Source: Deltaproteobacteria bacterium
Lineage (GTDB): Bacteria; Myxococcota_A; Polyangia; JAAYKL01
Length of the DNA stretch: 32,786 nt
Assembly (NCBI GenBank): GCA_028713995.1
Contig: JAQTNF010000044.1
Location: 1 to 32,786, forward strand
Direction of reading: 5' to 3'
The position numbers were made by a program, and so were the translations under genes. The notes under the pieces were generated by a model. The model ran no database searches. It was not told the DNA's origin and saw nothing but the letters and a program-made list of their open reading frames with translations. Position 1 is the stretch's first letter. Every line of letters begins with the position of its first letter. Positions 1 to 32,786 of the stretch are shown here, piece after piece.

Positions 1-375
1 CTGCTCCGTCTCGAAGAGCGTCCGTTGACGACTTGTCGGCTTGAACATGACCGATGATCGCAAATCGGATCATGAAAAGATATCGGAATCAGTGCCCGCG
101 AATGACTTTCTTCTCAGGAATCATGTGATGTGTCCTGACCCCTTTACCTTTATCTTGCCGGATCACCCGAATCCTTGGGCCGTGGTGCGTCCTGTGCCCG
201 GCGTTGCCGCCTCTCGCGACGTTGTCTCGACCTCGGACCGCTTCCCCGGCCGCCTGTTTGTCAGTTCACAGCCCTGTCTGTCGTTTGACGGCGCCGTTTG
301 TCCGGTGGGACCATCCTTCCATAGCGGAAAATTCCAGAAGGCGGCCGATGGACAAGGGCGGGATTCAGTGAGAGT
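1..375. other. Non-coding stretch with repeat-like debris
   Basis: I see no convincing gene here. One frame stays open from about 41 to 379, but its product has no recognisable domain, starts without a ribosome binding site and is rich in Pro, Ser and Arg. Positions 126-150 contain the string TGTCCTGACCCCTTTACC, a type of sequence I associate with repeats beside REP-associated tyrosine transposases. That association is from memory and is weak. Together with the inverted repeat further right, it suggests worn mobile-element or repeat debris. Confidence 0.3.
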
Positions 376-453
376 GTGAAGCTCTGGTCGGAGCCAATAT
401 TATCAGGAACTGACCCTCAACTCGACCAGTCGGGTGATGCGCATGCTCCAGTC

Positions 454-753
454 ATGATCCGGTGGGAGGAAGCTCGGACCGTGCTCGGGCAGCTCGAGGC
501 CGTGGCCGCGAAGCTCGGCGTGGAGGTGCGCTTCGAGGCGCTCGGGCAGGACGGGGATGCGGCGCCGACGCGCGGCGGGCTGTGCCGCGTGAAGGGCGAG
601 GACGTCATCTACGTCGACAGCCGCCTGAGCCCGCCAGACATGTGCCGTGTCCTGGCCGAGGCGCTCTCGCACTTCGACTTGAGCGACATGTTCATGCCGC
701 CGGCCGTGCGCCGTCTCGTGGAACGGGCGTCCGCGGTCGAACCCGAAGACTGA
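454..753 (+). CDS. Conserved-looking small hypothetical protein (99 aa)
   Basis: A 99-residue soluble, acidic protein whose function I do not recognise. It opens with MIRWEEARTVL, has an amphipathic helix and then a beta-rich core containing GGLCRVKGEDVIYVDSR, followed by helices around DMCRVLAEALSHFDLSD and MPPAVRRLVERA. This alternation of helices and strands, with third-position GC matching the neighbours, suggests a real gene. The ATG at 454 is preferred because the protein becomes well structured from there. The frame is open back to a GTG at 376, but the 26 extra residues look unstructured. No signal peptide or membrane segment is seen. It converges on the HD-GYP gene across a 332-base gap that holds a large inverted repeat. 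Confidence 0.6.
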   Translation: MIRWEEARTVLGQLEAVAAKLGVEVRFEALGQDGDAAPTRGGLCRVKGEDVIYVDSRLSPPDMCRVLAEALSHFDLSDMFMPPAVRRLVERASAVEPED

Positions 754-760
754 GAAGGAT

Positions 761-877
761 CAGACAAGATGAAACGGCCGGCTACCTGCGTAGGGACGCG
801 GGTTAGCCTTGGTATCGTTGGCACTCAACCGCGGCCAGAGCCGCAATACGGAGGAGCCGGCCGTTTCATCTTGTCTG
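761..877. repeat. Perfect 23-bp inverted repeat with 71-base spacer
   Basis: Positions 761-783 and 855-877 are exact reverse complements over 23 bases (core GATGAAACGGCCGGCT against AGCCGGCCGTTTCATC). The 71-base spacer is GC-rich, with no long internal symmetry. The element lies between two convergent genes, eight bases after the stop codon of the left gene. As RNA it would form a long hairpin on either strand, so it could act as a bidirectional terminator or transcript stabiliser. A small palindromic repeat element is equally possible. No T-run follows the arms. Confidence 0.75.
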
Positions 878-1072
878 TGCGACAGGGCTTCTTCGCCCGG
901 ACCCGCGTACTCAGAGCGAGGCAGCTCCCGACGGATCACTGTCATGCGGCCCTGCCATCGGCAACCCGCGAATCCTAGAGTGACTCGTCGTCGGTGCTTC
1001 CCAGCTCGCCCGTTGCTCGCGCTTTCTCGGGACGGGCCTCAGCTTCGCTCACATCCGAGATTGGGGGTTGAC

Positions 1073-1089
1073 GGGCCGCTTCATCCTAG
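1073..1089. repeat. Diverged third copy of the inverted-repeat arm
   Basis: GGGCCGCTTCATCCTAG matches the right arm of the 761-877 element at 12 of 17 positions and overlaps the stop codon of the HD-GYP gene. Read on the minus strand, both this copy and the left arm place a GATGAA-CGGCC string just after a stop codon. The rest of 878-1072 holds no gene that I can support. Confidence 0.3.
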
Positions 1090-2504
1090 AACAGGACCTC
1101 GGCCGTGGCGTTGACGCAGAGCTCCGCGGGCGGAACCGCGCGCGCGATGGTGCGTGCTCCTTGGGTCCCGAGATCGATTACGGTGCGCTGCCGCTCCTCA
1201 TTCCCGGCGTCGCCCCCGAGGATCCGGACGAGCGGCTTGCGAGGACCGTCGCCCGCGTCGCCGTGCCCCACCACGATGGCCTTCGAGCCGTCGTCGAGCT
1301 CCACCACTGTGCCCACCGGGAAAATCCCGAACGCGCGCAAAAACGCCCGCGCCACGCTCGGATCGAACTGCCGCCCCGCGCGGTGCAGGACGTGCTGGAC
1401 CGCCAGGTGGGGCGAGAGACGCTGCGCCGGATCGCGGTTCACCATGCGCTCGTAGAAGTGGGCGACGGCCACGATGCGCGCGAGGACCCCGGTCTCGAAG
1501 CCGCCGAAGTAGCCGTGCGCGTGCAGGTCGCAGCGGCCGGTGTAGAGCCCGACCTCGTAGGCGAAGACCGTCCAGGTGATGACCTGCTCGCTCAGGTTCG
1601 CGGCGCGCGTGAGGAGGCTCACGGAGCCGGGAATCTGCGGCTGCTCTCCGCCGCGTGTGCCGTCGTCTGGCGCGTCCTCGGTGCCGACGTCGTGCAGGAG
1701 CGCCGTCAGGCCGAGCGCCGAGAGCCGCTTCCTGTCGAGCCCGATCGCCTGCCCGAGCAGGATCGAGAAGATCGACACGTTGACGGGGTGGAAGAGGTGA
1801 TGCTCCTTTTCCCCGAAGTGGCAGCCGAGAGCCGTCGCGATTGCCCGGTTCTCCTCGGCCAGGTCCGCGGTCTTCTGGACGAGGCGCTTCAGCTTGGCGA
1901 GAGACGGGAGGCGCTCGCGCTTCGTCCGCCCCACCACGTCCGCGAGGGCCACGGCGAGCACCGCGTAGTTGCGCTGGGCGTCGCGCTTGAGCTCGATGAG
2001 CGGATCGACCTCCCCGGACTGCGGCCTGACCGCGATGCCGCCGATGGTCCGCCCGACGAGCGCCCGCTTGCGCTCCTCGGCGTCCTTCGCGAGCTCGGCC
2101 TGCCGCACGGCCTCGATGAACTGGATGAGGCCCTGGCCGTCGATGGACGCCGTGGCGGTGATGCTGCCCATGCCCAGGCGCCGGAACACCTCGACGAGGT
2201 ACTCCGCGCTCGTGAACGACGCGGAGTCGAGCCGGATCATGTTGTTGTTCACGAAGAAGCTGTCGCCCGACAGCTTGAGCGAGAAGTAACCGCCGCGGGA
2301 GACGTGCGTGTTCACGATGTGGACCATGCTCGCGAGCGGCTTCTTGAAGGCCTCGTTGTTCAGGTTGTGCATCATGGCCAGGCGGCACAGCACGAAGGTG
2401 GAGTTGAGCGCCCCTCGCGAGAGCGTCTGGACCTCGTCCACCTGGGTCTCGGCGAGCTGCGCAAGCGCCGCATCGAGCCCCGTGTCTGTCGGCCGGACGC
2501 CCAT
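1086..2504 (-). CDS. HD-GYP-type phosphohydrolase-like signalling protein, divergent
   Basis: A 472-aa cytoplasmic protein. Residues about 40-135 form a small alpha/beta module that also occurs in the adjacent HEAT protein. The HD domain spans roughly 225-420, with H271-D272 in LLHDVG and an upstream EHHLFHPVNVSI helix supplying further histidines. The C-terminal part (FDPSVARAFLRAFGIFPVGTVVELDDG) is typical of HD-GYP proteins. The GYP loop is degenerate: where HHE and DGxGYP are expected, the sequence is GRCDLHAHGYFGG. HD-GYP proteins usually hydrolyse cyclic di-GMP, but the altered loop leaves activity uncertain and a sensor role possible. The gene starts four bases after the HEAT-protein stop, so translational coupling is likely. 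Confidence 0.85.
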   Translation of the reverse strand: MGVRPTDTGLDAALAQLAETQVDEVQTLSRGALNSTFVLCRLAMMHNLNNEAFKKPLASMVHIVNTHVSRGGYFSLKLSGDSFFVNNNMIRLDSASFTSAEYLVEVFRRLGMGSITATASIDGQGLIQFIEAVRQAELAKDAEERKRALVGRTIGGIAVRPQSGEVDPLIELKRDAQRNYAVLAVALADVVGRTKRERLPSLAKLKRLVQKTADLAEENRAIATALGCHFGEKEHHLFHPVNVSIFSILLGQAIGLDRKRLSALGLTALLHDVGTEDAPDDGTRGGEQPQIPGSVSLLTRAANLSEQVITWTVFAYEVGLYTGRCDLHAHGYFGGFETGVLARIVAVAHFYERMVNRDPAQRLSPHLAVQHVLHRAGRQFDPSVARAFLRAFGIFPVGTVVELDDGSKAIVVGHGDAGDGPRKPLVRILGGDAGNEERQRTVIDLGTQGARTIARAVPPAELCVNATAEVLF

Positions 2505-2508
2505 GCCG

Positions 2509-4302
2509 TCACCCTTCCTTGGCCTTGTCGAGCAAGCCGATCGCCTGGCTGCACGAGGAGCGCAGGAGCGGGCTCGCCAGCATGCCGCGCGCCGCCTTCT
2601 CGAGCGCCCCGCGGGACTCGCGGTCGCCGAGGACCCCGAGCATGTACGCCGCGTAGGCGCGGGTCTCGTCGATGCGCGACCGCTTCAGGGGGTTGCTCTG
2701 CTCGAAGCATTCCCGGAAGAACGGGATCATGGCGGGTCCGCCCGCCGAGCCGAGCGCCAGAAACACGCGCCGCTTCTCGTCCTTGTCCGCGTACCCGAAG
2801 TCCTTGCCGCGCACGATCTCGGACAGGCGCTGCGCCACGGCCGGATCCGCGCCGCCCTTCTCGAGCCTTTTCAAGGCCGCGGTCCGCACGCGCGCGTTCT
2901 CGTCGCCGAGCGCCTTCATCAGCACGGCCTTGAGCTTGTCGGAGCGCGCGTCGCCTGTGGCCTCGATCACCTTCAGCCTGACCTCGGGGCGCGGGTGGGA
3001 GCCCGCGTCGAGCAGCACGTCGATGGCCTCCTTGGTCCCGATGCGCCCGAGCATGTACAGGATCTCCGCCAGCAACCGGTCGCCCGCGCAGGACAGCCTC
3101 GTGCGCAGGAGCTCGAGGCACTTCTCGCCATCGGCCGCGACGAGGTCCGACAGCCTGCGGCGGACCGAAGGGTCGCCGACCCGCTCGAGCGCGTCGAGGA
3201 TGTGGCCGCGCACGTCGCCGAGGAGCGAAAGCAGCGTGAGGACCCGGTCGGCCATGGGCTTCGCGTCCGGACCGTCCGAGGTCAGCATGGCGAGCAGCTT
3301 CGTCACCATCTCACCATCGCCGACCTGGGCCATCACGAGGCCCGCCGGCCTGGCGTGGGGGGAGCGCCCGCCGTCGTGGGCGGCGAGCTCACCGAAACGC
3401 GTGACGATGCCGATGGCCTGGTCGATGCCCGCGGGCGTCATGAGCCCGACGAAGAGCTGCCTGATGACGCGCAGCGCGCGCTCCACCTGCTCCCCATCCG
3501 GCTCCTGCACGATGAGGCGGTAAAGGATCTCGACGTACTTCTCGACGAGGTGCGGGTCGCCCGCGATGGCCTGCTCCCTGAGCGGGGCCGCGACAGCCTT
3601 CGAAAAGTGGAGGCCGCCGCCCGGCTGGGCGAGGGCCTCGATCTGGGCCACGCGGTTCGCCTCGTCCGACGTCGGCTTTTGCGGGGGAATCGCGCCGGTC
3701 GTCATCCGGCGTTCGCCGAGCGCGACGCGGATCCTGCGGTAGTCCTCGGTCCCGGCCGGCGCGTGCTCCTTGTCGCCCATGGTCTCGGCGAAGTCCGAGG
3801 CCACCACGAGCGCCGCGTGCACCGGCTCGAGGTCCCAGTGCAACGTGACCGTGTCGTCGTGCGCGAGCGTGCCGGCGCCCGTGCGCATCTGCAACACGTC
3901 GAGGAGGTTGTCGATCTCCGCACGGTCGATCCCGGGCTTGAGACGGAGCTGCACGACGCCGTCCTGGAACAGACGGAACGCGAAGTCGTCGCGCTGCCCC
4001 GCTCCGTCCGCGACGAGCGCCGCGTCGCACGACACCTTGGAGCCGTCCAGATCCAGCACCAGCTCGCCGTAGCGCCCGAGGAAATCCTTAACGACCTTCT
4101 CGAACTCCTCGCGGGCACGCTCCACGTTCATGTGCCTCGCCCCGAAGAGCCCGAGCGTCTTGACAACCTTGTCGAGGTGCCGCAGCGTCTCGCGCGCGAG
4201 CGCGATCTTTTCCGGGTTGGCGGTGGGGGGAGCGCCGGGGAGGCTCGGCCGGGAGGGCTCGGCCGCTCCGGGCTGCGAGGACTGTCTGTCCTTATTCTCC
4301 AT
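2509..4302 (-). CDS. HEAT-repeat protein with shared N-terminal sensory-like module
   Basis: A 597-aa soluble protein. The first 30 residues are Pro/Ser-rich and disordered. Residues about 35-140 form an alpha/beta module (helix, then ELVLDLDGSKVSCDAALV, helix, FQDGVVQLRLKPGIDRAEIDNLLDVLQ) that matches in pattern the N-terminus of the neighbouring HD-GYP protein. Residues about 230-597 are helical repeats, clearest at HPRPEVRLKVIEATGDARSD and DENARVRTAALKRLEKGG, typical of HEAT/PBS repeats that bind other proteins. There is no signal peptide and no membrane segment. It is the upstream partner of the HD-GYP gene in a tight two-gene operon, so I infer that the two act in one complex or pathway. 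The specific role is unknown. Confidence 0.8.
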   Translation of the reverse strand: MENKDRQSSQPGAAEPSRPSLPGAPPTANPEKIALARETLRHLDKVVKTLGLFGARHMNVERAREEFEKVVKDFLGRYGELVLDLDGSKVSCDAALVADGAGQRDDFAFRLFQDGVVQLRLKPGIDRAEIDNLLDVLQMRTGAGTLAHDDTVTLHWDLEPVHAALVVASDFAETMGDKEHAPAGTEDYRRIRVALGERRMTTGAIPPQKPTSDEANRVAQIEALAQPGGGLHFSKAVAAPLREQAIAGDPHLVEKYVEILYRLIVQEPDGEQVERALRVIRQLFVGLMTPAGIDQAIGIVTRFGELAAHDGGRSPHARPAGLVMAQVGDGEMVTKLLAMLTSDGPDAKPMADRVLTLLSLLGDVRGHILDALERVGDPSVRRRLSDLVAADGEKCLELLRTRLSCAGDRLLAEILYMLGRIGTKEAIDVLLDAGSHPRPEVRLKVIEATGDARSDKLKAVLMKALGDENARVRTAALKRLEKGGADPAVAQRLSEIVRGKDFGYADKDEKRRVFLALGSAGGPAMIPFFRECFEQSNPLKRSRIDETRAYAAYMLGVLGDRESRGALEKAARGMLASPLLRSSCSQAIGLLDKAKEG

Positions 4303-4360
4303 TTTCCATCCGGTCCAAATCGCGCATTCGAAGAGCTAACACACGGTATATAGCGAGAGT

Positions 4361-5062
4361 CTACCCGTTCCTTCGAGAGCTTAGCGAATAGGCGGCGAGG
4401 CCGACCACCAGCATGAGAACAAACAGCGGAAACGACACATCCGTTCCTGGAGCGACGATGGAACATCCGGAAGACGCATTGGAGTCGCCGTGCTCTGCGG
4501 AATCGGTGTCGCTATCTGTGTCGCCGCCGGTGTCCGTATCGCCGCCGCCACCGCACTCCATCTGGCTCCCACCGGTATCGGTCCAAGGCACACCGCCGTC
4601 AAACAGGGTGTCTCCGGGGTCGCCGTCGGACAGAATGCACCCTTCGACCGGGGTCGTGACCTCGATTTCGCCATAGTAGGCCACATAGTAGTATGGGGAC
4701 GAGCACCCTTCTTCCCAATCCCCGCACCCCCAAGGCACTGCCAAACCATAGCGATAGTCGCCCGGCGGCACGCACTCATCGACATATGCGGAAGTATAAT
4801 CGTCAGACTTGAAGCAGAAATCCGCCAACTTTACGACTGCATGCGAAGCGACATCCTGGCGCAGCATCCCGCCCGGTGTCGGGCATATCAGCCCTCCTGT
4901 TTCCCAGCCATAATAGTCGTCTCCGTATTCCTCATACACGTACACAGAATTCCCGACCGCCTTGATGTAGTAGTCCTGGTCCATGGCGCAATTGGCTCTG
5001 GCGGGAGCGTTCATCAGGAACAGAAGCATGGAACAGGCCACTGGGACCAAGATACGAATCAT
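4361..5062 (-). CDS. Secreted protein with MYXO-CTERM-like C-terminal sorting tag
   Basis: A 233-aa exported protein of unknown function. It has an N-terminal signal peptide (MIRILVPVACSMLLFL, likely cut after APARA). The mature domain is rich in Tyr, Asp and Cys. A Gly/Asp/Thr linker (GGGDTDTGGDTDSDTDS) follows, then a tail of the MYXO-CTERM kind: SGCS, a hydrophobic helix (FPLFVLMLVVGLAAYSL) and SSRRNG. In Myxococcus, such tails direct proteins to the cell surface through the T2SS. The ATG at 5062 is chosen because GAGAGGGA (5068-5075 on this strand) sits just before it; an upstream GTG at 5098 lacks such a site. It is divergent from the sigma-54 activator gene and shares its regulatory intergenic region. 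Confidence 0.75.
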   Translation of the reverse strand: MIRILVPVACSMLLFLMNAPARANCAMDQDYYIKAVGNSVYVYEEYGDDYYGWETGGLICPTPGGMLRQDVASHAVVKLADFCFKSDDYTSAYVDECVPPGDYRYGLAVPWGCGDWEEGCSSPYYYVAYYGEIEVTTPVEGCILSDGDPGDTLFDGGVPWTDTGGSQMECGGGGDTDTGGDTDSDTDSAEHGDSNASSGCSIVAPGTDVSFPLFVLMLVVGLAAYSLSSRRNG

Positions 5063-5211
5063 CGATTTCCCTCTCGATCTCACTTCCGACACGATCACGT
5101 CTGATAGTTAATAGTAACGCTGCGCCGGACGGCGCTCAAGGATGTTGTTTCGTCATTTCGGGATATTGGGGCAAGCTGGGGTTTTGGGCAAAGCCCACGA
5201 TGCCAGAATGT

Positions 5212-5226
5212 TTGCCGAATCGGCAA
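5212..5226. promoter_or_regulatory. Perfect 7-1-7 palindrome, putative activator site A
   Basis: TTGCCGA-A-TCGGCAA is a perfect inverted repeat about 145 bp before the sigma-54 activator start and 150 bp before the divergent MYXO-CTERM-like gene. The core TGCCGAATCGGCA recurs with two and three mismatches upstream of gspC (6782-6794 and 6824-6836). I infer an enhancer or operator, most likely for the activator itself. Confidence 0.6.
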
Positions 5227-5231
5227 TTGGA

Positions 5232-5244
5232 TGACATAATGTCA
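5232..5244. promoter_or_regulatory. Perfect 6-1-6 palindrome beside site A
   Basis: TGACAT-A-ATGTCA is a perfect inverted repeat whose centre is 19 bp from the centre of site A. It differs in sequence from site A, so a second DNA-binding protein is possible. No other clean copy was noticed in the window. Confidence 0.4.
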
Positions 5245-5329
5245 CAGATCATTCTCGAACCTGCCGAAAATGCGAGGGGACCAGTTGCAGAAGGCTCGTA
5301 ATATACTGTTTTTTCAACAGGTTATCGGA

Positions 5330-5345
5330 CGGATCGGCTTTTGCA
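5330..5345 (+). promoter_or_regulatory. Weak sigma-54-like promoter before the activator gene
   Basis: CGGATCGGCTTTTGCA has GG and GC with the correct 10-base spacing and a perfect TTGCA -12 box, but the -24 box beyond GG is poor. The predicted start at about 5356 would give a 15-base leader containing the AGGAGGA ribosome site (5360-5366). Site A is centred about 137 bp upstream, a normal enhancer distance. Autoregulation is an inference. Confidence 0.35.
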
Positions 5346-5370
5346 GGGTTTGGAGCTCCAGGAGGAACAG

Positions 5371-6744
5371 ATGCCCGAAAACCAGCCCACGATCCTGATT
5401 GTCGATGACGACAGGAACAACCTGCTGTCCCTGGAGAAGATATTCAACCGAGAGTCGATGAGGGTGCTCACCGCCCTCGACGGCAAGGAAGCCCTGGATC
5501 TCTGCCGGAGCCACGCGGTGGATGTGTTGCTCACGGACCTCATGATGCCCGGCATGGGCGGCAGCGATCTCCTGCAGGCCGTCAAGGCCGTGTCCCCGGA
5601 CACCGAGGTCGTGGTCATGACCGCGTACGGATCGGTCGAGTCCGCGGTGGAGGCGATGAAGAAGGGCGCCTACGATTTCGTCGAGAAGCCGCTCAAGCGC
5701 TCGGCCATCGTCAAGACCCTGCGCAAGGCCGCGGAGCGGCACTCGCTCGTGGTGGAGAACCGCACCCTGCGCACACGCCTCATGAAGTTCGAGAAGCGCA
5801 CGATCATCGGCAACAGCCCGGTCTTCCGCCGCACGCTCGAGGTGGCCATGCAGGCCGCGCCGTCTCGCGCCACCGTCCTCGTCGCGGGCGAGTCCGGCAC
5901 CGGCAAGGAGCTCGTGGCGCGGGCCGTGCACGAGTCCTCGAACCGGGCGAACCGGGCGTTCGTGGCGGTCAACTGCGCGGCCCTGCCCGAGACGATCATG
6001 GAGGCCGAGCTCTTCGGCTACGAGCGCGGCGCGTTCACCGGCGCGGTCGACCACCGCGACGGGCGCTTCAAGGCTGCGGACGGCGGGACGATCTTCCTCG
6101 ACGAGGTGGGCGAGATGAGCCTGGCCGTGCAGGTCAAGCTCCTGCGCGTGCTGCAGGAGAGCGAGTTCGAGCCGCTCGGCGGCAAGACGACGCGCGTCGA
6201 CGTGCGCGTGATCGCGGCCACCAACCGCGATCTCGAGGAGGAGGTGAAACGCGGCAGCTTCCGGGAGGACCTCTACTACCGGCTGAACGTCATCGTCATC
6301 ACCCTACCGCCCCTGCGCCAGCGCCTCGACGACGTGCCGCTCCTCGCCGACCACTTCCTCAACATCCACGCGGCCAGGAACGGCAAGGACATCCGCGGAA
6401 TCGCGCCTGACGCCATGGATCTTCTCACCAGCTACTACTGGCCCGGGAACGTGCGCGAGCTCGAGAACGTCATCGAGAGAGCCGTGGTGCTGACGCGCGG
6501 CAACACCATCGCGGTCGCGGATCTGCCGCCGCGCATCGCGGACGAGGAGCGCTTCCAGGGACAGATCACGGTTTCGATCGGCACGCCGCTCGAGGAGATC
6601 GAGCGACGCATGATCCGGGAGACCCTGCGCTACACCAAGGGGGACAAGCGTCTCGCCGCCCAGCTGCTCGGAATCGCAACCCGCACCATCTACCGCAAGC
6701 TCGAGGCCCTTGAGCCGGCGCCTGAATCCGACTCGGTCGTTTGA
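5371..6744 (+). CDS. NtrC-family sigma-54-dependent response regulator
   Basis: A 457-aa three-domain transcription activator. The receiver domain (about 5-120) has the acidic pocket D12-D13-D14, the phospho-acceptor D56 in [10 protein letters not shown]84 and K106. The AAA+ domain (about 145-385) carries Walker A GESGTGKE (173-180) and the GAFTGA sigma-54 contact loop (220-225). A Fis-type helix-turn-helix closes the protein (about 410-450, [18 protein letters not shown]). All key residues are present, so it should be an active phosphorylation-controlled activator. ATG 5371 is set by AGGAGGA at 5360-5366; the upstream TTG at 5341 is rejected. No sensor kinase is adjacent. Its position directly before a sigma-54 promoter and the T2SS operon implies that it controls secretion. 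Confidence 0.95.
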
Positions 6745-6768
6745 GCCGGGCCGGCCGTTGTCGTTCCA

Positions 6769-6780
6769 TTCGATATCGAA
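6769..6780. promoter_or_regulatory. 12-bp palindrome upstream of the T2SS operon
   Basis: TTCGATATCGAA is a perfect inverted repeat adjoining site B (6782-6794). It differs from the TGCCGAAT family. It could be a separate operator or chance, so the call is tentative. Confidence 0.25.
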
Positions 6781-6781
6781 G

Positions 6782-6794
6782 TGCCGAATTGACA
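6782..6794. promoter_or_regulatory. Putative activator site B
   Basis: TGCCGAATTGACA matches 11 of 13 bases of the perfect palindrome core at 5213-5225. It is centred about 146 bp before the predicted T2SS transcription start, a usual enhancer distance for sigma-54 activators, and exactly 42 bp from site C. Confidence 0.5.
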
Positions 6795-6823
6795 CGTCGT
6801 CATTGTCCAAAAGACCGACTGAG

Positions 6824-6836
6824 TGCCAAATTGGCG
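6824..6836. promoter_or_regulatory. Putative activator site C
   Basis: TGCCAAATTGGCG matches 10 of 13 bases of the site A core and has its own perfect inverted repeat GCCAA-A-TTGGC. Its start is 42 bp from that of site B, about four helical turns, so two activator dimers would lie on the same DNA face. It is centred about 104 bp before the predicted start of transcription. Confidence 0.5.
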
Positions 6837-6907
6837 CCAGCGGTCGACACCTGTAACCGATAAGAACGTAACTATTCGAAATTACATCAAAAACAGTACA
6901 CTTGACA

Positions 6908-6923
6908 CGGCATGACACTTGCA
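6908..6923 (+). promoter_or_regulatory. Sigma-54 (-24/-12) promoter of the T2SS operon
   Basis: CGGCATGACACTTGCA fits the consensus TGGCAYG-N4-TTGCW at every position but the first, with the required GG-N10-GC spacing (GG 6909-6910, GC 6921-6922). Transcription would start near 6934, 12 bases before the gspC ATG at 6946. The NtrC-type activator is encoded immediately upstream and repeated palindromic sites lie about 100-150 bp before it. A TTGACA at 6903-6908 could be a sigma-70 -35 box, but no good -10 box follows at 17 bases. Confidence 0.75.
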
Positions 6924-6945
6924 TTCAATGTCGAGCAGCCCCGAC

Positions 6946-7944
6946 ATGAAAACGTTGTTGAAAAATCGTTTTTGGATTGTCGAGCTGGCGGCGCTGGCAA
7001 TCTCGGCTTTTTTCGTCGGGAGCGGAGTGAGCGAGATGGTGGCAGGAGAGATGGCAGGCAGCGAGCAGGTCGGCATGATCGCCGAGGGGCCCATGCCCGT
7101 CCGCGCACGGCCCAGACCCGCCCCCGAGCGCTCGGCGATCGACGGCACGCCGATCCTGGAGCGGAACATCTTCGACTCCCAGACCGGGCCCATCGGCAAG
7201 GATCGAGGCGGGCAGGACGCCGGTAACGCGCCTGCCGCGGAAGATACGTCGGGGTTCGTGGAGGTCCGCAGGTGCGCCGCGGGCCCGCTCAAGATCCTGA
7301 CAACGGTCGTGCAGGCCGACGACGCGGAATCGTTCGCGCTGCTCGGCTCCGGGACCGGCACGAGCTATTGCAAGGCCGGGACCGATTTCGCCGGGCACAC
7401 CGTGGAGAAGATCGGCTGGCGCTACGTGATTCTGAGGGACAGGGTGGGCGGCCTATGCTACCTGGATCTCATCGGGCTCGACGACCCGCTGTACCTGGTC
7501 AGGGAGCCGGGTGAGAAGGCTGCCGCGACGGGCGGCGCAGCGGCGGCGGGCGGTACGAAGGCGGCCGCCGACAAGGTCGCCCTGGACTTCGCGGGAGCGG
7601 TCCGCAACATGGCCCCCGGCGTATGGCAAGTGGACGAGAAGCTCATGAGCCGCCCCATCGAGAGGATTGAGGAAAGCTTGGGCTTCGTGCAGGTCCTGCC
7701 GCACTCGGATCCCGACGCGGAAGGAGCGCAGGACGGTTTCACCTTGCATGGCATCCGGCTCGGATCGCTCCTCGATCGCATGGGCCTCAGGAACGGGGAT
7801 CTGGTGACGCGGGTCGGAGGTATGGAGCTCGCGAGCCCCGAGGCGGGGGCCGCGGCTCTCGCGCTGCTGCACAAGCGCGGGGAGACGTTGGTGAGCGTCG
7901 AGCGGGACGGCAAGCCCATCTCGATCAGGCTCCAGGTTCGTTGA
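6946..7944 (+). CDS. gspC: T2SS inner-membrane protein GspC
   Basis: A 332-aa bitopic inner-membrane protein that links the inner-membrane platform to the GspD secretin and helps select substrates. One transmembrane helix lies near the N-terminus (about residues 9-29, WIVELAALAISAFFVG). A Pro/Arg-rich linker follows, then the homology region (about 60-180, starting near DGTPILERNIFDSQTG), and a C-terminal PDZ domain (about 265-332, with LHGIRLGSLLDRMGLRNGD). ATG 6946 is chosen because the predicted sigma-54 transcript begins near 6934, which would exclude the ATG at 6928. The ribosome site is weak. It is the first gene of the T2SS operon, 37 bases before gspD. Confidence 0.9.
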   Translation: MKTLLKNRFWIVELAALAISAFFVGSGVSEMVAGEMAGSEQVGMIAEGPMPVRARPRPAPERSAIDGTPILERNIFDSQTGPIGKDRGGQDAGNAPAAEDTSGFVEVRRCAAGPLKILTTVVQADDAESFALLGSGTGTSYCKAGTDFAGHTVEKIGWRYVILRDRVGGLCYLDLIGLDDPLYLVREPGEKAAATGGAAAAGGTKAAADKVALDFAGAVRNMAPGVWQVDEKLMSRPIERIEESLGFVQVLPHSDPDAEGAQDGFTLHGIRLGSLLDRMGLRNGDLVTRVGGMELASPEAGAAALALLHKRGETLVSVERDGKPISIRLQVR

Positions 7945-7981
7945 AGCGGTCCAAAGGGGCCGCAAAGGGAGTTGCGAATTG

Positions 7982-10776
<2,795 letters not shown>

Positions 10777-10780
<4 letters not shown>

Positions 10781-12543
10781 GCGAGCCGCGCGACAACTTC
10801 ATCGGCGAGATCCTGGTCGAGCACGGCGTGCTGCGGCCCGAGGATCTCGAGCGGATCATCGCAGCCCGCGCGGAAAAAGGCGGCTCGTTCGTCGACGTGC
10901 TCCTCGCCTCCGAGACCGTCGACGAGAAGCGATTGTGGAGCACCGTCGCGACCGAGATGGACATGGCGTTCGCCGAGGCGATCGACGTCGAGAAGATCGA
11001 GAGCCACCTGGTCGCGGATCTGCCCATCGTGTTCGCCAAGAGCCACAGGGTGCTGCCCATCGGCGAGGACCCGGCCGGCGTGCACGTGGCGTGCGCCAAC
11101 CCGTTCGACATGGCCGCGCTCGACGCGGTGCAGACCATCGTCGGGCGGCCCGTGGTGCCGGTGGTCGTGCCGGGCGAGGTCATCCTCGACGCCATCAACA
11201 AGGTCTACGGCCGCGGCGAGGGAGACGCGGAGCTCGGAGAGAAGGAGGGCGCGCAGGAGGAGGAGCTCACCGACCTCATCGACGTCAAGGACGAGGCGCC
11301 CATCATCCGATGGGTCAACTCGCTCTTCTTCGAGGCGGTCAAGCACCGCGCGAGCGACATCCACATCGAGCCCCTCGATCGCGACGTGGCCGTGCGCTAC
11401 CGGGTCGACGGCGTGCTGCAGACGGCCAAGCGGGCCAAGAAGGCCTTCCTGCCGTCAATCATCTCGCGCGTGAAGATCCTCTCCAAGCTCAACATCGCTG
11501 AGAAGCGCCTGCCGCAGGACGGCCGCATCGCGCTCAAGATCGCCGGCAAGAACATCGACGTGCGCGTCTCCTCCATCCCCACGAGCCAGGGCGAGCGCGT
11601 GGTCATGCGCCTGCTCGACAAGGAGTCGGTGCTCCACGACGTGAGCGATCTCGGGTTCTGGCCCGATCACTACGCCCTCTTCCACGGGCTCATCCTGCGG
11701 CCGCACGGCATCATCCTCGTCACGGGCCCCACCGGCTCAGGCAAGACGACCACGCTGTACGCGGGCCTCCAGCAGATCAACACGCCGGACAGGAACATCC
11801 TCACGGTCGAGGATCCGGTCGAGTACGACATCGAGGGCATCGGCCAGATGCACGTCAACCCCAAGATCGACCTCACCTTCTCGAACGGGCTGCGCGCCTT
11901 CCTGCGCCAGGATCCGGACGTCATCATGGTGGGCGAGATCCGCGACCGGGAGACGGCCGAGATCGCCATCCATGCCTCGCTGACCGGCCACCTCGTGATG
12001 TCGACCATCCACACCAACGACGCGCCGGGCGCGCTCACGCGGCTCGTGGAGATGGACATCGAGCCGTTCCTCGTGGCGTCGTCGATCATCGGCATCCAGG
12101 CCCAGCGCCTGGTGCGCCTCCTATGCCCCAAGTGCCGCGAGCTCTACGAGCCCGAGCGCGAGCAGCTCGTCGAGCTGGGCATCGATCCGGACGACCCGTA
12201 CAAGCCGAGCCGCAAGCCCGCGAGCCCGCTCTACACGGCGGGGTGGGAGAAGCTCAGGCCCCTCGTGCCGCTCGTGCCGGGCAAGGTGCGGCTCCACCGC
12301 GCCGTGGGCTGCGACTTCTGCCTGGGCACCGGCTACTACGGGCGGACGGGCCTGTACGAGATGGTGATGATCACCGACACGATCCGGACCAACATCCTGC
12401 GGAACTCCGACTCGAACACCATCAAGCAGGTGGCCAAGGCCGATGGGATGGTCAATCTGCGCGAGGACGGCGCGCGCAAGGTGCTCACGGGCACGACCAC
12501 GGTCGAGGAGGTGCTCCGCGTGACCCACGAGGACGCGGGCTAG
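10777..12543 (+). CDS. gspE: T2SS assembly ATPase GspE
   Basis: A 588-aa cytoplasmic hexameric ATPase that powers pseudopilus assembly. The N-terminal domain (about 1-150) begins FIGEILVEHGVLRPEDLE, which docks to GspL in known systems. The ATPase core has Walker A GPTGSGKT (317-324), a Walker B region VIMVGEIRD (382-390), and histidine motifs in SLTGHLVMSTIHTND. The zinc-binding tetracysteine is complete: C450, C453, C512 and C515. The GTG start overlaps the gspD stop (GTGA), with AGGAGGA at 10761-10767 at good spacing. The same frame is open far upstream, antiparallel to nothing and simply overlapping gspD; that extension is a GC artefact. Confidence 0.97.
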
Positions 12544-12562
12544 GGGCGAAAGCGAGGCGCGC

Positions 12563-13783
12563 GTGCCGGTTTTCGAATACCAGGGAATACGGAAGTCCGA
12601 CGGCCGCCCGGTCAAGGGGCTCAAGGACTCCGACGCGGAGAGGAGCCTTCGGGCGGCCTTGAAGCGCGACGGCGTGCTCGTCACCGGCATCCGCGAGAAA
12701 AGCGCCGGGCAGCGGCGCGGCGAGATCGACTTCAAGAAGTTTTTTCGACGCGTGACGCGAATGGACGTGGCCCTGTCCACGCGCCAGCTCGCCACCCTCA
12801 CCAAGTCGGGCATCTCCCTCGTCGAGGCCCTGAACGCCGTCATCGACCAGAGCGAGAAGCCCGATCTCAAGACCGCGCTCACCGACGTGCGCGACCAGGT
12901 GAACCAGGGCACGAGCCTGTCCGAGGCGTTCGGGCGGCACGCCAAGTACTTCGACCACCTGTACTGCAACATGGTCAACGCGGGCGAGCAGTCCGGCACG
13001 CTCGACCAGGTCCTCGGACGGCTCGCCGACTTCATCGAGGCGCAGAACCGGCTGCGCAGCAAGGTCGTCTCGGCCATGGCCTACCCGGCGTTCATGGCCG
13101 TCATCGGCACCGTGATCATCGGGGTCATGATGGTCGTGGTGGTGCCCAAGGTCACCAGCATCTTCGAGAACTTCGGCCGCGAGCTGCCCTGGTACACCTC
13201 GGTGCTCATCGCCACGAGCAACTTCATGCGCGGGTACTGGTGGCTCCTCCTCGTCCTCATCGTCGGCGCGATCGTGGGGTTCCGCAGGTGGAAGCGCACG
13301 CCGGCGGGCCTCTACGACTGGCACCGCTTCGTGCTGTGGGCGCCCATCTTCGGCTCGCTCGCGATGATGCTCGCCATCTCCAGGTTCTCAAAGACGCTCT
13401 CCACGCTGCTCGCCTCGGGCGTGCCTCTGCTCACGGCCATGGACATCACCAAGGGCGTGCTCGGGAACGTGGTGCTCGAGAAGGTCATCGTCGAGGCGAG
13501 CTCGTCGATCCGCGAGGGCGAGAGCATCGCCGATCCGCTCAAGGCGTCCGGTCGGTTTCCGCCCATCGTCACGCACATGATCGCCATCGGCGAGCGATCC
13601 GGCCAGCTCGAGGAGATGCTGGAGAACGTGGCCGGGGCCTACGACGCGCAGGTCGACTCCAAGATCCTCGCTCTCACGTCGCTGCTCGAGCCGGTGATGA
13701 TCGTCATCATGGGCGCGGGCGCGTTCGGCATCGCCTTCTCGATCCTGATGCCGCTCATCCAGATGAACGAGTTCGTGCAATGA
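12563..13783 (+). CDS. gspF: T2SS inner-membrane platform protein GspF
   Basis: A 406-aa polytopic protein at the centre of the inner-membrane platform. It opens with the family signature MPVFEYQGI and has two homologous cytoplasmic helical domains: about 70-195 (STRQLATLTKSGISLVEALN) and about 270-395 (FSKTLSTLLASGVPLLTAMD). Membrane helices lie near 172-200, 218-240 and at the C-terminus (VMIVIMGAGAFGIAFSILMP). Length and order match the family. It starts at a GTG 19 bases after gspE, and its stop overlaps the next start (ATGA). Confidence 0.96.
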   Translation: MPVFEYQGIRKSDGRPVKGLKDSDAERSLRAALKRDGVLVTGIREKSAGQRRGEIDFKKFFRRVTRMDVALSTRQLATLTKSGISLVEALNAVIDQSEKPDLKTALTDVRDQVNQGTSLSEAFGRHAKYFDHLYCNMVNAGEQSGTLDQVLGRLADFIEAQNRLRSKVVSAMAYPAFMAVIGTVIIGVMMVVVVPKVTSIFENFGRELPWYTSVLIATSNFMRGYWWLLLVLIVGAIVGFRRWKRTPAGLYDWHRFVLWAPIFGSLAMMLAISRFSKTLSTLLASGVPLLTAMDITKGVLGNVVLEKVIVEASSSIREGESIADPLKASGRFPPIVTHMIAIGERSGQLEEMLENVAGAYDAQVDSKILALTSLLEPVMIVIMGAGAFGIAFSILMPLIQMNEFVQ

Positions 13784-14193
13784 GAGACGGCGATCCCATC
13801 GTCCTCGGCGACAAGGGGCGGCACAGGAAGTCGCTCGGCGTGCTGCGCAGGCGTCTCAAGCTCACCGCGCTCGCGGCGGTGGCCGCCATGTTCGTGAGCT
13901 ACGCCGTGCAGGACGCCGACCGGGAGCTGAAGGCGAGGCAGGCGCTCGTCGACATCTACAAGGTGATCGCGGCGGCGAGGCTGTTTCGGGCCGACAACGG
14001 GCGCTGCCCGGACGGGGTCGCGGAGCTCGCGGCGCCGCCTTCCGGCACGCCCTACCTCAGGTGGACGAACGACCCGTGGGGGACGCCCTACGCCGTCGCC
14101 TGCCCGAGCCCCACGGCCCCGAACAGCGTGGAGGCGTCTTCGGCCGGGCCGGATCGCGCGCGGGGCGGGAACGACAACATCTCGAGCCGGTGA
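13780..14193 (+). CDS. GspG-like protein lacking a prepilin cleavage motif
   Basis: A 137-aa protein. Its C-terminal half resembles the soluble domain of the major pseudopilin GspG: ARLFRADNGRCPDGVAEL, then YLRWTNDPWGTPYAVACP, then a late Gly/Asn/Asp segment (SSAGPD, GNDNISS) like the GspG calcium-site region. Its N-terminus differs. Instead of a G-FTLIE prepilin signal it has about 28 charged residues and then an ordinary hydrophobic helix (LTALAAVAAMFVSYAVQ), so prepilin peptidase should not process it. I infer an inner-membrane-anchored GspG-like accessory protein, perhaps a cap or adaptor for the pseudopilus. The start overlaps the gspF stop, so it is translationally coupled and sits just before the true gspG. 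Confidence 0.8.
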   Translation: MRDGDPIVLGDKGRHRKSLGVLRRRLKLTALAAVAAMFVSYAVQDADRELKARQALVDIYKVIAAARLFRADNGRCPDGVAELAAPPSGTPYLRWTNDPWGTPYAVACPSPTAPNSVEASSAGPDRARGGNDNISSR

Positions 14194-14216
14194 CGGCGCG
14201 AGCGAAGGGAGAGACG

Positions 14217-14648
14217 ATGATGGAAAAACAGGTGAAGTCGAAGAGGCCTCGCGCGACGAGGCGCGCCGCCGAGCAGGGCATGACGCTCATCGAAATCATG
14301 ATCGTCGTGATCATCATGGCGACAATCGCCACGGGCGTGGCCGTCGCCGTGGTCCCGGCCATGGGGCGCGCGAACGTCAAGCAGGCGGCGACCGACGCGA
14401 ATTCCGTGCGTTCCGCGGTGATGATGTACGTCGCCGAAAACCCGGGCAAGTGCCCGAGCATGGACGACCTCAAGAGCGGCAAGTTCATCGACAAGACCAA
14501 GCGCACGACCGACCCGTGGGACAAGGAGTTCGTCATCCGCTGCACCGAAGGCGACGATCCCGAGGTGTTCTCCCTCGGGCCGGACGGCCAGGAGGGCGGA
14601 TGCGATCCGGGGCGCGGGCCCGACGACGGGTGCAAGCAGAAGAACTGA
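14217..14648 (+). CDS. gspG: T2SS major pseudopilin GspG
   Basis: A 143-aa major pseudopilin, the main subunit of the periplasmic pseudopilus. The prepilin signal is complete: a basic leader of 21 residues ending EQG, cut before MTLIE, then the hydrophobic helix IMIVVIIMATIATGVAVAV. The first mature residue is Met rather than Phe, which is allowed. The C-terminal domain has TDPWDKEFVIRC and SLGPDGQEGG, the region that binds calcium in known GspG. The tail ends in a Cys/Asp/Gly-rich stretch. AAGGGAGAG (14206-14214) precedes two adjacent in-frame ATGs (14217 and 14220). Confidence 0.95.
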   Translation: MMEKQVKSKRPRATRRAAEQGMTLIEIMIVVIIMATIATGVAVAVVPAMGRANVKQAATDANSVRSAVMMYVAENPGKCPSMDDLKSGKFIDKTKRTTDPWDKEFVIRCTEGDDPEVFSLGPDGQEGGCDPGRGPDDGCKQKN

Positions 14649-14666
14649 GCGAGGGAACGGACAAGG

Positions 14667-15500
14667 ATGGCGCGCGTTCGCACAAACGGTTTCACGCTGA
14701 TCGAGGTGATGGTGGTCGTCATCCTCATCGCCATCATCACGGCCGGGGCGGCCCTCGGGATCGGCAGTCTCGATCAGGCGAAGCTCAGGAGCTCGTGCTG
14801 GATGCTGGCCTCGGCCGCGCGCTTCGCCTATTCGCGCGCCGTGACCCAGGGCACGACCGTGCGCCTCGCGCTCGACTTCGAGGGGCGCACCATGCAGGTG
14901 CAGGAGACCAAGGGGCGCGTGGTGCTCAGCAAGGACGACGAGTCGGGCGAGGGGCTCCCTCCGGCGGGTGTCGAGGGCGCGGACGCCGGGGTCCCCTCGG
15001 GAGGGCGGCTCGAGAGCATGGACATCCTCGGGGGCCTTTCCGCCCTCGGCGGTTCGGGCGGCAAGAGCGCGGCCGGGGAGACCGGCGGCGCGGCGAGCGG
15101 GCTCACGGACATGATGAGCTCCCTGGCGTCGGCCCCCATCACCGACCCCTTCCTCGCCTCGTTGCAGGGCACGAGCGGCGTGCCCGCGGGCAGGATCGGC
15201 TACCGCGGACCCAAGTTCGCGCCGCTGCCCGGCAAGCGCGGCGAGCCGCGTTCCCTCGAGGGGGACACGATCTTCAAGGCCGTCTACACGCCGCACGAGC
15301 AGAAGGCGCGCACCGACGGCAAGGCGTACATCTACTTCTTTCCCGGCGGCATGACCGAGCACTCGATCGTCCAGCTCTCGGACGGCGGCGACCGCACCTA
15401 CTCGGTGGAGATCCATCCCCTGTCGGGCCGCGCGATCATCCACCGCGAGGCGGTCGAGCCCGAGGACGATCTCGACAAGCTGCAGGAGGCCGCGGAATGA
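14667..15500 (+). CDS. gspH: T2SS minor pseudopilin GspH, enlarged
   Basis: A 277-aa minor pseudopilin with a short leader (MARVRTNG) cut before FTLIEVMVVVILIAI. The post-signal region CWMLASAARFAYSRAVTQGTTVRLALDFE is the typical GspH start. The protein is larger than most GspH because of a Gly/Ser/Met-rich insert (about 95-170) with strings such as MDILGGLSALGGSGG and LTDMMSSLAS. The C-terminal beta domain resumes with IYFFPGGMTEHSIVQLSDG and YSVEIHPLSGRAIIH. The stop overlaps the gspI start (ATGA). Confidence 0.9.
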   Translation: MARVRTNGFTLIEVMVVVILIAIITAGAALGIGSLDQAKLRSSCWMLASAARFAYSRAVTQGTTVRLALDFEGRTMQVQETKGRVVLSKDDESGEGLPPAGVEGADAGVPSGGRLESMDILGGLSALGGSGGKSAAGETGGAASGLTDMMSSLASAPITDPFLASLQGTSGVPAGRIGYRGPKFAPLPGKRGEPRSLEGDTIFKAVYTPHEQKARTDGKAYIYFFPGGMTEHSIVQLSDGGDRTYSVEIHPLSGRAIIHREAVEPEDDLDKLQEAAE

Positions 15501-16183
15501 CCGGGAGGGGACAGGCGCAACGAGGGTTCACGATCCTGGAGATCATGATCGCGATCCTCATCCTGTCCGTGTCGGTCGTCTCCATCTTCGGAGCCCAGTT
15601 CGGCGCCGTGTCCACGGTCGAGTTCGCGCGCGGGAGCACCATGGCCATGCAGCTCGCGCGCTGCCGGATGAGCGAGGTCGAGCTCAAGGTGGTGACCGAG
15701 GGCGGCTTCGTCGAGGGTGACGTGAACGAGAACGGCGACTGTTGCGAGATGCTCGCCGGCGAGGCCGACGTGACCCCGTACACCTGCCGGACCGAGCTCA
15801 AGACCGTGGAGCTGCCCGACATCTCCAACATGATGAGCGGCGGGCCCGACGGCGGGCTGCTCGACAGCGTGCTCGGATTGGGGTCCGGAGGAGGCCTCAT
15901 GGGTGCCGGCGGCGGCGACATGGTGACGAGCCTCGCCCCGATGATCACCGACCTGCTCAAGCAGGCCATCCGCCGGGCGACCGTCGTCGTCGAGTGGAAA
16001 CAGGGCGCCCGGAACCGCGAGGTGACGATTACGCAGTACCTGGTCCACCCCACGCAGGGACCGCTCCAGCTGCTCCAGGGCGCCGCCGCCATGGACGAGG
16101 CCAACGAGGCGGCGCTCGACCAGACGGGTCTCGGCGCAACGAGCGGCCCGAGCGGCGGAAGATCGATGGAGGGGACGCCGTGA
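15497..16183 (+). CDS. gspI: T2SS minor pseudopilin GspI, enlarged
   Basis: A 228-aa minor pseudopilin. The leader MTGRGQAQRG is cut before FTILEIMIAILILSVSVV, and the helix continues to AMQLARCRMSEVELKV, the usual GspI pattern. GspI nucleates the pseudopilus tip with GspJ and GspK. A Gly/Met-rich insert (about 110-150; MMSGGPDGG, GLGSGGGLMGAGGGD) interrupts the periplasmic domain, so it is longer than the usual 120-130 residues. The domain resumes with ATVVVEWKQGARNREVTITQYLV. It overlaps gspH and gspJ by four bases each. Confidence 0.9.
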   Translation: MTGRGQAQRGFTILEIMIAILILSVSVVSIFGAQFGAVSTVEFARGSTMAMQLARCRMSEVELKVVTEGGFVEGDVNENGDCCEMLAGEADVTPYTCRTELKTVELPDISNMMSGGPDGGLLDSVLGLGSGGGLMGAGGGDMVTSLAPMITDLLKQAIRRATVVVEWKQGARNREVTITQYLVHPTQGPLQLLQGAAAMDEANEAALDQTGLGATSGPSGGRSMEGTP

Positions 16184-16893
16184 CCGGTGCGCGCGCCAGA
16201 TCCGAGGGCCTCACCCTCATCGAGGTGATGGTCGCCATCACGGTGCTGGCGATGATCTCGCTCACCATCTGGACCGCCACCAGCCAGACCGCCCGCACGC
16301 GGGACATCGTGGAGGAGTCCCACGACCGGCTGCACCAGGTGCGCACCGCCCTGAACATGATCACGCGCGACCTCGGGTCGGCCTTCCTGTCCATGCACCG
16401 GGCCACGTCCGAGCCGACCCACGACACGGTCTTCATCGGACGCGACCGCGGCGACGAGGACCGCGTGGACTTCGCCTCGTTCACGCACGAGCGCCGCTAC
16501 CTGAACGCCAACGAGTCCGACCAGTGCGAGGTGGGCTACTTCCTTGCGGACGATCCGAACGTGTCCGGCCGCAAGAACCTGGTCAGGCGCGAATCGCCCG
16601 TCCTGGACCTCGAGCCCCTCGAGGGCGGGCAGTACCTGGTGCTGGTGGAGGACGCGACGATCTTCGACTTGCAGTACTTCGATCTGGCCATGAACGAGTG
16701 GCAGGATACGTGGGACACGACCGAGGCAACGGGCGAGGGCGGCATCCTGCCCTTGCAGGTGCGCATCCGGCTGGGCGTACACGACCGGCTCGGGAGGCAG
16801 GTCGTGTACGGCACGCAGACACCCGTGCCCATGCGCACCCCGATCTGGCGCAAGCCCTTCATCCCGGGCCCGCCGGTGATGGTGACCAAGTGA
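16180..16893 (+). CDS. gspJ: T2SS minor pseudopilin GspJ
   Basis: A 237-aa minor pseudopilin, normal in length for the family. The leader MTGARARSEG is cut before LTLIEVMVAITVLAMISLTIW. The periplasmic domain shows the GspJ pattern: VRTALNMITRDLGSAF, RVDFASFTHERRY, VGYFLADDP, LVRRESPVLD and DLQYFDLAMNEWQDTWD. GspJ joins GspI and GspK at the pseudopilus tip. The GTG start overlaps the gspI stop, and its own stop overlaps the gspK start (GTGA in both cases). It lacks the large Gly-rich insert seen in H and I. Confidence 0.95.
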   Translation: MTGARARSEGLTLIEVMVAITVLAMISLTIWTATSQTARTRDIVEESHDRLHQVRTALNMITRDLGSAFLSMHRATSEPTHDTVFIGRDRGDEDRVDFASFTHERRYLNANESDQCEVGYFLADDPNVSGRKNLVRRESPVLDLEPLEGGQYLVLVEDATIFDLQYFDLAMNEWQDTWDTTEATGEGGILPLQVRIRLGVHDRLGRQVVYGTQTPVPMRTPIWRKPFIPGPPVMVTK

Positions 16894-18092
16894 GACGCGT
16901 CGCCAAGGACAGCGAGAGGGGCATCGCCCTGCTCATGGTGCTCGTGGCGCTCACCGTGCTCGGGGCCATGACCGCGGACTTCATGGAGACGAACGAGACG
17001 TACGTGGCGACCGCCGTCAACGAGCGCGACGCGGTGAAGGCGGAATACCTGGCCCGGTCGGGCGTGAACCTGGCGCGGCTCCTGCTTTCGGTCCAGCCGA
17101 TCCTGGGCAAGTCGCTCAACTTCCCGTTCTGGCAGTACGCCGACATGATCATGTCGCCGTTCTCGGGGCCCGAGGCGGGCGGGGGGCTTACGGACATGGC
17201 GGGCATCGACCTTCAGGGCGCAAAGGGGCTGGGCGTTTCCGAGGGGAACTTCACGGTCAAGATCCTCGACGAGGACTCGAAGATCAACGTGAACATGGCG
17301 AGCGATCAGGTCATGCGCAAGCGCATGGTCGACCAGCTGGCCATGCTGATGGCGCCCGTCGAATACGATCCCCTCTTCGACCGCCAGAGCTCGGACGGCC
17401 AGTTCCTGGCCCGCGAGGACGTCATCTGCGAGATCATCGACTGGACCGATCCCGACGAGGATCGCTGCGACTTCTCCGGGAGCGAGGATCCCTCGTACTA
17501 CCAGTCGCTCGACACCCCGTACGAGCGCAAGAACGCGCCCTTCGACAGCCTCGAGGAGCTTCACCTCGTGCGCGGGGTCGACGACGACGTGTGGTCCACG
17601 TTCGTCGATCCGGATCCATCCAAGCCCGAGGCGCGGGTCATGACCGTATGGGGCAAGGGCAAGGTGAACGTGAACACGGCGCCGGCGCAGGTGCTCTTCC
17701 CGCTCGTGTGCATGATGGCGACCGACGACACGGGCGTAAGCGCGTGCCTCGATCCCATGCAGCGGCTCAACCTGCTCGCCATCCTGCAGGCCATGATCAC
17801 CTTGAGGACCTTCATGCCGTTCGGCACGGTGCGCGACTTCGTGGCGGCCATCGAGAGCCCCGAGGAGCGGCTGTTCCTCCCGCTCGCGGGCTTCCCCCTG
17901 CCGGGAAAACGCCTGGCGCGGCAGCTCGTCACGACGCGCAGCACCGTTTTCTCCATTTACGCGGATGGGACCGTGGGCAAGGTGACGAAACGCATCCACG
18001 TGGTCGTGGACACCGAGGGCACGGACATGCTCGACTCGGCCAAGACCGTGGCCGCCTCGGGCGGCAGCGTGCTCTACTGGCGGATGGACTAG
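16890..18092 (+). CDS. gspK: T2SS pseudopilus tip protein GspK
   Basis: A 400-aa tip pseudopilin, the largest of the set. The leader MRRVAKDSERG precedes IALLMVLVALTVLGAM; the missing Glu at position 5 of the mature protein is normal for GspK. The periplasmic part has the helical insertion typical of the family (DEDSKINVNMASDQVMRKRMVDQL, VICEIIDWTDPDE) and a second half with GKGKVNVNTAPAQVL. DPDEDRCDFSGSED may be a metal site. A short Gly-rich stretch (SGPEAGGGLTDMAGIDLQG, about 88-108) resembles the inserts in GspH and GspI. GTG start overlaps gspJ. Confidence 0.94.
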   Translation: MRRVAKDSERGIALLMVLVALTVLGAMTADFMETNETYVATAVNERDAVKAEYLARSGVNLARLLLSVQPILGKSLNFPFWQYADMIMSPFSGPEAGGGLTDMAGIDLQGAKGLGVSEGNFTVKILDEDSKINVNMASDQVMRKRMVDQLAMLMAPVEYDPLFDRQSSDGQFLAREDVICEIIDWTDPDEDRCDFSGSEDPSYYQSLDTPYERKNAPFDSLEELHLVRGVDDDVWSTFVDPDPSKPEARVMTVWGKGKVNVNTAPAQVLFPLVCMMATDDTGVSACLDPMQRLNLLAILQAMITLRTFMPFGTVRDFVAAIESPEERLFLPLAGFPLPGKRLARQLVTTRSTVFSIYADGTVGKVTKRIHVVVDTEGTDMLDSAKTVAASGGSVLYWRMD

Positions 18093-18101
18093 GAGGCATA
18101 C

Positions 18102-19706
18102 GTGGCGTACCGCGTCATAGGACTGGATCTCGGCAGCCACAGCGTGAAGGCGATGGCCCTGAACGTGGGCCTGCGCGGGGCCGAGCCGACGCTGTTCGAG
18201 GTGGAGCCCGTGGAGCTCGACGACGACGGGCGCTCGACCATGCCCGCGATCCTGGCGGCGGCGGGGAGGCTCGCAAAGAGGCTCGCGGCCGAGGGCGAGC
18301 CCGTGCACGTGGCGCTCCCCGGGGAGCGCGTCTCGACGCGCGTGGTGCGGCTCCCGATGAGCGCCGCGCGGCGCCTCGAACAGGTTCTCAAGTTCGAGCT
18401 CGACGACACGCTGCCCTTCGACATCGACGACGCGGTGTTCGACCACGTGGAGGTCGCGCGCGACGGCGAGGGCATCACGGTGGTCGCCGCGGCCGTCCCG
18501 AGCGGCGAGGTGAAGGCGCTCGTCGACGGCCTGACCGAGCAAGGCGTGGGTGCCCAGGAAGTGGGCGTGGCGCCGCTCTCCTACGGCGCGCTCCTCGCCG
18601 CCGGAAAGAAGAAGGAGGAGGCGGCGGCGTCAAAAGTCACGGCGTTCATCGATCTCGGGCACGAGCGCACCAACGTGGCAGTGCTCGGCGATCGCGTCCC
18701 CACCTTCCGGACCATCCTGCGCGGCGGGCGAGATCTCACCGCGGTGCTGGCCGAGAAGGGGAAGGTGGCGTTCGCCGAGGCAGAGGCCTACAAACAGCGC
18801 GACGGGCTTACGGGGCGCGTGGGCGACGTGCTGCGCGAGGCCCTGCGGCCGCTCGTGCGCGAGATCCGGCAGACCCTCGCCGGACACCAGGCGGCGGGCG
18901 GCCGCCCGGTCGAACGGATTATTCTGGCCGGCGGCGGAGCCGGCATGCGCGGCATCGATCAGCTCCTCGCCGACGAGGTCGGCGTCGCGGCTGAGACCTT
19001 CCACTTCTCGATGGACGACGTGCACGTCTCGGATCGCGCGGTCGCCGCTCCGGCCCCGGCCGCGCTCGCATACGCGCTCGCGCTGCGCGAGACCATCCCC
19101 AAGGCGCGCCGCATGAACCTTCGGCGCGGCGAGCTCGTCTTCAAGGGCGACAGGGCGCTCCTCAAGAAGCGGGCGCTGTGGATGGGCGTGTGCGTCCTTG
19201 GCATCCTGCTCTCGTGGATGTTCGCCAGCTACGCGCAGTACCGGAGCCTCAAGGTCGAGAACGAGGCGTCGAAGGCCAAGCTGGAGGAGGTCACGAAGCG
19301 CCTCTTCCGCCGCCCGATCCTCGAAAAGGAGGAGATTGAGCGGGAGCTCGGCGGCGAGACCGTCGAGGAGGCGCCCGTGCCGGCCAAGGACGCCTTCGAT
19401 ATCGTCGTCGAAATATCCCGCCGCATCCCCACCTCGGTCGTGCACGACGTGGAGGATCTGGAAATCAAGCCCAAGCGCATCACCATCAGGGGCATCGTGG
19501 ATCCGGAGCTCAAGACCGAAGGGGCCGCGCGCGTCGCGGGCGACGGCGGCGCGGACGAGTCCGCGGGACAACTCTCCCCGACGGACCTCATCCAGCAGAA
19601 GCTCTCGGAGTGGAAGGAGTGTTTCACCACCATCCGCATGGGGCGGGTCCAGGCCGACGAGATGCGCAAGCGCTACCAGATGGACATCGAGAGCAAGTGT
19701 CCGTGA
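18102..19706 (+). CDS. gspL: T2SS inner-membrane protein GspL
   Basis: A 534-aa bitopic protein that couples GspE to the membrane platform. The cytoplasmic actin-like part (about 1-345) has the PilM/GspL-type opening YRVIGLDLGSHSVKAMAL, an inner FIDLGHERTNVAVL and a GGGAGMRGIDQLLADEV turn. A transmembrane helix follows near 362-380 (MGVCVLGILLSWMFASYA), then a coiled linker and a periplasmic ferredoxin-like domain containing AFDIVVEISRRIPTSVVHD. It is somewhat longer than the common 400 residues. The GTG start has AGGAGG at 18091-18096, and the stop overlaps gspM. Confidence 0.93.
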   Translation: MAYRVIGLDLGSHSVKAMALNVGLRGAEPTLFEVEPVELDDDGRSTMPAILAAAGRLAKRLAAEGEPVHVALPGERVSTRVVRLPMSAARRLEQVLKFELDDTLPFDIDDAVFDHVEVARDGEGITVVAAAVPSGEVKALVDGLTEQGVGAQEVGVAPLSYGALLAAGKKKEEAAASKVTAFIDLGHERTNVAVLGDRVPTFRTILRGGRDLTAVLAEKGKVAFAEAEAYKQRDGLTGRVGDVLREALRPLVREIRQTLAGHQAAGGRPVERIILAGGGAGMRGIDQLLADEVGVAAETFHFSMDDVHVSDRAVAAPAPAALAYALALRETIPKARRMNLRRGELVFKGDRALLKKRALWMGVCVLGILLSWMFASYAQYRSLKVENEASKAKLEEVTKRLFRRPILEKEEIERELGGETVEEAPVPAKDAFDIVVEISRRIPTSVVHDVEDLEIKPKRITIRGIVDPELKTEGAARVAGDGGADESAGQLSPTDLIQQKLSEWKECFTTIRMGRVQADEMRKRYQMDIESKCP

Positions 19707-20320
19707 AGAGGAGGAAGATGGCGTCCGTGCTACAAAATACGATTTCGAGGATGACGGCCCGGGAGCGGCGGCTCGCGATCGCCATGCTGGGGAGCTTCGG
19801 CGCGATGATCGTTTTCGTTTCCGTGTTCCTGGTGCGCTCCTCCATGTCCGACATGATCGACGAGAACGCGGAGATGGCGGATGCCCTGCGGCTCATCTCC
19901 CTGCGCCAGCAGGACTACCTGGACAGGCAGCGCGAGATCGACAGGCGCGGCCGCGGCACGGCCAAGCCGACCCCGCTGCGCACGCTGGTCGACAAGATCT
20001 CGAAGGAGCTCGGCGTCGAGGTGCCGGACATCAAGGAGCTGCCGGACCAGAAGCGCGGGACGCAGTGGATCGAGAACTCGGTGGTGCTCTCGATCCGCGA
20101 GGTGGGGCTCGAGAAGATGACCCGCTTCATGGAGTCGGTGGAAGGCAACCGCAAGAAGTTTCCCATCGCCATCACCGATCTGCAGATCCGCAAGCGCAGG
20201 CGCGTCCCCGACGTGTACGACGTTGAAATCACCATCTCCACCTACGAGCAGAGGCGGGCGGAAAACGCGGCGGGCGGGAAGCGGCCTGTTCCGCCGGCGG
20301 CCCGCGAGGGAGCGAACTGA
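19703..20320 (+). CDS. gspM: T2SS inner-membrane protein GspM
   Basis: A 205-aa bitopic protein that pairs with GspL in the platform. A short basic cytoplasmic segment (MTARERRLAIAMLG) leads into one transmembrane helix (GAMIVFVSVFLV). A periplasmic coiled stretch follows (MIDENAEMADALRLISLRQQDYL), then a ferredoxin-like fold domain ending DVYDVEITISTYEQ. GTG 19703 is chosen because it overlaps the gspL stop in the style of this operon. An ATG at 19718 directly after AAGAGGAGGAAG is a fair alternative and would shorten the protein by five residues. The sequence family is diverse, so position and topology carry much of the call. Confidence 0.87.
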   Translation: MKRRKMASVLQNTISRMTARERRLAIAMLGSFGAMIVFVSVFLVRSSMSDMIDENAEMADALRLISLRQQDYLDRQREIDRRGRGTAKPTPLRTLVDKISKELGVEVPDIKELPDQKRGTQWIENSVVLSIREVGLEKMTRFMESVEGNRKKFPIAITDLQIRKRRRVPDVYDVEITISTYEQRRAENAAGGKRPVPPAAREGAN

Positions 20321-21831
20321 TGGGCGGCGACGCGAGAAAAAGGCTCCTCAAGATCATCGGCTACCCGGTGTTCTTCCTCGTGCTCTTCGCGGCCTTCCTG
20401 GTCGTCACGTTCCCGCTCGACCGCTTCGCTCCGCTCATCAGGAGCAAGCTCTCGTCGTTTCTCGAGCGGGACGTCACCATCGGCGACGTCTCCCTGTCGC
20501 TCCTCGGCGACATCGTGCTCAAGGGCGTGGAGATCGAGGTGCCTTCCGACGGCGCCGAGCCGGAGCCCGAGCCGGTTACGGACGGAGCGGGGAAGGACGG
20601 GAAGAAGCCCGCCAAGGCGCCGCGCCTCACCTACTTCGTGGACGAGATGAGCATCGACGTGGGGCTCTTCGCGTTCCTCGTAGGAAGCCTCCACCTGGAT
20701 ATCGAGGCCGAGGCCATGGGCGGAACCATCGACGTGTCCTACGAAGGGCCCATGCCAGGAGAGCAGGCGCAACCCGCGCCGGCCCCGTTGCGACGCCGCG
20801 GCGCGGCCAAGGGGGAGGAGGCGCAGGCGGAGGCGACCGCGGACGAGGAGCCGGTCTCGCTGCGCGTGGAGGTGGCGGACGTGGATCTCTCGAAGGCCTA
20901 CGACCTGCGCAGGAAGCTGCCCGTGCCCGTGAGCGGGACCATCGGCTTCACGTTCGAGATCGAGAGCCCCACGGGCCGCTTCGATGCGGCGAACGGCTCG
21001 CTCGCGCTCAACGCCGCCGGCGTAGCCGTCGGGGACGACAAGGCCAAGGTCATGGGCATGACCGTCGACCGGCTGCTCCTCGGCGACTTCGGCGGGGAGA
21101 TGGAGATCAAGGACGGGGCGGGCAAGGTGAAAAAGATCGAGATCCGCTCCAAGGACTTCGAGGCCAGCGTACAAGGCGAAATTTCGTTCGAGACCCCGCT
21201 CTCGCGCAGCCGCCTCGACCTCTACATGATGTTCAAGTTTCTCGAGGCGTACAAGAACAAGAGCGAGCGCACGCGGCTCCTCGTTCCGAGCCTCGACACC
21301 TTCAGCAAGGATCTGAAACGCGCCCACCGCACGGACGGCTTCTACGGGTTCAGGTATCGCGGCGCCTTCGGGATTGCCCGGTTCATCCCGTCCAAGGACT
21401 ACGCGCCGGAGCCGAAGGCCAAGCGCACGCGCGAGCCGAAGAGGAGCCGCCGTACGCCAGGGAGCGGTCGACGTCCGGCCGCGGATTCGCCGCTCGGCCC
21501 GGCCGCGCCGCCTTTGGGCGAGGGTCCGGCCATCCGCGAGCCCGCAGGCGATACGCCGGGCGGATTCGGCCGCGAGCCCGTGGATCTGCCGCGGCCGACC
21601 ATGGAGGAGCGGCCGCCTTTGGGCGTGGTCGGCAACAAGCCGGGCACGGCGCCGGAGATCGCGCCGCCCGAGGAGACCCCCACCGAGCAGGCCCCACCCG
21701 AGCAGGCCCCACCCGAGGAGGTCGCACCGCCAGAGGAGATCCCCCCCGAGCAGGCCCCACCCGAGCAGGGCAGCGGCGAGGCGCCCCCTGAGCAAGGGTC
21801 GGAGAACCAGGGCGCCGACACCGGGGCATAG
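20320..21831 (+). CDS. gspN: T2SS protein GspN with Pro/Glu repeat tail
   Basis: A 503-aa protein of the GspN type found in delta-class T2SS operons. An N-terminal membrane helix (IIGYPVFFLVLFAAFLVVTF) precedes an AsmA-like periplasmic opening (FPLDRFAPLIRSKLSSFLER, VTIGDVSLSLLGDIVLKGVE). A long beta-rich domain runs to about 365. The last 140 residues are low complexity: a Lys/Arg-rich stretch, then tandem APPEQ and PPEE units. GspN function is poorly defined; a periplasmic or cell-envelope-spanning role is likely, and the Pro/Glu tail could span the cell wall. It overlaps gspM by one base (TGATG). Confidence 0.87.
   Translation: MGGDARKRLLKIIGYPVFFLVLFAAFLVVTFPLDRFAPLIRSKLSSFLERDVTIGDVSLSLLGDIVLKGVEIEVPSDGAEPEPEPVTDGAGKDGKKPAKAPRLTYFVDEMSIDVGLFAFLVGSLHLDIEAEAMGGTIDVSYEGPMPGEQAQPAPAPLRRRGAAKGEEAQAEATADEEPVSLRVEVADVDLSKAYDLRRKLPVPVSGTIGFTFEIESPTGRFDAANGSLALNAAGVAVGDDKAKVMGMTVDRLLLGDFGGEMEIKDGAGKVKKIEIRSKDFEASVQGEISFETPLSRSRLDLYMMFKFLEAYKNKSERTRLLVPSLDTFSKDLKRAHRTDGFYGFRYRGAFGIARFIPSKDYAPEPKAKRTREPKRSRRTPGSGRRPAADSPLGPAAPPLGEGPAIREPAGDTPGGFGREPVDLPRPTMEERPPLGVVGNKPGTAPEIAPPEETPTEQAPPEQAPPEEVAPPEEIPPEQAPPEQGSGEAPPEQGSENQGADTGA
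21685..21769 (+). repeat. 15-bp tandem repeat coding for EQAPP units
   Basis: GAGCAGGCCCCACCC occurs in tandem at 21685-21699 and 21700-21714, again at 21748-21762, with a partial copy after it. It encodes the repeated Glu-Gln-Ala-Pro-Pro of the GspN tail. Copy number may vary between strains, with no frame change because the unit is five codons. Confidence 0.7.
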
Positions 21832-21841
21832 GAGACAAACC

Positions 21842-22984
21842 ATGGTGAGCGGCTTCAGCTCCATCCCCGCGCCGCCCACGCTCAAGGCGGGGATGGCCTT
21901 CGAGTCCGGATCCGCGTACCGCCTCACGCGACGGCTGGGCATGGGCGGCATGGGCGAGGTGTGGCTCGCGGACCGCAGGAGCGCGGCCGGCCACACGCAG
22001 CGCGTGGCGGTGAAGTTCCTGTCGGCCGGGACGCGCAGCGCGTCGCTGGCCGCCGAGGCCCTGCGCATCTCCCAGCTGTCGCACGACAACATCGTACCCT
22101 TCCTCGACTCGGGCAGGGACGCGAACGGACGCTTCTTCGTTGCCATGGCCTATGTGGAAGGCGTGGACCTCGACGGCCTGCGCGACATGATCGGCATGTC
22201 GCCCGACGCGGTGTGCGCGAGCCGCGCCGCGACCCGGCTGCCCGACACGATCGTCGGCTTCGTGATCTTCATGGTCCTGCGCGCCCTGCAGCACGCCCAC
22301 ACGTTCGTGTTCGAGGACAAGGTGGTGGGGCTCGTGCACCGCGACGTGTCGCCCGGCAACATCCTCATCGACGAGGCGCGCGGCTTCGTCAAGCTGACCG
22401 ACTTCGGCGTGGCCATCGCCGGCGGGCAGCAGTACGGAGAGGTGGTCGGCAAGGTCCCGTACATGGCGCCCGAGGTGCTGATGGGCGAGCCCGCGGACGG
22501 CCGGGCCGATCTCTACGGGCTGGGCGTCGTGTCGTACGAGCTCCTCACCGGCTTCAACCCGAGCATCCACCTGTGCATGCTGGGCAACGTGCTGGGCGCC
22601 ATCAGCCAGGTGATGGTGTCGCTCACCCGGCCGCTTCGGCTCCCGCACGAGGTGATCGCGGGCGTCGACGAGCGGCTCTCGAACATCGTCGGCCGCATGC
22701 TTTTCGCAACCCCGGACGTGCGGTACTCGTCGGCAGAGGAGGCGCTCGCGGACGTGCGCGGCTACCTGTTCGACCGCGGCGTCGGCCCCACCACGGGCAG
22801 CCTGGCAGCATACATGAGGCTCATGCGCTGTCCGGACCTCGTTCCGACGCCGTTCCAGCGGGCGTCCCTCGTGTTCCTCGAAGACGGGACCGGCAACCTC
22901 GCCGTGCACCCGCGCCGCGTGCTCACCCCTGAGGCGAAGCGCGACTTCGAGGCCGGGAAGAATCCCGCGCGCCGCGGGGCTTGA
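21842..22984 (+). CDS. Hanks-type Ser/Thr protein kinase at the end of the T2SS operon
   Basis: A 380-aa kinase. The catalytic domain (about 25-305) has the glycine loop LGMGGMGEVW, the ATP lysine in VAVKFL, the catalytic loop HRDVSPGNIL, the DFG motif in KLTDFGVAI and APEVLMG. All residues needed for activity are present. The SPGN form of the catalytic loop is common in myxobacterial kinases. There is no transmembrane helix or PASTA domain, so it is cytoplasmic. The C-terminal 70 residues are basic and unassigned. It follows gspN by 10 bases with AGGAGA at 21830-21835, so it is probably co-transcribed. Targets are unknown; a T2SS component or regulator is a reasonable guess. Confidence 0.92.
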   Translation: MVSGFSSIPAPPTLKAGMAFESGSAYRLTRRLGMGGMGEVWLADRRSAAGHTQRVAVKFLSAGTRSASLAAEALRISQLSHDNIVPFLDSGRDANGRFFVAMAYVEGVDLDGLRDMIGMSPDAVCASRAATRLPDTIVGFVIFMVLRALQHAHTFVFEDKVVGLVHRDVSPGNILIDEARGFVKLTDFGVAIAGGQQYGEVVGKVPYMAPEVLMGEPADGRADLYGLGVVSYELLTGFNPSIHLCMLGNVLGAISQVMVSLTRPLRLPHEVIAGVDERLSNIVGRMLFATPDVRYSSAEEALADVRGYLFDRGVGPTTGSLAAYMRLMRCPDLVPTPFQRASLVFLEDGTGNLAVHPRRVLTPEAKRDFEAGKNPARRGA

Positions 22985-23004
22985 GACGTGGCCCGTTGTT
23001 TCTC

Positions 23005-23013
23005 TGGTATGCT
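23005..23013 (+). promoter_or_regulatory. Possible extended -10 promoter for the VOC gene
   Basis: TGGTATGCT fits an extended -10 element (TGN-TATNNT). No well-spaced -35 box is seen, which extended -10 promoters tolerate. A start near 23020 would give a leader of about 47 bases with a strong AAGGAGG site at 23052-23058. Confidence 0.35.
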
Positions 23014-23066
23014 TACGGTGCGTTCGGGTGGTTCATATGACAACTGTTCGAAAGGAGGGAGCCTTC

Positions 23067-23483
23067 ATGGAAATTAAATCCGTCCATATTTGCCTTGAGG
23101 TCGCCGATTACAAGAAGTCGTTAGAATTCTACGGGCCGCTGTTCAAGGCCGCGAAGTTCGCGGTCAGCTGGACCGACGAGAAGAGCTACGGCGGCTACAC
23201 GAACGGCACGACCACCATCTTCATCGGCGAGGCGAAGCCGCGCCGCGTCGTCCGCAAGAGGCCGACCGGCGAGGAGTTCGTCGTCGTCGACCATGTGGGC
23301 TTCTCCGTGGGCGATCGCGCAGATGTCGACGCGATCGCCGCGGCCATGGCCGCCGCCGGGGTGACCCCGCTCTTCCGCGCCCGCGAATACCCGGAGTTCG
23401 GCCCCGGCTTCTACGCGGTGACGTTCTGCGACGCGGACAACAACGTCATCGAGTTCGGCCACCGCTCGCAGCCGACGAGGTGA
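23067..23483 (+). CDS. VOC-superfamily (glyoxalase/bleomycin-resistance-like) protein
   Basis: A 138-aa protein of the vicinal oxygen chelate fold, made of two beta-alpha-beta-beta-beta modules. The first module is IKSVHICLEVADYKKSLEFYGPLF, and the second begins VVDHVGFSVGDRADVDAIAAAM. The C-terminus has the family-typical FCDADNNVIEFGH. Candidate metal ligands are the His in VHICLEV, the His in DHVGFSV and the Glu in NVIEFGH. The substrate cannot be read from sequence; the family includes glyoxalase I, dioxygenases and antibiotic-binding proteins. The ATG at 23067 is fixed by AAGGAGG eight bases upstream. The 3' end overlaps the convergent DUF4105 gene by 38 bases. Confidence 0.87.
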   Translation: MEIKSVHICLEVADYKKSLEFYGPLFKAAKFAVSWTDEKSYGGYTNGTTTIFIGEAKPRRVVRKRPTGEEFVVVDHVGFSVGDRADVDAIAAAMAAAGVTPLFRAREYPEFGPGFYAVTFCDADNNVIEFGHRSQPTR

Positions 23484-24720
23484 CGGGGCTCCTCCCGAAC
23501 GACACGATCCCGGCGCGCGCGAGCGCGGCGAGGGCGAGGGCGTTTGAAGCGGCGGCGAGGGCGAGGAACTCGTAGTTGCCCTGCGAGAACGGGCCGATCT
23601 TGAGAACCAGATCGACCAACACGAGCCCGAGTGAGGCCGCGAGGTACCACTTCAAGATCGCGCCCGTGCGCTCCCTGAGCCGCGCCTTGAAGAGGAGCTT
23701 GAGCGCGGGCCCGAGCAGCCAGAAGTGCAGGATGGGGGCGACGAGCAGGTTCTCGTTCCAATGCGTGTCGAAGTGCGACGTGCACATGAAGAGCACGAGC
23801 ACGAGCCCGCCGAAGCCGCCGAGGAACCCCCAGGCGAAGAGGCCCACGCCCGCGAGCCTCGCGGCGACGCGTCGAGGGCCGAGCACGATCGCCGCGCCGA
23901 ACCCGAGCGCGATGAGCGACAGGATGCCGATCGACACCGCCAGCTCCCAGCCCGGGGGGGACGTGCCCACGAGCGGACCCTCGTGCCGCGCCACGATCTT
24001 GCGTTTCGCGACGAGCGGCGCGCGGTCCTTGCCGACCACGGTCGCGTCCAGATCCTCGCTCAGGACCTCGGGCAGGAACTCCTCCTCCCAGCGCGTGATG
24101 GGCCGGTCGATGGGCGTGCCGAGCGAGAACAGGATGAGCGGGCCCATGACCGGGAACCCGCGCAGCGCCCGCCGCGTCCAGGTGCGGAACGTGCGGCCCG
24201 TGGGCTCCTTGTCCCGGCCGCTCCTCACCGCGCCGCCTGTCACGTCGTCCACGAGGTCGCGGATGCGCGTGCAGCAGTTGTCCAGGTAGTGGCGGTACAT
24301 GTAGACGCGGTTCTCGGGCAGCGCGTTTTCCTCCAGGCGCCGCGCCACCTCCTCGGCCTGCGCCGGGGTCAGGTTCAGCTCGCGCTTGACCATCTCGCGG
24401 CCGAGGCTCCCGTAGTGCCGCACCGTGCTCCCGTAGGACGTCACCGACAGCCAGTACTCGAGGAAGCCGCGCGCGTACTTGAGGCGCAAGCCTGCGTCGT
24501 CGAAGTCGAACGTGCCGAAGTTGTAGACCTTGTTCACGCCGGTCTCGCGGTCCTCGACCACGAACGCGATGTGCCCGAACCTGGCGAAGAGCTCCTCGCC
24601 CGGCTCGAGGGTCAGGACCGAGATCCTGTAGCGCCCCTCATCCGCCCCATCTTCCGCCCACGAGCGGGCCGGCAGCGCGGCGAGGAGGGCGAGCACGGCG
24701 AGTGCAAGGTGGCGTCGCAT
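23446..24720 (-). CDS. DUF4105/Lnb-like periplasmic-domain membrane protein
   Basis: A 424-aa protein with a signal peptide (cut near SWA-ED), a periplasmic domain (about 25-240) and several membrane helices (about 255-405). The periplasmic part shows the DUF4105 pattern: H50 in LFARFGHIAFVVED, VYNFGTFDFDD, and N148-C149-C150 in YLDNCCTR, the His and Cys that would form a thiol-type active site. A Bacteroidota member of this family (Lnb) has been reported to act as a lipoprotein N-acyltransferase; that role here is inference. Candidate lipoproteins are encoded nearby. It is divergent from gcvPB and converges, with overlap, on the VOC gene. Confidence 0.75.
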   Translation of the reverse strand: MRRHLALAVLALLAALPARSWAEDGADEGRYRISVLTLEPGEELFARFGHIAFVVEDRETGVNKVYNFGTFDFDDAGLRLKYARGFLEYWLSVTSYGSTVRHYGSLGREMVKRELNLTPAQAEEVARRLEENALPENRVYMYRHYLDNCCTRIRDLVDDVTGGAVRSGRDKEPTGRTFRTWTRRALRGFPVMGPLILFSLGTPIDRPITRWEEEFLPEVLSEDLDATVVGKDRAPLVAKRKIVARHEGPLVGTSPPGWELAVSIGILSLIALGFGAAIVLGPRRVAARLAGVGLFAWGFLGGFGGLVLVLFMCTSHFDTHWNENLLVAPILHFWLLGPALKLLFKARLRERTGAILKWYLAASLGLVLVDLVLKIGPFSQGNYEFLALAAASNALALAALARAGIVSFGRSPVTSSAASGGRTR

Positions 24721-24769
24721 GGGCGCATCCTAATGCGGTCGGGCCCGCGGGACAACACGAGAACCCGCC

Positions 24770-24798
24770 TTGAAGGGGTGGGGCCCGTGTGGTACCAG
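24770..24798 (+). promoter_or_regulatory. Possible sigma-70 promoter for gcvPB
   Basis: TTGAAG (24770-24775), a 17-base spacer and TACCAG (24793-24798) with an upstream TG at 24790-24791 fit an extended -10 promoter. The -10 match is partial. Transcription would begin near 24805, about 33 bases before the ATG. Confidence 0.35.
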
Positions 24799-24837
24799 AA
24801 AACAGCAAAACGAACCTAGCCACGCGAGGTACACAAC

Positions 24838-26328
24838 ATGCGCCCGACCCCCGGCACCAGCACCCTCGGATTCAATGAGCCCCTGATCTTCGACCGCAGC
24901 GTCGCGGGGCGCTCGGCCGCCAGCCTGCCCGCGCTCGATGTCCCGGCGATCGACCCGGCCGCGGTCCTGCCCAAGGACCTCCTGCGCGCGACGCCCGCGG
25001 CCCTGCCCGAGGTAAGCGAGCCCGAGGTCGTGCGCCACTTCGTGCGCCTGTCCACGTGGAACTTCAGCGTGGACCACGGCACGTACCCGCTCGGCTCGTG
25101 CACCATGAAGTACAACCCCAAGGTCAACGAGTGGGCCGCGAGGCTCCCGGGCTTTTCGGGCCTGCACCCGTACACGCCGCAGCACCTCGCCCAGGGCGCG
25201 CTCGCGCTCATGTGGGAGCTCGAGTGCATGCTGGCCGAGGTGTCGGGCATGGCCGGCGTGTCCCTCCAGCCCGCGGCCGGCGCGCACGGCGAGGCGACCT
25301 GCCTCATGATGATCCGCAAGGCCCTCGCGGACCGCGGCGACGCGCGGCGCAAGGTGCTCATCCCGGACACGGCCCACGGCACGAACCCGGCCTCGAGCGC
25401 GCGGAACGGCTACGAGGTGGAGCCGGTCTCGTCCACCGAGGAGGGCGTGCTCGACCCGAGAAGCGTGGCCGAAAAGATGGATGGCAGCGTGGCCGCGCTC
25501 ATGCTCACGAACCCCAACACCGTGGGCTTGTTCGAGAAGCACATCGCCGAGGTGACCGAGATCGTGCACGCGAAGGGCGGCTTCGTGTTCGGCGACGGCG
25601 CGAACCTGAACGCCCTGCTCGGCCGCGCGCGGCCCGGCGACTTCGGCGTGGACGCCATGCAGTTCAACCTGCACAAGACCTTCAGCACGCCCCACGGCGG
25701 CGGCGGGCCCGGCTCGGGTCCGGTGGGAGTGTGCAAGACGCTCGTGCCGTACCTCCCCACGCCGCGGCCCGTGAGGCTCGACGACGGCGCGTTCGCGCTC
25801 TCCGCCGACTTCGCGAAATCCATCGGCCGCGTGCGCTCGTTCTGCGGCAACTTCGGCGTCATGGTGCGCGCTTACGCCTACATGCGCGAGATGGGGCCGC
25901 AGGGCCTGCGGCGCGTCGCGGACATGGCCGTGCTCAACGCCAACTACCTGCTCGCGCTCGTCAAGGACGCGTACCACGTGCCGTTCGGAGGCGGGCGCTG
26001 CATGCACGAGTGCGTGCTGTCGGATCGCGATCTGCAAAAAGAAACCCACGTGTCCACGCTCGACGTGGCCAAGGGGCTCATCGACCAGGGCTTCCACCCG
26101 CCCACCATCTACTTCCCGCTCATCGTGAAGGGCGCGCTCATGTGCGAGCCCACGGAGACCGAGACGCGCGAGTCGGTCGAGGAGTTCGCCCACGCGCTCA
26201 TCGACATCGCGAAGATGGCCCGCAGCGACGCCGAATCCCTGCACCACGCGCCGCACCGCACGCGCCTCGGCCGGCTCGACGAGGTCACGGCCGCGCGCAA
26301 GCCGATCCTCAAGGCCGAGGAGAGGTAG
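24838..26328 (+). CDS. gcvPB: Glycine dehydrogenase (decarboxylating) subunit 2, GcvPB
   Basis: A 496-aa PLP enzyme subunit, part of the split P-protein of the glycine cleavage system, which decarboxylates glycine and passes the aminomethyl group to the lipoyl H-protein. Clear motifs are TYPLGSCTMKYNPK, GAHGEATCLMMIRKAL, DTAHGTNPASSA, LMLTNPNTVGLFE and GDGANLNA. The PLP lysine is K280 in NLHKTFSTPHGGGGPGSG. Length is normal for subunit 2. The partner genes (gcvPA, gcvH, gcvT) are not in the window, which is unusual because they are often adjacent. ATG 24838 matches the known N-terminal pattern. No strong ribosome site is seen. Confidence 0.97.
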   Translation: MRPTPGTSTLGFNEPLIFDRSVAGRSAASLPALDVPAIDPAAVLPKDLLRATPAALPEVSEPEVVRHFVRLSTWNFSVDHGTYPLGSCTMKYNPKVNEWAARLPGFSGLHPYTPQHLAQGALALMWELECMLAEVSGMAGVSLQPAAGAHGEATCLMMIRKALADRGDARRKVLIPDTAHGTNPASSARNGYEVEPVSSTEEGVLDPRSVAEKMDGSVAALMLTNPNTVGLFEKHIAEVTEIVHAKGGFVFGDGANLNALLGRARPGDFGVDAMQFNLHKTFSTPHGGGGPGSGPVGVCKTLVPYLPTPRPVRLDDGAFALSADFAKSIGRVRSFCGNFGVMVRAYAYMREMGPQGLRRVADMAVLNANYLLALVKDAYHVPFGGGRCMHECVLSDRDLQKETHVSTLDVAKGLIDQGFHPPTIYFPLIVKGALMCEPTETETRESVEEFAHALIDIAKMARSDAESLHHAPHRTRLGRLDEVTAARKPILKAEER

Positions 26329-26362
26329 GCGCCATTTCCGAGCTCCATGTTAGGAAACCTAC
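26325..26362 (+). terminator. Weak hairpin after gcvPB
   Basis: GTAGG (26325-26329) and TTTCC (26335-26339) pair with GGAAA (26353-26357) and CCTAC (26358-26362), leaving a 5-base bulge and a 13-base loop. No T-run follows. It lies between convergent genes. A terminator role is only suggested. Confidence 0.25.
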
Positions 26363-26381
26363 TCTCGAAGTTGATAGCGGC

Positions 26382-26653
26382 TCAGGGACAACCGTCCTCC
26401 ACGTAGACGCCGCGCGCCTCGATGAGCGCGTAGAGCTCATCCCCTCCCTGGGCCAAAGACGAGAGGTCCGTGATCTGGTTCGACCAAAGGCTGAGCCACT
26501 TCAACCCAACCCCACGACGCCCATGAGGGCTCCCCCCTTGTCTCGATCCGTTCCGCCGTCCGGCGCGGCGTCGGCCGTCTTCGCCGACCCGCAGCCCGCC
26601 AGGGCCATGAGCGCCGCCGCGGTCCAGATGCCTCCCCTCGTGGGCGTCGTCAT
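26382..26653 (-). pseudogene. Broken leucine-rich-repeat lipoprotein gene
   Basis: The gene start is intact: GAAGAGGG before an ATG at 26653, then a lipoprotein signal peptide (IWTAAALMALAGC, perfect LAGC lipobox) and a short Asp/Gly linker. The frame ends at a TGA at 26501-26503 after 50 codons. In another frame, from about 26515 to the stop at 26382, the sequence encodes LKWLSLWSNQITDLSSLAQ, a clear leucine-rich-repeat unit, and a C-terminal tail ending VYVEDGCP. I read this as an LRR lipoprotein that lost most of its repeats by deletion with a frame change. It is last in the protease/lipoprotein operon, 15 bases after the gene before it. Confidence 0.65.
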
Positions 26654-26668
26654 GACATACCCTCTTCT

Positions 26669-28714
26669 CTACGGACACGCCGTGTACAACACCTCGCCCG
26701 CAGACGTGACCATGTACATGTGATCTGGCGAAGCGCCCCACATGTCGCTGGGAAATCCTTGCAGATTCAGCTTCACTTCGATCCATGAGCTGCCGTCGAA
26801 ATGGTACGCGTCCCCTTGGACAAACCCGTCGTCCATTCCCACGGCATAGAGATCGTCCGAGGCAAAGCCCCACAGCCCGCCGAGGCTGATGCCCGGCGGG
26901 GGCGTATGGTACACGATGGACCACTCGTCATCGGAGAAACGCAAGACAGCCGCCCCGCTGATCCCGTAAATGTCGTCAGCCTTTTTGCCCCACATGTCGG
27001 TGATGCTCATCTGCTCCCCCGTTTTGATGTCGGTCCACCCAGAGCCGTTCCCGAGGAGGACGGTTCCGTTGTCACCGCCAACAACCACATTGTCGGCATT
27101 CGTTCCGAAGATGGACAGCAGGCTGTCCGGCGCCCGGTGCATTGGGCTCCATGCCTCCCCATCGAAATGCAGGATGTCGGCCGGGCATGGCTGTGAGCCC
27201 TCCCAATCGGGCACGCTGGCGCACTCGGTGCCGCCCTCGCCGAATCTGGAAGAGCACGCCGCATACGCGTCGCCTGGCCCCGCTGCCCAGAGCCCGAAGA
27301 CCCGCGCGCAGCGCGCCCCTGTCTCGACGGGCGCCCATGTGCCTGTCTCGCGACGAAACACGTCGCCCATCTCGGTGGTGGCCACGATTCCGTCGTTTGC
27401 GTTGCCGGCGAGCCTGCGCTCCCATCCGTCGCCGGTCTGCTCCACGTCCCACGTCGCCCCGCTCCAGCGCGCGATTGTCCCGTCGTTGCCCACGGCAAGG
27501 AAGTCCTCCGGGCCCATGGCCACGACATCAGCGAAGCTTTCGGCTCCAGGATCTCCCGTCGCGGACCAGGACGTTCCGTCGAAATGCAAGGCCGAACCGC
27601 TCGTGGCATCCCCGCCCACGACCATCACATCGTTCGGACCAGAGCCGTACAAAGCATTCAATTCCCCGATTCCCGGCAGCGGCGTCGGGGTCCAGGCGGA
27701 GCCGTCCCAACGGAACACCGTCTGGTAGCCGTTCGAATCCACTCCTACGACCCAGACGTCGTCCGGGCCGGGGGCCCAGACGTCGCGCAGCTCGATCCAG
27801 TCGCCGTCCGGCAACGTGGCCCACGCGCTCCCGTCGAACACGTACACATGCTTCTTGGTGAGCAGGCACACATGGCTCGCGGAAGTGCCCCACAAGGCAA
27901 CGGGCCACTCGAAGTCCAGGGCTACGCTCCCGGTGTCGGTCCAGACCGAGCCGTCGAAACGCCAGACGTTGAGATCGCTCAGAGAAGAATCGGCATAGCC
28001 CGCTGCCAAGATGTGGCTCTCGTCCGCGCCCCAGATCTCGAACACCAAGCCCGGTGCCGCGGGCAGGGAGCTCCAGCCGCTGCCGTCCAAGGTATGCACG
28101 TCCGGCGTCCGATCCGCCGCGTACAGCGTGCCGGAATCGGAGAGCCAGGTCGAATGGATGCGGTGCACGAGATCGAGCTCGCTCCATTGGGAGCCGTCGA
28201 AGTGGAACGCGAGCGGCCTGACGATGCCTTCCGCAATGGCATCGTCAGGGATCGCCACGTCGCCGGCCACGTACACATCCGTGGGGCCGGTGCTGTGGAT
28301 TGCGGTGGCGACGATCTTCCCGTCTGGCGCATGGACGCTCGGGAGCGAGACAGGGCTCCAATCCTTTCCGTCCCAGTGAAAGAGCGGCGCGGACCCGGAC
28401 GAGCCGTCTCCAATGACCCAGACGTCGTCCGAACCGCTGCCCCACACGCCGTTCAGCGCGGCGGTGGTGAGCGGCGGATCCACGCGTTTCCAGCCGTCGG
28501 CCCAGCAGTCGGTCACGGTGTCCGTGTCGTCGACGATTTGCGTATCGGATTCGGTGTCCGTGCCGGTGCCGGTCGCGGTATCAACCTCGGTCCCCGTGCC
28601 CGTTTCGGTCTCTGTCCCCGCGTCCGCACCATGCGCGCTGCTTCCGCCGCACCCCCACGATCCGAGCGCGACGAAGAGCATGGTTAAGATCGCAATTCTC
28701 TTGCGAGGCACCAT
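26669..28714 (-). CDS. Exported beta-propeller-like repeat protein, lipoprotein type
   Basis: A 681-aa exported protein. The signal region (MVPRKRIAILTMLFVALGSWGC) ends in a Cys, but the lipobox SWGC is weak, so lipidation is uncertain. A Thr/Glu/Asp/Gly linker (about 32-68) follows. The rest consists of repeated units of about 40-50 residues built on SDDVWVIG, DDVWVVG, NDVMVVGGD, DDLYAVG and W-FDGSAW strings, as in a beta-propeller. Such proteins are common in Myxococcota surface proteomes, and their ligands are unknown. ATG 28714 is chosen because AGGAGG (28723-28728 on this strand) precedes it; a start at 28753 would add a non-signal-like segment. It is third in the operon. Confidence 0.8.
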   Translation of the reverse strand: MVPRKRIAILTMLFVALGSWGCGGSSAHGADAGTETETGTGTEVDTATGTGTDTESDTQIVDDTDTVTDCWADGWKRVDPPLTTAALNGVWGSGSDDVWVIGDGSSGSAPLFHWDGKDWSPVSLPSVHAPDGKIVATAIHSTGPTDVYVAGDVAIPDDAIAEGIVRPLAFHFDGSQWSELDLVHRIHSTWLSDSGTLYAADRTPDVHTLDGSGWSSLPAAPGLVFEIWGADESHILAAGYADSSLSDLNVWRFDGSVWTDTGSVALDFEWPVALWGTSASHVCLLTKKHVYVFDGSAWATLPDGDWIELRDVWAPGPDDVWVVGVDSNGYQTVFRWDGSAWTPTPLPGIGELNALYGSGPNDVMVVGGDATSGSALHFDGTSWSATGDPGAESFADVVAMGPEDFLAVGNDGTIARWSGATWDVEQTGDGWERRLAGNANDGIVATTEMGDVFRRETGTWAPVETGARCARVFGLWAAGPGDAYAACSSRFGEGGTECASVPDWEGSQPCPADILHFDGEAWSPMHRAPDSLLSIFGTNADNVVVGGDNGTVLLGNGSGWTDIKTGEQMSITDMWGKKADDIYGISGAAVLRFSDDEWSIVYHTPPPGISLGGLWGFASDDLYAVGMDDGFVQGDAYHFDGSSWIEVKLNLQGFPSDMWGASPDHMYMVTSAGEVLYTACP
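28511..28622 (-). repeat. Low-complexity Thr/Glu/Asp/Gly linker coding repeat
   Basis: Degenerate ACG/GAC/GAG/GGC codon runs encode a linker of the form TETETGTGTE and GTGTDTESDT. A similar but distinct linker occurs in the MYXO-CTERM-like protein at the left of the window. It separates the membrane anchor from the propeller domain. Such tracts may vary in length between strains. Confidence 0.6.
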
Positions 28715-28749
28715 GATTCCGACCTCCTGTGTGCTTCCCGTGAATCCGC

Positions 28750-30432
28750 TCATGGCTCGTACAGGGCCAAGAAGATGTCGTATTTGCCATTCGCCGTGAG
28801 CGCCGTTTCGTGTGGTTCTCCCTCGCCGAACACGGACGTCTGCGAGAAATTGCCGATGATCGCGATCCGACCGGATGGCAGGACCGCGAGGTCATTCCCC
28901 TGGTCCGAGAAGCCCTCGCTGCGCCTCGAGCCCAGAACATGGGCCCAGAGGACCGAGCCGTCTCCGGAAAACCGCGCCGCAAAGCTGGCCGCGCATCCAC
29001 CTGCCTCCAGTGAACAGTCGGCGGCGGCGATCGTCGTCTCGCCGGACGCTCCCTCGCCGAACACGACATCGTTCCTAGTCATGCTCGTGTGACCCGCAAT
29101 GACGACCGAGCCGTCCGGCAGGAGCTCCGCCGCCTGCGCCGCGGCGCCGCGACCCGTCTGCATGCCGATGAAATCGCCCTTTGTCGAAAAACGCGCAACG
29201 ACATCCAATTCGTGCTCGTCGTCGCCGGTGATCCGCACCGGATCCGCGTCCGTGGGCGCCATGATGTAGCCTCCCGGGAGCGCTCCCGCGAGAACCACGC
29301 TTTCCGGCGACACGGCCATGCCGCTCTTGAGCCCCAGGGTTCCTTCGGCAACGGGCTTGGCAAAGACGAGCTCGCCGTTCCCTTTGTAGCGGGCCAGGAA
29401 CTCGAAGACACAATAGCCGTCGCCCGACTGGGGCTTGGGCTCGAAAAAGCCGCAGTCGATGACTGTCTCGTTCGTCTCGCCGTAGCCCAATGTCGTCGTA
29501 TCGTCGGACTTGTTTCTCTTTTCAAATTTGCCCGAGATGAAGAAGCCGCCGTCGCCTGTGGATTTGACCGCGTGGATGCTCTCCATGGAAGGTGACCGGC
29601 CCATTGTCCTCGTCCACAGCAGGTCGCCCTTGGGCCCGAAGCCGGCGAGCGTCAAGTCCTCGTTCTCAGGACCCGAGACCGTGACCGCGTCCGGCCTGCC
29701 GTTGGCGATGGTCGCCTCTCCTTCAAAAGCTCCGACCACCACGAGGTTTCCACCTTCCAGCGCCGCGCCGAAGCACGGACCGCCGTAGTCTCCCGGCAAG
29801 CATGCGAGCCCCTTGAGATGGCGCACCCAGGCGAACGAGCCGTCCGCCTCATACCGCGCCACGAACCCGTCGCCTCCCATTTCGTGCCACGCCTCGAGCG
29901 TGGTCTCGGTCGGTTCGCCCTGGCCGAAGACCGTTCCATCCTCGAAATGTCCGATGACCGCCAATGACCCATCATCGAGGACGACGATATCCGAAACGTA
30001 GCTTCCGTAGATCGTGTCGAGCGAGACCCCCTTGTACGCGCCGAATGCCCTGCCCCACTCCAAACGACCATCCTCCCGAAACCGGGCCAGGAAAATGGCC
30101 GTGGCGTCCCAGGCGCCCGCGTCCAGCGTGGTCTCGCCCGGCTCGCCCTTGCCCAGGGTCATCTGGTCGACGAACGACCCACCGACCACGCTCGAGCCGT
30201 CCGGAAGGGCGACGATCGCGCTGCCCATCTCAGTGGAGAACCCGATCTGGTATTCTTCAGAAAAATCATTTCCGCCAAAACCGATGGCCCAAACGAGGGA
30301 GCCGTTCCGGATCCCGCTGTCCTCGTCGTCTCCGCCGTCCGTTTGGCCGGCCGAGCCGCTACCGCACGCCACGGCGAGAACGCAGATCCACGCAAGACCG
30401 ATCGTCGAAACGGCTCCCTCTTTCAGGCTCAT
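28750..30432 (-). CDS. Lipoprotein with SBBP-type beta-propeller repeats
   Basis: A 560-aa exported protein. The signal peptide (GLAWICVLAVAC) ends in a lipobox-like LAVAC, followed by GSGSAGQTDGGDDEDSG, a typical tether. The body has about seven units of 60-70 residues, each with LPDGSSVVGGSF-like, FGxGEPxETT-like and FLARFREDGRLEW-like strings, which matches SBBP/NHL-like beta-propeller proteins. The function is unknown; cell-surface display is likely. ATG 30432 lies 21 bases after the metalloprotease stop, and its own stop is 35 bases before the next ATG, so it sits in one operon with both. Confidence 0.8.
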   Translation of the reverse strand: MSLKEGAVSTIGLAWICVLAVACGSGSAGQTDGGDDEDSGIRNGSLVWAIGFGGNDFSEEYQIGFSTEMGSAIVALPDGSSVVGGSFVDQMTLGKGEPGETTLDAGAWDATAIFLARFREDGRLEWGRAFGAYKGVSLDTIYGSYVSDIVVLDDGSLAVIGHFEDGTVFGQGEPTETTLEAWHEMGGDGFVARYEADGSFAWVRHLKGLACLPGDYGGPCFGAALEGGNLVVVGAFEGEATIANGRPDAVTVSGPENEDLTLAGFGPKGDLLWTRTMGRSPSMESIHAVKSTGDGGFFISGKFEKRNKSDDTTTLGYGETNETVIDCGFFEPKPQSGDGYCVFEFLARYKGNGELVFAKPVAEGTLGLKSGMAVSPESVVLAGALPGGYIMAPTDADPVRITGDDEHELDVVARFSTKGDFIGMQTGRGAAAQAAELLPDGSVVIAGHTSMTRNDVVFGEGASGETTIAAADCSLEAGGCAASFAARFSGDGSVLWAHVLGSRRSEGFSDQGNDLAVLPSGRIAIIGNFSQTSVFGEGEPHETALTANGKYDIFLALYEP

Positions 30433-30453
30433 CTTCAGGTCCTCGTTCTGGCC

Positions 30454-32448
30454 CTATGGCCAAGCCTGGCACGCCATGTCCGTCTGTCCGGACTGGTACA
30501 CGCGCCAGACATCCGCGTACAGATCCGCGCTGATGCTGCTCGAGTTGTCGTGGTAGTCGCGCATGTTCTTGTCATCCTCGTCCCGGCATCCTTCGTTGCA
30601 CGTGCCGGCCGGGAAGTTCTCCCAGATCTCCACCATGTAGTGCCAGTCCGTGGTCGTGTTCACGTCGTCCACTCCGTCCACATGGTCATCCCAGATGTCC
30701 CAGAATGCCCGGGCCGCCATAATCTCATTCATGGAATAGCAGTCACAAGTTAGCAAAGAGCACGCGTATGCGCCGCAATTGGCGTGAGTCGGGCCATAAC
30801 CGGTGGGGAACTGGTGCCCTCCATGTTCGATGCTGTAGTCCATCGAAGTGGTGAGATACCAGGGGTGGGATGATGTCTTGCTGTCCGTGTACCAAGTACG
30901 CGTGGCCACGAACTCCGCCCAACCCTCGTTCATCGCGCATTGGTCATTATAGCTGCAGTAGCCGTAATGGGTGCCGGGACAATAGCTCGAGTCCTCATGG
31001 CCGAGGACTTGGTCCTTATACGAGTGGCCCGATTCATGAGGCGCCACATCCCAACGTCTCCTCAAGTCGCTTTCTCCGGAGAGATGGATGCAGCTTGACG
31101 AGAGTGAATACGCGCCGCCGCTCGTTTCATAGTTCGCGTAGATGTCGGAGGTCATGTGGTAGCTGTGGAACGAGCGGAAGAACTTCTGGAACGCCGCGTT
31201 CTGCATGGCCAGGTTGTTCGGGGCTCCGTCCAGATCCGAGCCGTGATTGACGTCGAGGTATCCCGTGGTGCCCGAGGAGCCGAGGTTTGCAATGTAGCCA
31301 CTGCGCCAAGAGTAGCTGGCCCGTGTACCGCACGAGCAAGAGTCCGTGCAGAAATGGCCGACGCGCTTGTCGGGATCAGCGAACTCAGTGTCCTTAACCC
31401 TGTAGTCGGTTTTCACGTACACGTCCGGGTAAAGGTCGGTGGGGTGAGCGGCTTGATCCCACGTGAAGTCCACGCACGAATAGTTGCCCTCGGCCGAGTA
31501 GTAGAGCCAGAATGCACCCATGTAAACGTCGCTACCGCTCGAGTTGTAATCCCAGATTTCGACACGAGTACCAATCATGTTCCGGTAACTTGCGTCTCCG
31601 AGCGGTCCCCACCAGTTGAAACCGGTCGTGTCCCACCCATCGACCACCCTCCAGTTGTCTCTGTAGCGCATTCGAACACAGACATGCAATGTGAGCACCG
31701 AGGTGATCGCCGAGCCTCCCTCCGCGTTCTTGGCGCCGGAGGTCGTATTCGGGTCGAGTAGCAATCCTGCGGCCTCCTTGTCGACCGCTCCTTTGTCAAG
31801 AGGCTCGCCGGCATAGGGCTCGAGATTGGCGAAGCCTTCGGGAGTCACCACGGTCTCGATTTTCCCGTTCTTCTCCACCTGGGCCACGGAGTACCGCTGG
31901 CTGTTCGTGTTGTACTCTTCCTCACTCACCGCTTCGATGCAGCCGTCCTCGGAAAAGTAGGTGAATGGAATCTGCTCGCCGATCAGGTCTTTCGAGCCTT
32001 GCCACTGCCAATACACTGTCAACCTGGTCTTGAAATAGCCGTCCTCGCCAGGCGCGTACAGCGCCACATCCACCGTGAACGAGCTGTTGTCCTTGAGCAC
32101 CTTCGGGTTGTCGCCGCTCAAGGGTGGCAAGCCCAAGTAGAGCTCGGCCTTCTCGATTGTCTGCACGTCAACCTCGTTCCCGTTGTTGGGGTTGACCTGC
32201 TTCTGGATCACGATTGCGTCCGCACGGGTCCCCGTGATCTCCACGGCAGAAAAGGAATCGTTTCTGAGCGTGAAGCCCAGGTGGATCAGCCCGTCGCCCT
32301 TGCTCGGACAGATCGTCTTCTCCATGGGATCGAAGCTGCCGGTCAAGACCGGAACCGCATCCGGCGGCGTCGCGCCCGCGTCGACCCCGACCAGCACAGT
32401 CGCGGCAAACGTGCACCCAATGGTCATCAGAAACACATGCCTTTTCAT
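30454..32448 (-). CDS. Secreted zinc metalloprotease-like protein (HESGH)
   Basis: A 664-aa secreted protein with a signal peptide (MKRHVFLMTIGCTFAATVLVG, cut near DAGA). Residues about 30-190 form a beta-rich domain. The region 400-640 holds a likely zinc site: H471-E472-S-G-H475 (HExxH) and a downstream NEGWAE (507-512), whose Glu is the probable third ligand, as in gluzincins. The spacing is longer than in thermolysin, with a Cys-rich insertion between. Many cysteines (SCSCG, CSLLTCDCY) suggest disulphides. I cannot place it in a named peptidase family. ATG 32448 has AGGAG at good spacing and overlaps the stop of the upstream regulator (ATGA). It is a plausible T2SS substrate. Confidence 0.8.
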   Translation of the reverse strand: MKRHVFLMTIGCTFAATVLVGVDAGATPPDAVPVLTGSFDPMEKTICPSKGDGLIHLGFTLRNDSFSAVEITGTRADAIVIQKQVNPNNGNEVDVQTIEKAELYLGLPPLSGDNPKVLKDNSSFTVDVALYAPGEDGYFKTRLTVYWQWQGSKDLIGEQIPFTYFSEDGCIEAVSEEEYNTNSQRYSVAQVEKNGKIETVVTPEGFANLEPYAGEPLDKGAVDKEAAGLLLDPNTTSGAKNAEGGSAITSVLTLHVCVRMRYRDNWRVVDGWDTTGFNWWGPLGDASYRNMIGTRVEIWDYNSSGSDVYMGAFWLYYSAEGNYSCVDFTWDQAAHPTDLYPDVYVKTDYRVKDTEFADPDKRVGHFCTDSCSCGTRASYSWRSGYIANLGSSGTTGYLDVNHGSDLDGAPNNLAMQNAAFQKFFRSFHSYHMTSDIYANYETSGGAYSLSSSCIHLSGESDLRRRWDVAPHESGHSYKDQVLGHEDSSYCPGTHYGYCSYNDQCAMNEGWAEFVATRTWYTDSKTSSHPWYLTTSMDYSIEHGGHQFPTGYGPTHANCGAYACSLLTCDCYSMNEIMAARAFWDIWDDHVDGVDDVNTTTDWHYMVEIWENFPAGTCNEGCRDEDDKNMRDYHDNSSSISADLYADVWRVYQSGQTDMACQAWP

Positions 32449-32786
32449 CTCCCCACTCCTTTTCGTTCGTGGCCGCTCCCTTGCGGCCGGTTGAAACCCC
32501 CGCTCCCCCATGGAACGGAAGTCGATAAGCGATTGTCCTTCCCGTCCGCCTGTGCGGCCTCCCTCCGATCAAAGCGGGACAACACCCCCAGGATGCGCTT
32601 CAGGTCGGCCTGGTTGCGCGCGCCGAGCTTTGCCCGGATGCGCGAGAACGCCGTCCACACCGCGCCCGTGGTCTTGCCGAGCCGCCGCGCGATCTCCTTC
32701 TCGCGCTCGAACGACGCGCAATACTCGCCGAGGAGCGAGAGCTCCTCCTCGGTGAGGCCTCGCGACCGCAGGAACCCCGCGACCGG
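32445..32786 (-). CDS. LuxR-type HTH regulator, C-terminal part (cut by window end)
   Basis: The last 113 residues of a protein that continues beyond the window. Residues LTEEELSLLGEYCASFEREK, then EIARRLGKTTGAVWTAFSRIRAKL, then GARNQADLKRIL fit a LuxR/GerE helix-turn-helix: an LTxxE opening, a KEIA-type turn and an IRxKLG end. About 45 further residues of low complexity follow. The stop overlaps the metalloprotease start by four bases (ATGA), so the two are translationally coupled and the regulator probably governs its own operon. The sensing or activation domain lies outside the window, so its signal cannot be inferred. Confidence 0.7.
   Translation of the reverse strand, partial: PVAGFLRSRGLTEEELSLLGEYCASFEREKEIARRLGKTTGAVWTAFSRIRAKLGARNQADLKRILGVLSRFDRREAAQADGKDNRLSTSVPWGSGGFNRPQGSGHERKGVGR

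What the first reader, a model, noticed from the sequence alone, without database searches (positions are those of the whole stretch)
13780..14193. GspG-like protein without a prepilin signal
The C-terminal half matches the GspG soluble domain (DNGRCPDGVAEL, NDPWGTPY, late Gly/Asn/Asp loop), but the N-terminus has an ordinary membrane helix and no G-FTLIE motif. It is encoded between gspF and gspG and coupled to gspF. It could not be assembled like a pseudopilin, so it may be a fixed GspG mimic that seeds, caps or gates the pseudopilus.
Basis: partly seen in the sequence, partly recalled or inferred. Interest (0 to 1): 0.6.

Follow-up and report, generated by a model that had tools for sequence, protein, structure and literature searches.

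The report
Membrane-fixed GspG twin in secretion operon
A whole group of myxobacteria (Polyangia) carries, inside the operon for the type II protein-secretion machine, an extra gene for a look-alike of the secretion piston's main building block that has lost the tag needed to join the piston, so it is probably a fixed, previously undescribed part of the machine's base.

Summary
Confirmed and extended. The ORF at 13780-14193 (137 aa, here 'X') lies between gspF (ATGA overlap) and gspG. It has a basic cytoplasmic tail, one membrane helix and a GspG head (Pfam T2SSG E=2.7e-9). The predicted fold is GspG (pLDDT 85.5, Z 10.0 to a solved GspG). It has no prepilin motif and no +5 Glu, and neither has any of the 45 X proteins in the core set.

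X is a real family: 67 of 377 sampled genomes of the phylum have a full-length match at E<=3.3e-24, all in the window's class (Polyangia). Where checked it lies between gspF and gspG. Relatives without X have the same C-D-E-F-G-H-I-J-K-L-M-N operon minus X, so X is an added component. A GspF tree separates X-carrying from X-lacking systems by one branch (SH-aLRT 99). X and GspG are separate clades (98).

Across 45 X/GspG pairs the head is equally conserved (46% each). The membrane helix, the best conserved part of GspG (63%), is not conserved in X (18%). Most families also share a cytoplasmic motif (LPWExRG; [IV]LGxKxxRR here).

Best reading: a GspG paralogue anchored permanently in the inner membrane, an accessory assembly-platform subunit that docks or templates GspG. 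The anatomy is shown; the docking role is inferred. I found no published description.

The parts
13780..14193 (+). X: GspG paralogue without prepilin signal (137 aa + stop)
13780..13854 (+). N-terminal cytoplasmic tail (aa 1-25), basic; holds IVLGDKGRHR (aa 7-16), the window family's version of the conserved tail motif
   Evidence: cytoplasmic by the positive-inside rule (mean 9.3 K/R vs 1.7 D/E before the membrane helix in 45 X proteins)
13855..13911 (+). single transmembrane helix (aa 26-44), sequence not conserved among orthologues
13912..13998 (+). periplasmic part of the long helix (aa 45-73), 62% mean pairwise identity within the family
13999..14190 (+). GspG-like globular head (aa 74-137) with near-invariant Cys76/Cys108 and the GspG calcium-type loop (aa 121-133)
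12563..13783 (+). gspF, overlaps X by ATGA
14217..14648 (+). gspG, ordinary major pseudopilin with GMTLIE prepilin motif
14667..15500 (+). gspH
15500..16183 (+). gspI (approximate start)
   Evidence: operon order and prepilin motif
16177..16893 (+). gspJ (approximate start)
16878..18092 (+). gspK (approximate start)
18102..19706 (+). gspL
   Evidence: PilM_2, T2SSL
19610..20320 (+). gspM (start uncertain, probably further downstream)
   Evidence: (T2SSM, sub-threshold)
20320..21831 (+). gspN-like gene closing the operon in all five operons compared
6919..7944 (+). gspC-like (PDZ)
7979..10780 (+). gspD
10792..12543 (+). gspE (start approximate)

Best explanation
[quoted passage not shown] It arose once by duplication of gspG. 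It lost the prepilin cleavage site, the +5 glutamate and the conserved hydrophobic assembly helix, and gained an ordinary membrane anchor behind a conserved basic cytoplasmic tail. It should therefore stay in the inner membrane next to GspF with a GspG-like head in the periplasm. Most likely it works as a fixed docking or template subunit of the assembly platform: the head pairs with incoming GspG (or with the base of the growing pseudopilus) as one GspG pairs with another, while the tail ties it to GspF, GspL or GspE. Shown here: family, fold, absence of signal, operon position, single origin, conservation pattern. Inferred: topology from charges. Not shown: any physical partner and the docking role.
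For: GspG fold: long helix 13-73 plus head, pLDDT 85.5; 14 best Foldseek matches are GspG; Z 10.0 to 3g20, with mature residue 1 of pilins falling on X residues 16-20, so X has an extra uncleaved tail. No prepilin motif and no Glu in the first ten membrane residues in 45 of 45. Conserved tail motifs. Across 45 X/G pairs the head is equally conserved (46% vs 46%), but the membrane helix is 18% identical in X against 63% in GspG: the head is constrained, filament-core packing is not. X is added to an otherwise identical 12-gene operon. GspF tree: 43 X-plus and 30 X-minus systems split by one branch, 99. X and G are separate clades, 98. Two X-minus lineages have a second gene of the same design behind gspG; in one of them the tree shows an independent duplication of its own gspG, 98. 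Two prepilin peptidases exist in the genome, so processing itself is available.
Against: No interaction, expression or secretion data. X is cleanly absent from one genome inside the clade (G161: gspF directly followed by gspG), so it is not indispensable in every lineage. The tail motif differs between families (LPWExRG vs LGxKxxRR) and is lost in genus g52, which weakens the claim of one fixed cytoplasmic partner. In families f14 and f23 the first Asp of the calcium-type loop is Ser, so the head is not a perfect GspG copy.
Confidence: 0.5

Rival explanations
1. X is a negative regulator: an unprocessed GspG decoy that pairs with GspG in the membrane or sits at the base of the pseudopilus and limits its length or blocks idle assembly.
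For: The same anatomy serves a decoy: GspG-like head, membrane-locked, translationally coupled to gspF. Clean absence from one genome with the rest of the gspE-I region intact is easier for a modulator than for a core part.
Against: Conserved tail motifs and a head as conserved as GspG's over a whole clade suggest a positive structural role; X is almost never lost.
Confidence: 0.22
2. The head of X does not bind GspG at all but serves another partner, such as GspC, the secretin periplasmic ring or secreted substrates, with the GspG fold reused as a scaffold.
For: GspG heads are reused elsewhere in the phylum on lipoproteins and stand-alone membrane proteins away from gspF. In f14 and f23 the calcium-type loop is altered.
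Against: Strict position between gspF and gspG and strongly conserved periplasmic helix (62% within the window's family).
Confidence: 0.18
3. X is an unusual pseudopilin that is assembled into the filament without normal processing, for instance as an extra tip or stalk subunit.
For: Fold and operon position only.
Against: No cleavage site or +5 Glu in 45 of 45; basic residues sit where the first hydrophobic residues of a pilin would be; membrane helix unconserved. All four minor pseudopilins are present. Processing is held to be required before assembly (PMC10191384).
Confidence: 0.06
4. X is a decaying gspG duplicate without function.
For: Loss of the signal peptide is a usual first step of decay (general knowledge; no tool result supports decay).
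Against: Kept as an intact coupled ORF across at least 13 families from one origin, with constraint on the head equal to GspG.
Confidence: 0.02

Closest known systems
GspG / PulG / EpsG, major pseudopilin of the T2SS
   Same: Periplasmic domain family (PF08334), fold, operon neighbourhood, disulfide and calcium-type loop positions
   Different: No class III signal peptide, no +5 Glu, membrane helix not conserved, uncleaved basic cytoplasmic tail; separate clade from GspG of the same genomes
Minor pseudopilins GspH, I, J, K
   Same: Pilin-fold accessory T2SS subunits encoded in the same operon
   Different: These keep prepilin signals and enter the tip; X has none and is encoded in addition to all four
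T2SS inner-membrane platform proteins GspF, L, M, C
   Same: Fixed in the inner membrane beside GspF; GspL and GspM also present a cytoplasmic part, one helix and a periplasmic domain
   Different: The periplasmic domain of X is a pseudopilin head
Mitochondrial T2SS GspG1/GspG2 (PMC8134430)
   Same: Two GspG paralogues in one system; N-terminal extensions
   Different: Those keep the polar anchor, the processing region and the +5 Glu; X has lost them

Membership tests
GspG major pseudopilin (TIGR01710) | T2SSG head domain | tested here: met
   PF08334 37.5 bits, cut-off 21; all 17 X proteins scanned match
GspG major pseudopilin (TIGR01710) | whole-protein equivalog score | tested here: not met
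   31.4 bits against 88.85. The window's true GspG also falls short (47.5 bits), so this alone does not decide
GspG major pseudopilin (TIGR01710) | class III signal peptide with G(-1) and Glu(+5) | tested here: not met
   0 of 45; no N_methyl match in 17 of 17; no upstream start
GspG major pseudopilin (TIGR01710) | conserved hydrophobic assembly helix | tested here: not met
   18% mean identity against 63% in GspG of the same genomes
GspG major pseudopilin (TIGR01710) | GspG three-dimensional fold | tested here: met
GspG major pseudopilin (TIGR01710) | polymerises into the pseudopilus | not testable with these tools
   needs filament isolation
Minor pseudopilin (GspH/I/J/K) | prepilin signal and tip assembly | tested here: not met
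   no signal; H, I, J, K are separate genes in the same operons
T2SS assembly-platform subunit | encoded in the T2SS operon beside gspF | tested here: met
T2SS assembly-platform subunit | permanently anchored in the inner membrane | tested here: inconclusive
   one hydrophobic helix and strong positive-inside tail in 45 of 45; no experiment
T2SS assembly-platform subunit | physical contact with GspF, L, M, C or E | not testable with these tools

The most novel reading that the evidence does not exclude
A pseudopilin was converted once, at the base of a large myxobacterial clade, into a permanent part of the T2SS platform: a GspG-headed protein with its own cytoplasmic handle that templates GspG addition and links the growing pseudopilus base to the motor, a connection that processed pilins cannot make because they have no cytoplasmic portion.
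Probability: 0.35. Interest if true: 0.78.

Novelty: new variant of a known kind. Interest (0 to 1): 0.62.

Why it matters
How GspG subunits are picked from the membrane and handed to the platform is poorly understood. A natural, membrane-locked GspG head that stays at the platform would be a ready-made probe for that step: it can be crosslinked, purified with its partners, and deleted without removing GspG itself. It also shows that the T2SS subunit list differs by clade, and that such proteins may be filed as 'GspG' by domain-based annotation although they cannot behave as pseudopilins.

Tried and rejected
An upstream start giving a prepilin motif: rejected. Phage or viral origin: no match in phage records or viral contigs. 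X as a replacement for a missing minor pseudopilin or platform gene: rejected, all twelve other genes are present with and without X. X as repeated recent duplication of gspG in each lineage: rejected by the tree, except in two X-minus genomes that carry their own later version. Mitochondrial GspG as a precedent without a prepilin signal: my recollection was wrong; the paper says its +5 Glu and processing features are kept. Resemblance of stretches upstream of gspG in L110 and L113, and of L130, to the X tail motif: weak; L110 and L113 may be upstream of the true start, and L130 is a 511-aa reading frame with several hydrophobic stretches; not used. Literature searches found no description of such a protein in the open-access library.

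Full report
What is there. The reading frame 13780-14193 codes for 137 residues and starts inside the stop codon of gspF (ATGA). Downstream come gspG (14217-14648) and gspH, both with ordinary prepilin signals, then gspI, J, K, L, M and a gspN-like gene; upstream are gspC, D and E. The protein, called X here, has a basic N-terminal tail of 25 residues, one hydrophobic stretch (26-44), a periplasmic helix and a head that matches Pfam T2SSG at E=2.7e-9 and solved GspG chains at E down to 2.5e-5. The genome holds only two T2SSG genes, X and GspG, side by side, and two prepilin peptidases.

Fold. AlphaFold2 with 17 orthologues gives one helix from 13 to 73 followed by a small head, mean pLDDT 85.5. 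The fourteen best Foldseek matches are GspG proteins. The best structural alignment is Z 10.0 over 97 residues to the EHEC GspG 3g20; other pilins follow at Z 3 to 7 and unrelated chains at 2.4 or less. In the alignments to full-length pilins, mature residue 1 falls on X residues 16-20, so X carries an N-terminal extension where a pilin is cleaved, and residues 23-27 (RRRLK) occupy the place of the first hydrophobic residues. A second model, of the Sandaracinus-type X, gives the same layout (pLDDT 82.6).

No prepilin signal. Pfam's N_methyl model finds GspG and GspH but not X, nor any of 17 X proteins. A search for the motif finds none in 45 X proteins; none has a glutamate in the first ten residues of the membrane helix; the tails average 9.3 Lys/Arg against 1.7 Asp/Glu, which predicts an N-in, C-out protein.

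Distribution. All 13 other sampled members of the window's family have X between gspF and gspG. In 377 genomes of the phylum, 67 have a full-length match at E of 3.3e-24 or better, all in the window's class; four more were recognised by inspection in family f27 and genus g52. The hits outside the class that I opened are true GspG with prepilin motifs. Named records with X are Sandaracinus, Polyangiaceae and other Myxococcales or Deltaproteobacteria MAGs, so the class is Polyangia. Finished or near-finished genomes (G249, G397, G411, G180) carry exactly one X. Compared operons are C-D-E-F-X-G-H-I-J-K-L-M-N (in the fifth, L143, no gspC match was found and the first match is gspD) or the same without X. 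In one genome inside the clade (G161) gspF is followed directly by gspG, a clean absence.

Origin. A tree of the part behind the membrane helix puts 45 X and 51 GspG on two sides of one branch (SH-aLRT 98). Adding GspG of other classes keeps X together apart from one long-branched Sumerlaeota sequence that joins it. An independent tree of GspF splits 43 X-carrying from 30 X-lacking systems by a single branch with support 99. So X was gained once and kept, with one observed loss. These are quick trees with SH-aLRT support only, and the X/G tree has few columns.

Constraint. Over 45 genomes with both proteins, mean pairwise identity in the head is 46% for X and 46% for GspG. In the membrane helix it is 18% for X and 63% for GspG; within the window's family 25% against 72%. 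The membrane helix of GspG is conserved because it packs in the filament core (established knowledge of type IV filaments); X is free of that constraint while its head is not. Most families also share a cytoplasmic motif, LPWExRG, replaced by [IV]LGxKxxRR in the window's family and lost in genus g52.

A second look at the same idea. Two genomes outside the X clade have, behind gspG, their own second GspG-like gene with a membrane helix and no prepilin motif: G022 (start codon overlapping the gspG stop) and G083. In the tree the G022 copy sits with its own GspG (98), so this design has arisen at least twice.

Mechanism. [quoted passage not shown] X fails each requirement for assembly but keeps the head and a cytoplasmic tail. 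The simplest reading is a fixed subunit of the platform that offers a GspG surface in the periplasm and a handle in the cytoplasm. Whether it helps (dock, template) or restrains (decoy, length control) assembly cannot be told from sequence.

Known or new. I found no paper describing such a protein (open-access library only). The nearest precedent, mitochondrial GspG paralogues, keeps the +5 Glu and processing features. X belongs to the T2SSG domain family but fails the defining features of a pseudopilin, so I file it as a new variant built on a known fold.

Noticed in passing
window 14217-14648 and L006-L011, L014, L016, L017 (GspG): In 10 of 14 GspG proteins of the window's family the C-terminal calcium-type ending (DD[ILV]) is gone, and each of these has extra cysteines instead: one in the long helix plus one in the tail (in L009 seen by eye, the script missed the helix one), or two in the tail as in the window. 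The GspGs that keep the ending lack these cysteines. Looks like a calcium-to-disulfide swap.
   Followed up: partly
L089 (G022:C586, about 44200-44600): A second, independently duplicated GspG-like gene behind gspG, GTG start overlapping the gspG stop, basic tail plus membrane helix, no prepilin motif.
   Followed up: partly
L121 (G083:C88, about 1000-1490): Same arrangement in another family: gspF, gspG, then a prepilin-less GspG-like membrane protein.
   Followed up: partly
L131 (G227:C1, about 2961000-2961680) and L138 5252-5698: GspG head domains on what look like lipoproteins; no other T2SS gene found around L138, surroundings of L131 not typical of a T2SS operon.
   Followed up: no
L136 335-1867 (G004, window's family): 511-aa reading frame with several hydrophobic stretches and a C-terminal GspG head, outside any T2SS operon.
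   Followed up: no
L137 4191-4598 (G055:C4, about 465200): Stand-alone protein with one hydrophobic helix and a GspG head, away from the T2SS operon of that genome.
   Followed up: no
L144 (G161): Clean absence of X between gspF and gspG inside the X-carrying clade; a natural comparison for what X does.
   Followed up: partly
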